From the IMG/VR virus record IMGVR_UViG_3300044648_000380, positions 1 through 40,265 of that record: a DNA stretch of 40,265 nt; one strand, given 5' to 3'. Below, in pieces: positions 1-40,265 of this stretch. Position 1 is the first letter of the stretch. The number at the start of each line of letters is the position of its first letter. Below the pieces are notes generated by a model. The model was not told where the DNA came from, made no database searches, and worked only from the letters and a program-made list of their open reading frames with translations. This stretch comes from a virus. The position numbers and the translations under genes are program-made.

Positions 1-127
1 TCCCGGAAACCTGCCTCCACTCCTACGCCCTGGACCTCAACAAGTTGCGCCGGAAGGCCGCGGCAGAAGCGGAGCCCGGGGAGCTCCCGGTGAAACTGGT
101 GAAGGTGAAGATCGAGATCGGGGAGGA
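1..127. repeat. Left copy of the 127-bp terminal duplication
   Basis: Bases 1-127 are identical to bases 40139-40265. The duplicated stretch is coding: it lies inside the small gene that starts at 40093 and ends at 137. An exact overlap of 127 equals a common maximum k-mer size of de Bruijn assemblers, so it marks a contig that closes on itself; the unique circular length is 40,138. A true short terminal repeat cannot be excluded from sequence alone. Confidence 0.95.
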
Positions 128-137
128 ATTGCAGTGA
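1..137 (+). CDS. 3' part of a 60-residue hypothetical protein that crosses the contig ends
   Basis: When the two ends are joined, an ATG at 40093 opens a 60-codon frame that continues through base 1 and stops with TGA at 135-137. This entry is its distal two thirds. The product is small and basic in the middle (a KLRRKAAAE stretch) and ends in a strand-like, alternating charged and hydrophobic segment, VKLVKVKIEI. I do not recognise a family. The stop overlaps the GTG start of the NinG-like gene at 134 (GTGA), and the start overlaps the stop of the methyltransferase, so it is translationally coupled on both sides, which supports it being real. Confidence 0.7.
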   Translation, partial: PETCLHSYALDLNKLRRKAAAEAEPGELPVKLVKVKIEIGEELQ

Positions 138-658
138 CCCTCCCAGCCAAGATCGGCCCGCCCCTCGAGAAGGACGCGGATCTCGCCTTCCCCCGCCACG
201 GGAAGCCCCCGAAGGAGTCCAAGAGCCTGAGCCGCTACCCCGCGCCCGCTCGCACCTCCCGGCCCCCGAAGGAATCCAAGGGCGAACTCGCGAAGGTCCT
301 CCGCGACTGCAACCGGGAATTCAACCGCCGTATCATCCAGCGGGACACCGTGGACGGCAAGGTGAAGTGCATCTCCTGCCCCGCCGTGATCCCGGCCTCC
401 CAGGCGGAGCCCGGCCACTTCGAGCGCCGGGGCCACTGGCGCATCCGCCTCCATCCCCACAACGTGAACGGCCAGTGCCACCGCTGCAACTGCGACCTGG
501 GTGGAAACCGCGGGCCATACCGCGAGGGCCTGGTCGAGAAAATCGGAGAGCCTGCCGTCCTTGAAATCGAATCTATGAAGGGCCCGGGCGGGAAACCTCG
601 CCTACCGGAGGCCAAGGCCCTGCTGGTAAACATAATGGCCGGAAAGGTGGTGACTTGA
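134..658 (+). CDS. ninG: NinG/Rap-like recombination endonuclease
   Basis: 174 residues from a GTG that overlaps the preceding stop. Residues about 55-150 match the NinG (lambda Rap) pattern: a region of CNREFNRRI, then CISCP, a histidine-containing PGHF, HPHNVNGQC, CNCDLGGN and YREGL. The spaced cysteines and histidines are those used for metal binding in this family. Lambda Rap is a Holliday-junction and branched-DNA endonuclease that helps phage-encoded recombination, so the likely role is resolving recombination or replication intermediates. The first 50 residues are basic and proline-rich, with a repeated PPKESK motif, and are not part of the family core. It follows the methyltransferase and belongs to the long early-type operon. 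The family assignment is firm; activity is inferred. Confidence 0.88.
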   Translation: MTLPAKIGPPLEKDADLAFPRHGKPPKESKSLSRYPAPARTSRPPKESKGELAKVLRDCNREFNRRIIQRDTVDGKVKCISCPAVIPASQAEPGHFERRGHWRIRLHPHNVNGQCHRCNCDLGGNRGPYREGLVEKIGEPAVLEIESMKGPGGKPRLPEAKALLVNIMAGKVVT

Positions 659-1098
659 TGCCGTCCCTGACTCCCCGCCAAAAAGGATTCCGTGCGGCCT
701 TGGAAGGCCTAAGCATCGAAACCTGCACAGACCCCAAAGGGTCGAAGGGGTGGTCCCAGTTCCGCGCCGGCCACCGGGATGGGCAGGATTCCAAACCCAG
801 AAAAAAGCGCGTCATGACCTACACGCCGGAATCCCGCGCCCGCATGGTGGAGAACGGCAAGAAGATGGCCGAGCATACATGGGGAAAGACGCCCGCCGAG
901 CGGCGCCGGAAGGCCCTAGAGCTTCGCCTGAAACGGCCCCCCGCCAAGCCCCGCGCTGACGGGAAGGTCTGGATCTCCGCTCTCGTGCACCCCGAGGTAA
1001 AAGTAGCGATCGCGCTGTCCGCGGCACAAGCGAACCTACCCCAGCCGGAATACCTGGCGGATCTACTGACAAAAATTCACCGAAAGGAAGCCGCATGA
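658..1098 (+). CDS. Hypothetical basic protein with possible C-terminal ribbon-helix-helix domain
   Basis: 146 residues from the ATG at 658, which overlaps the ninG stop (TGATG); an in-frame TTG lies just before it at 655. The N-terminal part is rich in Lys and Arg. The last 45 residues read as one beta strand (KVWISALV) followed by two helices (HPEVKVAIALSAAQ and QPEYLADLLTKI), the layout of an Arc/MetJ ribbon-helix-helix fold. That would make it a DNA-binding regulator, but this rests on pattern only. It ends in an ATGA overlap with the next gene. Otherwise unrecognised. Confidence 0.65.
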   Translation: MPSLTPRQKGFRAALEGLSIETCTDPKGSKGWSQFRAGHRDGQDSKPRKKRVMTYTPESRARMVENGKKMAEHTWGKTPAERRRKALELRLKRPPAKPRADGKVWISALVHPEVKVAIALSAAQANLPQPEYLADLLTKIHRKEAA

Positions 1099-1355
1099 AG
1101 CACGCCGAACTACCGCCTGTCCCAATACCCCCGGGCACCCCGCTCCGGCTCCCGGCCTGGTTCTACCGGCACTTTATCCTCCTGTACACGGTCTGCGCGT
1201 GGACGGGGATAATCGGCTTAGCGGTGACCTTTTGTGGCTGCACCCAAGCCCCGGCCCCGCTCTATACCGGCCCTCACAACGAGGACTCGGCAGGATACCA
1301 CAGACACCCGCCCGCGCCTATTTGGCCGGCGGTCCACAGCCTTCGGGCGGAATAG
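1095..1355 (+). CDS. Small membrane protein, unknown function
   Basis: 86 residues starting in an ATGA overlap with the gene before. After a proline-rich N-terminus there is one hydrophobic helix at about residues 26-47 (FILLYTVCAWTGIIGLAV) ending in FCGC, which faintly resembles a lipobox but lacks the usual Leu at -3. The tail is Pro- and His-rich. It is probably an inner-membrane anchored protein. A role such as superinfection exclusion would be guesswork. Confidence 0.55.
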   Translation: MKHAELPPVPIPPGTPLRLPAWFYRHFILLYTVCAWTGIIGLAVTFCGCTQAPAPLYTGPHNEDSAGYHRHPPAPIWPAVHSLRAE

Positions 1356-1364
1356 GGGGAAGGG

Positions 1365-1652
1365 ATGAAGCATCGTCAGGGAATGAAAGAGATCAACGAA
1401 GCCGCCGAGGCGTTGCGCAAGGCCGAGAAGGCGTTGCAGAAGGCGGTGAACAAAGCGTTGCCCATCGGCACCGTCTTTCACGCGCGCCGCAACTACCGCA
1501 GCATCGGAGACGACTTCATCGTCACCCGCGAGGCTGGCATGGGCGGGGCAATCAACGCCCGGAACCTACGCACCGGCACCACATGGTGGAACGTCAACCC
1601 GTCCCACACCTGGACGAATTTCACCATCATCGAGACAGCGAGGACCGCATGA
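1365..1652 (+). CDS. Hypothetical protein with N-terminal amphipathic helix
   Basis: 95 residues. The ATG at 1365 is preceded by a purine-rich ribosome site (GGGGGAAGGG), the only clear one in this stretch, since the gene before ends 10 bases upstream. Residues 8-32 form an Ala/Lys/Glu-rich helix, probably coiled coil. The C-terminal half looks like a small beta domain (GTVFHAR, DDFIVTRE, TTWWNVN, TNFTIIET). No family is recognised. It is coupled by ATGA to the next gene. Confidence 0.6.
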   Translation: MKHRQGMKEINEAAEALRKAEKALQKAVNKALPIGTVFHARRNYRSIGDDFIVTREAGMGGAINARNLRTGTTWWNVNPSHTWTNFTIIETARTA

Positions 1653-2026
1653 CCGCCCCCCTGCCGAATGATCTGAAGCCCGAGGTGGTGGAAGCGCTGG
1701 CCTACGAGGAATCCGTTAGAATCACACGAAAGAAAGCGGACGATACGCTTGAAATTTATGGATCAGCGGCATATTCGGTTGACATTACCAGACTTATCCG
1801 CTCCCTATCTATCCTCGCCACCGAGGTGGAACGCCTCCACGCCGAGCGGGCCGGGGCGGTGGAGGGGCTGCCGGAAGGGTGTCCCGAAACCGCGTTCTTT
1901 GGGCCGGGGAGCGGCCTAGTCTTCAATCCAGAATATGGGGATCTCCACGACGTTCTAGTCGAAATCCACCCTGTCGGCACCCGCGCCCGTCTCCAGGCTT
2001 CCCCGAGGGAGCCGTGGCAACCATGA
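1649..2026 (+). CDS. Hypothetical protein
   Basis: 125 residues from the ATG at 1649, which overlaps the stop before it (ATGA). A longer frame open from 1199 would run across the two preceding genes and is not believed. The N-terminal 75 residues are helical and acidic (SLSILATEVERLHAERAGA). The C-terminal part is Gly/Pro-rich. No family is recognised. Its stop overlaps the start of the homing endonuclease gene at 2023. Confidence 0.55.
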   Translation: MTAPLPNDLKPEVVEALAYEESVRITRKKADDTLEIYGSAAYSVDITRLIRSLSILATEVERLHAERAGAVEGLPEGCPETAFFGPGSGLVFNPEYGDLHDVLVEIHPVGTRARLQASPREPWQP

Positions 2027-2508
2027 ACTGGAAACCCATCAATTCCCATCCTCATTATGAGGTTTCGGATTCTGGTCTCATAAGAAGGATTGGGGCTGAC
2101 GATCTAATTGGGCAATGGAAAAATTGGGGCGGCTATCAGCGCGTAAAGCTGTCGGGACCGCGTAAGGAGTTTTTCGTCCATCGATTGGTAGCGGAAGCCT
2201 TTATCCATAACCCGGACGCCCTCCCCGTGGTAAACCATAAAGACTCGGTTCGGCACAATAACGATGTCCAAAACCTCGAATGGTGTACTCAGGCCCAAAA
2301 TCTGGAGCACTGCCGGAATTCAGGAAGGGCGGAAAACCAATTCTGGAAAGGGAAGCGGTCGCCAAACGCATCGCTCTCCGACGAAACGGTTGCAGAAATC
2401 CGGGCGGCGTATGGGCGTGGTGGGAAATCCTGGGGGCAACTTTCGAAGGAATTCTGTATCAGCAAACGAACAATAGGCAAGATCATCAAGGGGGAATCTT
2501 ATGTGTGA
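2023..2508 (+). CDS. Free-standing NUMOD4-HNH homing endonuclease
   Basis: 161 residues; the start at ATG 2023 puts the conserved NUMOD4 motif at the N-terminus (WKPINSHPHYEVSDSGLIRR). An HNH nuclease core follows at about residues 47-95 (VHRLVAEAFIHNP, LPVVNHKD, NDVQNLEWCT). The C-terminal 50 residues form a helix-turn-helix of the kind that gives such enzymes their target specificity (LSDETVAEIRAAY, SWGQLSKEF, SKRTIGKIIKG). This arrangement is typical of group-I-intron-like and free-standing phage homing endonucleases. No intron sequences flank it. Codon use is less GC-rich than in its neighbours, consistent with recent arrival as a selfish gene. Confidence 0.88.
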   Translation: MNWKPINSHPHYEVSDSGLIRRIGADDLIGQWKNWGGYQRVKLSGPRKEFFVHRLVAEAFIHNPDALPVVNHKDSVRHNNDVQNLEWCTQAQNLEHCRNSGRAENQFWKGKRSPNASLSDETVAEIRAAYGRGGKSWGQLSKEFCISKRTIGKIIKGESYV

Positions 2509-2734
2509 ATGTGAATCTAAATGGTCTCCAATGGAGACGGCTCCGAGGGATGGGACGCGCGTGCTCCTGTGCTTCCCTGCCGAGAAGTTGGACGATCCGA
2601 AGGACTACGCCATGATCGGAGAATGGGACGCCGAAGCAGAGGATTGGAAGGACGATTTCGGGGGGTACGCAGGAAGGCTGAAACCCGTTAGCTGGAGCTC
2701 CCTCCCTCCCGCGAAGATAGGGGGTGAGGGGTGA
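2501..2734 (+). CDS. Small DUF551-like phage protein
   Basis: 77 residues. The ATG at 2501 lies inside the last codons of the homing endonuclease. The sequence has the outline of small phage proteins of the DUF551 type: an opening W-PMETAPRDGTRVLL strand, a central GEWDAE-W segment and a closing SWSSLPP that corresponds to the usual H-W-PLP ending. The function of this family is unknown. Its stop overlaps the next start (TGATG). Confidence 0.6.
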   Translation: MCECESKWSPMETAPRDGTRVLLCFPAEKLDDPKDYAMIGEWDAEAEDWKDDFGGYAGRLKPVSWSSLPPAKIGGEG

Positions 2735-2946
2735 TGCATACAGTGACCTTAGTAATGGTCGATTTCAAGGACCGTAAGCCGCCGAAATCCGGATGGTACA
2801 CGGTTCTCTTGCCGGGGCGCGTTATCGAGCGTCACAAATACATAAAGGACCGCCCCTGTTCGGAATGGCCCTATCTCTGCCCGGATGGGTTAAAGCTGCC
2901 TCTTTGGTGGGCTGAAAAAATCGTTTTTGAAAAGGAGTCCCCATGA
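2734..2946 (+). CDS. Small hypothetical protein
   Basis: 70 residues from ATG 2734; a GTG at 2731 in the same frame is an alternative start. It resembles the gene before it in style: a KPPKSGWYTVLLPG opening strand, an aromatic centre and a LPLWWAEKI ending. The two may be diverged members of the same family of small beta proteins common in phage accessory regions. Function is unknown. An AAAGGAG-like site lies at its 3' end, serving the next gene at 2943. Confidence 0.5.
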   Translation: MHTVTLVMVDFKDRKPPKSGWYTVLLPGRVIERHKYIKDRPCSEWPYLCPDGLKLPLWWAEKIVFEKESP

Positions 2947-4175
2947 CCACGAACACCCCCGAGGCGCTGCTGCCGTGCCCCCTGGCGACGGAAGAACCGC
3001 ACCAAGTCGAACTTTGCAGCATCCCTTCGAACCACCCCGTTTTCAATGACGTGTACTACGTCTATTGTTCTTGCGGCCTGTGCGGGACTATAACCAACAC
3101 CGCCGAAGAAGCGGCAAAAAAGTGGAACACCCGCCGCCCCCTTCCCGCCGAGCGCGGGGACGCAAAGCCGACCAAGGCCGAGATTGACGCAGCTTTCGCA
3201 GAGTCCCTACCCGAAGCGATTGCCGAATCGAAGCGTAGGGCCGAGCGCGGGGACGCGGGGCGCAACGGCATCCAGAAAGCCGACCTCTCGACCATCGACC
3301 GCGAGGCTCAACCGAATCTATATCGCCTATGCGAGCGCATCAACGAGGAAATCGACAAAGGGCTGGTAGACGTTAAGGCGTTCCCGATGCCGGGCGCGAC
3401 CACCGAGGAAGCCGCCGCCTCGATTCTTGCGCTGATGGATGCGCCGCGCGTCTACGAAATCCCCGAAAGTTGGCCGTGCTCGACGGTAGCCGAGGCTATG
3501 GAAGCGGCCTTTTTGGTTGCCTCTAGAAGTGATGGGGAAGATACATGGCTCAACGCGAAAACCGTTCAGTCAGCGATGGAGCGCCTTGTCGCCTCCGACG
3601 TTGCGGCCTGGGTCGCCCAGGGGGAGGGGGTGGCGTGGCATTGCCCCGACTGCGAGTGCTTTTCATTCTCGGAAATCAAGAGGCCGCACGACTGGTTCCG
3701 CGAAGGCCGCTACCAAGAATGCAAAGGCATCCCCCTCGCCCTCGGTGTTCTCGCCTCCCCCGCTGCTACGCGGGCCACGGGGAGCGAGTGCGAAGCCGAA
3801 CTGACCCGCCTGCGTGAACTCGAAGCCCGCGTGAATTCCCCCGAGACGTTGGACTTCCTCGAAGGCGTCCGGCTCGAAGCGGTGCACCAGCAGGAGCGGT
3901 GGGGAACCGATGGCGACAAGGGGAAAACGCCCGAGGACTGGATGTGGCTGGTCGCCTTTCTTTCAACCAAGGCCACGCAGGCGGCGCGCTACAAGGATCG
4001 CCCGAAGTACCTGCACCATATCATCACGACCGCCGCCGTGCTCCTGAACTGGCACGCCTACGCCCTGGGCAACGATACCGGATTCAACCCCGGAGCACCG
4101 GACCCGGAGGTGAACCCCAAGCCGCGCGAAATGACGCATCCCCAGCACCCTTCAACCCCTACGGAGCAGCCGTGA
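2943..4175 (+). CDS. Lar-like zinc-binding N-terminus fused to a MazG-like C-terminal domain
   Basis: 410 residues; the ATG at 2943 follows a good ribosome site (AAAAGGAG). Residues 9-64 have the Lar restriction-alleviation outline: LLPCPL, a second Cys at 25, YCSCGLCG at 42-48 and a final T-EEAAKKWNTR. The usual CPFC is reduced to CPL, so one metal ligand may be lost or replaced. The middle 250 residues are acidic, low in complexity and unrecognised. Residues about 315-385 (EAVHQQERWG, EDWMWLVAFL, HHIITTAAVLLNWH) resemble phage MazG-like or dNTP-pyrophosphohydrolase-type helical domains. Lar proteins modulate type I restriction. A fusion of anti-restriction and nucleotide functions is inference. 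Confidence 0.6.
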   Translation: MTTNTPEALLPCPLATEEPHQVELCSIPSNHPVFNDVYYVYCSCGLCGTITNTAEEAAKKWNTRRPLPAERGDAKPTKAEIDAAFAESLPEAIAESKRRAERGDAGRNGIQKADLSTIDREAQPNLYRLCERINEEIDKGLVDVKAFPMPGATTEEAAASILALMDAPRVYEIPESWPCSTVAEAMEAAFLVASRSDGEDTWLNAKTVQSAMERLVASDVAAWVAQGEGVAWHCPDCECFSFSEIKRPHDWFREGRYQECKGIPLALGVLASPAATRATGSECEAELTRLRELEARVNSPETLDFLEGVRLEAVHQQERWGTDGDKGKTPEDWMWLVAFLSTKATQAARYKDRPKYLHHIITTAAVLLNWHAYALGNDTGFNPGAPDPEVNPKPREMTHPQHPSTPTEQP

Positions 4176-4435
4176 GCGGCCCGAGGATTCACAATGCCTT
4201 TTGTTTCGGCACCGACGAGGAAAAGGCAGCGCGGGTGTTGGCCCAATTCAACGAGCTAAAGGGCGACAACAACGCCATGATTACTTGCGGGTGCGGGCGA
4301 AATATCCCCGTCCGCTTCGCATACCAATGCCTCTACTGCCGCGAATGGTTCTGCCAGGCGGACGCCGAGGCGCATTTTGGGAAAACTGTCGAACAATACA
4401 AGGCTGAGAAGGCCGACACATCGGAGATAGCATGA
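4172..4435 (+). CDS. Small zinc-finger-like protein
   Basis: 87 residues from a GTG that overlaps the stop of the gene before (GTGA). The central part holds CGCGRN and then CLYCREWFC, with a histidine in AEAHFG, giving a likely C-x-C...C-x2-C-x4-C/H zinc site. The family is not identified. It may bind nucleic acid or protein. It ends with an ATGA overlap. Confidence 0.6.
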   Translation: MSGPRIHNAFCFGTDEEKAARVLAQFNELKGDNNAMITCGCGRNIPVRFAYQCLYCREWFCQADAEAHFGKTVEQYKAEKADTSEIA

Positions 4436-5193
4436 ACCTGCGAAAAGTTACGGGCGAAGGCCTTTACCTCGCCTCCCTCAAAGAGAGGCCCGAAAGCGCC
4501 ACGGTTCATTGCAACCGGGACGAGCTGGCATTCTTCGAACTACCCGTGTCCGTAAAACGGGCATGGAACAAGAAGGCCGCTGACATAAACGGCACCCCCT
4601 CGGGCCGGGACTCCGCAGCCGTCACCGCGCTGAAAGAAACGGCGCAGTTCCACAAGCCCGCAGCCCCCGAGGGCGAGACGCCGGAAACGCCCGAGACCGA
4701 CGCGAAGGACCTTGAAATCGCAAGCCGCCACAAATGCGACTCGCAGGACGATTTGACCGAGTGCTACAACGAAATGACCGTACACGCCTGCTCCCTTGAG
4801 CGCCGCCTTCGTGCGGGGGGCCGGGACGAGGGGGAACTACGGGCTGCTATCGATACAATTACCAGTCGCGGGTGCGAGAACTTTGCGAATGGCAACTGTT
4901 CTACACACGGGCTCCTCTCTGGCGCTTGCGACCCGTGCCTGTTGGCGAGCGCCGTCGCCCGCCCCGTGGCCCCCGCAATTCCCGAGAAGGTGAGGGAGGC
5001 GCTGGAATTCTACGGCGACCCCGAAACTTACCACGCCTGCACGTTTCTCTTCGACGCCCCGACAGGAGGGTTCGACGCCGACTTCGAAGAAGCACATGGG
5101 CATCCTGATTACGACCGGCCTATGCCAGGAAAGCTGGCCCGCGAAGCCCTCGCCCTCCTCGCCCCCTCTACCACCACCGGGGAGGGGACGTGA
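4432..5193 (+). CDS. Hypothetical protein
   Basis: 253 residues; ATG in an ATGA overlap. No family is recognised. The first 50 residues are mixed, residues 70-100 are a Pro/Glu/Thr linker (PEGETPETPETD), and the C-terminal part has several Cys and His residues (CENFANGNCSTHG and GACDPC) that could form a zinc site, then a segment rich in acidic and aromatic residues. Composition suggests a modular accessory protein. Nothing indicates an enzyme. Confidence 0.5.
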   Translation: MNLRKVTGEGLYLASLKERPESATVHCNRDELAFFELPVSVKRAWNKKAADINGTPSGRDSAAVTALKETAQFHKPAAPEGETPETPETDAKDLEIASRHKCDSQDDLTECYNEMTVHACSLERRLRAGGRDEGELRAAIDTITSRGCENFANGNCSTHGLLSGACDPCLLASAVARPVAPAIPEKVREALEFYGDPETYHACTFLFDAPTGGFDADFEEAHGHPDYDRPMPGKLAREALALLAPSTTTGEGT

Positions 5194-5534
5194 GCCCCCG
5201 GATGCAGAAATGGGAGGTTGAAAGCGATCCCAGAACATTGCGCCGCTTAGGGAAGCTGATCGAGGAATTGGGTGAACTGTCCAACGTCGCGGGCCGCTGT
5301 GTGATTCAAGGGATAGACGAGGTTGATCCTGGAACTCAGAAGGTCAACCGGCAACGGCTCTCTGACGAAATAGCGGATGTACTAGCGCAATGCGTTTGCG
5401 CCATCAAGGATTTTGGACTGAATGGCTCGGAGATTGACGAGCGGGCCGCAAAGAAAATCGACCAGATGCATGAGTGGGAAGCTCATTACGATCCTGACGA
5501 GCCCACCCCCACCCCGGCCAAAGAAGGAGAATAG
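5190..5534 (+). CDS. MazG-like nucleotide pyrophosphohydrolase
   Basis: 114 residues from a GTG in a GTGA overlap; an in-frame ATG at 5202 is a possible alternative. The sequence carries the MazG-type metal-binding signature: KLIEELGELSN (an ExxE pair on helix 1), then R-LSDEIADVLAQC (the ExxD on the next helix) after a conserved-looking NRQR. Such all-alpha enzymes hydrolyse (d)NTPs to the monophosphate and pyrophosphate, cleaning the nucleotide pool or depleting alarmones. It lies immediately before a 3'-5' exonuclease gene, so both may act on nucleotides or nucleic acid during infection. Substrate unknown. Confidence 0.8.
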   Translation: MSPRMQKWEVESDPRTLRRLGKLIEELGELSNVAGRCVIQGIDEVDPGTQKVNRQRLSDEIADVLAQCVCAIKDFGLNGSEIDERAAKKIDQMHEWEAHYDPDEPTPTPAKEGE

Positions 5535-5535
5535 G

Positions 5536-5982
5536 ATGAGGATTTGGATCGACTGCGAATTCAACGAGTTTCAGGGGGACTTGATTTCCCTCGCCCTTGT
5601 GGATGAGGATGGGCGGGAATGGTACGAGGTTTTGCCCTGCGAAAATCCCGGCCCGTGGGTGGCGAAACACGTCCTGCCGATTTTGGGGAAGCCCGCGATC
5701 GACCGTCGCTACTTCCAATCTCTGCTTCAGGAGTTCCTTTGCCGATATCCGTCCGTTCACATCATCGCGGACTGGCCCGAGGATATTGCCCACTTCTGCC
5801 AAGCCTTGATTACGGGGCCCGGGATGCGCCTGAACACACCGCCTTTGACAATGGAGGTCGTGCGGATCGACGCGGAAAGCGAGTTGCCGCATAACGCCCT
5901 CGCGGACGCTCACGGCATCCGTAGAGCAATGCTTGCCGAGGACGAGGAACACTCCCGGGCCACCACGGAGGGCCAGGCATGA
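5536..5982 (+). CDS. 3'-5' exoribonuclease of the Rv2179c / RNase T-like type
   Basis: 148 residues from the ATG at 5536, one base after the MazG stop and preceded by AGAAGGAG; a longer in-frame extension from 5422 would overlap the MazG gene and lacks family similarity. The N-terminus IWIDCEFNEF supplies the DxE of motif I. ISLALVDEDGREWYEV is the typical second strand. ADWPEDI gives the middle Asp and HNALADAHGIR the HxAxxD of motif III. That is the DEDDh set of catalytic residues. The short length and start match the Rv2179c-like family. It probably trims RNA 3' ends. Confidence 0.82.
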   Translation: MRIWIDCEFNEFQGDLISLALVDEDGREWYEVLPCENPGPWVAKHVLPILGKPAIDRRYFQSLLQEFLCRYPSVHIIADWPEDIAHFCQALITGPGMRLNTPPLTMEVVRIDAESELPHNALADAHGIRRAMLAEDEEHSRATTEGQA

Positions 5983-6206
5983 ACCGCAAACCAGAAATCG
6001 GGGATTTGTGGGGATGCGTTCTCCGGCCGAGCCGCCAAGTCGAAGTACTAGGGATAACCGAATGCAAGGGCGGCAACCTGATTCAGGTTCATCACAACGG
6101 CAGAAAATACAGCATCGACGGCAAAAAGTTTAACGGGAGGATCGGCGGCTACAAATTCCTGCTGGCCGCCCCCTCTAAGGGGAAAGGAGGGGCCGATGCC
6201 GGGTGA
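5979..6206 (+). CDS. Small basic hypothetical protein
   Basis: 75 residues; ATGA overlap with the exonuclease gene. Residues 6-55 alternate in a beta pattern with many glycines and lysines (GDLWGCVLRP, VEVLGITE, NLIQVHHNGRKYSIDGKKF), suggestive of a small SH3- or OB-like barrel. No family is recognised. Its 3' end overlaps the start of a 44-codon gene at 6196. Confidence 0.5.
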   Translation: MNRKPEIGDLWGCVLRPSRQVEVLGITECKGGNLIQVHHNGRKYSIDGKKFNGRIGGYKFLLAAPSKGKGGADAG

Positions 6207-6330
6207 AACTACCCATCAGGCCGCCCTCTACCGCCTTTGGCTCGCCCGCTTCCGCGCGACGACCATCTTCATCATGCTCCACATCGAGAACACCTACAAC
6301 CAAGTCCAGGAGGCCTCCCGTGACCTCTAA
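6196..6330 (+). CDS. 44-residue hypothetical protein
   Basis: An ATG at 6196 preceded by a very strong ribosome site (GGAAAGGAGGGG, 6181-6192) opens 44 codons ending with TAA at 6328-6330. The protein is helical with a short hydrophobic patch (TTIFIMLHIENTYNQVQEA). It overlaps the gene before it by 11 bases and the next GTG start at 6320 by 11. The strong ribosome site and good fit of the spacing argue that this frame, rather than the competing upstream extension of the next gene, is translated here. Function unknown. Confidence 0.6.
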   Translation: MPGETTHQAALYRLWLARFRATTIFIMLHIENTYNQVQEASRDL

Positions 6331-6625
6331 CATACCCCGCCAGGCCGTTCCCGCTCTCGCTAAAGCCCACAACCTCGGCGCCGCCGGCCCTTCGCTGCAG
6401 GGCTACAAAGCTGCCTCCGAGGGCATGCCTCTTTCGTCCTGTACCTTGCCCAAATGGACCCGCTCCCGGACCTCCTGGGTGTCTGGCTGGCACCGTTTCC
6501 ACTCCGAGGAGGCGAACAAGGAAGCCGCGGACGGCCGGGGCACCGCAGACCACCCCAAAGACCCGAAGGCCACCATGCGGGAGCAGACCCGGGCCATGTT
6601 CCGGGGAATGCGGAGGGCTGGATGA
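6320..6625 (+). CDS. Hypothetical basic protein
   Basis: 101 residues from a GTG at 6320, preceded by CCAGGAGGCC; the same frame is open from 6203 but that part overlaps the 44-codon gene and has a non-protein-like composition (Ser, Pro, Arg). It contains SGWHRFHSEEANKEAADG and ends in a helical, Arg-rich MREQTRAMFRGMRRAG. No family is recognised. ATGA overlap with the next gene. Confidence 0.5.
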   Translation: MTSNIPRQAVPALAKAHNLGAAGPSLQGYKAASEGMPLSSCTLPKWTRSRTSWVSGWHRFHSEEANKEAADGRGTADHPKDPKATMREQTRAMFRGMRRAG

Positions 6626-6819
6626 ACAAAAGGCAAAGGCGGAAAAGGGATCGCTCCGAATTTCGAGCATCGTTACCGAACCTTGATAGACTGTTGCGGC
6701 GTCTCGGATATTGCAGAATGAAGGGACGGGTCATGAGGTGGGTTCCCAAAGGACGGCCGGCAATATCGTGGGAAACCGAATTTAATCTCTTTCAGGCGTT
6801 GAACCGGAGTCCAGCATGA
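6622..6819 (+). CDS. Small basic hypothetical protein
   Basis: 65 residues from the ATG at 6622 in an ATGA overlap. The N-terminus is strongly basic (NKRQRRKRDRSEFR). The rest is a helix (LPNLDRLLRRLGY) followed by a short strand and a C-terminal helix. It may bind nucleic acid. It sits directly before the small HTH gene at 6816 with a second ATGA overlap, so the two are probably translated together. Confidence 0.5.
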   Translation: MNKRQRRKRDRSEFRASLPNLDRLLRRLGYCRMKGRVMRWVPKGRPAISWETEFNLFQALNRSPA

Positions 6820-7034
6820 ATAGCCCCATCGACAAGGCCTTCGGCCAACAGATGTTCGTGGCCAGGATGGAACGGAAGCCCCGGCCCCTGACCCAGCAAG
6901 GCTTACGCCGCCTGCTCGTCAAGGAATTCGGGGAATCTGCTACTTCCCTCAGAACTATCGAGCGAATCGAAGCGTTTGAAACCCCAGGCTCAAACCGATC
7001 CCGCTACCAGATTCGGAAGGTGCTCGGACTCTGA
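6816..7034 (+). CDS. Small HTH DNA-binding protein, paralogue of the protein at 11072
   Basis: 72 residues; ATGA overlap. Helices can be read at AFGQQMFVARMER, LTQQGLRRLLVKEF and SLRTIERIEAF, an XRE/Cro-like helix-turn-helix. It aligns along its length with the protein at 11072-11344: both have FG near the start, then LTQQGLRRLL against LSREQLRRRI, then TSLRTIERIE against PSVNAIRDLE, and a basic segment before a final K-L helix. It is the last gene before the late region. The non-coding DNA directly after it holds a palindrome and three CGGT repeats with a 10-bp period, which are likely targets of this protein or its paralogue. I infer a regulator of late transcription or of itself. Confidence 0.65.
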   Translation: MNSPIDKAFGQQMFVARMERKPRPLTQQGLRRLLVKEFGESATSLRTIERIEAFETPGSNRSRYQIRKVLGL

Positions 7035-7038
7035 CACA

Positions 7039-7054
7039 GGTTTCACGCGAAACC
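7039..7054. promoter_or_regulatory. Palindrome GGTTTC-N4-GAAACC
   Basis: A perfect 6-bp inverted repeat with a 4-base centre (ACGC), five bases after the stop of the HTH gene at 6816. It could be an operator half-site pair or a small hairpin; there is no T-run, so it is not a typical terminator. It abuts the three 10-bp repeats that start at 7057. Confidence 0.45.
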
Positions 7055-7056
7055 AA

Positions 7057-7084
7057 ATGTCGGTGAATGTCGGTATATGTCGGT
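7057..7084. repeat. Three ATGTCGGT repeats with exact 10-bp period
   Basis: ATGTCGGT occurs at 7057-7064, 7067-7074 and 7077-7084. The two-base spacers are GA and AT. A period of one helical turn places the three sites on the same face of DNA, as expected of an operator array or activator-binding site. The adjacent upstream gene encodes an HTH protein. A matching three-copy array (ACGGTAG) follows its paralogue at 11318-11344. Confidence 0.7.
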
Positions 7085-7265
7085 GAAATCTTCGCTCCCC
7101 AACTTGAATTCCCCCTAAATCTCTTTCCCTCTCCGCATTGTTTGCGGTATCGGTGCTTAAGGATTGGCCCCGAAGTTATTCGCCCGAGGATGTGGCGAAG
7201 GGAAGACGATATGGCGCAAGCCCTTTTTTTAGGCCCACACGGAAACCAGTTCAGTTTCCTCTAGT
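7085..7265 (+). promoter_or_regulatory. Non-coding region before the terminase genes
   Basis: About 180 bases separate the repeats from the small terminase start. There is a T7 run at 7224-7230 preceded only by a 3-bp GGC-GCAA-GCC stem, too weak to call a terminator. A 6-bp inverted repeat, GGAAAC at 7241-7246 and GTTTCC at 7254-7259, lies just before the ATG at 7266, where no Shine-Dalgarno sequence is visible. A late promoter is expected here, but I cannot pick -35 and -10 boxes with confidence. Short frames that cross this stretch have no protein-like features. Confidence 0.4.
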
Positions 7266-7538
7266 ATGGCCGCCAAAAAAGGACATGAGAAATGGGGCGG
7301 CCGCAAGAAAGGCACCCCCAACAAGGTTACGGCCATTGCCAAGGACGTGATTGCCCAAGTCGCGGCCGACCTCGGCGGCGCCGAACGCCTGCTCACCTGG
7401 TGCCGGCAGAACAAGTCGAACGAGGGGACGTTCTGGACGTACATCTTCCCCCGCCTCCTCCCGCTTCAGACCACGAACGAAAACGACAACCGCACGTTCA
7501 ACTTCATCTTCGCCCCCGCGAAGAAAAAGGAGGGGTGA
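7266..7538 (+). CDS. terS: Terminase small subunit (probable)
   Basis: 90 residues. The N-terminus, KWGGRKKGTPNKVTAI, matches the basic GGRKKGTPNK opening of short phage small-terminase-like proteins. A helix (DVIAQVAADLGGAERLLTW) and the aromatic FWTYIFPRLLPLQ follow. It directly precedes and overlaps the large terminase gene (TGATG). The protein is shorter than classical small subunits, so it may contain only the DNA-binding and oligomerisation core. Its role would be to recognise the packaging site and regulate the ATPase of the large subunit. No ribosome site is visible upstream. Confidence 0.72.
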   Translation: MAAKKGHEKWGGRKKGTPNKVTAIAKDVIAQVAADLGGAERLLTWCRQNKSNEGTFWTYIFPRLLPLQTTNENDNRTFNFIFAPAKKKEG

Positions 7539-8887
7539 TGTGGCGGTTTTTATTGGCGGGCCTGATGTCTAGCGCAAACGCCGAGGTAGTGACCAAGGAA
7601 ATCCAGCTCCTCCCGGCGCAAATCGAGATGCTCGAGTCGGAGGCCTTTTATATCGCCCTGGTGGGCGGGTACGGCTCCGGCAAAACCCAGGCCTGCGGGT
7701 GGAAGGGGGTCATGCAGACACGGGTCGATCCCGGGATCCTGCACGCCATCCTTTCCCCATCATTCCCGACCGCGAAGCTGACCGTCGTTCCGGCCATCTT
7801 CGAGGTGCTCGAGGACTACTTGGGCATGAAGGAGGGGAAACGGGGGGACTTCACCTATAACCGCGTCGATCACATGTTCCGGATCAGGGCCTGGGGAGGG
7901 CAGCTTGTGATCCTGTCCGCGGAGAATTCAAACAAGGGCCCGAACCTTGGAAGCTGCGGCCTGGACGAACCCGGCCTACAGCCTTTCTCCTCCCTGAAAC
8001 AGGCCATTGCCCGCGTCCGCCACCCTAAAGCCACGCGCCCCTGTATCTACCTGACTGGAACCCCGGAGGACATCGAGTGGTTTCCGGACTTCGTTGAAGG
8101 AGCAATCAAGCCCGAGGGTCTTCACGACATCCGGGCCAAGACGCGCGACAACATCTTCCTCCCCGAGCAGTACTTCAAAAACCTTGAGGCCAGCTACAGC
8201 GCCGAGGAGCTGCTTGCCTACATGGATGGGCAGTTCGTCGACCTTAGCGGGGCTAGGGCCTACCACGCCTTCACGAACAAGAACCTGATTCGGCCGGACG
8301 AGTTCGACCCCGACCCCGATCTTCCGTTGATCCTTGGCTTTGATTACAACTGGTACCCGAACACGGCGATCGTCGCCCAAGAGGTTCCGGACTGGGTGCA
8401 CGAAGGAGGCCGCATCGGTCCCGCGTTCATCGTTTTCGACGAGTTCTGGATCCGGGGAAGCACGGAAGAGAAGTGCCGCCAGACCCTCGAAAAGTACGGC
8501 GCGAAATACAAATACCGCATTTACCAGGATGCGACCGGGGATAAAAACACCTCCGTCGCCGTGTCCGATTTGAACCAGGTCCGGAACGCCTTCCGTGAGG
8601 TTGACCACAAGGTGATCTACCGGCCCGCCAACCCAAGGCGCCTGGACCGCATGAACGCGGTGAACGGCCGCTTCTGCAACGGAAACGGCGAGCGGTTCAT
8701 CTACATCTCAACGAATTGCCCCCATTTGATCGCTGATATGCGCAAGTCCCGGCGCGACGAATACCTGTCGGGAAAATACACCGAGGACGAGCGCGGCCAT
8801 GCCGGCGACTGCCTTGGCTACCCCATTGAATACCGCTACCCCATCAGGCGGGACACGAAGCACTCCAACCGGAGAATTATACCGTGA
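7538..8887 (+). CDS. terL: Terminase large subunit
   Basis: 449 residues from the ATG overlapping the terS stop; a second in-frame ATG at 7565 is possible. Walker A is GGYGSGKT at residues 43-50 and Walker B is CGLDEPG with Asp143-Glu144. The coupling motif TGTPED is near 173. The RNase H-like nuclease part begins with GFDYNWYPNT (Asp269), continues with a YQDATGD segment, and ends with HAGDCLGYPIEY near the C-terminus, which provides the last acidic residue. Length and order are those of phage packaging motors. It cuts concatemers and pumps DNA into the procapsid through the portal encoded next. No LAGLIDADG or HNH insertion. Confidence 0.95.
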   Translation: MWRFLLAGLMSSANAEVVTKEIQLLPAQIEMLESEAFYIALVGGYGSGKTQACGWKGVMQTRVDPGILHAILSPSFPTAKLTVVPAIFEVLEDYLGMKEGKRGDFTYNRVDHMFRIRAWGGQLVILSAENSNKGPNLGSCGLDEPGLQPFSSLKQAIARVRHPKATRPCIYLTGTPEDIEWFPDFVEGAIKPEGLHDIRAKTRDNIFLPEQYFKNLEASYSAEELLAYMDGQFVDLSGARAYHAFTNKNLIRPDEFDPDPDLPLILGFDYNWYPNTAIVAQEVPDWVHEGGRIGPAFIVFDEFWIRGSTEEKCRQTLEKYGAKYKYRIYQDATGDKNTSVAVSDLNQVRNAFREVDHKVIYRPANPRRLDRMNAVNGRFCNGNGERFIYISTNCPHLIADMRKSRRDEYLSGKYTEDERGHAGDCLGYPIEYRYPIRRDTKHSNRRIIP

Positions 8888-10329
8888 GAATTTCCAAGCG
8901 CCACCCCGAGATCACCGCCGTGCTTCCCAAATGGGAGCGGGTCCGCGTTCTCTCCGAGGAGGATGAGGCCAAATACGCCGACCCTCTGTATTTCATCAAG
9001 CTGCCGAACGAGAGCGCCACCGCATACGACGAGCGTAAGCCCGCCTATCTCTCGGGCTTCGTGAACATCGCCGGATCCCTGCTCCGGATAAAAGGGGACA
9101 CGATTTTCCAGAAGGATGTGAAGCGGGAAAAACTCGGGTCGATGCAGAAAGCCTTCCTGGACAAGGCGGACGGCTCCCGCCAGCGGTTCCCCGAGGTCAT
9201 GCAGAACGAAGTTGCCCCTTCCCTTGCCGGGTATGGTACGGTTTTTGCCGTGATGGACAAGCCTGCGGGAATCGCCAATAACCGGGCTCAGGAAGAAACA
9301 TCCGGAATCCCCTACATCACCGTCCTTTCCCCGTTCCAGGTTGTGGATTTTGAATGGGATAAGGACGGCGAGCTCAAGTGGTTCCAGTACCTGACTTGCG
9401 AGGAGGAACCCCGGGTGCCCCCCGAAGATGGGAAGCCTTCGATCACCAAGAACACAGAAACGCTCGTCACCTGGACCCGCGAGAATTACATCAAAAAAAC
9501 GGGAGCGAAGCCGGCCGACAGCAAACCCAACCCTTTCGGGTTCGTGCCAGTGATCATTCAGGCCCAGTTTGTGGACCCGAACAAGACCATCGGGAAATCC
9601 AGCTTCTTCGCCACCAGCCGCTACATCTTCTCGGCCAATAACCTCGGGTGCGCGTCGAATTTCGAGGTTTACAAGAACTCCTCCGCCTTGCTCGCGATGG
9701 ATGTTCAGGACCTGGACGAATCGGACGGACAACGGTCGGAAGTAAACCCCGACACGAACCAGAAACGGGTCACGAAGGAGCGGGACGAGATCAAGGGAAT
9801 CCTGACCTTCCAGAGGACCCCCGCCACCTACATCGAAAGACCCTCGGGACTGATCGAGTCCGCGGCGAAGCGGGCGAAAGACTACTTCGACCTGGCTCTC
9901 GACAACGAGAAATCCGCCTTGTCGGTTACTACCGCAGAAATGCCAGCCTCCGGCGTGTCCAAGGCCTACGATTTCACCTCGATCAACGGGGTGCTTTCGG
10001 CCTTCTCCCGCGCCCTGCAAAGGGTAGAGGAGCAGGCCTTCCGGATGGTGGGCCGAATGTCCAGGCAGGAAAACCAGTCCTTCGTGATCGCCTACCCGCA
10101 GGAGTTCGACGTTCGAACCCTGAACGAGAAGATCGAATTCGTGAAAGGCCTGATCGACGCCAAGTTCCCGAGCGTCCTCGGGATGCGCGAGGCCTATAAA
10201 TCCCTGACCCCGGAAATCACCGAGAACGTCTCGGAGCAGGGGAAGATCAACGATGAAATCGACAAGTACGAGATCCCGCAAGAAGAACCCACAAACCCAA
10301 AGGACCCCTCGAAAGAGGGTAAGGAGTAA
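8884..10329 (+). CDS. Portal protein
   Basis: 481 residues from a GTG in a GTGA overlap with terL. Position right after terL, length, and the overall pattern support a portal: an N-terminal region with YLSGFVNIAGSLL, a mixed wing domain (IPYITVLSPFQVVDFEW), a long helical segment with the SKAYDFTSINGVL and FSRALQRVEEQAF helices, and an acidic, low-complexity tail (PQEEPTNPKDPSKEGKE). Portals form the dodecameric ring at one capsid vertex, bind terminase, and later bind the connector proteins. The closest type appears to be the short DUF4055-like portals, but that subfamily label is tentative. Confidence 0.88.
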   Translation: MRISKRHPEITAVLPKWERVRVLSEEDEAKYADPLYFIKLPNESATAYDERKPAYLSGFVNIAGSLLRIKGDTIFQKDVKREKLGSMQKAFLDKADGSRQRFPEVMQNEVAPSLAGYGTVFAVMDKPAGIANNRAQEETSGIPYITVLSPFQVVDFEWDKDGELKWFQYLTCEEEPRVPPEDGKPSITKNTETLVTWTRENYIKKTGAKPADSKPNPFGFVPVIIQAQFVDPNKTIGKSSFFATSRYIFSANNLGCASNFEVYKNSSALLAMDVQDLDESDGQRSEVNPDTNQKRVTKERDEIKGILTFQRTPATYIERPSGLIESAAKRAKDYFDLALDNEKSALSVTTAEMPASGVSKAYDFTSINGVLSAFSRALQRVEEQAFRMVGRMSRQENQSFVIAYPQEFDVRTLNEKIEFVKGLIDAKFPSVLGMREAYKSLTPEITENVSEQGKINDEIDKYEIPQEEPTNPKDPSKEGKE

Positions 10330-10331
10330 TC

Positions 10332-11072
10332 ATGGAATTCACCGAAATCGAAACCGCCCTGGCGGACAAACCCGAAGCCCTGGCATTCGTAAAGGGTCTG
10401 CACGAAAAGGCCGGCAAGCTCACGCCCGAGCTCGAGGCGGACATTGGGAAACTCAGCGAGTACAAGGGCCATTCCGAGGCCTACGCCAAACTGCTCAAGG
10501 AAACGGGCGCCAAGGATGTCGATGGACTCCTGAAGGACTTCGGAAACCTGAAAACCACCAACGCCGACCTGGTGAGCCAGCGGGAAAAGTGGAAAGCGGG
10601 GGGCAAAAACACGGATTCCCCCGAATACCGCGCCTTGCAGGAACAGATCGAGGCCGGCCAGAAGGCGCTCAAGGAAATCACCGATAAGATGACGGCCGCC
10701 GAGCAGAAAGCTGCTGACGCGGCCGTGAACGAGCGCAAAACCGCGCTGAAGTCCTCCATCATCGCGGCGGCCGGCAAGGCCAAGGCCACCGAGCCAGAGG
10801 ACATTCACATCCTGCTCGAGGCCCGCGGTCTTATCGGACACAAGGAGGACGGAACCCCTTTCTTCTACAAGCAGAACGAGAAGAAAGAAAACGTCGCTGT
10901 GGGCAGCGCCGATGATGTCGTGGCCTGGCTGGCCGAAACCAGGAAGGACCTTTTCACCGGCAGCGGCATCGGCGGGACTGGAGGCAAGCACAGAGGCGGC
11001 GCCCCCGGTACCGACGACCTGACCCCCAAGAGCGCAAAGGCCAACTTCCTGGCCTCCCGGGGCGTGGGGTAA
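10332..11072 (+). CDS. Capsid scaffolding protein
   Basis: 246 residues. It is strongly helical and charged with several heptad-rich segments (residues 45-70 and 95-140), an Ala/Lys-rich coiled coil, and a Gly-rich loop before a small basic C-terminal tail (PKSAKANFLASRGVG), the usual capsid-binding end of scaffolds. It lies between the portal and capsid genes. No protease gene is seen, so the scaffold may be removed by a host protease or leave intact. Its stop shares one base with the start of the HTH gene at 11072. Confidence 0.85.
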   Translation: MEFTEIETALADKPEALAFVKGLHEKAGKLTPELEADIGKLSEYKGHSEAYAKLLKETGAKDVDGLLKDFGNLKTTNADLVSQREKWKAGGKNTDSPEYRALQEQIEAGQKALKEITDKMTAAEQKAADAAVNERKTALKSSIIAAAGKAKATEPEDIHILLEARGLIGHKEDGTPFFYKQNEKKENVAVGSADDVVAWLAETRKDLFTGSGIGGTGGKHRGGAPGTDDLTPKSAKANFLASRGVG

Positions 11073-11344
11073 TGTTCGGCAAAGTCTTAAAGCAGGAGAG
11101 GGAAAAGGCGGGGCTGTCGCGCGAGCAGCTCCGCCGCCGGATATTGCGGCATTACGAAACAGCGCCTTCCGTGAATGCGATTCGGGATCTCGAGAACGGC
11201 TCCAATATTGGCCCCCAAAACCGCAACCTCGAGAAGCTCCTTCACGTCCTTTCGGGTCTACGGGACGCCATGAACAAAGACCGGGAAGCGCCCGCGATAG
11301 AGGCGACCGAAGGGCTTACGGTAGGTCACGGTAGTTTACGGTAG
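11072..11344 (+). CDS. XRE-like HTH protein inserted between scaffold and capsid genes
   Basis: 90 residues. Residues 1-60 form an XRE-type helix-turn-helix: MFGKVLKQEREKAGLSREQLRRRI, then SVNAIRDLENG, then a helix LEKLLHVLSGLRDAM. It is clearly related to the 72-residue protein at 6816. A regulator in the middle of a head operon is unusual. The last codons run into three ACGGTAG repeats with a 10-bp period (11318-11344), so the protein's own 3' end carries its probable operator. A promoter-like sequence and the major capsid gene follow. I infer that it controls capsid-gene expression; activator or repressor is undecided. Confidence 0.75.
   Translation: MFGKVLKQEREKAGLSREQLRRRILRHYETAPSVNAIRDLENGSNIGPQNRNLEKLLHVLSGLRDAMNKDREAPAIEATEGLTVGHGSLR
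11318..11344. repeat. Three ACGGTAG repeats with exact 10-bp period
   Basis: ACGGTAG occurs at 11318-11324, 11328-11334 and 11338-11344; spacers are GTC and TTT. The last repeat contains the TAG stop of the HTH gene. They lie about 30 bases upstream of a promoter-like -35 (11373). The array parallels the ATGTCGGT array at 7057-7084 in copy number, period and CGGT core. Confidence 0.7.
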
Positions 11345-11372
11345 TCAACTATTTGCATTTCGCTGATTCTTG

Positions 11373-11400
11373 TTGAAAGTGCATACTCCGCGGCCATAGT
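11373..11400 (+). promoter_or_regulatory. Candidate promoter for the major capsid gene
   Basis: TTGAAA at 11373-11378 (5 of 6 to consensus) is followed after 16 bases by CATAGT at 11395-11400 (4 of 6). It lies in the 99-base gap between the HTH gene and the capsid gene, downstream of the three ACGGTAG repeats. The capsid gene has its own ribosome site (GCGAGGA) upstream of 11444. The placement would let capsid protein be made in excess over portal and scaffold. Confidence 0.5.
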
Positions 11401-11443
11401 GTTTCTCGCATAGCGCAACTCCGCGCAAAAAGCGAGGACCAAA

Positions 11444-12373
11444 ATGGCCGAAGTTACCCTCATCGAGCAAAGTAAGCTGATCACGAACCCGCAGGCGAAC
11501 GAGGTTGCCAACGTGTTCGCCACTTCCTTCCCCGCGCTGTCCCTGATCCCCTTCGAGACGATCAGCGGCTACCACAAGCCGATCACCCTGGTGGACACCC
11601 TGCCCACCGTCAACCCCCGCGATTTCGGGGTGGACTTCGTGTCCTCGTTCGGCAGCTCCTCGACCTACAATGTCCCCTGGAAGAACTACGGCGGCAAGCT
11701 CGAGGTGGACAAAGCGCTTCGGAAGGGCAACCCCGCCGGGGCGGCCATGCAGGAGCTCATGCAGATCCAGGCCATCGCCAAGCAGATGACCCAGGACATG
11801 TTCCAGGGGGCGGGCGGCACTTCGATGACCGGCATTTCGTCCTTCCTCACGACCCTTTTCCCCGGCCAGGTGGTCAACGCGGGAACCACCGCTTCCGGCG
11901 ACCTCCTGACTATGGCCCTCATGGATTCGGCCTTCAATCTGATCACGGCCGACGAGAACACGGCCATTTTCTGCTCGCAAAAGGTCCGCGATCGCCTGAC
12001 CTACCTCGCCCGCACCAACGCCGCCGGCCAGCAGAACATCCAGTACATCGTGGACCAGTTCGGCACCAAGGTGATATCCTACAACCAGGTCCCGATCTAC
12101 TGCATGATCGACGACTACACCGGGGCGGACATTCTTTCCGTCGCGGAAATCGACGGCGCGGCCACGAACAGCGACACCTCGTCCCTGTACATCGTGAAAT
12201 TCGCCTCGGACGCGGTGAAGGGCTTCTCGCCCTCCAGCCCGACACTGGACATCGAAACCGCCAACCCCGGCACTCATGCCGCGGTGACGCGCCTCGAGGC
12301 CAATGTGGGCATCACGCTGATGCAGCCGCGCAGCGCCGTCCGCATCCGGTACATCAAGCAGGCGGTGTCGTAA
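11444..12373 (+). CDS. Major capsid protein (HK97-fold, probable)
   Basis: 309 residues. It follows the scaffold module and shows the expected features: a helical N-terminus (EQSKLITNPQANEVANVFA), an E-loop-like region, a helix with QELMQIQAIAKQMTQDMF, then a Gly-rich loop, a P-domain helix (MALMDSAFNLI), and late strands (IQYIVDQFGTKVISYNQVPIYCMID, IRYIKQAVS). It has no N-terminal delta domain, consistent with a separate scaffold. The protein is codon-biased toward GC-ending codons, typical of a highly expressed gene. HK97 fold is inferred from context and outline. Confidence 0.85.
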   Translation: MAEVTLIEQSKLITNPQANEVANVFATSFPALSLIPFETISGYHKPITLVDTLPTVNPRDFGVDFVSSFGSSSTYNVPWKNYGGKLEVDKALRKGNPAGAAMQELMQIQAIAKQMTQDMFQGAGGTSMTGISSFLTTLFPGQVVNAGTTASGDLLTMALMDSAFNLITADENTAIFCSQKVRDRLTYLARTNAAGQQNIQYIVDQFGTKVISYNQVPIYCMIDDYTGADILSVAEIDGAATNSDTSSLYIVKFASDAVKGFSPSSPTLDIETANPGTHAAVTRLEANVGITLMQPRSAVRIRYIKQAVS

Positions 12374-12374
12374 C

Positions 12375-12710
12375 ATGCCGCGGGCCAAAAAGGTCGAGGG
12401 GGCGAAAGCTCCCGAAGCCGGAAACGGTGCGGAGGCGCTCTTTGGGCGCCCTGCATTCGTTTCGCCCGAGCGCGACCTGACCCCGAAACCGGGTGTCTTG
12501 ATGGAGGCGCTTGCCCCCAAAACACTCCCGACCGATGCGGGCTACGTCAATCCGGACCAGAGAATGAATCCGGATTATCACGACAAAGCCAAAGAGTCGG
12601 TGCTCTCGGAAACCGAGAGGATGAAAAAGTCCATGGGGTACGGCACGATCGCGAAGGTGATCAACCCGTCCCCGAATTCAATCCCCCGCGTGAAACACGT
12701 TTTCGCGTAA
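12375..12710 (+). CDS. Hypothetical structural-region protein
   Basis: 111 residues, starting two bases after the capsid stop. The N-terminus is Lys/Ala-rich (PRAKKVEGAKAPEAG). The rest is low in secondary structure, with Pro and Asn, and a short helix (ESVLSETERMKKSMGYG). No family is recognised. Position between the capsid gene and a small beta protein suggests a minor head protein or an assembly factor. Confidence 0.55.
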   Translation: MPRAKKVEGAKAPEAGNGAEALFGRPAFVSPERDLTPKPGVLMEALAPKTLPTDAGYVNPDQRMNPDYHDKAKESVLSETERMKKSMGYGTIAKVINPSPNSIPRVKHVFA

Positions 12711-12725
12711 ACCCAGGAGCTTACC

Positions 12726-13139
12726 ATGGCCGATATCGTAGTCAACACTCCCGTCGCCGCTATCGGTGGCATCGCTCTCAAGGCCGCAGGAGCCATCACC
12801 GCCACGACCGCCCACACCGAGGTCCACATGGGCACCGGCGATTTCGCGGTCCAGATGGACTGGACCGCATGCAAGATCAGCGCCAACGACGAGACCTACC
12901 TCGTCGCTGTGGAAGGGAAGAATGGCTCCACCTGGACGCGCATCGGGATCCTGAACCTCCTGGGAGCCGTCGAGATCGTGGTCGAGGGAGACGCCAAGGC
13001 CACGGGTTCGGCCAGGGCAGCCTTCTACAACCCCTACGGCGGGCTGGTGCGCCTTAAGACCTGGATCGGTGGCACCCTGCCGTCGATCAACTTCTCGGCC
13101 AAAGCCTACCCAATCAAAGACCTGTCGGTCGCCGGGTAG
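12726..13139 (+). CDS. Beta-rich head protein, possible decoration protein
   Basis: 137 residues; ATG 12726 with a CAGGAG ribosome site upstream. The sequence is almost all strand and Gly/Ala/Thr turns: HTEVHMGTGDFAVQMDW, TYLVAVEGKNGSTWTRIGI, VEIVVEGD, RAAFYNPYGGLVRLKTWIGG. It lacks charged coiled coil or enzyme motifs. Small beta proteins next to the capsid gene are often cement or decoration proteins, and that is my best guess. A head fibre base is an alternative. Confidence 0.55.
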   Translation: MADIVVNTPVAAIGGIALKAAGAITATTAHTEVHMGTGDFAVQMDWTACKISANDETYLVAVEGKNGSTWTRIGILNLLGAVEIVVEGDAKATGSARAAFYNPYGGLVRLKTWIGGTLPSINFSAKAYPIKDLSVAG

Positions 13140-13148
13140 CGGTGTCCC

Positions 13149-13994
13149 GTGCTTCTGACGAGCGTGGCGAGGGTCAAGTCCTCACTCGGTATCTCCGACT
13201 CGAAAGAGGACGGATTGCTGGGGAGGACTGTGGCCGCCGCTTCCGATCGTGTTGAAGGCTACCTCCGCCGCTCCGGATGCATTGAGCTGAAGGAACGGAC
13301 GGAGATCATCTCGGCCACCTTGGGACAGCGGAAATTTTACCTCCCCGCCTACCCCGTTACCGCGGTTGAGTCCGTCGAATACGACGCCAGCGGCCTTTTT
13401 GCCGGGGATGAAACGGCGATTACCGATTTCCAAATCACCGAGACCCGGGCGGTCGTCATTCCCTCGGGAATTCCATTCGTTGCTCCCAATTCCGTGCGCA
13501 TCGTCTACACCGGCGGCCTGGCCGAGCACGCGGTGAATTCGGTTTGGGTCAAAACGGCCGATACCGGGGGCACCCTGAGCGTCGGGAAGTACATCCAGGG
13601 GGCGACCAGCCTGGCCATCGGTATCATCCGAGCCGTTGCGCCCACTTCGATCACCTACGAATGCCTTTCGGGCGTTTTCCAGGCCGAGGGTGTAACCGAG
13701 TACGGAACGTACACGTGCAACACCTCCGGAGGCGTTCTCAGCGGCCTCACGGGTGTTTCGTCCAACCTGACCACCAGGACCAAGGCGAGCCTGGCAGAGT
13801 CACACGCGGCCCTCGTTGAGGGCGTGGAGATGTTCATCCGCGTCAGCCGTTCCAGGCTTGGAAGCCTCGGGAAAACCACAGTTACGACCGAGAACGACGC
13901 CTGGCTTTCCCCCTCGAGCCTGAGCAAGGACGTCTTTTCCGTCCCCGAGGTTCGGGATTACCTCACCGACTACATGAATCGGATGGTGGTCTGA
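13149..13994 (+). CDS. Head-tail connector, gp6-like, with an inserted beta domain
   Basis: 281 residues from GTG 13149. Residues 1-55 (VARVKSSLGIS, TVAAASDRVEGYLRRSGC) and the C-terminal 70 residues (ESHAALVEGVEMFIRVSRS, SVPEVRDYLTDYMNRM) match the helical frame of HK97 gp6-type adaptors, which ring the portal. Between them, residues about 130-210 form a Gly/Thr/Ser-rich beta segment (GTLSVGKYIQGATSLAIG, CLSGVFQAEGVTEYGTYT) not found in short gp6 proteins. The insertion explains a length well above that of short gp6-type proteins. It would project from the neck. The adaptor call is good; the function of the insertion is unknown. Confidence 0.75.
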   Translation: MLLTSVARVKSSLGISDSKEDGLLGRTVAAASDRVEGYLRRSGCIELKERTEIISATLGQRKFYLPAYPVTAVESVEYDASGLFAGDETAITDFQITETRAVVIPSGIPFVAPNSVRIVYTGGLAEHAVNSVWVKTADTGGTLSVGKYIQGATSLAIGIIRAVAPTSITYECLSGVFQAEGVTEYGTYTCNTSGGVLSGLTGVSSNLTTRTKASLAESHAALVEGVEMFIRVSRSRLGSLGKTTVTTENDAWLSPSSLSKDVFSVPEVRDYLTDYMNRMVV

Positions 13995-14398
13995 TGCTCA
14001 CCGTCAAGGCTGTGGGATGGGAGGAAGTGGCCGAGTACCTGGAGGACCGCTTTGACGCGTTCCGGGAGGAAATCGAGCAGGGCGCCCGCGATGTAGGTGA
14101 GGGAGAAGCGAAGTATTTCCGCGACGAGCAGCTTTCCGGACGGGACGCGATGGACATGCACCTGAACGTCCGCCGAGGCGTGACTCGGGCGGCCGTGCAA
14201 AGCCAAACCCAAGCCTGGGACGCGCTCATTTCCAGCGTCGTTTTCACCCCTTCCGGCATTGCGGACCACATCACCCTACACCAGTCCGGCACGACGAAGC
14301 TGAAAAAGCGCCTGACGCTGGATGAGCACTTCGAAACCGAGGGGTACGAGGCATACCACATGATCGTGGAGAAAGCCTTAGAGAGGCTGGCCGCCTGA
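13994..14398 (+). CDS. HK97 gp10-like neck / tail-completion protein
   Basis: 134 residues; TGATG overlap. It begins with a helix that carries many acidic residues (WEEVAEYLEDRFDAFREEIEQGARDVGEGEAKYF), then a strand-rich centre with VRRGVTRAAV and a DHITLHQSGT segment, and a C-terminal helix (HMIVEKALERLAA). This outline and the position between the gp6-like adaptor and tail genes match the HK97 gp10 family of neck proteins. It probably joins head and tail. Confidence 0.68.
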   Translation: MLTVKAVGWEEVAEYLEDRFDAFREEIEQGARDVGEGEAKYFRDEQLSGRDAMDMHLNVRRGVTRAAVQSQTQAWDALISSVVFTPSGIADHITLHQSGTTKLKKRLTLDEHFETEGYEAYHMIVEKALERLAA

Positions 14399-15651
14399 TG
14401 CCGGCCGTAACTGTTCATGGAGACACCCAGCAAGCAATCAGTTCGCTTACCCTCACCGGTGTTGCGCGGGGATCCAGGCACTATTTCGACCTGCTTCGCC
14501 TTTCGGAAAATGGGTTTCGGATTTACTCCGACCCCGAGAAAACCGCCCTCATCGCCGAAAGCGATTCGGATCCGTTTTGGCAGGAAATCCCCACCGGCCC
14601 CGGTGCTGAATTCATTTCGGAGGCCACATTGAGTGGAGCCCGCCCTTACCCCCAGATAACCGATGTGTCGCTCCAAAATTGGACAGCGAAAACGCTCGGC
14701 TCCGATTCTGCCATTCGCTCGTTCGCGAGCAACGGGTCGCGGATTCTAGCCGGTGGAGACGTCGCTGGAACCGGAGTCAACCTCAAGTATTCCGATGATT
14801 TCGGAGAAACCTGGAACGATGCAAACTGGGGCAACGACTTTCACGTTTACAGCATCGTCTGGACTGGAACTCAATTCGTGGGCGTCGGGCAGACCGGCAA
14901 GATTCGCACCTCCACAACCGGAACGTCCTGGACGACCCGCACCTCCGGAACGGCCCAGACCCTGATTTCGGTGGCCGTCGAATTTGGCGGCGGCACCATC
15001 GTGGCCGTAGGCGAGGGAAGTGTTGTCCTGACCTCCCCTGACGGAATAACGTGGTCCTCGCAGACCATCGCCGCAGGCGACAACTACGGCGTTTGTAATT
15101 CCTCAGCGTTCGGCTTCATCATCGTGCAGGCGAATGGTGATGTTTACACCTCTCCAAGCGGAGTGACGTGGACATTCAAGTCTTCCTTAGGGATTACCGC
15201 CAACAGCATCGTCAATGTTCCTGGCGGCTTCACGGTCGTGGTTGGGAACGGTGGCGTCATTCGTCGCTCGTCGGACCTCCTATCCTGGACCAACCCTTCC
15301 AGCGGCACATCTTCGCCTCTTTACAGCGTGAAGTGGATCGAAGTTGCGGGGCACTCATACCACGTCGCGGTCGGTAGCTCCGGGACAGTTCTCATCTCCA
15401 CGGACAGCGGCGACACATGGGCGGCTCCCGCAGGAGGCTCGGGAACGTCCGCCCTTCTCATCGGGGCCGGGCTTTTCCCCGACGTTTGCCTGTTCGGTGG
15501 TGTCGGTGGAGACGTTTCGGCTTCGATTATCGGCTTTCGTGTGACATCCTATCCCACCGCGGCCGACCGCACCGCCCTCACAAACGCGACGGACTACCAG
15601 GACGTTCCTTTCTCCGCCCAACCTGTAACCGTCTCCCTGGAGACCGCGTAA
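14398..15651 (+). CDS. Beta-propeller protein with Asp-box-like repeats, in the neck region
   Basis: 417 residues; ATG overlaps the preceding stop. From about residue 100 to 370 the protein is built of repeats of about 40 residues with the BNR/Asp-box look: S-DFGETW, S-TGTSW, SPDGITW, SPSGVTW, SSDLLSW and STDSGDTW, each preceded by strands such as IVAVGEGSVV or FTVVVGNGGVI. Six such boxes can be counted, enough for a six-bladed propeller of the sialidase or photosystem-assembly type. No sialidase arginine triad or catalytic Tyr/Glu pair is evident. The N-terminal 90 residues and C-terminal 40 are separate. Placement among head-tail joining genes suggests a neck appendage that binds glycans. 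Confidence 0.72.
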   Translation: MPAVTVHGDTQQAISSLTLTGVARGSRHYFDLLRLSENGFRIYSDPEKTALIAESDSDPFWQEIPTGPGAEFISEATLSGARPYPQITDVSLQNWTAKTLGSDSAIRSFASNGSRILAGGDVAGTGVNLKYSDDFGETWNDANWGNDFHVYSIVWTGTQFVGVGQTGKIRTSTTGTSWTTRTSGTAQTLISVAVEFGGGTIVAVGEGSVVLTSPDGITWSSQTIAAGDNYGVCNSSAFGFIIVQANGDVYTSPSGVTWTFKSSLGITANSIVNVPGGFTVVVGNGGVIRRSSDLLSWTNPSSGTSSPLYSVKWIEVAGHSYHVAVGSSGTVLISTDSGDTWAAPAGGSGTSALLIGAGLFPDVCLFGGVGGDVSASIIGFRVTSYPTAADRTALTNATDYQDVPFSAQPVTVSLETA

Positions 15652-16340
15652 TGCCGAACACGGTCTCGTTCAGCGTAACCGGGATCACACGGGAGGATCT
15701 CGCTTCTCCTCTTGATTTCGATCTGGTCCTGACGGCCGTTGCCGATAATCCCGTTTCGATCATCGAGCAGTACGGAAGCGGAATCTCCGGGCAGGTGAAC
15801 ATCGCTTCCCCGCTGCTTGCGGTTGATGGCGAAGGGTATATCCAGGCCTCGGTATTCGAGAATGAATCCAATATCCAGACGAGAATTCGCGAAGCCCTCA
15901 AATACCGGCTCGGCAGGATCAAGCCCGAGAACGGCTACACACTATCGATAGTGGAAGTGCTCGATGATCCCCCGGCCAAACTTTCCGACGCTCAGCAAAC
16001 TCCCGCCGTGGTCCCCATTTGGGGTAAGACCACCGTCGCCACGGAAACCAATTCAGACCTCGGCCTCGAAAGCCTCATTTGGCTTTACTGCCTGACCTCC
16101 GAAGAGTCCACGGTCTCCCTTTCCATCGAGAACCTGACCGCCAATTTCATGGCCTGCATTGGCCTTTTCCCGAACATGACCCACGAGGACGGCATAGAGA
16201 CCTGCCAGCGGGTCCGCCTTGCCTCTTTGGAGCCGTTCGGGAACAAAGAATCCCGCCCCGCAGTTGGGGTGAAAATCGGCCTCCGCATATGGTGGAGCGT
16301 CAGCACCAGAGATCCGTCAATCATGGGGAGCGCATTATGA
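15651..16340 (+). CDS. Tail-terminator-like minor tail protein
   Basis: 229 residues; ATG 15651 overlaps the stop before it by one base. A longer frame open upstream of this ATG overlaps the propeller gene and is not believed. The segment TRIREALKYRLGRIKPENGYTLSIVEV is reminiscent of the helix-then-NGY-strand pattern in tail-terminator and tail-completion proteins, which cap the tail tube. The remainder is strand-rich (VPIWGKTTVATE, STVSLSIENLTANF, VGVKIGLRIWWSV). Position just before the major tail protein fits a terminator. Family label moderately uncertain. Confidence 0.55.
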   Translation: MPNTVSFSVTGITREDLASPLDFDLVLTAVADNPVSIIEQYGSGISGQVNIASPLLAVDGEGYIQASVFENESNIQTRIREALKYRLGRIKPENGYTLSIVEVLDDPPAKLSDAQQTPAVVPIWGKTTVATETNSDLGLESLIWLYCLTSEESTVSLSIENLTANFMACIGLFPNMTHEDGIETCQRVRLASLEPFGNKESRPAVGVKIGLRIWWSVSTRDPSIMGSAL

Positions 16341-16513
16341 CCAGAGTCCGAGTCAACCAGGGAAAATCCGTCCTTCATAAGGGCGAGTGGCACGACCAGC
16401 GGGCGGAATTCGACTGCATGGACCCTAAGGAATACGGGGACGCGGTGACCATCATCGAGCCCAAGAAAACCAAACCCGAAACGTCCGAGATCTCCTCGGG
16501 CAAGGAGAAATAA
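16337..16513 (+). CDS. Small hypothetical tail-region protein
   Basis: 58 residues from ATG 16337 (ATGA overlap). It opens with a strand pair (TRVRVNQGKSVLHKGEWHD), and ends in a Lys/Glu-rich tail (PKKTKPETSEISSGKEK). It could be a minor structural component or an assembly factor of the tail tube. TAA is followed immediately by the ATG of the major tail protein. Confidence 0.5.
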   Translation: MTRVRVNQGKSVLHKGEWHDQRAEFDCMDPKEYGDAVTIIEPKKTKPETSEISSGKEK

Positions 16514-17482
16514 ATGGCTTCCGCAAGCGACTACACCAAAACCTTGATCCTCAAGATCGAAACCACCGGCGGGACCGCCGAATCCCTCGCCAACTCCGAC
16601 TTCGACGTGAAGGCCACGAATATCGAGGTGGACATGGAGATCGAGGAGCACGTCTTCGCCTTCGCCTCGAATCGGCATTCCTACGGGGCGTCGACCATGG
16701 GGAAGCGCCAGGTGACGTTCAAGTGCCGGGTCCCCCTGCTCCTGGGCGCGGGGGCGGCAACCGCTCCGAAGCTGGGCAAATTCTTCAAGTCGGCCGGCGC
16801 CCTCGAGACCGTCGTGGCGGATACCTCCGTCGCTTACACCCCTTCAAGGACGAAGGACGAGGGCACGGGTGTCTCGGCCACGATCGCCGTGCAGTACAAC
16901 TACGGATCGGGGAACTCAGTGCAGGTCAAGGGAAAGGGCTGCGTGGGAACCGTCGTCGTCGGGATGGAGAACGGCGCCCTTGTCGCGGATTTCGAATGGA
17001 CCGGCGCCCTGGTGGGGGTGACGGACGAAACCGCCTTGGTTCTCACCTCACCCGACACCGGGACCATCCCGAACATAGTGACCGGGGCGACTATCACCGT
17101 GGCCGCCGAGGCGATCCAGATCGACAATTTCGAACTTCGTTCGGGGAATACCGTGGAGCTGCGCGTGGACAACGCCGACACCACCGGTTACTCGGACGCC
17201 CGGATCGGCCTGCGAAACCCCGAACTTTCCCTGAACCCCCGCATGGATCTCCTCGCCACTCGTCCCTTCTACACGCGCTACGCCGCGGGCACGCAGGTCG
17301 CTTTCTCGGCCGCCACCGCGGCCGTCTCGGGCCTGAAGTGGACCATCACCGCCCCCAAGGCGTCCCTCAAGGGTGATGGATTCAACCCCGGCCTCCGGGG
17401 CCAGGAATCCACCTGGGACCAAACGTATTCCCTCCGCGAGAGCTCGGGGAACGACGAATGGCGAATTTTGCAGAGTGCCTGA
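16514..17482 (+). CDS. Major tail (tube) protein
   Basis: 322 residues, starting on the base after the preceding stop. It is strand-rich with Thr, Val, Gly and Ala and few Cys. Its N-terminus TKTLILKIETTGGTAESLANSDFDVKATNIEVD resembles tube-forming proteins, and it closes with LKWTITAPKASLKG and a short charged tail. Its location before the tail chaperones and tape measure is the classical place. Codon bias toward GC-ending codons fits high expression. The 200-300 part may form an additional Ig-like or tube-decoration domain, which cannot be verified here. Confidence 0.8.
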   Translation: MASASDYTKTLILKIETTGGTAESLANSDFDVKATNIEVDMEIEEHVFAFASNRHSYGASTMGKRQVTFKCRVPLLLGAGAATAPKLGKFFKSAGALETVVADTSVAYTPSRTKDEGTGVSATIAVQYNYGSGNSVQVKGKGCVGTVVVGMENGALVADFEWTGALVGVTDETALVLTSPDTGTIPNIVTGATITVAAEAIQIDNFELRSGNTVELRVDNADTTGYSDARIGLRNPELSLNPRMDLLATRPFYTRYAAGTQVAFSAATAAVSGLKWTITAPKASLKGDGFNPGLRGQESTWDQTYSLRESSGNDEWRILQSA

Positions 17483-17484
17483 TA

Positions 17485-18090
17485 ATGGCTGCTCGCATGG
17501 AGATAAGCGGGAAAAGGTATGGGCGCGCAATCGCCCTGCATTTCTCCCATTCAACCCGCCATAAAAAAGCGGTTTGGAAATGCATTTGCGACTGCGGGAA
17601 AGAATTCGAAGTAATCGCCTCGAGCCTCACAAGCGGACGCACGAATAGTTGCGGCTGTTTAAAACGGGAGGTAGAGGTTGTCGCCAACCTTATCCACGGC
17701 CTATCCGATAGTCCGGAATACAGGGCATGGAGTGGAATAATTCAAAGGGGAAGAGGAAGCCAACACCCCGAGGAATATTTCAATCGCGGTATTCGGGTTT
17801 CCGAACGATGGAAGGATTTCAGTCATTTTTATGAGGATATGGGGCCGCGGCCTGGCCCCGGTTATACCATCGATAGAATCGATAATGACGGAAATTACGA
17901 GCCGGGAAATTGCCGATGGGCAACTAAAACCGAGCAGGCCCAAAACCGTAGATCGACGGTAAACATCGACATAATGGGCCAGCGTAAGTGCAAGACGCAA
18001 TGGGCTCGTGACTTGAAAGTCTCCAGAAGCCAAATCGATTATCGCCTTAAAAAAGGTCGAGATTTGTCCCAATTGCTCAAGTCCGCGTAA
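17485..18090 (+). CDS. Free-standing HNH homing endonuclease with zinc-ribbon N-terminus
   Basis: 201 residues from ATG 17485, two bases after the tail gene stop; nine in-frame codons further upstream lie inside the tail gene. Residues 28-62 carry a zinc ribbon (WKCICDCGKEFEV then SCGCLKRE). The nuclease core is YTIDRIDNDGNYEPGNCRWAT with EQAQNRR, the HNH form common in phage homing enzymes. The C-terminus holds a helix-turn-helix (TQWARDLKVSRSQIDYRLKKG). It splits the tail tube gene from the tail chaperone genes, and its codon use is visibly less GC-rich than its neighbours. It is most likely a mobile intruder with no role in the tail. Confidence 0.85.
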   Translation: MAARMEISGKRYGRAIALHFSHSTRHKKAVWKCICDCGKEFEVIASSLTSGRTNSCGCLKREVEVVANLIHGLSDSPEYRAWSGIIQRGRGSQHPEEYFNRGIRVSERWKDFSHFYEDMGPRPGPGYTIDRIDNDGNYEPGNCRWATKTEQAQNRRSTVNIDIMGQRKCKTQWARDLKVSRSQIDYRLKKGRDLSQLLKSA

Positions 18091-18114
18091 AATCCACCAC
18101 ACAAAGGAGTCAAC

Positions 18115-18519
18115 ATGTCAAACGAAAAGCGGGTTATAACCCCCGAGATCGAGCGGGAGCTTCTGGCCTGCCTCCCCTTTGAGGAGGGGGAAACGGTCGA
18201 GGTCACCTTGAGCAATTTCACCAGCCTTCCGGAGAAGGTACGCCCGTACTTCCGCCTCGGTGCCCTGTCGTTCGACCAGCGAAGGCGAGCGACCCGGGAA
18301 ATGATGACCGAGGAAGGGCTTTCGCTCAAGACCATGACAGAGATCCTTCAGGAAGGCGTTCTCTCGGACTGGAGGAACTGGCGCACCCGTTCCCGGCCCG
18401 AGATCGCTTTCAGCAAGGAGGAAATCGGCAAGCTGACTCACGGCTACGTTGCCGCGCTTTTCTGGATGGCCTTCGGGTTCAACAACCCTAGCGCCCTGGA
18501 GCGTGAGGGTTTAGGGTAA
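18115..18519 (+). CDS. Tail assembly chaperone G
   Basis: 134 residues; ATG preceded by AAAGGAG. The protein is helical and acidic, with TPEIERELLACLPFEEGE, a centre of RRATREMMTEEGLSLKTMTEILQEG, and a hydrophobic helix (HGYVAALFWMAFGFNNPSALE). Length and position right before the tape measure are those of lambda-G-type chaperones. Near its 3' end the slippery heptamer GGGTTTA lies in the correct phase. A minor fraction of ribosomes should slip -1 and make a 250-residue GT fusion. G and GT bind the tape measure during tail assembly. Confidence 0.8.
   Translation: MSNEKRVITPEIERELLACLPFEEGETVEVTLSNFTSLPEKVRPYFRLGALSFDQRRRATREMMTEEGLSLKTMTEILQEGVLSDWRNWRTRSRPEIAFSKEEIGKLTHGYVAALFWMAFGFNNPSALEREGLG
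18507..18513 (+). promoter_or_regulatory. Slippery heptamer GGGTTTA for -1 frameshifting
   Basis: The G reading frame is GAG GGT TTA GGG TAA, so the heptamer reads G GGT TTA, the X XXY YYZ form. The -1 frame is closed by TGA at 18504-18506 and open from 18507 to the stop at 18864-18866, so the heptamer sits exactly in the 13-base window where a shift is possible (between that TGA and the G stop at 18517-18519). The same heptamer, in RNA form, is used by the yeast L-A virus. Confidence 0.85.
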
Positions 18520-18866
18520 TAGCCGCCTCTTGCGTCTACAAAAAGGACGGGACCCCCTGGCTTCGCCAGTCCTGCCTGAAGTGTAGACGCAACCCCGGCC
18601 TTCGTGAGGCGTGGGGGTGTGATAGTCCTTCGCAGAGAGTGGTTGAGGACGGAATACCGGGAGAGAATGGTGAACAAGTCGCGTACTACAGTTGCCCGAA
18701 CAGATTCATCCCTCGCTCCTGCAGGGAGTTTTACGAGCTGTACCGTTTTCGGGAAGTCGAATTTCCCCACACGATGCAGCCGTTCGAAAAGCTGGACAAA
18801 CGATATATCGCGTTTCGTCGATACTTCCTCTCCGTGCTCGCTGAATTCGAAGGAATCATAAAGTGA
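18507..18866 (+). CDS. Tail chaperone T domain, expressed as a GT fusion by -1 frameshift
   Basis: This frame has no sensible start near its beginning; an ATG at 18639 exists but is preceded by no ribosome site. After slipping at 18507-18513 the fusion continues RVIAASCVYKKDGTPW and adds 117 residues to 133 of G. The T part has a cysteine-rich zinc-like region (ASCVYKK, SCLKCRRNPG, WGCDS, YSCPN) and then a helical end (REFYELYRFREVEF, LDKRYIAFRRYFLSVLAEFEG). The stop overlaps the tape measure GTG start. Cys-rich T domains are less usual than in lambda, so this could be a distinct sort of T. Confidence 0.8.
   Translation, partial: GFRVIAASCVYKKDGTPWLRQSCLKCRRNPGLREAWGCDSPSQRVVEDGIPGENGEQVAYYSCPNRFIPRSCREFYELYRFREVEFPHTMQPFEKLDKRYIAFRRYFLSVLAEFEGIIK
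18530..18592 (+). ncRNA. Inverted repeat that could stimulate frameshifting
   Basis: TTGCGTCTACA at 18530-18540 pairs perfectly with TGTAGACGCAA at 18582-18592 (11 bp). Inside, CTGGC at 18557-18561 and GCCAG at 18565-18569 form a hairpin with a TTC loop. The long stem begins 16 bases after the slippery heptamer, further than the common 5-9 bases, so other pairing or a pseudoknot may bring structure closer. It lies inside the T coding frame and has no T-run, which argues against a terminator. Confidence 0.65.
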
Positions 18867-21271
18867 AGCCCCTCCTCCTTGTAGCCGACATCGACATTTC
18901 AAAAGCGGAAAAGGACTTCACGGCCCTTGTTCGCTCGATTGAGGCGGGAAACAAGCGCATGGCGTCTTCCACGGCGGCGCTTTACGGGGCATTCCTGAAT
19001 TCAAAAAGCGCGGAGGCGAAGGCCTACAAAGAGGAGGCAGCGGCGGCGGAGCGGTCGGAGAAACGCAAAACCTCGGCTCAGGAGTCCGGCGCCGCGGCCC
19101 GAACCGCCGCGAAGAAAAAGGAAGAAACGGCGACCGAGCGCCTTATCCGGGTTCAGAAAGAATGGGAAGCCCAGGTTTCAAAACAGCCCGTCTTCATCGC
19201 GAACCGTGCCCAGCTCAAGGGAGTTGGACCGATGCAGGGACCGCCTACCTTGGCCCAGCACGAGGACAACCAGCAAATGGCCGGGATCGGCCAGCAGGTC
19301 GCGGAAGTCCGGCGCATCGAAGCGGCCAAGACCGCGGCCGTGGCGGAAGGTGTACAGCAACGCCGCGCAATCAAGCAGACCGAAGCGTTCCAGCTTTCCG
19401 CCCACGACAAGGCTATTCTCCGCGAAGAACTCAAAACCGGCATGGCTAGGGCCAGCGCGGAGAATGACCTATTCCAGCGCCAACGCCAAACCACCCGCGC
19501 GCAAACTGTTTACCGCCTCAAGCTCGCAGGCGACGACGCTGAGATGCGGGAAAACATCCTCAAGACGCACCTCGCCAAAATGCGGGCGATCCAGCAGCGG
19601 GAAGAAGGGTTTTCCAAGACCCCTTTCCAAAGCATGCTTCGGAACCAGGGCGAACAAATCGCCATGTTCAAGAAGCTCGGGCCCGCGGCCCAGCAGGCCG
19701 GTTACCAGATTGGAGATTTTGCTGTCCAGGTCGCCTCGGGTCAGGGAGTAATTCGGCCTTTCATCCAGCAGGGAACCCAGCTTCTTCAGTTCTTCGGGCC
19801 CTGGGGATCGGTGATTGGCGCTGGCGTTGCGGTCCTTGGGGCTCTTTACGTTGGCCTGAAAAAGACCGGAGACGAGGCCGAGCGCACCAAAATCCGCTTT
19901 AAGGACTGGGCAACAGCAACCGCCGGCGCTACGGCCGCGCAAAAAGAGCATGAACAGGCGATCAAAGGGGCCGCCAAGGGCCTCGATATGTACGGGATCA
20001 ACGCCCGTATAGCTGAAGGACATCAGGAGTCCTACCGCCTTTCCATTGAGGCTACCACGAAATCCCTCCGCGGGATGTTCGGGTCGGTCGATGCGGCAAA
20101 GCAGCACGAAAAAGACCTGAAGGGACTGACAAAGGTTCAGGAGCTTGAGGAGAAGGTGCGCAAGGAAAGGCTGGCGGGGACCAAAAACCTGCCGAACGAT
20201 CTCGCCACCCAGGAAATTGACAATAGCTCAGAAATCACACGCATCAGGCAGGAATACGCGCAAAAGCGCGAGGAAGAAATCAAAGCGGGTAGAGCGGCTA
20301 TAACGGTAGATGCGGAGCTCAAGGCCGCCCTGGAAAAACAGGAGCAGTACAGCCAAGCGCAGCGTGCAAACATTCGGAAAGGCTATACCGACGCAGCCGC
20401 CCAAGAGACAACCAGGGGGATCGAGGAGCGCATCCGCCAACAAGCGGAAGCCCACAAGCGCGAACAGGAGGAAGCCAGGCGGTTCTACGAGGCGCAAGTC
20501 AGCGCCCAGCGCGACCTCCAAACCCGGCTATCCGAGGCCTACGGACAATCCGAAGCTGACCGCCTGCGTGCCAAGCAAATTGGCGAAGTGAGGGATCTCG
20601 AGGCGACGGTTGCCAACCTCGACCTTTCGATTGCCCAGTATGAGCAGTACCAAAACCGCCGGGATCTTCTTGAAGCCGTCCATGCCCAGGAGAGGATAAA
20701 CCAGGCCCACAAGGAGGAAGAGGAAAAGGCTGCCAAGGTTAAAAAGCTAAACAAGGAAATCCGCGACTCCTACATGGCCATTGGCATGGAAATAGCCGGT
20801 TTCATCGACAACCGGAAGCTCAACCAGGCCCTTCAGACCGCCCAGCAGGTCTACCGGATATTGTTGGCCGCCAAAGCCATCGCAGACGCGACGAAGGCCA
20901 TCAGCCTGCTTTCTGTTGCGGGGATCGGACTTGTTGGTGCTGGGTCCGCCGGGCTCATCAGCGGCCCCGCAGGGCTTGGTGGTCTAGGTGCGGTCGCGCT
21001 TGCTAAGGGGAATCAGCCCCAAGGAGGGGGACCGGAAGTTCTCCCAGCGGCGGGCCTTGCCAAGCGCGGAACCCCGGCAGCTTCCAGCACCAGCACGAAA
21101 TCCACCGTCCACCAATACAACCTAGGCGGGATCACGATCCAGATGCCCGCGGGCGCGACCCCTGCACAGGCCCGGCAGCTCGGGGAAATGGCCGGCGAAG
21201 GCCTTCTCTCCCGCCTGCGTCCGGCCCAAACCAATATCAAGGATGCCGATTACCTCGGGGTCTCGGGATGA
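18863..21271 (+). CDS. Tape measure protein
   Basis: 802 residues from a GTG that overlaps the T stop. The first 300 residues are Ala/Glu/Lys/Gln-rich helices. A hydrophobic segment at about 312-331 (SVIGAGVAVLGALYVGL) and another at about 682-715 (LLSVAGIGLVGAGSAGLISG) flank a long charged coiled coil (380-640). The C-terminus is Gly/Ala-rich with a Q-rich stretch. The usual rule of about 0.15 nm per residue gives a tail near 120 nm. It is among the longest genes in the window, in the expected place after the chaperones. It sets tail length and probably enters the host envelope during DNA delivery. Confidence 0.93.
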   Translation: MKPLLLVADIDISKAEKDFTALVRSIEAGNKRMASSTAALYGAFLNSKSAEAKAYKEEAAAAERSEKRKTSAQESGAAARTAAKKKEETATERLIRVQKEWEAQVSKQPVFIANRAQLKGVGPMQGPPTLAQHEDNQQMAGIGQQVAEVRRIEAAKTAAVAEGVQQRRAIKQTEAFQLSAHDKAILREELKTGMARASAENDLFQRQRQTTRAQTVYRLKLAGDDAEMRENILKTHLAKMRAIQQREEGFSKTPFQSMLRNQGEQIAMFKKLGPAAQQAGYQIGDFAVQVASGQGVIRPFIQQGTQLLQFFGPWGSVIGAGVAVLGALYVGLKKTGDEAERTKIRFKDWATATAGATAAQKEHEQAIKGAAKGLDMYGINARIAEGHQESYRLSIEATTKSLRGMFGSVDAAKQHEKDLKGLTKVQELEEKVRKERLAGTKNLPNDLATQEIDNSSEITRIRQEYAQKREEEIKAGRAAITVDAELKAALEKQEQYSQAQRANIRKGYTDAAAQETTRGIEERIRQQAEAHKREQEEARRFYEAQVSAQRDLQTRLSEAYGQSEADRLRAKQIGEVRDLEATVANLDLSIAQYEQYQNRRDLLEAVHAQERINQAHKEEEEKAAKVKKLNKEIRDSYMAIGMEIAGFIDNRKLNQALQTAQQVYRILLAAKAIADATKAISLLSVAGIGLVGAGSAGLISGPAGLGGLGAVALAKGNQPQGGGPEVLPAAGLAKRGTPAASSTSTKSTVHQYNLGGITIQMPAGATPAQARQLGEMAGEGLLSRLRPAQTNIKDADYLGVSG

Positions 21272-22044
21272 GTTATTCGATCCGCCTCACCGGAGAATCC
21301 ACTTCGGTTGACCTGAAAGTAAAGCCGTGGGCCACGACGCCTATTCGCCGGAACGTGGCCTGGGAACAAGATTCCTCGGGACGCTTTTTGCCTTCGGATC
21401 GTGGATCCCAGGCGGACTGGTACGACGCCCAGGTGACGGTGTTCGGGCAGAAGGCCGAGATGGAAACCTTTGGGTCCTGGCTAGACACGGAGGCCGGGGA
21501 AACCTTTACCATCGCCGTGACGAACGGGGTTTTATTCGCTCCGAACGTCGACCAAACCACCGCGAACACCGCGACGATCCTGGACATGGACCGCCTGAAG
21601 CGGCTTTTCTGGGCCTCCCCGACAAATGGGGTAGACGAGGTGACCTTTACCCTTAGGCTCGTCTCCCCGACCTTGTACGAGACCGCGGGAAGCCTTGCCG
21701 GCCTTCGCCTGCAGCCGGAGTATGAGCAGGATTCATCGTGGAGCAGGACGCCCACCTTTACCCAGAGCGGGGATGTGGTCCATCACGACCGCCGGGACCG
21801 CGCCGGGCGATTCCCGGGAAGGTTCAAGCAGACCACCGCCGAAATGATCCCGATCCTGAATTTCCTGATGGGAGGCGGGCGGGCAGAAGCTTTCACCTTC
21901 CCCACCTTGCCCGGGGTGACCTACCCCTTTGGAATCGCCCGTGGAGGGCTTCCGCTTTCCTGCCGGGCGCCTGAGTTTTCGGTGTCTCGTGAAGGCCTGA
22001 ACTTCTGGAACCTCTCCATTGACTTCGTGGAGGATTTCTCGTGA
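21268..22044 (+). CDS. Minor tail protein, distal-tail-like
   Basis: 258 residues; ATGA overlap with the tape measure. It is strand-rich and follows the tape measure as distal tail proteins do. It has an internal duplication feel: an N-terminal half ending in LRLVSPTLYE and a C-terminal half ending in LSIDFVEDF, each preceded by a segment that mentions ETFTIAVTNGVLFAPN or EAFTFPTLPGVTYPFG. Such paired domains are seen in tail adaptor proteins that cap the tube and hold the tip. The family name is not certain. Confidence 0.68.
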   Translation: MSYSIRLTGESTSVDLKVKPWATTPIRRNVAWEQDSSGRFLPSDRGSQADWYDAQVTVFGQKAEMETFGSWLDTEAGETFTIAVTNGVLFAPNVDQTTANTATILDMDRLKRLFWASPTNGVDEVTFTLRLVSPTLYETAGSLAGLRLQPEYEQDSSWSRTPTFTQSGDVVHHDRRDRAGRFPGRFKQTTAEMIPILNFLMGGGRAEAFTFPTLPGVTYPFGIARGGLPLSCRAPEFSVSREGLNFWNLSIDFVEDFS

Positions 22045-25000
22045 ACATCGAATACGGATTAATGGTCAACACCCGGAAAGCCGATACCACCCTGCCGGAA
22101 ATCGGGCTTTATAACTCCTCCTTGGCGCTGGTCACCGGCCGGCCGGACTACCAGCTCCGTATCTCAGGAACCGCATTCGTTTCAAACCCCCGGTACGTCG
22201 GGGATGACATCACCTTAGATATAACAGGCCTCACCCCCGGGGATCTTCCGCTGGATTTCGAGGTACTGGGAGAGCAGCCGGAGAACTGCCCGATAAACCC
22301 GGTTACCGGCCTCGAGCAGATCCTGTGGAAGCATGGAATAATCGACAAGGACATCTTTGGGGAGGTGGTGGAGGCCATGGACCCCACCTTGGGCGGAAGC
22401 TACTCCACGATGTCCTTCGCGACCGTACTCCTCATGAACAACCTTCCGGGGCTGGATGGAAGGACTCTTTTCCGGTTCCTTCAGTATCATAGTATCGACC
22501 CCTTCAGGTGCGAGATCATCGTGTGCGTCTTTGTCGACGGGGCTTGTGTTCAGTGGTCCGAGCCACAAATAGAAAGGCTGACCGACGCCGAGCACACAGT
22601 CATGGTGGAAAGCGTCGACGCATTCCTGAAGATTCATAAGGACGTGCTGAAAATCGAAATCAGCGAGTCCGTATTTCCTACTGCACCGGAGGATTCGCGG
22701 GGAAAATTCGTGCCTCTCTGCCTGGGGAGAATACCCGAAGCTGAAGGCCGGCGCGTGTCGGGGTCTGACACCGCTATCACATTGATCGTTCGGGATGGGA
22801 TGGAAATCAAAAGGACCCGGGCAAGCGCGTGGGTCGCGGGAACCCGCACCCTCACTTTGATCACCCAGGGAGTTGTCTTCGAGGCAAACGATTCGCGCCT
22901 TGTTGGGAATTTCATCGAAGTCGCCCCGGCAGGACTCAGCGGAGATCAGATCCTTTCCCCGATCATTATTTCTAACTCGATCACAACCGGGACAGAATTA
23001 ACCGTTGTGGTTCTTTCGGATTCCTTCCGAGACCAAAACGAGGAGGTCGCCGCTCCGGTTGTCGGAGCAATCCCGACTGTAAACTCCTGGTGGTTCAAGG
23101 TTTCAGCGGTCAGCGAGTTCCAGGCTTTAAGTGACGGCCAGGTTTCGGATGCCTCCGGTCCCTTGCTTGGATGGAGCGAGAACCTCGGGGAATTTTTCCC
23201 GGTCACACAAATCGAAAAAGCCACCTACCAGGATGCCGATTATTCAGAAGTTCCGGGGCTTGCCGGGGTACTGCTCTTCCCCCGGGGCGAAAACCTGAAT
23301 GTTCCCACCCAGCGGAATCTCATTGTTCCCCAGTGGCTCAGGAAAGGACCCGCGCTCGCTAATTCCTGGCAGTACGAAGGATTGGTCCCGACAATCCCCC
23401 CTCCGACAGATGAATTCGGCGCCTTCAATGCGGACCTGCCGCTTCTTATTGACCGGGTTTCCTCAACTGGTTACAGCCGGGCGTGGTCGATTACCATCCC
23501 TACTGGATCCGCTCCCACCACCCTCCTTTGGAACATCCAGACCGCGAGCGTCAGCGACACCAACCTTCCCTTGGTTCCAGTCGATTTCATGTTCCAGCCC
23601 CCGGAGGGAATGCGGTTTGATGATGACGAGCGCCTTAAGTTCGGGATCAAAATGAGCCTGACGCTATCGGGAAGAATGTCATCCGCCGAAGCGCATTATG
23701 AGGTCGGGGTGATCGTTCAGCTGGTCGATGCGACGGGGAGCAGCATCTACTCGACCCCTTATCGCAGGATTGCTGGGGGGCCAACGGACGTAACCGCGAG
23801 TACCACGGGAACGACATTCAACATCGACAGCTTCAGCGGGGATTATTTCGACCCCCCTTCCACGGCATCACCTTGGGGCTTGATCGACGTTGACTACGAC
23901 GATACCCTGGACCCGGACCAAAGATCCCTCGAAACCCTGGCGGAATTTCTCCGAAGTGAAGACCTGGCCGGCAGTTTCCGGTTAAGGGTCCGGCTGCATA
24001 TCCGCTTCGACTCCTTCTTCCAGAATTCGGTGATAGACCCCCTCACCGCACCCTTCGGTTTCACCGTCAAAGAAATCGGACTTTTCCGAGCCCGGGAAAA
24101 TTACGAAGGAGCGGTTTATAAAAAGGTCACGGGTGCAAAGTTCGGAGGAACCTGGGGTGGTAGAAAAACCGCCTCTGATCCCATCCTGTCCATCCCGGAC
24201 GCCATCGAATACCTAATCCGTGAAAGGGATGGTTCGACGGCCATCGACACCGATTCATTTGACCTTTGCCTCGCGCGTAGACCTGCGGTTTACTGGCACA
24301 TCGGACGGCAGATCACTGAACAAGCCGTTACCCCGAAGGGGAGCCCCGGAACGACGAGGGATCTTATTGCGGAACTCTGCAAGACGGGGTTTCTGTCCGT
24401 CGTGCCGGGCCGGGACAAGAATCGGCGCCTGATAAACCTCGACGGGTACGACGGGGCCACAGGGCCGATTACCGACATCATCGACGGGAGCATGGGTGAG
24501 GGGCAGGTTGTCGGGCTGGACCGGGTTTTCACTGGCTGCGAATTCAAGTACGACAAAAACCCAGCAACAGGGGAATACCGCTCGTCAGTCTTCATCCGGA
24601 AAACTTCGGAGGACGCTTTCCCGGGCCCGGATGAATTGGTTCCTGGAACCACCACGCCCCTTTGGACCACCTACGCCGGGGGATTTGGATCGGACTACCC
24701 GACCGCGATCACCGTATGGGAGAGGTATCACAGCGCATTCGTGCTGACCCAGCGGGAAAACTTCGACAAGCAGGAACTCGACTGGTGCCAGAGCAATGCC
24801 CGCCTTGGCCTCGATACCTCGATCCCTGATGTCCCGGTTTTCCTGGCCCTTATTCGCTCGGAATGGTACTCGGTCCCGAGGAAGCAGTATACCTTCAGGG
24901 TTCCCGTTACAGCTTCGAACCTCGTCCGCCTGCTCGGGGACAGGGTGATTTTCCGGGACATCAAGAGGACTGGGAACCTGTACTTCTACGCCATCGTGGA

Positions 25001-25172
25001 GGAGCAGGCCCTTCTCACGAAGGACAACGAGATTCAAATCAAGGTCTCCCATAAGATGGATGACCAGGGTTTCGAAATCTCCCCCGAGCCGCTTTACATC
25101 ACGGCTTCAGTTGGTGGGGACACGATCACCGCATCCATTGGTGGAGATACAATCACCGCAGTAGTGAATTGA
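22041..25172 (+). CDS. Large tail tip / baseplate hub protein
   Basis: 1043 residues from a GTG in a GTGA overlap; the largest gene in the window. It is strand-rich throughout, with several repeated-looking domains, a central region with many Thr/Ser/Asp, and a late segment (GYDGATGPITDIIDGSMGEG, DRVFTGCEFKYDKN) resembling the hub part of siphovirus tip proteins. The last 25 residues contain a tandem repeat, GGDTITAS then GGDTITAV. I see no peptidase or lysozyme motif. It likely forms the tail tip that contacts the host, with the neighbour at 25179 as fibre. Confidence 0.72.
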   Translation: MNIEYGLMVNTRKADTTLPEIGLYNSSLALVTGRPDYQLRISGTAFVSNPRYVGDDITLDITGLTPGDLPLDFEVLGEQPENCPINPVTGLEQILWKHGIIDKDIFGEVVEAMDPTLGGSYSTMSFATVLLMNNLPGLDGRTLFRFLQYHSIDPFRCEIIVCVFVDGACVQWSEPQIERLTDAEHTVMVESVDAFLKIHKDVLKIEISESVFPTAPEDSRGKFVPLCLGRIPEAEGRRVSGSDTAITLIVRDGMEIKRTRASAWVAGTRTLTLITQGVVFEANDSRLVGNFIEVAPAGLSGDQILSPIIISNSITTGTELTVVVLSDSFRDQNEEVAAPVVGAIPTVNSWWFKVSAVSEFQALSDGQVSDASGPLLGWSENLGEFFPVTQIEKATYQDADYSEVPGLAGVLLFPRGENLNVPTQRNLIVPQWLRKGPALANSWQYEGLVPTIPPPTDEFGAFNADLPLLIDRVSSTGYSRAWSITIPTGSAPTTLLWNIQTASVSDTNLPLVPVDFMFQPPEGMRFDDDERLKFGIKMSLTLSGRMSSAEAHYEVGVIVQLVDATGSSIYSTPYRRIAGGPTDVTASTTGTTFNIDSFSGDYFDPPSTASPWGLIDVDYDDTLDPDQRSLETLAEFLRSEDLAGSFRLRVRLHIRFDSFFQNSVIDPLTAPFGFTVKEIGLFRARENYEGAVYKKVTGAKFGGTWGGRKTASDPILSIPDAIEYLIRERDGSTAIDTDSFDLCLARRPAVYWHIGRQITEQAVTPKGSPGTTRDLIAELCKTGFLSVVPGRDKNRRLINLDGYDGATGPITDIIDGSMGEGQVVGLDRVFTGCEFKYDKNPATGEYRSSVFIRKTSEDAFPGPDELVPGTTTPLWTTYAGGFGSDYPTAITVWERYHSAFVLTQRENFDKQELDWCQSNARLGLDTSIPDVPVFLALIRSEWYSVPRKQYTFRVPVTASNLVRLLGDRVIFRDIKRTGNLYFYAIVEEQALLTKDNEIQIKVSHKMDDQGFEISPEPLYITASVGGDTITASIGGDTITAVVN

Positions 25173-25178
25173 GGGATT

Positions 25179-26378
25179 ATGGCAAACCAAAACGCTCAAA
25201 TTAAAGAACTTACCCACACCTCCCGGGCGGCATTCGTGACTGCCACGAGCGCAGTCACGGATCCGATCATGGCTTTCATCACGGCCACCCCCAAGGAAAT
25301 CGGACTCAAATATTCCGGCTCCTACTTCTACTGGACCCTTTCGGACGAGCAGATCGCCGCGCTTCAGGCGCAGATCGACGCCAACACTACCAGTATCGCG
25401 GCTTTGACATCAATTATTTCCGGGTCCTATGGCGCAATCACACGCGGTCAGCTTTCCGTTCCCGATGCCGGTGACGCCGCCGCAACCAGCGTGCCTTATG
25501 AGGAGTTGACGGACGAACAAAACCCCATGACCTGCGCGAAGTGCAAAATATTCGGAACACTAAAAGATCTCACGTTCTACATCAGCACCGTTTTCCTCGA
25601 ATCCCTCGGAAAGTCGGACGCCTTGATCGAGGATACCGTTTTTTGGGTGGTGAATGTCCCCGGAGACGCAGATGCCCTCTACCTATACGACACATTTGAG
25701 AACGCCGAGGCGGCCGGAACCACCGGGCGGCTTGCTGAGTTCGACACTATTCCAGAAGCCACGCCCGGTACATGGCCGATCAAGCAGCTTGTGGGAGGAT
25801 CGCTTACGGGCGTCACCTTGGGGTGGATGTACGCTCCAATTGGGGTCTACTACGGACAGCACAGCGTACCTCTGGGCGCCTATCTCCTTTCGCGGGACTT
25901 CTCTTTCACCGCCGCGGAACTTCTTCCCGGGTTTGAAGCTGAAATACCATTCCGCCTCAAGTTCGGGGGGGGCGCTCCGGTTTCCGACTTGCCCGGCGTG
26001 GTGTTCGGTGTGAAAACCAAGGGTGGAACAATCACCCTGAACGACACGGCCGCCGTTCAATCCATCGACGGGGCAACCGAGGAAGGGGTTGTCGTTGGAA
26101 AAGTCAACGTGACGGTGGTCGCCCGGTATACCGTGGCCGATGAGGATACGGTTCGAATCCGAACAACCGTTTCCTTTGACGATGTTACCGGGTGGGACGC
26201 GACCGCAAATGCCCAATTCCGCACCTCCCCCACGGTTGTCGAGGAGGAGGTTTTGGTTTCCGACCTCGGAACGGGTTACTGCTTCCTGGATCTTTACGGG
26301 GTCGGGTACGACAACGTGACCGATTTCGAATTCATCTCATCCTCCATGAACGTTCGCTACCCGGTGGTGATTCCGTGA
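25179..26378 (+). CDS. Probable tail fibre or receptor-binding protein
   Basis: 399 residues. The N-terminal 45 residues are helical and the segment QIAALQAQIDANTTSIAALTSII is a trimeric-coiled-coil type linker. After it comes a long, beta-rich region with many Thr, Gly and aromatic residues (VSDLPGVVFGVKTKGGTITLND, VNVTVVARYTVADEDTVRIRTTVSF), as in trimeric fibres. It is the last structural gene before the lysis block. No chaperone domain or enzyme site is seen. Receptor binding is inferred from place and architecture. Confidence 0.62.
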   Translation: MANQNAQIKELTHTSRAAFVTATSAVTDPIMAFITATPKEIGLKYSGSYFYWTLSDEQIAALQAQIDANTTSIAALTSIISGSYGAITRGQLSVPDAGDAAATSVPYEELTDEQNPMTCAKCKIFGTLKDLTFYISTVFLESLGKSDALIEDTVFWVVNVPGDADALYLYDTFENAEAAGTTGRLAEFDTIPEATPGTWPIKQLVGGSLTGVTLGWMYAPIGVYYGQHSVPLGAYLLSRDFSFTAAELLPGFEAEIPFRLKFGGGAPVSDLPGVVFGVKTKGGTITLNDTAAVQSIDGATEEGVVVGKVNVTVVARYTVADEDTVRIRTTVSFDDVTGWDATANAQFRTSPTVVEEEVLVSDLGTGYCFLDLYGVGYDNVTDFEFISSSMNVRYPVVIP

Positions 26379-26854
26379 TCGAAGGGTTGACGATTATTCC
26401 GGACTTCATCACCCCGGAAGAAGAAGGCGCCCTGCTCGCCTTGGCGGATGGAGGCGTGTGGAAATCCCGCCCCCACATGGATAAGCAGGAGCAGGTATTC
26501 TATGCCCCGGATTACCGTAAGGGCGCGGAAATACCGGCCTCCTCCCGCTTCCTGTCGGATCGAATGGGACTTAGAAATCCCTACCGGCTTATCCTGAGCG
26601 AGTACAAACCCGGACAAGGCATGCAGACTCATTTCGACGCGCGAGAAAAGTTCCCCATCGTGGGCTGCATCGTCTCCCTGATTTCGGGTTCGGAGTGGGT
26701 TTTCAGCCGCGGCGCCGTCATGGTCCCAGTCCATGTTCCCAGGCGATCCCTGCTCACCTTCGGCGGGGATGCCCGGTATATGTGGCAGCACGAGGTACGG
26801 GGGATAAAAGCGAGGCGGGTGTCATACTACTTCAGCTTCAAGGAGACGGAATAA
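26375..26854 (+). CDS. AlkB-like 2-oxoglutarate/Fe(II) dioxygenase
   Basis: 159 residues from GTG 26375 in a GTGA overlap with the fibre gene. It shows the AlkB core: a strand and helix opening (IIPDFITPEEEGALLALAD), YRLILSEYKPGQGMQTHFDAR with the HxD iron ligands His86 and Asp88, IVGCIVSLISGSEWVF, VPRRSLLTFGGDARYMWQHEV with the second His139, and RRVSYYFSF with the oxoglutarate-binding Arg at 147 or 148. It lacks the longer N-terminal part of E. coli AlkB. Family enzymes repair alkylated bases or modify nucleic acid or protein. Its place in the late operon could mean it acts on packaged DNA or a tail protein, which is inference. Confidence 0.85.
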   Translation: MIEGLTIIPDFITPEEEGALLALADGGVWKSRPHMDKQEQVFYAPDYRKGAEIPASSRFLSDRMGLRNPYRLILSEYKPGQGMQTHFDAREKFPIVGCIVSLISGSEWVFSRGAVMVPVHVPRRSLLTFGGDARYMWQHEVRGIKARRVSYYFSFKETE

Positions 26855-27123
26855 TGCCGCCGGATAACGAAACCAGCCGCACCCTGGGGGAGCATTCCGC
26901 CGCTCTTGAGGCTCACCGCCGCGAGATGGACGGCCTGTGGAAAAAAATCACCGAACTTACAGCCATTATCGATGAGCTAAAAGAGAAACTCGTCAAGGTC
27001 AGAATCCAGGTCGCCATTATTGTGGCGGCTGGAATTTTCCTCGCGGCCATCGTCCAGTCCGTCACCACCAGCCGCACCCTCGACGCCCTCGATCGGGTTT
27101 ACCAACGGAAGGAAACCAAATAA
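26854..27123 (+). CDS. Hemolysin XhlA-like lysis protein
   Basis: 89 residues from ATG 26854, sharing one base with the preceding stop. Residues 10-48 are a coiled coil (LGEHSAALEAHRREMDGLWKKITELTAIIDELKEKL) and residues 51-70 a transmembrane helix (VAIIVAAGIFLAAIVQSV), followed by a short charged tail. This is the topology of XhlA-type proteins, which work beside holin and endolysin. It is right before the endolysin gene. Start is clear; the family call is by topology. Confidence 0.65.
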   Translation: MPPDNETSRTLGEHSAALEAHRREMDGLWKKITELTAIIDELKEKLVKVRIQVAIIVAAGIFLAAIVQSVTTSRTLDALDRVYQRKETK

Positions 27124-27614
27124 TGGCCGTATTTTCAGACCGCATCCAGAATCACATTAAGGCAAGCGAGGGCGGATATGTCAACGACCCGAAAGATCCG
27201 GGCGGCGAGACTAATTTCGGCATCTCAAAGCGATCATACCCAGGGCTTGATATAAAGGCGCTTACTTGGGCGAAGGCTTGCGAGATCTACCGCAAGGACT
27301 TCTGGGAAAAATACCGCTTCCCAGCCTTGACCGACCAAGGCCTCGCGGAGAACGTCCTCGACCACGCCATTAACGCTGGTCCCGGGCGGGCCATCAAATT
27401 GCTACAAAAAGCCTGTGGGGTTGCCGAGGACGGGAAGATCGGCCCCGCCACCATTGCTGCAGCAAACCGCGACATTGGCACGGCCGGCCGGTTCGCTTCA
27501 CTTCGTATCACCTACTACCATAGCCTCGTTGCAGCGAAACCCGAGCTCGGGAGGTTCCTGAAGGGGTGGATTGCACGCGCCAACAAATTCAGGAACCACG
27601 AGGCGATCGCATGA
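27123..27614 (+). CDS. Endolysin, GH108 family with peptidoglycan-binding region
   Basis: 163 residues. The N-terminus carries the GH108 catalytic motif KASEGGYVNDPKDPGGETNFGIS, with Glu16 as the acid. The rest, YPGLDIKALTWAKACEIYRKDFWEKY and LAENVLDHAINAGPGRAIKLLQKACGVAEDGKIGPAT, matches the PG-binding-3 portion of this family. It cleaves the glycan of peptidoglycan to release progeny. No signal peptide is seen, so export needs the neighbouring membrane proteins. The gene shares one base with the stop of the gene before it. Confidence 0.92.
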   Translation: MAVFSDRIQNHIKASEGGYVNDPKDPGGETNFGISKRSYPGLDIKALTWAKACEIYRKDFWEKYRFPALTDQGLAENVLDHAINAGPGRAIKLLQKACGVAEDGKIGPATIAAANRDIGTAGRFASLRITYYHSLVAAKPELGRFLKGWIARANKFRNHEAIA

Positions 27615-27883
27615 CGCGCATGGACCGCTTCTTGAAATGGGCGTGCGCGGTATCCCACGGACCAAATGGGACGCCCTCCAGCGCCCGGGTTGTAGGGCTT
27701 CTTTCGGCCACCGTCCTGCAGGCGGTGTTCATCTACGCCTCGGCCATGCTGATTCATCGCGGGGAAAATTCGGCCTTCCTCGAGACGTTCAAGATGTTCG
27801 CGATCTTTGTCGCTGTCGCGCTCGGGCTCGTGACCGCGCCGAAAATTTGGGGCAATGCCGCTGAAAAAAAGGAGACCCCATGA
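27611..27883 (+). CDS. Holin-like membrane protein
   Basis: 90 residues; ATGA overlap with the endolysin gene. Two transmembrane helices can be seen: about 26-48 (RVVGLLSATVLQAVFIYASAML) and 57-78 (LETFKMFAIFVAVALGLVTAP), with a short basic N-terminal part and a charged tail. Size, topology and position after the endolysin are those of a small class II holin. No specific family is recognised. It would form the membrane hole through which the endolysin escapes. Confidence 0.65.
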   Translation: MTRMDRFLKWACAVSHGPNGTPSSARVVGLLSATVLQAVFIYASAMLIHRGENSAFLETFKMFAIFVAVALGLVTAPKIWGNAAEKKETP

Positions 27884-28476
27884 CACGCTACTTCGCAATC
27901 CTGTTCGCCGGGTTCATCGCCGGGCTGTTTGCCGCCTTCCTCATCACCTACGCCGCCATTCAAAGGATCGAGGCGAGGGCGGAAGCCCGGCATCTTGCCG
28001 CAGAGGCCCGGGGGGATTCCCTGGCGCTGGCCGCGGGCGCGTGGGAAGATTCAGCGTCCCGGGCCGACTCCGCCGCCCGTTTCTTCGCTTCCCGCCGTGT
28101 GGTGGTTTACCGGCAGGTTTTGGCGTCTCCCGACTCCGCCGCGGCCGCCCGGGGGATCCTCGTCACATCCCAGTCGGACGGCCGTCGCTGCATCTCCCAA
28201 CCCGATTTCGCGGAGCTCATGGCCTCCTCGGCAGCTCTGCCCCTGTGCGATTCCACCCTGAGCGCCACCGAGGCCCGTGCCGGGGCCGCTGAGACAGCCG
28301 CCGACCTTTTCCGGGATGCCCACGCCACCGCCCGGGAGGATGCCGCCCTGCAGGCCGCCCGGGCATCCCTCGCGGAGGAAAAGCTGGCGGCCGCCCGCCG
28401 CCGCGCATGGTGGTTTGCTGCCGGGGGCGCGACTGTTGCGCTCACCGCGGCCGCGCTCCTCGGAGCCGCTCGGTGA
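27880..28476 (+). CDS. Membrane-anchored coiled-coil protein, spanin-like
   Basis: 198 residues; ATGA overlap. Residues 5-27 are a transmembrane helix (FAILFAGFIAGLFAAFLITYAAI), then a long Ala/Arg/Glu helical region with coiled-coil character, and a second hydrophobic helix at 176-196 (WWFAAGGATVALTAAALLGAA). An i-spanin has one N-terminal anchor and a periplasmic helix, so the C-terminal helix is unlike it and may serve as the second anchor. The location after the endolysin and holin suggests outer-membrane disruption. A tail-region membrane protein is an alternative. Confidence 0.5.
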   Translation: MTRYFAILFAGFIAGLFAAFLITYAAIQRIEARAEARHLAAEARGDSLALAAGAWEDSASRADSAARFFASRRVVVYRQVLASPDSAAAARGILVTSQSDGRRCISQPDFAELMASSAALPLCDSTLSATEARAGAAETAADLFRDAHATAREDAALQAARASLAEEKLAAARRRAWWFAAGGATVALTAAALLGAAR

Positions 28477-29231
28477 AGCTGCTCCCCCGGTGGATCAATC
28501 CCACGGCCCTGTGCGAGGCTCACGAGGCCATCCACAAGGCCCGGCCGTTCGGGAAGGGCGCCGCCTCCGCCATCCGCCGTCTCCGCGGGTTCTGGCCCGC
28601 CCTGAAGCTCCTGCCGAAGGGGAATATATACATCCGCCACCACCTGACGCTCTCGGCCCTTTACCTCGAGCTCGGGGATATTGTCGCATTCCACCACCAC
28701 CACGAGCTCGCGCTTTCGGCCATGCGCCGCCTTTGCTCCCCCGCCCTGCCCTACATCGAGGGGTGGAGCTACCTGCTATACCCCAAGCAGGCCTACCGGT
28801 ACTGGTCCCTGACCTGCGGGGCCTCGAGCGAGTGGGAGGATATTTTCGAGGCCCAGGAGGGACTTGCGGCCGACGCCGCGCTCGAGGATGGGAAGGTCCC
28901 CTGGACCGACACCTCGGCCGGGGATACCGTAACGCCCACCGAGGACCCGTTCGTCACCTGCCCCGCCTTCACCCGCTGGAAAACCCCCGAGGGAACGGTG
29001 CTCGTCCACCACGACGTTCGCGTAATGAACCACCGCTGGAACCTGCACGTCGAGGACACCTTCGGAAAGGTTGTTCGGAAGGCTTCGGACTGGACCTGGT
29101 ACGAGGGCTGGCCCAAGAAGCGCCTAAGCCTCTGGTGGAGGATCTTCCCGCGCGAGGTACGTGTGCTTTCCCGCGGGTACTTCGGAGTCGAGCTCCTCAT
29201 CGACGGGGAAAAAATCACGATCCGCCCGTAA
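28473..29231 (+). CDS. Hypothetical protein at the end of the late region
   Basis: 252 residues from GTG 28473 in a GTGA overlap; a start further upstream would overlap the spanin-like gene. The sequence is rich in Trp, Tyr and His (ALSAMRRLCSPALPYIEGWSYLLYPKQAYRYWSLTCG, HHHHELALS), with a C-terminal part reading HVEDTFGKVVRKASDWTWYEGWPKKRLSLWWRIFPREVRVLSR. I do not recognise the family. It has no TM segment or signal. Its GC-rich codon use resembles the late genes. It may be a late accessory gene. The gene ends 77 bases before the stop of the convergent SRAP gene. Confidence 0.6.
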   Translation: MKLLPRWINPTALCEAHEAIHKARPFGKGAASAIRRLRGFWPALKLLPKGNIYIRHHLTLSALYLELGDIVAFHHHHELALSAMRRLCSPALPYIEGWSYLLYPKQAYRYWSLTCGASSEWEDIFEAQEGLAADAALEDGKVPWTDTSAGDTVTPTEDPFVTCPAFTRWKTPEGTVLVHHDVRVMNHRWNLHVEDTFGKVVRKASDWTWYEGWPKKRLSLWWRIFPREVRVLSRGYFGVELLIDGEKITIRP

Positions 29232-29308
29232 AGAAAAGCCGCCACCCAGGGGACTCCCTTCCCGTGGCCCCGGCTGGATCTCGCGCAGGGTGGGTGGGGC
29301 GCGGGTGT
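29232..29308. other. Convergent intergenic region
   Basis: Between the end of the late genes and the leftward SRAP gene. There are G- and C-rich runs with a possible imperfect pairing (CCACCC at 29242 with a GGGTGG about 50 bases on) but no T-run. It should hold the late terminator; I cannot identify one with confidence. Confidence 0.3.
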
Positions 29309-30043
29309 CTAAATCTTCGGTTCCTTCAGAACCTCCGTCACCGCAAGCGCCGGCGACGTGATCCCCTTGAGAAGTGAATATGCCGCATCCGGCGTCAGGT
29401 CAGGATCCAGCCAAGACTCCGCGGCCGCTTCCGTCAGGACGATGGGTGTTCGTTCGTGGTAGATCCCCTGAAGGACCGGTATCTCGTCCGAGGGGCCGGT
29501 TATAACCGTGCAGCTATCCAGGCGATCCCCCGAGGGCGAAGTCCAGGTGTCGTACAGGCCTGCGAGGAAATGCGGCTCGGGGTTCAGGAGTTGCACCTCG
29601 AATTCCCTGCCAGTGAATTCCTTCGGGGCACCGTCCATGTTCGGCCGCTCGCGCCAGGCCTCCACCGGCATGACGCACCGCTGCCCTTTCTTCCAGGCGG
29701 GCTTGAACGAGTAGGTCGTGGGAACTGTCTCGAGGCGGGCGTTGTAGGTGTCGAACCCCCACCGTTTTCCGGTCTCCGGGTTGATCGCCTTGGAGGCTTT
29801 TTTCTTCTTCACCTCCTCAAGCGAGAGATGGTAACGCCTCAAGTAATCGGCGGGGATCAGGTCCCACCGCATCGGCTTCACCTGGTAGCCGGCCGTGATC
29901 ACTTCGACGTTCGCCTTCGGGTAGTAGAAGCCGTTGGGGGATTCCTTGATGAGCCCTTCACGAAGAAGGCGCCGGACCTCGGCGTCGGTTTTCATGGAAA
30001 GCTTACCGGAAGGGAGGCGGACGGGCTTGTAGGCGTAGCACAT
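29309..30043 (-). CDS. SRAP-domain protein (YedK/HMCES-like abasic-site DNA-protein crosslinker)
   Basis: 244 residues from the start that gives MCYAYKP, since SRAP proteins need Cys2 exposed after Met removal; a longer frame upstream would bury it and is rejected. The active-site set is present: Cys2, Asn101 and Arg103 in YNARLET, Glu128 in VMPVEAWRE, and His196 in IYHERTPIVL. The insertion VKKKKASKAINPETG is near residue 79-92. SRAP proteins bind ssDNA at abasic sites and form a thiazolidine crosslink that shields the site. It is transcribed leftward, against the late genes, and so may be expressed in the lysogen. No strong ribosome site was seen. Confidence 0.9.
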   Translation of the reverse strand: MCYAYKPVRLPSGKLSMKTDAEVRRLLREGLIKESPNGFYYPKANVEVITAGYQVKPMRWDLIPADYLRRYHLSLEEVKKKKASKAINPETGKRWGFDTYNARLETVPTTYSFKPAWKKGQRCVMPVEAWRERPNMDGAPKEFTGREFEVQLLNPEPHFLAGLYDTWTSPSGDRLDSCTVITGPSDEIPVLQGIYHERTPIVLTEAAAESWLDPDLTPDAAYSLLKGITSPALAVTEVLKEPKI

Positions 30044-30160
30044 GAGGGGAAAATACGCATCATTTAGGCCCGCGCCGAGTGCTAAGGGCTGAAAATCGGT
30101 GCAAATTCCTGGGTTTGTGCAGCAAGAATTTCGCACACGGTCCGGGGTAGATTGCTCCCA

Positions 30161-30376
30161 ATGTCCACCGCCTACTACCGCGCCATGTTGATTAGCTACC
30201 AGACCGACCGGGATATTCAGGAGGAAATTATCCAGCAGCTTGGAATCCGGGACAATGCCCAGTTGCAGTACGAAGCCCTTTGCGCGGAGAGGAAAAAGCG
30301 CAGGGAGGTGGGAACGTGGGACCCGTTCGGAACGAAGGCGGGCCAGGTGGGGGTTGGTGGTAGGGCGATTGCCTAG
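30161..30376 (+). CDS. Small hypothetical protein
   Basis: 71 residues from ATG 30161; a TTG at 30152 is in frame but less likely. The gene is divergent from the SRAP gene, with about 117 bases between their starts. The sequence is helical and charged (YYRAMLISYQTDRDIQEEIIQQLGIRDNAQLQYEALCAERKKRREVG) with a Gly-rich tail. No family is recognised. It lies in the lysogeny region and ends just before a hairpin at 30380. Confidence 0.5.
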   Translation: MSTAYYRAMLISYQTDRDIQEEIIQQLGIRDNAQLQYEALCAERKKRREVGTWDPFGTKAGQVGVGGRAIA

Positions 30377-30379
30377 AAA

Positions 30380-30396
30380 GCCGATTAAGAATCGGC
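30380..30396. terminator. Bidirectional hairpin between convergent genes
   Basis: GCCGATT (30380-30386) and AATCGGC (30390-30396) form a 7-bp stem with a 3-base AAG loop, flanked by AAA on the left and GTTT on the right. It lies between the rightward gene ending at 30376 and the leftward gene ending at 30385, overlapping the latter's stop. The T-runs are short, so termination may be partial. Confidence 0.6.
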
Positions 30397-30615
30397 GTTT
30401 CCTTGCAACTGTTTCCAGTCAAGCCAAAAAATAAATGTGGAAAATCCGGCAAGAGAACACACTCCGGATATAAAGGCGAATTCCACCACCTCATTGTAGT
30501 TGGCTATAAACCAGAATAGCAGGGCGAAGAACCAGAAGAATGCCGTGGTCCTGTATACGCGAGAACGCTTTTCGCCTTGATCAATTAACCGTTGAATGTC
30601 GTTTTCATTGATCAT
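30385..30615 (-). CDS. Two-helix membrane protein of the moron-like cassette
   Basis: 76 residues; ATG at 30615 preceded on its strand by AAGGAG. After a basic, helical N-terminus (INENDIQRLIDQGEKRSRVYR) there are two transmembrane helices (TAFFWFFALLFWFIANY and FAFISGVCSLAGFSTFIFWL), with a short charged tail. The codon use is clearly more AT-rich than in phage late genes. With the lipoprotein gene just upstream in the same direction it forms a two-gene unit with its own promoter and terminator, as in lysogenic-conversion morons. A role in altering the host surface or blocking superinfection is a guess. Confidence 0.65.
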   Translation of the reverse strand: MINENDIQRLIDQGEKRSRVYRTTAFFWFFALLFWFIANYNEVVEFAFISGVCSLAGFSTFIFWLDWKQLQGNADS

Positions 30616-30631
30616 TATTGCTCCTTACGGT

Positions 30632-30997
30632 TTAAGGTGTGCAGTCTATTTCAATACGGTAGTGGGTGAAGGCGGAGTCCTTATAGGCAACCAAAAGAAA
30701 CTCATATAAAAGGTGCGAACCCTGCATTAAGTCGTTAGTGTAGGTTGAAGAAGAATCGCTATGCCCGAGGTATGCCACCCAATTGCAGGAGGTGTCGTAG
30801 GAATTGATCTGAACCGGATTGACCTGCAATGCATACCAATAGGTTTCCGAGGAACTGGAAATAGTGTCGTTAAATGAAAGCTCACCCTTGATGGTGGTCT
30901 TGTATTTATTCGAATTTGATTCGTCGGGATCGGACAGGCAGCCGGCAAAGGCCAAAGCCATTAGGACAAATCCAGAAAATGCCGTGATCTTTTTCAT
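30632..30997 (-). CDS. Lipoprotein of the moron-like cassette
   Basis: 121 residues from ATG at 30997 (MKKITAFSG), chosen because it yields a normal signal peptide: KK, a hydrophobic stretch (FSGFVLMALAF) and the lipobox AFAGC with the modified Cys about residue 19. An in-frame start at 31072 or 31003 would add residues before the signal. The mature part is Ser/Asp/Asn-rich, then strands (YKTTIKGELSF, SETYWYALQVNPVQIN) and a late Cys pair. The protein is probably anchored in an outer or inner membrane. Low GC compared with phage genes suggests recent gain. No family is recognised. Confidence 0.7.
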   Translation of the reverse strand: MKKITAFSGFVLMALAFAGCLSDPDESNSNKYKTTIKGELSFNDTISSSSETYWYALQVNPVQINSYDTSCNWVAYLGHSDSSSTYTNDLMQGSHLLYEFLLVAYKDSAFTHYRIEIDCTP

Positions 30998-31107
30998 ACC
31001 CATAAACTGCCCTGTCAGGTTGCGGCCCGTCAAGCCATTCTCGCGGAACCGTGGAATTCTGTAAAACTTCATTGATCTGCGCCCCTTGTTTCAACGTGTA
31101 ACCGAAT

Positions 31108-31113
31108 ATTATA
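31108..31113 (-). promoter_or_regulatory. Candidate -10 box (TATAAT on the minus strand)
   Basis: ATTATA on the plus strand at 31108-31113 is a perfect TATAAT on the minus strand, about 36 bases upstream of the first possible start (31072) and 110 bases upstream of the likely lipoprotein start. No strong -35 is visible at 16-18 bases. It would drive the leftward lipoprotein and membrane genes independently of the phage operons. Confidence 0.5.
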
Positions 31114-31195
31114 CTGAACCATTGAGCACCAGGCCGGGGTGGAATCCGGGACTTCGGTCCCGCCCGAGATATTCCATGAGAGACCGGAGTTCAAA

Positions 31196-31366
31196 ATGTT
31201 CATGGACGAAATCGAGAAGGAATTTTGCCGCATAATCGAGGAAGCCCGCGCAACTAGGATAGAGATTGAGGGCCTTATTGGGCCGCAGTACGAAGCCCCA
31301 GAAGGAATTCCCGAGCGCGAGCACGAAGGCGCGCCTTCGCCTCTTCAGATGACGCTTCCCCTCTAA
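31196..31366 (+). CDS. Small acidic protein, uncertain
   Basis: 56 residues from ATG 31196; GTG 31139 in frame is an alternative. It begins MFMDEIEKEFCRIIEEARATRIEIEGL, a charged amphipathic helix, and ends in a Pro-rich tail. Ribosome site is weak (CCGGAG). The last 92 bases run antisense to the 3' end of the repressor gene. Both frames look protein-like, so one of the two ends may be wrong or they may truly overlap. Confidence 0.35.
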   Translation: MFMDEIEKEFCRIIEEARATRIEIEGLIGPQYEAPEGIPEREHEGAPSPLQMTLPL

Positions 31367-31739
31367 AAAAACCTTCCGCCGTCGTTCCCAGGAGCAGCCC
31401 AAAGGCGCCTTGATCGAGCGACCAGAAATCCTCTCCGGTCTCTCGCGCGGAAGGCCCGACTGCCAGCCACGCTTCGCGAACAAACTCAGCGAAAAAAATT
31501 TCGGAGCGATTGATTGCATCAAGGTCACCATCGGTGTTCACGGCCTGATAGGGCCACCTAAAACCAAGCTCTTCAAGTCGGGCCCGATGCTTTTCAGGGA
31601 TACGTGATCGTCCAGTAGCCCAATTACCCACGTTCTTAAGGTTTTCAGGCAGGGATTCAGCTAGCCATGTTTGGGTTTTTTGAATGGATTTAAGCCATTC
31701 GGTAATATAAGGGTAAAATTTAGGCATTTCGACCGCCAT
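31275..31739 (-). CDS. HTH repressor-like regulator
   Basis: 154 residues. The N-terminal 65 residues read as a helix-turn-helix: YPYITEWLKSIQKTQTWLAESL, PENLKNVGNWATGRSRIPEKHRARLEELGF, resembling phage Cro/CI-type DNA-binding domains. The rest is helical and acidic (EIFFAEFVREAWLAVG, EEAKARLRARAREFLLGL) and may be an oligomerisation part; no LexA-like Ser/Lys peptidase is seen. Start could also be MPKFYPY, five codons in. It is leftward and faces the rightward operon across an operator array, the layout of a lysogeny switch. Role as repressor is inferred. Confidence 0.7.
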   Translation of the reverse strand: MAVEMPKFYPYITEWLKSIQKTQTWLAESLPENLKNVGNWATGRSRIPEKHRARLEELGFRWPYQAVNTDGDLDAINRSEIFFAEFVREAWLAVGPSARETGEDFWSLDQGAFGLLLGTTAEGFFRGEASSEEAKARLRARAREFLLGLRTAAQ

Positions 31740-31740
31740 T

Positions 31741-31812
31741 CCTTAAAAACCTCAAGCGAGACTCTTAATCCTTAAGTACCTTAAGGATGGTTAAGGGGTT
31801 TAAACGTCTTAA
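31741..31812. promoter_or_regulatory. Operator array of TTAA(G) repeats between repressor and rightward operon
   Basis: Hexamers of the form CCTTAA or GGTTAA recur at 31741, 31750 (CCTCAA), 31763 (TCTTAA), 31770, 31779, 31789 (GGTTAA), 31798 (GTTTAA) and 31807 (TCTTAA). Most spacings are 9-10 bases, with 13 and 7 around the third. CCTTAAGG at 31779-31786 is an 8-base palindrome. Divergent promoters must overlap this stretch, but I cannot place them with confidence. It is very likely where the leftward HTH protein binds. Confidence 0.7.
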
Positions 31813-31833
31813 GGGTTTAGAGGTACTAAGGCA

Positions 31834-32019
31834 ATGTCAAAAATGCAAACCACCATCGAAGCCTCCGAAGACACCATCACGATGATCGAGGTCTTTGGAT
31901 CGGACAAGAAGACCCTTCGGCTGTTCATGGAGCAGAACGATCTGGGAAGCAATAAGTCGGCGTTTCGAGAAGTGCTCGTTCTCGCTGGCCTGAAGAAAAA
32001 AAAGGCGGTCGCCGCATGA
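31834..32019 (+). CDS. Small protein, first gene of the rightward operon
   Basis: 61 residues. It begins MSKMQTTIEASEDTITMIEVFGSDKK and continues LRLFMEQNDLGSNKSAFREVLVLAGLKKKK. The strand then helix-turn-helix-like order suggests a small DNA-binding fold, perhaps ribbon-helix-helix, with a basic end. It sits where Cro or an anti-repressor would be expected, 22 bases after the operator array, with TAAGG as ribosome site. Function unproven. Confidence 0.55.
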   Translation: MSKMQTTIEASEDTITMIEVFGSDKKTLRLFMEQNDLGSNKSAFREVLVLAGLKKKKAVAA

Positions 32020-32261
32020 CCTCCTCCCAATTCATCCTCGGCGGGCACGCCCTTCTGGTTCTCTCCGTGTTCCTGGGTTGCTGGACGGGCATGGGCCCGG
32101 GAGCAGCTCTCGTCATGTTGGCGGGGTTCGGCGCCCTTGTTTCAGGTTACGAGCTCAACATCCCCATCGCGGCTGGTGCGGGCCTGGTGACGGTTATTGG
32201 GAGCTTCATGGTTTGCTGGATGATCCGGGAAGGTTCCCGGCAACGCGGTCGTTCGCGATAA
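32016..32261 (+). CDS. Small integral membrane protein
   Basis: 81 residues; ATGA overlap. It has three hydrophobic stretches (ILGGHALLVLSVFLGCW, GAALVMLAGFGALVSGY, AAGAGLVTVIGSFMVCWMI) and a basic C-terminus (REGSRQRGRSR). Early phage membrane proteins of this size are often involved in superinfection control. No family is recognised. A strong hairpin follows at 32270. Confidence 0.55.
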   Translation: MTSSQFILGGHALLVLSVFLGCWTGMGPGAALVMLAGFGALVSGYELNIPIAAGAGLVTVIGSFMVCWMIREGSRQRGRSR

Positions 32262-32269
32262 AAAACGAG

Positions 32270-32301
32270 CACGCCCGCGCTGTTGCAAGCAGCCGGGCGT
32301 G
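32270..32301. terminator. Long imperfect hairpin after the membrane gene
   Basis: CACGCCCG (32270-32277) pairs with CGGGCGTG (32294-32301), and inside GCTG (32279-32282) pairs with CAGC (32290-32293), giving a 12-bp stem with one bulged C and a 7-base loop. On the plus strand no T-run follows; on the minus strand a T-run follows at once. A 16-codon mini-frame begins at 32302 (ATG) and ends at 32352 just after the hairpin, overlapping the next start. A regulatory RNA hairpin, attenuator or antisense terminator are the options. Confidence 0.45.
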
Positions 32302-32338
32302 ATGGTCAACCCCAAACGGTTAAGGAAGGAAGGTCAAC

Positions 32339-32806
32339 ATGGGAAAAAGTAACACAGAAACCACGGAGCGGTACGAAGCCCGGGGGACGATCCAGCAGGA
32401 AAGAGACCTGCGCGGGGCCCTCTTGGACGCCGGTACCTGGAACGAGGAGGGGTGCCAAAACCCCATCCTCTACTTCACCGAGCAGGAAGGGATGAAGCAG
32501 AAGGTCGTTTTCGACCTCGCGCCCGCCCACTACGACACCGCCGGGGAGGGTCCGCTCACCATCACCGCCCACCTGGAAGTCACCAGCTACGCCGGGGAGC
32601 CCTCGGAGACCCTCGTCGACAAGCTGGTGCTGTTCGTGCAGGGGATGGAGAAGCAGGAACTGTCCCGGGAGACCAGCCTGTTCGAGCGGTTCTCGGGCGC
32701 AGCTATCAAGATCGCCGCCGCTCACTTCAACCGCCTTTCGTGGGATTCGGCCTACGAGGACAGCATGGACGCCCCCGAGGATTTGGACGGATGGAGGGCT
32801 TTATGA
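32339..32806 (+). CDS. Hypothetical protein
   Basis: 155 residues; ATG preceded by AAGGAAGG. It is strand-rich in the middle (NPILYFTEQEGMKQKVVFDLAPAHYD, LTITAHLEVTSYAG) and helical late (LVDKLVLFVQGMEKQELS, FERFSGAAIKIAAAHFNRL). The end is acidic. Composition and early position suggest a modifier of host or phage machinery. No family recognised. ATGA overlap with the next gene. Confidence 0.55.
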   Translation: MGKSNTETTERYEARGTIQQERDLRGALLDAGTWNEEGCQNPILYFTEQEGMKQKVVFDLAPAHYDTAGEGPLTITAHLEVTSYAGEPSETLVDKLVLFVQGMEKQELSRETSLFERFSGAAIKIAAAHFNRLSWDSAYEDSMDAPEDLDGWRAL

Positions 32807-32973
32807 CCGGCATTAAATCAGGCCATCCCGAATTCGAGGAGGCCAAGCAGCAAAACCCCGAGCTCATGGACGGCATCATATGCGGGAAGTGCGGGGAGTC
32901 CGACTGCACCAGCATGGGAGGCACAGAGCCGTGCCTGGAAGCGGACGTGGGCGGGGAAGGGGGTGCGGAATGA
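32803..32973 (+). CDS. Small zinc-finger-like protein
   Basis: 56 residues from ATG 32803 (ATGA overlap). ELMDGIICGKCGESDCTSMGGTEPC gives four Cys (C-x2-C-x5-C with a fourth further on) that could hold zinc. Helical N-terminus. No family is recognised. Ends in an ATGA overlap with the KTSC gene. Confidence 0.5.
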   Translation: MTGIKSGHPEFEEAKQQNPELMDGIICGKCGESDCTSMGGTEPCLEADVGGEGGAE

Positions 32974-33230
32974 ACCCCATCGATTTCCCCGCGCCCGCCG
33001 TGAACATGGTCGATGTGGTATCAAGCCAGATCAAGAAGATCGGGTACGACGAGCCGAGCCAGACCATGTTCGTTGAGTTCGCGAACGGCGTTACCTACCG
33101 GTACCCGGAAGTCCCCGCCCTGGTCCACGGGCTTCTCATGACCGCCGAATCGGTCGGGAGGCACTTCAACGAGCACGTCCGGAAGCAGTACCAGGGCGTC
33201 AAGCTGGAACCGGCGGGGGAGGCGGTATGA
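32970..33230 (+). CDS. KTSC domain protein
   Basis: 86 residues; ATGA overlap. Residues 12-78 (VNMVDVVSSQIKKIGYD, QTMFVEFANGVTYRYPEVPALVHGLLMTAESVGRHFNEHVRKQY) match the KTSC domain, named for its relation to the C-terminal domain of lysyl-tRNA synthetases. Stand-alone KTSC proteins are common in phages and bacteria and their role is not established; they are thought to bind nucleic acid. It is in the early operon between a zinc protein and a membrane protein. Assignment is firm; role is not. Confidence 0.88.
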   Translation: MNPIDFPAPAVNMVDVVSSQIKKIGYDEPSQTMFVEFANGVTYRYPEVPALVHGLLMTAESVGRHFNEHVRKQYQGVKLEPAGEAV

Positions 33231-33430
33231 TCACCCGCTTCTTCATCGCCCTGACGCTGATCCTCGCGGGCATGTCCTTCACGGGCACCTGCTACTGGAT
33301 CGGCACCGAGTACCCCAATTACCACTCCGTCGCAACGTTCGGCACCCTCACGCTTCTAATGGTCGGGATCGCGTGGGAACTTTATCAAGAAGCCCGCCTC
33401 CTCGAAGGGGGTTCGGGGGTGAACGGATGA
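33227..33430 (+). CDS. Small membrane protein
   Basis: 67 residues from ATG 33227 in an ATGA overlap. Two hydrophobic helices, residues 2-22 (ITRFFIALTLILAGMSFTGTC) and 35-52 (VATFGTLTLLMVGIAWEL), with a charged C-terminal tail (YQEARLLEGGSG). No family. Placed in the early operon. Confidence 0.55.
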   Translation: MITRFFIALTLILAGMSFTGTCYWIGTEYPNYHSVATFGTLTLLMVGIAWELYQEARLLEGGSGVNG

Positions 33431-33612
33431 ATTTGCAGCGGTACGACTACTACGGCATCCTGAAACGGGCCGAGCCGGGGGAGATATGCCGCAGATGCGG
33501 CCAGCCAGCGGAATCGCATTCCCCGATTCTGATGCTCTGCGACCCCGAACACGCCACCAGCATGGAACACTTCATGCCCATCGAAAACCAGCCCGCCACC
33601 ATGGGCGCCTAA
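33427..33612 (+). CDS. Small Cys-rich protein
   Basis: 61 residues from ATG 33427 (ATGA overlap). It carries CRRCGQP and a later CDPEH, a possible zinc site, on a mostly loop-like background. No family recognised. It is followed by a clear ribosome site (AAGGAAG) for the annealing-protein gene. Confidence 0.5.
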   Translation: MNLQRYDYYGILKRAEPGEICRRCGQPAESHSPILMLCDPEHATSMEHFMPIENQPATMGA

Positions 33613-33627
33613 CCGAAGGAAGAAATC

Positions 33628-34608
33628 ATGAACACTTTAACTCCCGAAACCTCCGTGATGGAGTACACCCCAGAAGAAATGCACAACCAGGTCCAGCGCG
33701 TTCAGCGCGTGATGGAAATGGTGATGAAGGAGGGTGAGCATTACGGCACCATTCCCGGATGCGGCCCGAAACCCGCCCTACTCAAAGCGGGCGCCGAGAA
33801 ACTGTGCTTCGCCTTCCGCATGGCGCCGAAGTACGAAATCATCCTCACCCCTCTGACCGGGGGGCACCGCGAGTACCAGATCGTCTGTGAGCTGCGGCAT
33901 ATCGTGACCAACCAGCTTCTCGGGTCCGGTGTTGGATGCTGCTCCACCATGGAGAGCAAGTACCGCTATCGGGGGGCAAAGACCGCCGACGAGATGACGG
34001 ACGTTCAGGTTCCGAAGGCGTACTGGGATGCCAGAAACGCCAAGGCGGACGCGCCGACCCTTCTCGCGATTCTCGCAAAGGCCGTGGGCGAGCCCGGACG
34101 CTACGGCACGAAGAAAAACGACGCCGACCAGTGGATGATTACCCGCAAGGGCGAGCGCACCGAGAACAAGGAAGAAAACCCCGACATCGCGGACACCTTC
34201 AACACCGTGCTCAAGATGGCGAAGAAACGGGCGCACGTCGATGCCGTCCTGACCGCAACCGCCGCCTCCGACATCTTCGCCCAGGACATCGAGGAGAACC
34301 CCGAGATGTACGGCGGGCGTAACCCCGAGCCCGCCAAGCAGGAAGCCGCCAGGGCCGACGAGAAGACCGAGACCCAGGTCATCGAAGCCGTCGTCGTGGG
34401 CGTCTACGAGAACGACGACAAGGCGCTCGCGGCCGAGGGCTGGCGGGGCATCGACCTCGGAGAAAACCGAATCGTGGAGACGAAGGACGCGGCCACGATC
34501 AAGAAGGCCCAAGGCCTTGCAGGGACGGGTGTGGTCGCCCTGTTCGAAATCGAATGGATCACCGGCAAAGAATGGCCGCGCCTCAAGGCCATCGCGGACA
34601 AGACCTAA
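33628..34608 (+). CDS. Putative phage ssDNA-annealing or recombination protein
   Basis: 326 residues. The core (GEHYGTIPGCGPKPALLKAGAEKLCFAF, HREYQIVCELRHI, GSGVGCCSTMESKYRY, DTFNTVLKMAKKRAHVDAVLTATAASDIF) belongs to a widespread phage protein family that occurs next to recombination genes, and I recall it being treated as annealing-like, but the assignment is from memory. The C-terminal 80 residues are a separate strand-helix domain (VVGVYENDDKALAAEGWRGIDLGE). A Gp157-family gene follows directly, a common pairing with Erf/RecT-type proteins. It likely aids recombination-dependent replication. Good ribosome site. Confidence 0.55.
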   Translation: MNTLTPETSVMEYTPEEMHNQVQRVQRVMEMVMKEGEHYGTIPGCGPKPALLKAGAEKLCFAFRMAPKYEIILTPLTGGHREYQIVCELRHIVTNQLLGSGVGCCSTMESKYRYRGAKTADEMTDVQVPKAYWDARNAKADAPTLLAILAKAVGEPGRYGTKKNDADQWMITRKGERTENKEENPDIADTFNTVLKMAKKRAHVDAVLTATAASDIFAQDIEENPEMYGGRNPEPAKQEAARADEKTETQVIEAVVVGVYENDDKALAAEGWRGIDLGENRIVETKDAATIKKAQGLAGTGVVALFEIEWITGKEWPRLKAIADKT

Positions 34609-34628
34609 ACCCTTACCAGGAATACACT

Positions 34629-35204
34629 ATGAACCAGACCATTTTCGAAATCTCAACCGAGTACCGCGATATTCTCGCGGATATGGAACTCCACGCTGAG
34701 AACAATGAAGGGGACATTACCGACTTCCCACTATTGGATCGCCTGGCGGTGGTCGAGGGCGACTTGTCTCACAAGGCGCTTAACATAGCGGCCCTTATCA
34801 AGGAGCTGAACGCCGAGGCCATGAGCATCGCGGAACTCGGAACCTCCTTGGTCGCCCGGGCTACGGCCAAAGCGAACCGCGCCGAACGCCTCAAGCAGTA
34901 TCTCAAAGACAACGTGCCCATGAACGCGGTGTACGAGGATGCCCGTGCCAAGGTTTCGTGGGCGGGGAACGGCGGAGTACGCCCGTTCAAACTCATGCCC
35001 GAGGTGTTGCCCGAGGATCTACCCGAGAAGTTCCAGCGCAAGGAAATCACGGTCAAAACCGAGGAAGTCCGCAAGGAGCTGGAGGCCGGGATCGTGGCCG
35101 GCCATGAGCCCGAGAAAACCGGGGAACCCCTGGAACTCAAGGATGAATCCGGCAAGGTCCTGGCGGTCGTGAAGCCGCGCGGCAAGTCCCTTCGGATCAA
35201 GTAA
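34629..35204 (+). CDS. Siphovirus Gp157-family protein
   Basis: 191 residues from ATG 34629; a longer frame upstream overlaps the previous gene and is not believed. The pattern FEISTEYRDILADMELHAENNEGDITDFPLLDRLAVVEGDLSHKALNIAALIKELNAEAMSIAELGTSLVARA TAKANRAERLKQYLKDN is that of the Gp157 family, with a C-terminal strand part (KVSWAGNGGVRPFKLM, KSLRIK). Gp157 proteins are linked with phage resistance or recombination modules but their biochemistry is poorly known. It likely works with the gene before it. Confidence 0.85.
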   Translation: MNQTIFEISTEYRDILADMELHAENNEGDITDFPLLDRLAVVEGDLSHKALNIAALIKELNAEAMSIAELGTSLVARATAKANRAERLKQYLKDNVPMNAVYEDARAKVSWAGNGGVRPFKLMPEVLPEDLPEKFQRKEITVKTEEVRKELEAGIVAGHEPEKTGEPLELKDESGKVLAVVKPRGKSLRIK

Positions 35205-35224
35205 CCGAACCACGAAAGGAACCC

Positions 35225-35557
35225 ATGTTCAGCTTTATCAAAAAATGGTGGCAGGAGCGGCAGGCCGCGAAGCCCAAGGAAATCGACCCCTGGCCGACCA
35301 CGAAGAAGGAGGCCAAGCGTCTGATTCGTCCCCGTTCCATGGACTCCAACCTCGGGCGCGAGCTCTGGCGCATGCGGGCGAACTATCGCGGCTGCCTGAA
35401 GAACCTCGCGGCCATGCGGTCTGGAAGCATCAGGGCCATCAAGTCGAAGCGCCAAATCCGGCGGTTCGAAGGCCATTGCGACCGGACCCGTGCCGAACTA
35501 ATGAAGCTGGAAATCGCCTTCGCGCGCGAAACCCGCTACCACCAGGTCAAGGGATGA
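35225..35557 (+). CDS. Small basic hypothetical protein
   Basis: 110 residues; ATG preceded by AAAGGAA. The N-terminus is hydrophobic and basic (MFSFIKKWWQERQAAKPKE), and most of the rest is Arg-rich helices (RELWRMRANYRGCLKNLAAMRSGSIRAIKSKRQIRRFEG). It probably binds nucleic acid. No family recognised. Coupled to the 39-codon gene by ATGA. Confidence 0.55.
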   Translation: MFSFIKKWWQERQAAKPKEIDPWPTTKKEAKRLIRPRSMDSNLGRELWRMRANYRGCLKNLAAMRSGSIRAIKSKRQIRRFEGHCDRTRAELMKLEIAFARETRYHQVKG

Positions 35558-35673
35558 ACAATCAGCACACGCATGGACCGGCGGTTGACCACCGGGAAAC
35601 GAGGCTTGGGGGGCTCCTTCCCGCCCCCGCGCTCCCGCGTCCGGCGTGTGCCACCCTTTGGAGAGCAAAGTGA
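35554..35673 (+). CDS. 39-residue hypothetical protein upstream of the integrase
   Basis: ATG 35554 overlaps the preceding stop (ATGA), and its TGA at 35671-35673 overlaps the GTG start of the integrase (GTGA). The product is Pro/Arg-rich and has no evident fold, so it may serve mainly to couple translation of the integrase to the operon. Length is below most gene-finding limits. Start and stop overlap on both sides is the chief support. Confidence 0.5.
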   Translation: MNNQHTHGPAVDHRETRLGGLLPAPALPRPACATLWRAK

Positions 35674-37115
35674 GATTCCAATTACCGAAACCTCAAAAGG
35701 GTCGCGCGGCCTGGGGCTGGCGCCTTGTGGACCTGCACCCGGACGAGGAGCGGGCGCTGCGCGACCTCTTCCCCACCTTCAAGAAATCCGGAAGTGTCTC
35801 GACCAAGAAGGAGCGCACCGAATACCTTGAGCGCGTGAAGCGCCAGGTGGAGGACCGGGTTTACAATCTCCGGGCTGGCCGGGCCGTTGGGGACAACCGC
35901 CCATGGGACTTCCACGTAAAGGAATTCCTGGCCTACGGAAAGACCCTGGGGGGGCTCAAAGGCACCGCCTGGGCTCCCGGCACCTACCGGATTCGGAAGG
36001 ACGCTCTTCTCAAGTACTGGACCCCCTTGCTGAAGCCGAAGAACCTTCAGGACATCCGGCGCGAAGATGTCATGCGCGCCGTCCAGCACATGGTCGAGGA
36101 GGGGCTTGCTTCCTCCACGATCAACGGCAGAATCACTTCCTTAAAATCCCTCATGAGCCGCGCCAAGGACCTGAGCCACATCGAAAAGAATCCGCTGGAT
36201 GGGATCTACGTCACGAGCCGGGTCAAGCAGCCTCGTGGGCACTTCACGCCGGCCGAGCTGCAGCTTCTTTTCAGCCAGACTCCGCTCAACGATTCCCTTG
36301 CCTACCAGCTTGCCTACTACTGCCGCTTCCGCGGCGGAGAATTGAAAAAGCTGACCGTGGGATCGGTTTCGTGGATCGAGCGGCATATCGACCTTCCCGG
36401 AATCCAGGCGGACGGGTCGGCGGGTACCAAGAACAAGACCGACGCCTACCAAGCAATCCCTGATCGCCTGTGGCCCGTGCTTTGGGACTACTGCGCCGGT
36501 CGCGCGGCCGAGGAGCCCTTGCTCAAAGGCTTCCCGCCCCGCCACCACCAGCTAACCCTCTACCGGCACATGGAGCGCCTGGGGATCCCGAAGGTTCACA
36601 AGGGGCTCCCGAGGACGTTCCACAGCCTCGGGCATTCCACGGCCACGAACGCCCTTCGCCTCGGGGTACGGGCGGACCTGGTGCAAAGCCTGATGCGCCA
36701 CGCGGACATCAAGGAAACGATGGGATACGTCACGCGCGAAATGGAAGAGGCGCAAGGCGCAGTGAACCTGATGGATCGCCAACTTTTCCCTGATTTCAAG
36801 CAGGAAAACACGACACCGAAACTACACGAGGAGGGGTTAATGAAAGTGGGAGCTTATGCAGGTCAAGGACTTAGCGCCAGCGATGGCGGAAGAGGTGAGA
36901 TTCACCCGGAAGGCAAAAAGGGCAAATTAATCGCCTTCCCGGGCAGGAAACGCGCCGTTTCGTACACGAAAGCGCATACCATCGCGACACAGGCGCTACA
37001 CAAGATCGGGGAGGACCCGATTTACGCCGAAGCCCTCCGGACCGTCCTGGCGATGAAGCCCGAGGACGCCCGCCGCCTGGCGGAATCCAAGAAGTCAAAC
37101 CGGGCCAACGGGTAG
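35670..37115 (+). CDS. int: Tyrosine integrase with glycine in place of the HxxR arginine
   Basis: 481 residues from GTG 35670, preceded by GGAGAG; an earlier GTG at 35646 is possible. The N-terminal 100 residues are arm/core binding; a SAM-like helical domain follows (YRIRKDALLKYW, RREDVMRAVQHMVEEGL). The catalytic region has Arg221 in YYCRFRGGELKKL, Lys near KNKTDAYQ, His318 in HSLGHSTATNAL, His344 in MRHADIKETMGYV and Tyr353 as nucleophile. At HxxR the residue 321 is Gly (codon GGG at 36630), where CGG would give Arg. This may weaken strand exchange. A 110-residue C-terminal extension is unusual. It inserts the phage at an attachment site not identified here. Confidence 0.87.
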   Translation: MRFQLPKPQKGRAAWGWRLVDLHPDEERALRDLFPTFKKSGSVSTKKERTEYLERVKRQVEDRVYNLRAGRAVGDNRPWDFHVKEFLAYGKTLGGLKGTAWAPGTYRIRKDALLKYWTPLLKPKNLQDIRREDVMRAVQHMVEEGLASSTINGRITSLKSLMSRAKDLSHIEKNPLDGIYVTSRVKQPRGHFTPAELQLLFSQTPLNDSLAYQLAYYCRFRGGELKKLTVGSVSWIERHIDLPGIQADGSAGTKNKTDAYQAIPDRLWPVLWDYCAGRAAEEPLLKGFPPRHHQLTLYRHMERLGIPKVHKGLPRTFHSLGHSTATNALRLGVRADLVQSLMRHADIKETMGYVTREMEEAQGAVNLMDRQLFPDFKQENTTPKLHEEGLMKVGAYAGQGLSASDGGRGEIHPEGKKGKLIAFPGRKRAVSYTKAHTIATQALHKIGEDPIYAEALRTVLAMKPEDARRLAESKKSNRANG

Positions 37116-37121
37116 CCTCCC

Positions 37122-37940
37122 TTGGTCGCACGATTCAACGAACGGGACTGGAAGGCCCTGGAATCCCACGCGCTCCACCGCGACGGGGATCTGTGCCTTG
37201 CGTGCCTTGCCGAACTCGGCCGGGACCCTGGCCCCCTGCTCTCCCCTACCCTTGACCACCTGGACGGGGACAAGCGGAACGGCCGCCCCTCCAACATCAT
37301 CCGCCTCTGCCGGCCACACAACGCCGCCGAGGGGAACCGCGTTCGCCCGGCCATCAAGGCCAGGAAAAAGGCCCGCCCGGCCGATCGCGATTCCCTTCCC
37401 CCGATCTGGACCTCACGGATCGTGAATCCGGTTACCTACCCCGGCCTTCGGGAGCGCGCAGCCGAAATCCTCCGCAACCGCACCGAACAGCAGGACTTGC
37501 AAAAACCGTCCGGCGCCCGAGGTGAGGGACGGGGGGAGGGAGGGAACGCGCAGCCGGAACTGGTTGCCCGCTGGACCCCTGAGCGCCACGAATCAGACAG
37601 CGACGTAGAGCGCGCCCGCATCCTACAGGATCTCATGAACCCCCTGTATCGCCTGTGGGTGTTCGAGCAGGTCAAGGAGCACGGGTGCATCACCAAGGCC
37701 GACGCCATCGTCTCCGGCGCCGAGCACGTCGACGAGGAGACCGGGCGAGGCGCGAAGAAAACCATCCTCGACTACTTCGACAAGATCAGCAGCCGGGCGG
37801 GCTGGCTGGAGGAAGTGCGCAACGCCCAGGGCCGTCTCGTCTGGGTGTTCCGGGACGGCCGGGACATCACCGCCCTGGAAACCAAGCTCCGAGGCAGGGT
37901 TAAGACCCTCCGCGACCTCATGGCCGGGGGTGCCGCGTGA
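37122..37940 (+). CDS. HNH nuclease fused to a winged-helix-like C-terminal domain
   Basis: 272 residues from a TTG start at 37122, the only sensible one. Residues 14-71 hold an HNH endonuclease with zinc-type Cys pairs (LCLACLAELG, PTLDHLDGDKRNGRPSNIIRLCRPHNAAEGNR). A low-complexity linker (KPSGARGEGRGEGGN) separates it from a C-terminal helical and strand domain (VFEQVKEHGCITKADAIVSGAEHV, KKTILDYFDKISSRAGWLEEVRNAQGRLVWVFRDGRD) that looks like a winged helix. Two plausible roles are a DNA-replication or packaging nuclease, or a host-directed nuclease. It lies after the integrase and before a zinc protein and a methyltransferase. Confidence 0.75.
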   Translation: MVARFNERDWKALESHALHRDGDLCLACLAELGRDPGPLLSPTLDHLDGDKRNGRPSNIIRLCRPHNAAEGNRVRPAIKARKKARPADRDSLPPIWTSRIVNPVTYPGLRERAAEILRNRTEQQDLQKPSGARGEGRGEGGNAQPELVARWTPERHESDSDVERARILQDLMNPLYRLWVFEQVKEHGCITKADAIVSGAEHVDEETGRGAKKTILDYFDKISSRAGWLEEVRNAQGRLVWVFRDGRDITALETKLRGRVKTLRDLMAGGAA

Positions 37941-38362
37941 ACCCGTCCCCCGTCTGCTTCCATTGTCACCGCCCGAAGGATCCGGCGGCGTACATCGCCC
38001 AGCTTCACGTCTGCCAGGCCTGCGCCCGCCTCCTCCAGGACGAGTACGACATCCCCTTGCAGTCCATCCCCTTCGCGGACCAGTTCCACCGCTCCGGCGC
38101 CTGGTTCCGAAGCAAGAGCGAGCGCCTGTCGGCATACACGCCCCGCCTCCAGGTCCGCCTGCTGCTCCTGGTCGCGAACCAGGCCGTGAACGGCGTCCTC
38201 GAGCATGAGCGGGAAACCGCCGGACACCTGGGCGCCGTTTTCCCCGAGCTCGTGGCCATGACCGCGGCCGCGCCTCTCAGCATCCAGGCCCCGCCCATCC
38301 CGCTGCCTGCGGTGGGGCCTTTGCGATTTGATCCCAAGATGGCAGCAGCCGGTAAAGACTGA
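37937..38362 (+). CDS. Zinc-ribbon protein
   Basis: 141 residues from GTG 37937 in a GTGA overlap. Cys pairs C7-x2-C10 and C26-x2-C29 (VCFHCHRPKD and VCQACARLL) form a zinc ribbon. A helical segment follows (RLQVRLLLLVANQAVNGVLEHERETAGHL) and a Pro-rich tail. No family is recognised. It is next to an HNH protein and a methyltransferase, perhaps helping one of them on DNA. Confidence 0.55.
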   Translation: MNPSPVCFHCHRPKDPAAYIAQLHVCQACARLLQDEYDIPLQSIPFADQFHRSGAWFRSKSERLSAYTPRLQVRLLLLVANQAVNGVLEHERETAGHLGAVFPELVAMTAAAPLSIQAPPIPLPAVGPLRFDPKMAAAGKD

Positions 38363-38386
38363 CCTTGAACCTTCTGAAAGAATTCC

Positions 38387-40093
38387 ATGATCCTACCAAA
38401 TGAACTGATCGTAGACGCCTTTTGCGGTGGTGGCGGCGCCTCCGAGGGCATCCGCCGGGCCACTGGCCGCTCGCCCGACATCGCCATCAACCACGACGAG
38501 GACGCCATCGTGATGCACGAGGCGAACCACCCGGAAACGATGCACCTCCGGGAGTCGATCTGGACGGTGAATCCTTCTAAGGTCACGAAAGGCGCTCCCG
38601 TCGGCCTCCTGTGGGCCTCGCCGGACTGCACGCACTTCTCTCGGGCGAAGGGAGGAAAGCCGGTGAACCGCCGGCGCCGTTCCCTCGCGAACGTCGTGAT
38701 CAAGTGGGCGCGCGACGTGAAGCCCCGGATAATCTGCATGGAGAACGTCCCGGAGTTCCAGACCTGGGGCCCCTTGGGCAAAGACCACAAGCCCATCCAG
38801 TCCCGCTCGGGCTCGTACTACGGGCGCTGGAAACGTTCCCTCGAGCGACTGGGGTACAAAGTGGAGGACCGGATCATGGTCGCCGCCGATTTCGGGGCGC
38901 CTACCACGCGCAAGCGCCTGTTCATCGTCGCGCGCCGCGACGGACAGCCGATCAACTGGCCCGCCAAGACGCACGGAAAAGGCTGCGCATTGCCGTGGCA
39001 GGCAGTCGCCGGGTGCATCGACTGGTCCATTCCGTGCCCTTCCATCTTCGACCGCAAAAGGCCCCTGGCCGATGCCACGCTGCGGCGCATTGCGCGCGGG
39101 ATCATGAAGTACGTCGTGAACGACCCTAAGCCGTTCATCGTAAATCTGACTCACGGGGTCCGCCTGGAAGACATTGACGTTCCCGCCAAGACCATCACGG
39201 CCGCTCACCGTGGCGAGAAGGCCCTCTGCTCGCCGATCATCGCAGGGTGTGGCGGACGCGCGGGTCAGACGCAACCGCGTCCCGGTTCTGCGCCGATGTA
39301 CACGATCACCAAGAAGGCCGACACCGCCGAGGTGGAAGTGGGACTCGCACCCTTTATCGCCGGTGTTGGGGGGCCGGAGTACAGCGGGAAGCCGGTTCCG
39401 GCCGATCTGCCAACCGGAACCATCGTGAAGGAGAATCACCGCGCCCTTGCTGTTGCGCACCTCCTGAAGCACTTCACGACCAAAACCGGAGACAATCTCG
39501 ACGCGCGCAGCCCAGCGGGAACCATCACGACTCAGGACCACCACTCCCTGACAATTGCCCACCTGGAAACCCATACCACCGGCCATTCAGGGGGGAAAGC
39601 TGAAGATCCGCTTTCAACCATTACCACCGGGGGGCAGCAGGCCTTGGTAGCCGCGCACGGCGTCAAGATGTACGGAACTTCAACCGGCCAAGACCTAACA
39701 GAACCCGCGCACACCATTACCGGGCAGGGCCTTCACGCCGGCGTCGTCGCGGCATTTCTTCAGGAATACTACGGGAACGGGAACCCGCTCAAGGCCGACA
39801 ACCCGATCCCGACCATCGTCACGAAGGACCGGGTCGCGCTGGTCACCGTAGAAATCGAAGGATCCACCTACGTCATCGTCGACATCGGCATGCGCATGCT
39901 CAGGCCCCGTGAACTGGCGCGTGCCCAGGGATTCCAGCACGATTATAAGCTGACCGGGAACCAGTCGAACCAGGTCGCGAAAATCGGAAACAGCGTCGTA
40001 CCGCATTGCGCCGAGGCGTTGGTCCGCGCCCAACTGGGCCTCGGTCCGATCCACCAAGACGATCAGCAGGACCTCCTGCGCGAGGCAGCCTGA
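38387..40093 (+). CDS. DNA cytosine-C5 methyltransferase with tandem TIT repeats
   Basis: 568 residues. Motif I is DAFCGGGGASEG (residues 10-21), the catalytic Cys81 lies in SPDCTHFS, motif VI is MENV at 118-121, motif VIII is TTRKRLF, and the late motifs are MLRPRELARAQGF (504-516) and NQVAKIGNSVVP (528-539). Between motif VIII and the end of the catalytic fold, residues about 260-490 hold seven repeats of 32-39 residues, each with TIT or TIV (starts near 269, 306, 345, 379, 411, 443, 476). That region replaces or includes the target-recognition domain. The enzyme methylates cytosine in a short sequence, probably shielding phage DNA from host restriction. Ribosome site GAAAGAA. Stop overlaps the next start. 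Confidence 0.92.
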   Translation: MILPNELIVDAFCGGGGASEGIRRATGRSPDIAINHDEDAIVMHEANHPETMHLRESIWTVNPSKVTKGAPVGLLWASPDCTHFSRAKGGKPVNRRRRSLANVVIKWARDVKPRIICMENVPEFQTWGPLGKDHKPIQSRSGSYYGRWKRSLERLGYKVEDRIMVAADFGAPTTRKRLFIVARRDGQPINWPAKTHGKGCALPWQAVAGCIDWSIPCPSIFDRKRPLADATLRRIARGIMKYVVNDPKPFIVNLTHGVRLEDIDVPAKTITAAHRGEKALCSPIIAGCGGRAGQTQPRPGSAPMYTITKKADTAEVEVGLAPFIAGVGGPEYSGKPVPADLPTGTIVKENHRALAVAHLLKHFTTKTGDNLDARSPAGTITTQDHHSLTIAHLETHTTGHSGGKAEDPLSTITTGGQQALVAAHGVKMYGTSTGQDLTEPAHTITGQGLHAGVVAAFLQEYYGNGNPLKADNPIPTIVTKDRVALVTVEIEGSTYVIVDIGMRMLRPRELARAQGFQHDYKLTGNQSNQVAKIGNSVVPHCAEALVRAQLGLGPIHQDDQQDLLREAA

Positions 40094-40265
40094 TGGTTCT
40101 CACCGCCTACATGGCCCGCTACAAGGGCGGCCGCCTTTTCCCGGAAACCTGCCTCCACTCCTACGCCCTGGACCTCAACAAGTTGCGCCGGAAGGCCGCG
40201 GCAGAAGCGGAGCCCGGGGAGCTCCCGGTGAAACTGGTGAAGGTGAAGATCGAGATCGGGGAGGA
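40093..40265 (+). CDS. 5' part of the 60-residue protein that crosses the contig ends
   Basis: Starts with ATG in a TGATG overlap with the methyltransferase stop and reads to the end of the window without a stop. The gene continues as bases 1-137, where the TGA lies, once the 127-bp terminal duplication is merged. The N-terminus is MVLTAYMARYKGGRLFPETC. See the entry at 1-137. Confidence 0.7.
   Translation, partial: MVLTAYMARYKGGRLFPETCLHSYALDLNKLRRKAAAEAEPGELPVKLVKVKIEIGE
40139..40265. repeat. Right copy of the 127-bp terminal duplication
   Basis: Identical to bases 1-127, compared base by base. It begins at TCCCGGAAAC and ends GGGGAGGA. Only one copy should be kept in a circular record. 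Confidence 0.95.

Follow-up and report, generated by a model that had tools for sequence, protein, structure and literature searches.

What do two small HTH genes, each accompanied by a short array of 10-bp repeats, do within the structural region of a tailed phage? The stretch of DNA analysed here (the window) is the whole of IMG/VR record IMGVR_UViG_3300044648_000380, 40,265 bp, from a tailed phage with a tyrosine integrase gene. Its genes run in the order NinG, HNH and RNase H genes, HTH-A, putative small terminase, large terminase, portal, scaffold, HTH-B, major capsid protein, adaptor, tape measure, and endolysin (Table 1). The feature is real, conserved, and well placed, and most likely represents late-promoter activation of a kind known from phages, here in two copies and with small HTH proteins; we consider it probable that the locus holds two copies of a late-gene activation cassette, in each of which a small HTH protein activates the next late operon.

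Querying IMG/VR with terminase, scaffold, capsid, and HTH-B yields only three further close members of this family, designated L002, L004, and L005. The closest is L002, a 38-kb contig whose structural proteins are around 68% identical to those of the window. No close relative was found among sequenced phages, in which TerL is at most around 32% identical and HTH-B has no match, and no close prophage was found in the GTDB genomes searched. The window also carries a gene for an SRAP (HMCES-like) SOS-response peptidase (29309–30136, minus strand; Pfam E = 5e-25); in an attempt at host assignment, matches to this protein were all below 60% and scattered over mixed phyla. In L004 (11800–12210), the match to the capsid gene ends after around 64 codons, and the DNA beyond looks like a self-splicing intron; the genes next downstream match on the opposite strand.

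Table 1. Features of the packaging and capsid region of the window.
Feature	Position	Strand	Remarks
HTH-A, putative small HTH regulator	6816–7034	+	72 aa; start overlaps stop of preceding ORF
Array 1	7055–7084	+	AAATGTCGGT GAATGTCGGT ATATGTCGGT; period 10; CGG 75/65/55 bp before core
Conserved promoter-like core CGCATTGTTT	7134–7143	+	Putative -10 CATTGT at 7136; 51 bp downstream of array 1
Packaging-operon leader	7146–7205	+	Two putative hairpins with AAGGA/GAGGA loops; common to L002 and L005
Putative small terminase	7266–7538	+	Assigned by position; 90 aa; PHROG of unknown function
Terminase large subunit	7538–8887	+	
Portal protein	8884–10329	+	
Scaffolding protein	10332–11072	+	Stop overlaps HTH-B start (TAATG)
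HTH-B, Xre/434-repressor-like small HTH	11072–11344	+	90 aa; kept in L002 (58%) and L005 (52%)
Array 2	11316–11345	+	TTACGGTAGG TCACGGTAGT TTACGGTAGT; period 10; CGG 76/66/56 bp before core
Putative capsid promoter (TTGAAA, 16 bp, CATAGT)	11373–11400	+	CCATAGTGTT identical in L002; 49–50 bp 3′ of array
Major capsid protein	11444–12373	+	

The repeats lie exactly where the original prediction had placed them, with ATGTCGGT at 7057, 7067, and 7077 and ACGGTAG at 11318, 11328, and 11338, giving three copies each at a period of exactly 10 bp, or one helical turn. The whole 40-kb window was scanned for exact triple 6- to 8-mers with a period of up to 30; exact triple 7-mers with a period of 8–30 are found solely at arrays 1 and 2, and dinucleotide shuffles of the whole window yield such a triple at period 10 only 0.005 times on average. 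When the lag-10 threshold is relaxed, two regions are observed, compared with 0.19 in dinucleotide-shuffled windows. Within the 120 bp upstream of each promoter-like core, the observed lag-10 score is reached by none of 2,000 shuffles, and 10 is the only lag between 7 and 15 that stands out. A search of Rfam gives no match. Each array had been predicted to lie directly after its regulator gene, which holds for array 1; array 2, however, overlaps the last codons of HTH-B, the ORF of which ends at 11344.

The two regulators had been proposed to be paralogues, and their HTH cores do align: 30% of positions are identical over 63 residues (E = 3e-4 for the pair), which makes a common origin plausible. 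An ORF at the place of HTH-A in L002 is similar (31% identity). HTH-B gives weak profile matches to HTH_31 and HTH_3 (for HTH_31, E = 2e-4, below the curated cutoff). Its AlphaFold model, based on a three-sequence alignment (pLDDT 72), resembles Xre domains, including that of the 434 repressor (TM 0.72 by target length), albeit with a best Foldseek E of 0.08; the predicted structure is all helical and has no wing. HTH-A has no family match in Pfam or NCBIfam and no fold match either, and thus its designation as an HTH protein rests on likeness to HTH-B and on position. Ltr, RinA, and ArpU profiles in Pfam, PHROGs, and NCBIfam match neither HTH-A nor HTH-B.

HTH-A begins on the stop of the preceding ORF and HTH-B on that of the scaffold gene; hence, each regulator closes a series of translationally linked genes, with an array at its end. 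In L007, a phage DNA methyltransferase ORF (7653–9683) contains an HTH stretch (7990–8230) with 33% identity to HTH-B. L007 was rejected as an HTH-B relative with a cassette, the stretch belonging to the methyltransferase, and this placement suggests that an HTH of the HTH-B type may also serve as an inserted domain.

The arrays had been predicted to precede the packaging and capsid genes, and each does so with constant spacing to a conserved promoter-like core. The terS core is identical in L002 and lies at an equal distance from the array there. Between array end and core, the gap is 51 and 51 bp for CATTGT (terS) and 49 and 50 bp for CATAGT (capsid) in the window and L002. In L005, a -10-like TATGCT lies around 40 bp past the capsid array, approximately one turn closer, and the core is less certain. 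If CATTGT and CATAGT are taken as -10 boxes, the arrays would reach from about -92 to -63 and offer one contact per turn. Class I activators bind at such upstream positions, and the array geometry fits a putative activator operator with one contact per helical turn.

Summed over the arrays, lag 10 matches 83% of bases, compared with 16%–28% at the other lags tested (5–15). Period, copy number, and distance to the core are conserved across arrays, whereas the unit sequences are unrelated: among the five arrays, their likeness is no greater than that of permuted decamers, even beside HTH-B proteins that share the same recognition helix. For HTH-B, this putative helix reads PSVNAIRDLEN in both the window and L002; in L005, it carries the substitutions Ser→Thr, Asn→Asp, and Asp→Arg, and the array there has CACAG/CACAC, not CGG. 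Of all trinucleotides, only CGG, or CCG on the same strand, is repeated at one helical phase in all four promoter-anchored arrays, with the phase test being post hoc and decamer-permuted controls yielding any such triplet in 0.4%. In L002, the triplets lie 77 and 57 bp before the core at terS, where just two of the three copies contain CCG, and 75, 65, and 55 bp before it at the capsid gene. A longer motif common to the arrays was rejected, with nothing shared beyond CGG/CCG. With CGG as the contact triplet, drift of the units would be compatible with an HTH-B helix that is unchanged between the window and L002.

L002 carries triple 10-bp arrays at both orthologous places, of the TTCGCCGTAA type before terS and of the AAAGCGGAA type before the capsid gene, and the rest of its contig holds no further array at the same threshold. 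In L005, three copies of AGTCACA spaced 10 bp apart directly follow HTH-B and precede the capsid gene; before its terS, where the contig begins, there is a divergent Xre-like ORF but no forward HTH gene and no array. In L004, the scaffold and capsid genes have no HTH gene between them, and the 10-bp periodicity at its capsid place is degenerate and not significant (P = 0.17); before terS there is no room, and a methyltransferase gene overlaps the small terminase gene. Comparison of downstream DNA in relatives had been set in advance as a test that could refute the prediction; those relatives that keep the HTH gene retain the array, and L004 has neither. Among six more distant capsid/terminase relatives, none shows a comparable array, and none has an annotated HTH gene in the scaffold–capsid interval. 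Together with the fixed distance between array and core, the co-occurrence of HTH gene and array in the close family supports the predicted duplication of a regulator–operator cassette.

Four other explanations of the arrays were weighed; from most to least likely, they are a different reader, repression, an effect of DNA shape, and a site used in packaging. In the first, the arrays are activator sites of both late promoters but are read by a host factor or another phage regulator, with the HTH genes as bystanders. Their position and phase would suit any class I activator, and the units vary even between phages that share the HTH-B recognition helix. This explanation is nevertheless unlikely: HTH gene and array are jointly present or absent at all eight loci (Fisher P = 0.018, ignoring relatedness), or at seven of seven without the truncated L005 terS locus (P = 0.048), and in four of the five cases the array shares bases with the HTH gene or comes immediately after it. 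These P values are optimistic because the phages are related, the sample being four family members (the window, L002, L004, and L005) and thus small and phylogenetically dependent.

The HTH proteins could also be repressors or timers that bind the arrays and thereby postpone or restrain expression of the late operon that follows, in the manner of autoregulated Xre repressors. Most known small Xre proteins are repressors, and the nearest profiles to the proteins here are of antitoxin or repressor types. The arrays, however, lie around 50 bp upstream of the core and hence beyond the zone in which a repressor blocks polymerase; moreover, the sites are direct repeats rather than palindromes, and the -35 box is poor or absent (none is evident in the terS promoter region), as is typical of activated promoters. 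We accordingly give repression only a small chance.

The conservation of period, copy number, and position, but not of sequence, is also what would be expected if phased 10-bp repeats served to bend the upstream DNA, leaving the exact sequence free. Curvature as the conserved property was rejected: in a wedge-model estimate, the arrays show no excess over permuted tandem decamers. The constant CGG phase likewise argues against DNA shape, which is very improbable as an explanation. Least credible of all is the proposal that the arrays are packaging (pac/cos-like) or other terminase recognition sites, not involved in transcription control. Array 1 does lie just ahead of the terminase genes, but a like array of other sequence precedes the capsid gene at an equal distance from its promoter-like core.

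The packaging-operon leader has putative tandem-hairpin counterparts at 3880–3940 in L002 and 300–365 in L005, with AAGGAC/AGGGAC loops and differing stems, and the loops resemble CsrA/RsmA (ANGGA) sites; taken alone, the window leader folds no better than shuffles. The conserved leader starts a 17-codon ORF (ATG at 7211; 7211–7264 in the window) ahead of the putative terS. Because the 90-aa window protein behind this conserved leader looks unlike its 176-aa counterpart in L002, the comparison suggests that terS may have been swapped behind a retained leader.

Activation by two cassettes, the reading favoured here, could operate as follows. A short single-domain HTH protein would be encoded by the last gene of one operon, with its operator just downstream, consisting of three contact triplets (CGG, on either strand) one helical turn apart and on the same face of the DNA. 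HTH proteins sitting side by side on this operator would recruit RNA polymerase to a promoter whose -35 box is poor or missing. Produced along with the operon before it, HTH-A would switch on the operon of terminase, portal, scaffold, and HTH-B; HTH-B would then switch on the capsid and tail genes. Since HTH-B lies within the operon that HTH-A would drive, late expression would take the form of a two-step relay. Gene order and overlaps, the arrays, their conserved period, copy number, and distance, the co-occurrence of HTH gene and array, and the common CGG phase are observed; we infer binding, activation as opposed to repression, the pairing of HTH protein with array, and the relay and its timing. 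The complete relay—paralogous Xre-type activators binding three CGG contacts and firing the next promoter, with prohead and packaging proteins preceding capsid and tail—is proposed tentatively, at somewhat less than even weight. If true, expression of packaging and scaffold proteins would be separated from that of capsid and tail by two small dedicated activators inside the structural region. The locus would also provide a compact example in which a 434-like domain recognises direct repeats arranged head to tail at one-turn spacing, and the combination of fast unit-sequence drift with fixed geometry would make it a usable test of operator and reader co-change.

By predicted fold and weak profile matches, HTH-B resembles the Xre family (434 repressor DNA-binding domain, HipB, SinR). 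Typical members of this family dimerise on palindromes, whereas the site here is a direct repeat and HTH-B is short. As in the RinA/Ltr group, each regulator gene lies just upstream of a predicted late promoter, HTH-A before the packaging operon and HTH-B before the capsid gene.

The single domain and the direct repeats one turn apart are also reminiscent of BldC from Streptomyces, a 68-residue single domain that binds head-to-tail direct repeats with one contact tract per helical turn and a variable copy number (PMC5859096). BldC, however, has a winged HTH of the MerR-like type and regulates development in the host, while HTH-B is predicted to be Xre/434-like and to lack a wing.

The original prediction held that no phage late-gene control of this form had been described, a claim that fails because Φ13 Ltr and TP901-1 Alt both act through direct repeats that precede a late promoter. 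In Staphylococcus phage Φ13, Ltr activates its late promoter via 18-bp direct repeats at the 3′ end of the ltr gene; three such repeats and a partial one occupy -107 to -42, and their deletion abolishes promoter activity (PMC13123087). Here, the arrays (7055–7084 and 11316–11345) are similarly direct repeats upstream of putative late promoters, 49–51 bp before the core. Ltr proteins are around 130 aa, and one such promoter (P23) is described for Φ13 (PMC13123087), whereas the proteins here are 67–90 aa, the repeats 10 bp, and the cassettes two per late region. Alt of Lactococcus phage TP901-1 is described as binding four imperfect direct repeats at -76 to -32 of one late promoter (PMC13123087); the likeness is in the direct repeats upstream of a late promoter, with no sequence relation seen between Alt and the proteins here. 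Late-gene control via direct repeats is therefore already known from Ltr and Alt, and what differs here is the protein family and the number of cassettes: the described Ltr and Alt phages have a single late switch, compared with two cassettes in the window.
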